Below are positions 1 through 7,648 of a DNA stretch of 7,648 bases, one piece after another. The position numbers were made by a program, and so were the translations under genes. Source of the stretch: an uncultured Synergistales bacterium (GTDB taxonomy: Bacteria > Synergistota > Synergistia > Synergistales > Aminobacteriaceae); assembly GCA_905234205.1 (NCBI GenBank), contig CAJOGG010000167.1, positions 1 through 7,648 on the forward strand, given 5' to 3'. The notes beneath the pieces were generated by a model, which worked only from the letters and a program-made list of their open reading frames with translations, did not search any database and was not told the origin of the DNA. Numbering within the stretch: the first letter of the stretch is position 1; every line of letters starts with the position of its first letter.

Positions 1-1737
1 GAATCGGGCGTTGTTGTGAAAGCGTATGACCACATGGCAAAACTTGATAAATCATGCTCTTCAATTAGCACTGGTGCGCTTCCATATAACATAGCCAAAA
101 TAGCGTGTGATGCTTGTAAGGTTAAACTTGAAACACCTGAAACAACATTCACTAAATTTCCTAATGGACAAGTTACTTTAGGTGTGTATGCAGAGAATGA
201 CATTGAGACTTATAGAGACGTAATAGCTTGGATAGCTCAAACCTGTTGCTGCTTTGTTACTGCTTCAAGGTCGGGCGGCATTCTCTTTAAGTCTTATGAT
301 GGAAATGTGGTAGACACAATTGACGCTGAACACAGATTTACGGGCTGCAGCTTCTCGGATTTCTCAACAAGATACACTGGAATGTCTGTAGTAAATATTG
401 AGAAACAAACCACAAGTTATTACGCAGTATCGCCTGATGATGGTTTAACTTACAACCTTGGCTCAAATCCATTTCTGCAAAACCATATTTCACATTCCCT
501 AACTACCATGAGGGAAGCTATCCTAAATAAGCTGGCGGAAATTGATTACGTTCCCTTCAAAGCAACGTGTATTGGTAACCCCGCATATGATCTTGGTGAT
601 GTGTTAGTGTTCTCGAATGGCATAGCAGACGGCACAAAACGTTCTGTGATCACTAAATACACTTGGAATTATGGTCGCGATTATGTCATGGAAGGTGTGG
701 GCAAAAATCCCGCATTGGCCACTGGTCATAGCAAGAGCGATAAGAATATATCTGGCCTTATTAGTCAAACTGTCTCTAATGAGCTATTTAGATATACAGT
801 ACTGAGAAATGGACAAAGTATTAATATCGCTGACGGGGAAGCACGGTCTATCATTTTCACTCGTTACTTGATGTCATCGCCCTCACATGTGAGATTTAAT
901 TTCGAAGTTCTGTTGACAGTTACGCCTAATGAATCCACCACAAATTTAGCTGAGGTAACGATCGAGAATAACAACACATTAAAATTGACTCCAACGCCAG
1001 CGCCAAATTATGTTATGGTCAGAGCGTTCTATAAAGCTGACGGGGAAGAAATTGTTACGCGTTATCCGATCGAGACATGGGGAGCAGGTAAGCATATTCT
1101 CACTTTGCAATATGATTTAGATCATGACAACACTTTATCTCACAGCTTCGATTTATGGTTAGAAGTTAATGGTGGAAGTGTGGATATTGCGATAAATGAT
1201 GTGTATGAAGTAATTTCATCAACTGGATTAGCGGCTGATAATAACTGGCAGGGAACATTCAGAGCTGACGACGGCAATTTATATGTAGTTAGAGATGGAC
1301 AAGCATACAAAATCCCTGACAGCATTAATATTTATCAATACCCGAGCAAAACATTCTACGAAGCTGACGAAAGCATAAATTATACGGGCCTAGTTGTCAG
1401 AGCTATTTTCGGTGACGGTACATACACAGATATAACGCAGTCTTGTGTGATTAATCCTGTAGAAGGAAGCCCATTTGATCCCACTGATGATAGCTATGTG
1501 GAAATTTACTATACAGTCTACGATATTGAATATGCGACGGGATTTTATCTTACTCAAAATTATGTTACTGGCTTAAATATCACGCCTCCAACCAAGATTA
1601 ATTATCGCAATGGTGAAATCCTTGACTATACGGGATTAGTCGTGAATGCTATTTACAGAGACGGAACGACGCTCAATGTTACAAACTATTGCACCATAAC
1701 CCCAGCAGAAGGAGAAATTTTTAATGGCAATCAATAA
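1..1737 (+). CDS. Phage tail-tip/baseplate hub protein (Tal-like), 5' partial, with C-terminal Ig-like repeats
   Basis: The frame is open from base 1 with no stop, so the GTG at 16 is probably internal and the true start lies upstream; 578 residues are visible. Roughly residues 1-240 resemble the hub domain of siphophage tail-associated proteins in Clostridia phages: VVKAYDHMAKLDKS near the start, ENDIETYRDVIAWIAQ near residues 65-80, and RFTGCSFSDFSTRYTGMSVV near 112-131. Around residues 240-440 comes a beta-rich region (SINIADGEARSI, VETWGAGKHILTLQY-like), the usual region after the hub in this family. From about residue 441 there is one full Ig-like repeat (LVVRAIFGDGTYTDITQSC, NPVEG) and from about 521 half of another, ending TITPAEGEIFNGNQ. 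The hub normally sits at the tail tip and holds receptor-binding parts. The gene ends in mid-domain and overlaps the next gene by 14 nt, which I read as truncation by a cassette insertion. Family assignment is from memory of sequence patterns. Confidence 0.9.
   Translation, partial: ESGVVVKAYDHMAKLDKSCSSISTGALPYNIAKIACDACKVKLETPETTFTKFPNGQVTLGVYAENDIETYRDVIAWIAQTCCCFVTASRSGGILFKSYDGNVVDTIDAEHRFTGCSFSDFSTRYTGMSVVNIEKQTTSYYAVSPDDGLTYNLGSNPFLQNHISHSLTTMREAILNKLAEIDYVPFKATCIGNPAYDLGDVLVFSNGIADGTKRSVITKYTWNYGRDYVMEGVGKNPALATGHSKSDKNISGLISQTVSNELFRYTVLRNGQSINIADGEARSIIFTRYLMSSPSHVRFNFEVLLTVTPNESTTNLAEVTIENNNTLKLTPTPAPNYVMVRAFYKADGEEIVTRYPIETWGAGKHILTLQYDLDHDNTLSHSFDLWLEVNGGSVDIAINDVYEVISSTGLAADNNWQGTFRADDGNLYVVRDGQAYKIPDSINIYQYPSKTFYEADESINYTGLVVRAIFGDGTYTDITQSCVINPVEGSPFDPTDDSYVEIYYTVYDIEYATGFYLTQNYVTGLNITPPTKINYRNGEILDYTGLVVNAIYRDGTTLNVTNYCTITPAEGEIFNGNQ
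1321..1727 (+). repeat. Ig-like (Big_3-type) repeat 1 and the N-terminal half of repeat 2
   Basis: Repeat 1 (1321-1560) shows the pattern seen throughout the downstream protein: a P-x-K-x-x-Y segment, then DESINYTGLVV, DGTYTDIT, a Cys, NPVEG and a final VEIYYTVYD strand. Repeat 2 (from 1561) starts with ITPPTKINY, GEILDYTGLVV and NVTNYCTITPAEGEIF, but stops where the final two strands should begin. The missing strands are found at 2537-2626. Confidence 0.85.
1709..1714 (+). promoter_or_regulatory. Shine-Dalgarno AAGGAG of the first small tail gene, inside the hub gene's codons
   Basis: AAGGAG lies 9 nt before ATG 1724. The same bases encode part of the conserved Ig motif PAEG in the overlapping hub gene, so one stretch serves both as protein motif and ribosome binding site. 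It fixes the start of the next gene at 1724. Confidence 0.75.
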
Positions 1738-2041
1738 AGTAGTTTATGGGACAACAACTCTTTTAGACCTTACGAGCGATACTGTTAGTGCAGCACATTT
1801 AGAAACAGGGTACACCGCCCATGATGCAAGCGGCGAAGTTATTGTGGGCACTCTGAATCCAGGCGGAGCAAGTCCATCAGTCCAGACTAAAACAGTTACG
1901 CCTTATACGACTTCACAAGTTATTACCCCCGATTCTGGTTATGATTATCTCTCACAAGTTACTGTGGCAGCTATTGCTTATACAGAAACGGCAAATGCTG
2001 CGGGTGGAGTTACAGCGACTATAGGAACGGTGGCTCCCTAA
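1724..2041 (+). CDS. Small phage tail-appendage protein, 105 aa
   Basis: The product begins MAINKVVYG, then DLTSDTV, GYTAHDASGEVIVGTL. This N-terminal module of about 44 residues is common in tail-fibre-type proteins of Firmicutes gut phages, where I recall it as hypothetical or tail protein. The C-terminal half (about residues 53-105: KTVTPYTTSQVITPDSGYD, LSQVTVAAI, YTETANAAGGVTATIG) is also a recurrent phage module, predicted beta-rich. There is no signal peptide or membrane segment. ATG 1724 has an AAGGAG site 9 nt upstream and overlaps the hub gene by 14 nt. The stop shares one base with the next start (TAATG), suggesting translational coupling. The first 44 residues match those of the next gene at about 26 positions, so the two arose by duplication. 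A structural role in the tail is likely; the exact function is unknown. Confidence 0.85.
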   Translation: MAINKVVYGTTTLLDLTSDTVSAAHLETGYTAHDASGEVIVGTLNPGGASPSVQTKTVTPYTTSQVITPDSGYDYLSQVTVAAIAYTETANAAGGVTATIGTVAP

Positions 2042-2538
2042 TGGCCGTTAATCATGTTATCTTCGGGGCACAAACATTAATCGACTTGAGAAATGATACT
2101 GTTGAGGCCGATAAACTTCGGAGCGGATATACAGCTCATGATGCTGGTGGTAATTTGATTACAGGAACTTTAGTATCTGCTGCTTTGGACCCCTATGTGT
2201 ATGAACATAATTGCGGGTATATAGCGAATGGACGGTGGATTTATGAGAATCCCACACAAACTTATATCGATATTTATGTGGTGGAAGCTAATCACAGATA
2301 TTTCATAACTTTAGGTGCTGAAGTCGGTACGCGTTTTAGGGCTATGTTCACTACCACGGATATATCGAAGAAAACTTCAGGAAGTGTTACAGGCTCAACT
2401 GTCATTAATACAGATAATCCTGCAGAATTTACAAACGTGATTTATACGCCGTCTTCAAACGGTTACATAGCGATCGGTAAGGACAATGTCGGGAAATCAG
2501 GACTCAAAACGTACGTGTACGATACAACATTAGCTTGG
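1728..2538 (+). other. Inferred 811-bp cassette inserted inside an Ig-like repeat
   Basis: TGG occurs at 1725-1727 and 2536-2538. Joining left and right at this trinucleotide gives codons for F-N-G-Y-R-R-Y-P-VKVVY, one continuous Ig-like repeat with seven residues between the conserved F and the final strand, the same as two other repeats here. The cassette holds nearly all of both small tail genes and ends at the codons for their last residues. Its length is 1 modulo 3, which explains why the two halves of the Ig gene lie in different frames. No transposase, terminal inverted repeat or longer target duplication is seen, so homology-assisted or illegitimate recombination is more likely than transposition. 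Insertion direction is inferred. Confidence 0.6.
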
Positions 2539-2544
2539 TTATAG
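2041..2544 (+). CDS. Phage tail-appendage protein with a C-terminal duplicated 115-aa domain, 167 aa
   Basis: Residues 1-44 (MAVNHVIFG, DLRNDTV, GYTAHDAGGNLITGTL) are a paralogous copy of the preceding protein's N-terminal module. Residues 49-163 form a domain beginning LDPYVYEHN, with YIDIYVVEANHRYFITLGA, RFRAMFTTTDIS, PSSNGYIAIGKDNVG and ending TYVYDTT. A second copy, about two thirds identical, lies inside the long Ig-repeat protein at 3362-3703. I do not recognise the family with certainty; the pattern suggests a beta-sandwich of the carbohydrate-binding type, which is inference. The start ATG overlaps the previous stop by one base (TAATG), with only a weak AGGAA about 13 nt upstream, so coupled reinitiation is likely. 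The gene stops at TAG 2542-2544 immediately after the domain. A receptor-contacting or decorating role is plausible. Confidence 0.85.
   Translation: MAVNHVIFGAQTLIDLRNDTVEADKLRSGYTAHDAGGNLITGTLVSAALDPYVYEHNCGYIANGRWIYENPTQTYIDIYVVEANHRYFITLGAEVGTRFRAMFTTTDISKKTSGSVTGSTVINTDNPAEFTNVIYTPSSNGYIAIGKDNVGKSGLKTYVYDTTLAWL
2185..2529 (+). repeat. Guest domain copy A (115 aa)
   Basis: This is the first of two diverged copies; the other is at 3362-3703. My hand alignment gives about 75 identical residues of about 115, with one single-residue gap. The best conserved blocks are YIDIY, RFRAMFTTTDIS, TPSSNGYIA and KDNVG. The nucleotide sequences are similar but clearly diverged, so the duplication is not recent. 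Confidence 0.85.
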
Positions 2545-2698
2545 GAGGTATCCGGTTAAAGTTGTTTATGATGATGGACACAGTATTCAGGAAGGATATT
2601 TTTATCTGAATGCTATTTTACTCTCAAGAATCTCAGTTACCACACCTCCCACACATCTCACATATAAACCTGGAGAAATTATAGACTATTCCGGACTC
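2534..2698 (+). other. In-frame coding extension upstream of the long Ig-repeat gene, without a usable start codon
   Basis: After the in-frame stop at 2531-2533, the frame of the long Ig gene is open. It reads LGYRRYPVKVVYDDG, then EGYFYLNAILLS, then the start of a new Ig repeat (ISVTTPPTHLTY, GEIIDYSGLVV). The first part (2537-2626) matches the second half of an Ig repeat, so it is protein-coding in origin. No ATG, GTG or TTG occurs in this frame before 2699. The only near-cognate codon with a plausible ribosome site is CTG 2606, with AAGGA ending 9 nt before it. Confidence 0.7.
2543..2548 (+). promoter_or_regulatory. Strong Shine-Dalgarno-like AGGAGG without a matching start
   Basis: AGGAGG overlaps the TAG stop of the preceding gene and looks like an ideal ribosome binding site. 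No start codon in the frame of the long Ig gene lies within range. The nearest candidates, TTG 2562 and ATG 2568/2571/2574, are in another frame and give only a peptide ending at TGA 2607-2609. In the inferred uninterrupted gene these bases encode Arg-Arg, so the match may be accidental. Confidence 0.45.
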
Positions 2699-5600
2699 GT
2701 GGTTACAGCAGAATATTCTGATAGCTCAACTGCTAATGTTACAAACTCATGCACTATTACTCCTGCCGCGGGCAAAGCGTTTGTCCCAGGTGTAGATAAT
2801 TCTGTAACTATCACATATGAAAATCAAAGTACAATTTTGACTTTGAATGAAGCAGTTATTACAGGTCTAACGATTGTTTCGCAAAATCCATGGGAGATTG
2901 CCGCTATATGGTCGGATGGCTCCTATACAGATGTAACGGATTTATGCACATTCACTTATGACGGTAATACAGTCCTTATAGAATATGATGGCTTCTCTAT
3001 TACAGGCGAATTAACAATTGAATCCACTGATCCATTAAGCGTTATCATGGAATACTCAGACGGCTCGGAATTTGATGTTACTGAGGATTGTCAGATAACC
3101 TATAATGGCTACGAAATTATCGTAGAATACGAAGACTTAATAGTCAGTACATGGTTAGTAGCATCTAATCTTCAAATTGTTACGCCACCCACAAAGACTT
3201 CATATATCGCCAATGAAGAAATAGATTATTCAGGAATTGTTGTGAAATACGTTCACAGCGACGGCTCAGAGCATGACGTTACTAATTACTGTGATTTCGA
3301 TCCAGCTTCGGGGACTGTCATCACACAAACCACATATGCCACAATTAGCTGTGCGCCACCATTAGAGCCTTATGTGTATGATCAAAATTCAGGTTATATT
3401 AATAACGGCATTTGGCAAGTTGAGAATCCTACAGGAACTTATATTGATATTTATGAAGTGCAAGCGGGGCATAAATATTGGCTAACATTAGGTGCTACGG
3501 TAGGCAGTCGTTTTAGAGCTATGTTCACGACGACGGATATATCACAGGCTAGCTCAAATGTTACAGGAACATCAATAATTAATGCCAATAATCCAGCAAC
3601 TTATGCAAGCGCAACATACACACCTTCTTCAAACGGTTATATCGCTGTGGCTAAGGATAATGTGGGAGTATCAGGCTTATATACATATCTCTTTGATACA
3701 AGTGCCACAAGCAAAACTGAGAGTGTAACGCTGCCTTTAAGCGTCGCAACATTAGCTTCTATAGCCGTTACAACAATGCCAGACCAAACAGATTATCGTG
3801 ATGGAGCCGCTATCGATTTCTCTGGAATTGCTATTACTGCCACAATGTCAGACGGCGGCACAAGACCTGTTAATGCTGAGGACTGTACATTTAGTCCTGT
3901 AGAAGGGACCGCGTTTGATTCTTCTTCTCCGGTTGTTACAGTTTCTTATGAACTTGGCGGAATTATTGCTTCTACAACATTTGAGCTTGGATTAGTCGCA
4001 TTGACAGGCATAACTATAGGGACATTGCTTCAATCAAATTATGGTTATGGAGAGACATTAATACTTGATGGAACTCCCGTAACAGCAAATTATTCTGATA
4101 ATTCAACGGAAGATGTAACGTTAAGTAGTGGAGTCAGTTTTTCTCCAGCATCGGGCACTTTGGTTACAGTGAACACTGATACTACAATCACGGTGACATA
4201 TACAAATGCTGCGGGTGAAACGGCAACAGAAATTTTCAGTATAACGATTACACCATCAAAATTAATTGGGATAATGGTAACGGCGCCAATAAAGACTAGT
4301 TATCAAATCGGTGATACCATAGATTATACGGGTTTACAAGTTTTTGCTGATTATTCCAATGGAGCTCAAATAGATGTTACAGATGAAGCAACAATGTCTC
4401 CTCCAAATGGTATAACACTTACTAATAATATTCTAATGACAGCCAGCTATGGTGGGTTTATTGCTGCATTGAATAATCCTCAAGTCACGTCTATTCAAGA
4501 ATTAAATCATTTTGAGCTGGATAAAGTAACTTATATAGACGCGGACATTTATTACGGGTATACCAACAAATATCCATTCTTCTTAACAAGATATACCGAG
4601 CAGAAAAACGGGTGGATTATAGAGCATGGATTTGATGAATTTAGGCCAAAATCTTACCGTGCTTGGAGTGTGCAATTTAATCAAGGTACGCCTGCCGCAA
4701 TGGAGTTGAGTAGAGAGGCATTTTATTCTGGTGGCTGGTTCTGGTTTGATGGTGATGATAATAGTGGCTCAAGAGGAGCTTCAAGGTCTAAAGTCGTCGT
4801 CAATACCCAAGAAACTTATCGGCTAATATATGAAAATTATGGGTATCATAGTTTTTCAGTGGGGGATTTAGGAATAGTGTACATATCAGATTTAGGAATT
4901 CCAAGTTCACATAAAATTGCTAACAGCGGTGCTTTGGGATATACTTCTGATAAGTCCATGATGAAGTATACTGATTTGTCGGGCTACCAGCTTAATGATG
5001 AGAATGATTTAACACTTAAACTGGCATACACAACCTCATTGCACTCATCCAGCGATTATTCTATGTTTTTGTGTAACAAGAAGGAAAACTATTCTATTAC
5101 TCCCGTATCAACATATAACAGTCCCACATCTTGCAAGATTAAATTAAGAAGTAACTCCTTTGTCGCATATAAACTGCCTACAGATGATACGAATGGATGG
5201 CAAAGAATAATGATGATCCAAAATTTAACCGGGTATGGAGCTTTGGCATTAAAGGATTATTCTAACGTGCTTTTCTGGGGGAAAAACATAGTCAAAAATT
5301 TCGAAGGAAATGATTGTGCGAAGGATGTCTTGATGTTAGTGTATTCGGTAAGCAACGGAACATTAAGCGCGACAGTATTCAACGTATTATTACGAGACGC
5401 TTTAATTCGTATCAAGGTACCCGTAAAAATATATGTAGCTTCAGAACCGACCAAAACAATTTATGCCGAGAACGAGCTCCTAGATACTACAGGGTTAGTA
5501 GTTAAAGCAGCATATACAGATGGAAGTGAAGAAGATGTTACAAATTCTGTGATATTATCTCCAAATGCTGGTAGCAATATTATCCAGGATTCTACAACAG

Positions 5601-6475
5601 TCGAGGTTAGTTACACAGAATCTGGAGTGTATTTGGAGACGGAATTTACTGTGATTATTGGCAGAGTTCAAAGTTTATCTGTAGCATTTTTGCCGGCCTA
5701 TTCTGATCCCAATGGAATGGATTGTTACAATAGAGCGGGACGAAGGTTATACTACACACCAGGAGAAGATTTTACAGTAACTGCAACAATGATTGACGGA
5801 ACGACGATTGATGTAACCAATGATTGCGAATATTCCCCTTCAAGCACGACAAGTTATGGTAGTCCTGTTTGGAATTACAACGATACTGTCGTTACAGCAA
5901 CTTATACCGCAGGAAACACGATCACTATACCTATAGAATTTCCTAATAACTATAAATTTGCCCCATATACTATTACTCCTCCCACAAAAACTAACTATAG
6001 AGTGGGAGAAGCTCTTGATTTAACAGGTGCAGATTTGCAAAGCGGTTTTACTTATACAAATGGTGATTTATTGTCTGAGGACTGGCATGCAAGAATATCC
6101 AATTCTGAAATAATTGGGGACTTTAAGGGCGTCAATGAATTTGAAGAATCATATGGTGCTACTCCCCAAATAATAACTGAAAATACATCGCGCATATGGT
6201 CATATTTATATCTTGAAGACGGCGAATATGTGTCAGCGTATTTCGATATAACAGTAGCTACACTCCGGTCTATCGCAATCACTCCTCCGACAAAGACTAC
6301 GTATATCATTGGAGAGAATATTGATTATTCTGGCATTATAGTCACAGCAAATTATTCTGACGGCTCAAGTGATGATGTTACAGCAGTTACAGCAGACACA
6401 CTAACCACAATAACCGTTTCATACACGAATATTGGTGGTGAGACGGCTACAGCAACATTCGAAATCACAATTTAA
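2699..6475 (+). CDS. Long Ig-like (Big_3-type) repeat tail protein, 1258 aa from GTG; probable 3' part of a split gene
   Basis: The protein is an array of about eleven Ig-like repeats of about 80 residues, complete or atypical, with the pattern TPPTKT-Y, GE-IDYSGLVV, A-YSDGS-DVT, Cys, P-A-G and a VTVSY strand. By residue from GTG: the rest of a repeat (1-54), two shortened repeats (55-153), a repeat (156-353) interrupted by the guest domain (222-335), three further repeats (354-596), an unrecognised region (about 597-907), then four more (about 908-1258), two of them atypical. There is no signal peptide, TM segment or coiled coil. Ig-like repeats in tail proteins generally extend or decorate the tail and may bind surface or mucus glycans; this role is inferred here. 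GTG 2699 falls inside a repeat (GL-VVTAEY) and has no ribosome site, so it is a nominal start; coding sequence clearly extends back to 2537. The gene may be the severed continuation of the hub gene, translated poorly or by an unusual route. Confidence 0.8.
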   Translation: MVTAEYSDSSTANVTNSCTITPAAGKAFVPGVDNSVTITYENQSTILTLNEAVITGLTIVSQNPWEIAAIWSDGSYTDVTDLCTFTYDGNTVLIEYDGFSITGELTIESTDPLSVIMEYSDGSEFDVTEDCQITYNGYEIIVEYEDLIVSTWLVASNLQIVTPPTKTSYIANEEIDYSGIVVKYVHSDGSEHDVTNYCDFDPASGTVITQTTYATISCAPPLEPYVYDQNSGYINNGIWQVENPTGTYIDIYEVQAGHKYWLTLGATVGSRFRAMFTTTDISQASSNVTGTSIINANNPATYASATYTPSSNGYIAVAKDNVGVSGLYTYLFDTSATSKTESVTLPLSVATLASIAVTTMPDQTDYRDGAAIDFSGIAITATMSDGGTRPVNAEDCTFSPVEGTAFDSSSPVVTVSYELGGIIASTTFELGLVALTGITIGTLLQSNYGYGETLILDGTPVTANYSDNSTEDVTLSSGVSFSPASGTLVTVNTDTTITVTYTNAAGETATEIFSITITPSKLIGIMVTAPIKTSYQIGDTIDYTGLQVFADYSNGAQIDVTDEATMSPPNGITLTNNILMTASYGGFIAALNNPQVTSIQELNHFELDKVTYIDADIYYGYTNKYPFFLTRYTEQKNGWIIEHGFDEFRPKSYRAWSVQFNQGTPAAMELSREAFYSGGWFWFDGDDNSGSRGASRSKVVVNTQETYRLIYENYGYHSFSVGDLGIVYISDLGIPSSHKIANSGALGYTSDKSMMKYTDLSGYQLNDENDLTLKLAYTTSLHSSSDYSMFLCNKKENYSITPVSTYNSPTSCKIKLRSNSFVAYKLPTDDTNGWQRIMMIQNLTGYGALALKDYSNVLFWGKNIVKNFEGNDCAKDVLMLVYSVSNGTLSATVFNVLLRDALIRIKVPVKIYVASEPTKTIYAENELLDTTGLVVKAAYTDGSEEDVTNSVILSPNAGSNIIQDSTTVEVSYTESGVYLETEFTVIIGRVQSLSVAFLPAYSDPNGMDCYNRAGRRLYYTPGEDFTVTATMIDGTTIDVTNDCEYSPSSTTSYGSPVWNYNDTVVTATYTAGNTITIPIEFPNNYKFAPYTITPPTKTNYRVGEALDLTGADLQSGFTYTNGDLLSEDWHARISNSEIIGDFKGVNEFEESYGATPQIITENTSRIWSYLYLEDGEYVSAYFDITVATLRSIAITPPTKTTYIIGENIDYSGIIVTANYSDGSSDDVTAVTADTLTTITVSYTNIGGETATATFEITI
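2861..3157 (+). repeat. Two shortened Ig-like repeats, about 47 and 52 aa
   Basis: The two tandem units are 2861-3001 (TGLTIVSQNPWEIAAIWSDG, TDVTDLCTFTYDG) and 3002-3157 (TGELTIESTDPLSVIMEYSD, FDVTEDCQITYNG). Both keep the DGS-x-x-DVT-x-x-C core and the final strand. Both lack the PPTK-x-x-Y-x-x-GE-x-x-DYSGL segment and the P-A-G-x-x-F loop of the normal repeats. Confidence 0.7.
3362..3703 (+). repeat. Guest domain copy B (114 aa) inserted within an Ig-like repeat
   Basis: It begins LEPYVYDQN and ends LFDTS, and is about two thirds identical to 2185-2529. The flanking protein is one Ig repeat cut open. The N-terminal part (from 3164) runs from SNLQIVTPPTKTSY through CDFDPASG to the ATISC strand, and the C-terminal part resumes at KTESVTLPLSVATL before the next repeat starts at ASIAVTT. 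The insertion point is the hairpin between the last two strands. Confidence 0.7.
4487..5416 (+). other. Unrecognised 310-aa region between Ig-like repeats
   Basis: This stretch (TSIQELNHFELDKV to DALIRIK) breaks the Ig array. It lacks the DYSGL and DGS-DVT patterns and is rich in aromatic and charged residues, for example YRAWSVQF, GGWFWFDGDD and SGSRGASRSK. It lies in the same open frame as the repeats on both sides. The Ig repeat before it looks complete, though short, and a new one starts after it at about 5423. It could be a receptor-binding head carried by Ig spacers; I do not recognise the family. Confidence 0.55.
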
Positions 6476-6503
6476 CTTTCGGCTCACTGGTCCGGAGGTT
6501 TTT

Positions 6504-6510
6504 AAGGAGG
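6504..6510 (+). promoter_or_regulatory. Shine-Dalgarno AAGGAGG deciding the start at ATG 6518
   Basis: AAGGAGG lies 7 nt before ATG 6518 and only 4 nt before an in-frame TTG at 6515, so ATG 6518 is the better start. A second GGAGG at 6494-6498 lies too far upstream. The short gap from 6476 holds no gene or convincing terminator. Confidence 0.75.
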
Positions 6511-6517
6511 TGAATTG

Positions 6518-6928
6518 ATGAGCCTTCAAGAAATTATCAAGGTTGGAAATTTAGCAGGGGGAACGATTATGCTTATTCTGCTGATGTCGCTAATACAGAT
6601 TAGTCCGTTGAGGTTGAATCCATGGGATAGGATATTCAGGTGGCTTGGGAGAAAGCTGAACTGTGAAACAGATGCTGAGCTTATAGGACTTCGCGAGCAG
6701 CTTCAAGACCTGTGGATAGATTCACACAGACAAGGCATACTTAGATTTGCCCGTGAATGCCGAGCAGAAATTATTCACAGTTCAGACGAATGGGGAAATA
6801 TCTTAACTATGGCCGCGAACTACGAAGCATACTGTCATAAGAATGGAATTGTGAATGGTGTAATTAGAGCGGACATTGAGTTCATCAGAAATCTTTATCA
6901 AGAATTAAGCCGTGAACATAGATTATGA
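6518..6928 (+). CDS. Phage lysis-module membrane protein, single N-terminal TM, 136 aa
   Basis: Residues about 9-27 (VGNLAGGTIMLILLMSLIQ) form one hydrophobic segment. The motif ISPLRLNPWDRIFRWLGRKLN follows, then a mostly charged, probably helical cytoplasmic part containing LREQLQDLWIDSHRQ, RILRF-like RECRAEI, and NYEAYCHKNG. This layout (short TM, ISP-x-R-x-NPW, a helical tail with a YEAYC-type motif) recurs just before holin and endolysin genes in Firmicutes gut phages, where it is usually called hypothetical or holin-like. With only one TM it could assist the holin or act in membrane anchoring, but the sequence does not settle this. The gene begins 42 nt after the long Ig gene and ends one base into the ribosome site of the next gene, so the lysis genes are probably co-translated. 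Confidence 0.85.
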   Translation: MSLQEIIKVGNLAGGTIMLILLMSLIQISPLRLNPWDRIFRWLGRKLNCETDAELIGLREQLQDLWIDSHRQGILRFARECRAEIIHSSDEWGNILTMAANYEAYCHKNGIVNGVIRADIEFIRNLYQELSREHRL

Positions 6929-6942
6929 AGGAGTGAAATTTT

Positions 6943-7155
6943 ATGAAAATCGATTGGGGTAAGAAGCTCACAAGCAGAAAATTTTGGATGTCCTTGGCTA
7001 CGTTTGTCTCGATGATGTTCGTAGCTTTGGGTGGAACTCAGGATAGAGCGACACAAATAACGTCTTTAATCATGGCTGGCGGAGCAGCGATTGCTTATAC
7101 GCTTGGGGAAGGATTTATCGATGCTGTGAAATCGGAGGAGGAAGACGATGGGTAG
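6943..7155 (+). CDS. Putative phage holin, 70 aa, two TM segments
   Basis: The small protein has a basic N-terminus (MKIDWGKKLTSRKFW), a first hydrophobic segment at about residues 15-31, a short turn with GGTQDRATQ, a second at about 39-55 (ITSLIMAGGAAIAYTLGEG), and an acidic C-terminus (KSEEEDDG). Size, two TM segments, a charged tail and a place directly before lysin genes are typical of holins, which open the cytoplasmic membrane at the end of infection so that the endolysin reaches the wall. The opening K-I-x-W-x-x-K-L-x-S-R-K-F-W pattern is one I associate with Clostridia phage holins. AAGGAG at 6928-6933 lies 9 nt before the ATG. The gene overlaps the next by 8 nt. The call rests on context and topology. 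Confidence 0.8.
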   Translation: MKIDWGKKLTSRKFWMSLATFVSMMFVALGGTQDRATQITSLIMAGGAAIAYTLGEGFIDAVKSEEEDDG

Positions 7156-7480
7156 TTACAAGACCTATTATGTCATGAAAAACGGCGAAAATCTCAAAAC
7201 AGTAAGGAGTTTACAAACGGCAAAAGAGCTGGCTGAACAAGCAGGGGCGGAAATAGTTTGTGATGGAGAATGCATTTATAAAGCGAATGTGGGAGAACGT
7301 TACATCCTGACCAGTCTTATGAATGTCCGAAGCTCTCCAGGCGGTGAGATACTCGGAACTGCATCTGCTGGTACGGTTGTAGAAGTTTATGAAATCAAAG
7401 ATGACTGGCTACGTGTGAAATGGAAAGATGGCTTTGCATATATTCAATACGGAAATGGTCAATTCGCAGGCAGGGTTTAG
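7148..7480 (+). CDS. Small SH3-domain (SH3_3-type) lysis-associated protein, 110 aa
   Basis: Residues about 52-102 form a bacterial SH3-type domain: LTSLMNVRSSPGGEILGTAS, AGTVVEVYEIKDDWLRVKW and GFAYIQY. It has the N-V-R-S-S-P motif, a G-T turn, and the late D-W-L-R-V and A-Y-I strands. Residues 1-45 (YYVMKNGENLKTVRSLQTAK, AEQAGAEIVCDGECIY) are a separate small module often found near phage lysins. Such domains usually bind peptidoglycan and are often fused to the enzymatic part of an endolysin; here the domain has its own gene, just upstream of the peptidase. There is no signal peptide or TM segment, so export would rely on the holin. The ribosome site GGAGG at 7134-7138 lies within the codons for the acidic tail of the holin, 9 nt before the ATG. 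A hairpin overlaps its stop codon. Confidence 0.82.
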   Translation: MGSYKTYYVMKNGENLKTVRSLQTAKELAEQAGAEIVCDGECIYKANVGERYILTSLMNVRSSPGGEILGTASAGTVVEVYEIKDDWLRVKWKDGFAYIQYGNGQFAGRV

Positions 7481-7495
7481 GCCCTGTCTTTATTT
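7469..7495 (+). terminator. Hairpin with a short T-rich tail at the end of the SH3 gene
   Basis: GGCAGGG (7469-7475) pairs with CCCTGTC (7482-7488) in a 7-bp stem containing one G-T pair, with a 6-base loop that includes the TAG stop. It is followed by TTTATTT. The tail is interrupted and the endolysin gene follows at once, so it may be a weak terminator or attenuator rather than a full stop. Confidence 0.45.
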
Positions 7496-7507
7496 ATGGA
7501 GGAGAAA

Positions 7508-7648
7508 ATGGTAAAGGCTACGAATAATTTTAAGGTTAATGAATTTGCTTGTAAGTGCTGTGGGGCTAATAAGATTGAGCAAAAGCTAATCAATATGTGC
7601 CAGGTTATTCGCAATAAGATGAGCATTCCACTTCATGTAAATTCAGGG
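7508..7648 (+). CDS. Endolysin, M15-type peptidase (D-Ala-D-Ala/L-Ala-D-Glu family), 3' partial
   Basis: Only the first 47 residues are in the window: NNFKVNEFACKCCGANKI, then the helix KLINMCQVIRNKM and IPLHVNSG. The opening F-K-V-N-E-F-x-C-K-C-C-G, the L-I-x-x-x-Q-x-I-R helix and the strand ending in V-N-S-G are characteristic of peptidase M15 (M15_3-like) phage lysins, in which the last motif continues as SGYR. The zinc ligands and catalytic acid lie beyond the window, so activity cannot be judged. This family cleaves peptide bonds in peptidoglycan cross-bridges or stems. The start ATG has GGAGGAG at 7498-7504. It comes 27 nt after the SH3 gene and follows a hairpin. Confidence 0.82.
   Translation, partial: MVKATNNFKVNEFACKCCGANKIEQKLINMCQVIRNKMSIPLHVNSG

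What the first reader, a model, noticed from the sequence alone, without database searches (positions are those of the whole stretch)
1561..2626. One Ig-like repeat is split in two by an 811-bp cassette carrying two tail genes
The hub gene stops after PAEGEIFNG, in mid-repeat. The missing strands (YRRYPVKVVYDDG, EGYFYLN) appear at 2540-2611 in another frame, right after the second small gene. Joining at the shared TGG (1725-1727 / 2536-2538) gives F-NGYRRYP-VKVVY, with seven residues between F and the strand. Repeats at 1321-1560 (F-DPTDDSY-VEIYY) and 2627-2860 (F-VPGVDNS-VTITY) also have seven. The length of 811, 1 mod 3, accounts for the frame change. This implies an ancestral hub-plus-Ig gene of at least about 1,880 codons cut by insertion of an appendage cassette.
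Basis: partly seen in the sequence, partly recalled or inferred. Interest (0 to 1): 0.8.

Follow-up and report, generated by a model that had tools for sequence, protein, structure and literature searches.

The report
Ig domain split between two genes
In a phage tail region from a gut bacterium's genome assembly, one immunoglobulin-like building block is divided between two separate genes; the same break point recurs in dozens of related tail-hub proteins, and the two halves likely fit together to fix a long fibre to the tail hub.

Summary
The split repeat is real. The hub gene (1-1737) stops after strand E of its second Ig-like repeat; strands F-G lie at 2549-2611, behind two small genes, at the head of a 1313-codon open fibre frame. 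A profile of nine other fibres' N-termini finds this piece with 51 bits; the next best match in six frames is 6.1.

It is not a recent cut at a shared TGG. All 35 close hub relatives measured end 2-9 residues past the same column and fall in one clade. Twelve of the 15 best fibre relatives begin with the F-G half.

Two longer hubs add whole Ig repeats but still leave this one without F-G: an open slot. Best reading: hub (A-E) and fibre (F-G) complete one Ig fold in trans, anchoring the fibre. That step is inferred; no complex was modelled. A similar small-gene pair sits among head genes elsewhere, so it looks like a movable cassette. In this window copy the fibre's start is missing.

The parts
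1..1737 (+). 3' part of the tail-hub gene (578 codons in the window; near-identical database copy P0015 has 688 aa)
   Evidence: PHROG 23052 E 1.4e-86 and tail PHROG 6616; model matches Mu gp44-type hubs
787..1227 (+). C1q/TNF-like domain of the hub (P0015 residues 373-519)
1321..1560 (+). complete Ig-like repeat 1 of the hub
   Evidence: six strands in the model, F and G included; position
1561..1734 (+). half Ig-like repeat 2: strands A-E, then stop
1724..2041 (+). small gene 1 (105 aa), overlapping the hub stop
   Evidence: PHROG 13589 and 31573 matches; relatives in G002:C13 and G000:C45
2041..2544 (+). small gene 2 (167 aa), N-terminus 51% identical to that of gene 1 over 55 aa, plus a YVYD-type domain
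2543..2548 (+). ribosome-binding-site-like hexamer of the fibre gene; no start codon follows in this copy
   Evidence: comparison with C137; no ATG, GTG or TTG in frame before 2699
2549..2611 (+). F-G half of an Ig-like repeat at the head of the fibre frame
   Evidence: 51.0 bits, i-E 9.3e-16 over 2543-2638; position
2534..6475 (+). long open frame of Ig-like repeats, the fibre gene (1313 codons stop to stop; first common start codon GTG at 2699)
   Evidence: Big_3 E 6.7e-25
2613..2833 (+). one Ig-like repeat present here and absent from C137
   Evidence: the two BLAST blocks flank it
3362..3675 (+). YVYD-type domain inside the fibre, 70% identical in DNA to the one in small gene 2

Best explanation
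The tail-hub gene ends inside an Ig-like repeat after strands A-E and the long fibre frame begins with strands F-G of such a repeat, and the two halves are predicted to complete one Ig fold between two separate proteins, which would fix the fibre to the hub. Shown: the break point; its recurrence at the same place in 39 of the 44 closest hub relatives; the F-G start in 12 of the 15 best fibre relatives; a ribosome-binding site and start codon of the fibre's own in sister copy C137. Predicted by model: a gp44-like hub carrying a C1q/TNF-like domain and one and a half Ig repeats, with no F-G pair at the end. Inferred: that the fibre's F-G hairpin fills that slot during assembly; that the two small genes between are a movable appendage cassette lodged at the gene border; and that this window copy, which lacks the fibre's start, is defective or wrongly assembled for the fibre, while intact copies exist.
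For: Half repeat at the hub end: 35 of 35 aligned hubs end 2-9 residues past one column, which is F in 34, with Y two residues on in 31; the half repeat is about as conserved (60.3% pairwise identity) as the A-E part of repeat 1 (56.5%). P0025 and P0032, in different sub-clades, run on with whole Ig repeats yet repeat 2 still lacks F-G. F-G half at the fibre start in 12 of the top 15 fibre hits and 0 of the other 105 listed (nine of the 12 helped build that profile, which describes what is visible). The profile without C137 and its near copies still finds P0121-P0123 (about 30 bits) and the window (51 bits), against at most 15.4 bits for any internal repeat in 240 proteins. Separate starts in C137. 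Hub model. Profile finds no F-G match at the starts of the two small genes.
Against: Hub and fibre are seen together in one locus only, this window; the G002 contig stops before the fibre and C137 starts after the hub, and the database proteins have no context, so hub-fibre pairing elsewhere is inferred. No complex could be modelled. The fibre model has low confidence (mean pLDDT 55.9): it draws strands 2-10 and 15-23, which neither supports nor excludes a hairpin that stands alone. Three of the 15 best fibre hits do not start with F-G. In this window copy the fibre has no usual start codon before 2699, past the F-G half. Hub residues 523-527 just before the Ig part have pLDDT under 50, and pTM is only 0.52.
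Confidence: 0.55

Rival explanations
1. Relic: an old insertion of the cassette divided a hub-fibre gene, and both half domains are tolerated leftovers without a partner role.
For: Distant hubs have an intact repeat 2 in one protein. A similar small-gene pair is found at other places.
Against: The half repeat stays as conserved as the complete one and ends at a fixed point in 35 of 35 hubs. The fibre F-G start is recognisable in fibres only 30-44% identical to C137's N-terminal 200 aa. Two longer hubs keep the slot empty. Ig-less hubs branch between the split and intact clades.
Confidence: 0.22
2. Each half is completed by something else: the hub slot by a neighbouring hub subunit, another tail protein or a small gene product; the fibre hairpin by another fibre chain.
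For: Hubs of the matched gp44 type are trimers (recalled), so swapping between subunits is possible; small gene 1 overlaps the hub stop, which suggests joint translation.
Against: The F-G profile finds no match at the starts of the two small genes. The missing and the extra strands are the same pair of one fold.
Confidence: 0.15
3. Hub and fibre are made as one protein through frameshifting, ribosome bypass or RNA splicing over the cassette.
Against: In C137 the fibre has its own ribosome-binding site and start codon; the cassette holds two complete genes with relatives elsewhere; G002's hub stops at the same place and a small-gene start follows at once. No slippery-site or intron analysis was run.
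Confidence: 0.03
4. One reading: a recent insertion at a shared TGG cut a single gene in this phage.
For: Half repeats on both sides and a cassette with relatives elsewhere.
Against: Same hub end in 39 of the 44 closest relatives; G002 hub, 70% identical, ends there too; sister sequence at the right border.
Confidence: 0.03

Closest known systems
Donor-strand complementation of chaperone-usher pili (recalled, not looked up)
   Same: An incomplete Ig-like fold is completed by a strand from the N-terminus of another subunit.
   Different: Here, if the reading is right, a two-strand F-G hairpin is supplied rather than one strand, in a phage hub, and binding has not been shown.
Phage tail spikes whose whole Ig-like domain is encoded as a separate downstream gene (PMC12309495, passages seen)
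   Same: A part of a gpJ-like tail spike lies in its own gene right behind the spike gene; predicted only.
   Different: There a whole Ig domain is separate; here one domain is divided inside its fold, between strands E and F.
Fused hub-Ig proteins of related phages (P0045, P0047, P0053, P0055, P0059, P0060; L028, L030)
   Same: Homologous hub core and Ig repeats, repeat 2 at the same position.
   Different: Repeat 2 is intact in one protein, and in L038 and L039 the YVYD-type small genes lie upstream of the hub.
SpyTag/SpyCatcher and other engineered split Ig-like domains (recalled)
   Same: One Ig-like fold from two separate chains.
   Different: Those were cut by design and bond covalently; this division is natural and no covalent bond is implied.

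Membership tests
Phage central tail hub (Mu gp44 / gp27 fold) | hub fold in the N-terminal part | tested here: met
Phage central tail hub (Mu gp44 / gp27 fold) | gene lies behind tape measure and distal-tail genes | tested here: inconclusive
   G002: a 1113-codon frame, a 120-aa gene, then the hub; the roles of the first two were judged by eye, and the window begins inside the hub
Bacterial Ig-like domain group 3 (PF07523) | profile match above the curated cut-off | tested here: met
   hub 23.1 bits, fibre 87.6 bits, cut-off 21.2; the hub's best stretch covers profile 2-35 of 68, but some other matched repeats stop there too
Split domain completed in trans (donor-strand type) | acceptor lacks strands of its fold | tested here: met
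Split domain completed in trans (donor-strand type) | donor carries exactly those strands at its end | tested here: met
Split domain completed in trans (donor-strand type) | acceptor and donor bind and complete one fold | not testable with these tools
   no two-chain prediction or binding assay available
Programmed frameshift or ribosome bypass | downstream part has no start of its own | tested here: not met
   C137 has ribosome-binding site and start codon; in the window copy itself the start is absent
Insertion with target-site duplication | short direct repeat marking both borders, empty site in relatives | tested here: not met
   TGG only in the window; in C137 it is not the border, and no empty site was seen among the close hub relatives

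The most novel reading that the evidence does not exclude
A natural split-Ig lock: phages of this lineage divide one Ig domain between strands E and F, leave an open A-E slot on each hub subunit, and give each fibre an F-G hairpin plug at its N-terminus. Completion of the fold in trans couples whichever fibre is encoded, so the gene border becomes a safe site for appendage cassettes and fibre exchange.
Probability: 0.42. Interest if true: 0.75.

Novelty: new variant of a known kind. Interest (0 to 1): 0.6.

Why it matters
If true, one Ig domain shared between two genes is a joint between tail hub and fibre that can be recognised from sequence alone. It would predict which fibre belongs to which hub, explain how fibre genes can differ while the hub stays the same, and offer a small natural split-Ig pair that two short proteins can test. 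It also warns annotators that an Ig-repeat gene starting in mid-domain need not be a fragment.

Tried and rejected
Recent insertion at TGG: rejected by the relatives and by C137. Frameshift, bypass or splicing: set aside because of the fibre's own start in C137; no slippery-site or intron analysis was run. Ancestral fused gene: intact hubs exist, but the tree (quick method, SH-aLRT only, long branches flagged, root arbitrary; the ten 'no Ig' rows were labelled from the C-terminus listing or, for L020) has Ig-less hubs branching between, so it stays open. Dulem virus 34 and MT835543 as further split cases: the first has an Ig gene annotated as one uninterrupted CDS behind baseplate genes, the second carries no annotation and was not analysed. 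Viral-contig scans: the hub alignment gave one contig that ends inside the hub (L060); fibres P0125 and P0128 gave no relative. A third protein search, with the first 42 residues of P0128, found only itself. Phage records: window DNA no match; the hub protein matched 26 of 50,697 records, all under 60% identity. In 185 genomes of the phylum 4 match the hub profile: the own genome, G002, a short piece in G051 and a weak Ig-only match in G057. The fibre AlphaFold model (mean pLDDT 55.9) is too poor to use. The PDB sequence search gave only two weak Ig matches. Whether the window's 14-bp difference is real or from assembly could not be told; no reads were available.

Literature: ten searches of an open-access library. 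Six returned no paper, the others 4, 3, 5 and 34 (10 of the 34 listed). No listed title names a natural split Ig domain in a phage tail; 24 papers were not listed. Seen: passages of PMC12309495 and PMC9022992; of the rest only listings.
Full report
WHAT IS IN THE WINDOW. The window is contig C167 of a 311-contig genome assembly, G000. In order, the window holds the 3' part of a tail-hub gene (1-1737), two small genes (1724-2041, 2041-2544), a long open frame of Ig-like repeats (2534-6475) and lysis-type genes (holin, SH3 and amidase matches).

THE OTHER HALF. In frame 2 at 2549-2611 the sequence YPVKVVYDDG...EGYFYLN has the F-G pattern. A profile from nine other fibre N-termini, without C137 or its near copies, scores window 2543-2638 at 51.0 bits (i-E 9.3e-16); the best other match in six frames is 6.1 bits.

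Contig C137 of the same assembly is identical to window 2451-2550 over its first 100 bases and then differs. There, 14 further bases lie between the ribosome-binding site and the F strand and contain a start codon, giving a fibre that begins MQYPVKVVY. Database proteins P0121-P0123 begin the same way. The window has no ATG, GTG or TTG in that frame before 2699; rarer starts were not scored. So 'GYRR' in the proposed loop is not fibre sequence, and the frame change is due to the 14-bp difference. In C137 small gene 2 and the fibre share a frame, divided by a stop. In this copy the fibre's usual start is missing; intact copies exist. C137 begins exactly where the two contigs start to share 100 bases, as at a fork in an assembly graph (inference), so a real loss and an assembly product cannot be told apart.

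THE SPLIT IS OLD AND FIXED. Of the 44 closest hub relatives (P0001-P0044; 120 of 2150 hits were listed), 39 end in the half repeat (three of them N-terminally cut), 2 run on, and 3 are cut before the repeats. Thirty-five of the 36 long ones were aligned (P0021, a near copy of P0019, left out): all 35 end 2-9 residues after the same column, which is F in 34, with Y two residues later in 31. Pairwise identity is 60.3% in the half repeat, 56.5% in the A-E part of repeat 1, 64.3% in its F-G part and 74.0% in the hub core. G002's hub ends there too, and a small-gene start follows at once. On a quick IQ-TREE of 57 hub cores the 36 split hubs and the 2 extended ones form one clade, SH-aLRT 100. Hubs with an intact second repeat form another, with Ig-less hubs attached between; long branches are flagged and the root is arbitrary. 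A fused ancestor is possible but not shown.

THE EMPTY SLOT PERSISTS. P0025 and P0032, in different sub-clades, continue with complete Ig repeats, yet their second repeat goes from the conserved F straight to the next repeat without F-G. If the missing strands were only the mark of a gene break, such longer hubs should have a whole repeat 2, unless they were fused again later. This is the strongest sign that the vacancy itself is used.

THE PLUG FAMILY. Among fibre hits (120 of 272 listed), an F-G profile matches within the first 25 residues in 12, all in the top 15, and in 0 of the other 105. Nine of these 12 were themselves used to build it, so the 12 is a description, and the 0 of 105 and the leave-out scores are the test: without C137 and P0121-P0123 the profile still gives those three about 30 bits, against at most 15.4 bits for any internal repeat in the 240 proteins held. 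The other three of the 15 (P0126, P0133, P0135) start inside other domains and may be fragments. The nine are otherwise diverse, 30-44% identical to C137's N-terminal 200 aa. Weak internal matches fall on F-G strands: in intact hubs P0047, P0049, P0059 and P0060 (4.5-7.8 bits) they begin 37-38 residues after repeat 2's tyrosine-glycine motif, about where split hubs stop. P0131 and P0132 begin MKGGLFL, which suggests that a gene caller started inside a ribosome-binding site (inference).

THE CASSETTE. The two small genes share an N-terminal module (51% over 55 aa); the second has a YVYD-type domain also found inside the fibre. A similar pair lies between a capsid gene (Phage_capsid 5.2e-83) and a head-tail connector gene (1.3e-20) in G002:C13. 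Related genes lie among head genes (Mu-type portal, Mu F-like, capsid E) in G000:C45. YVYD-type genes lie upstream of the hub in L038 and L039. In G002 small gene 1 stops after 13 codons at a HEARO RNA (133.3 bits) and an RRXRR frame (8.3e-44).

MECHANISM. I commit to completion in trans: a hub with an A-E acceptor and a fibre with an F-G donor. Shown: anatomy, recurrence, a separate start in the sister copy. Inferred: docking, stoichiometry, exchange of fibres. Odds: 0.55; relic 0.22; other partner 0.15; one protein by recoding 0.03; recent insertion 0.03. The main gap is that hub and fibre are seen together in one locus only and that no complex could be modelled.

Noticed in passing
L035 (G002:C105) 7620-8215: A HEARO RNA followed by an RRXRR (IscB-type) frame interrupts small gene 1 right behind the split hub; the contig ends inside that frame.
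   Followed up: partly
L007 (G000:C137) 1-2774 against window 2451-7480: Two contigs of one assembly share 100 identical bases, then carry different fibre versions (703 and over 1250 aa) and different lysis genes behind them (a glycosyl hydrolase 108 gene in C137), as if fibre and lysis ends were exchanged at this border or came from two strains.
   Followed up: partly
window 2837-3165 and L007 182-480: Compact Ig-like repeats that lack the usual first strands (about 50 residues each), next to full-length ones.
   Followed up: no
L073 (G002:C13) 1513-2616 and L008 (G000:C45) 5170-7813: Genes like the two small genes sit among head genes, which suggests head-attached appendages of the same family.
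   Followed up: partly
L040 (G051:C36) 9954-10403, minus strand: A hub fragment, 80% identical over 128 aa, stands without other phage genes recognised by eye next to it: a likely phage remnant.
   Followed up: no
window 787-1227: The hub carries a predicted C1q/TNF-like domain like those of bacterial lectins, between hub core and Ig part.
   Followed up: partly
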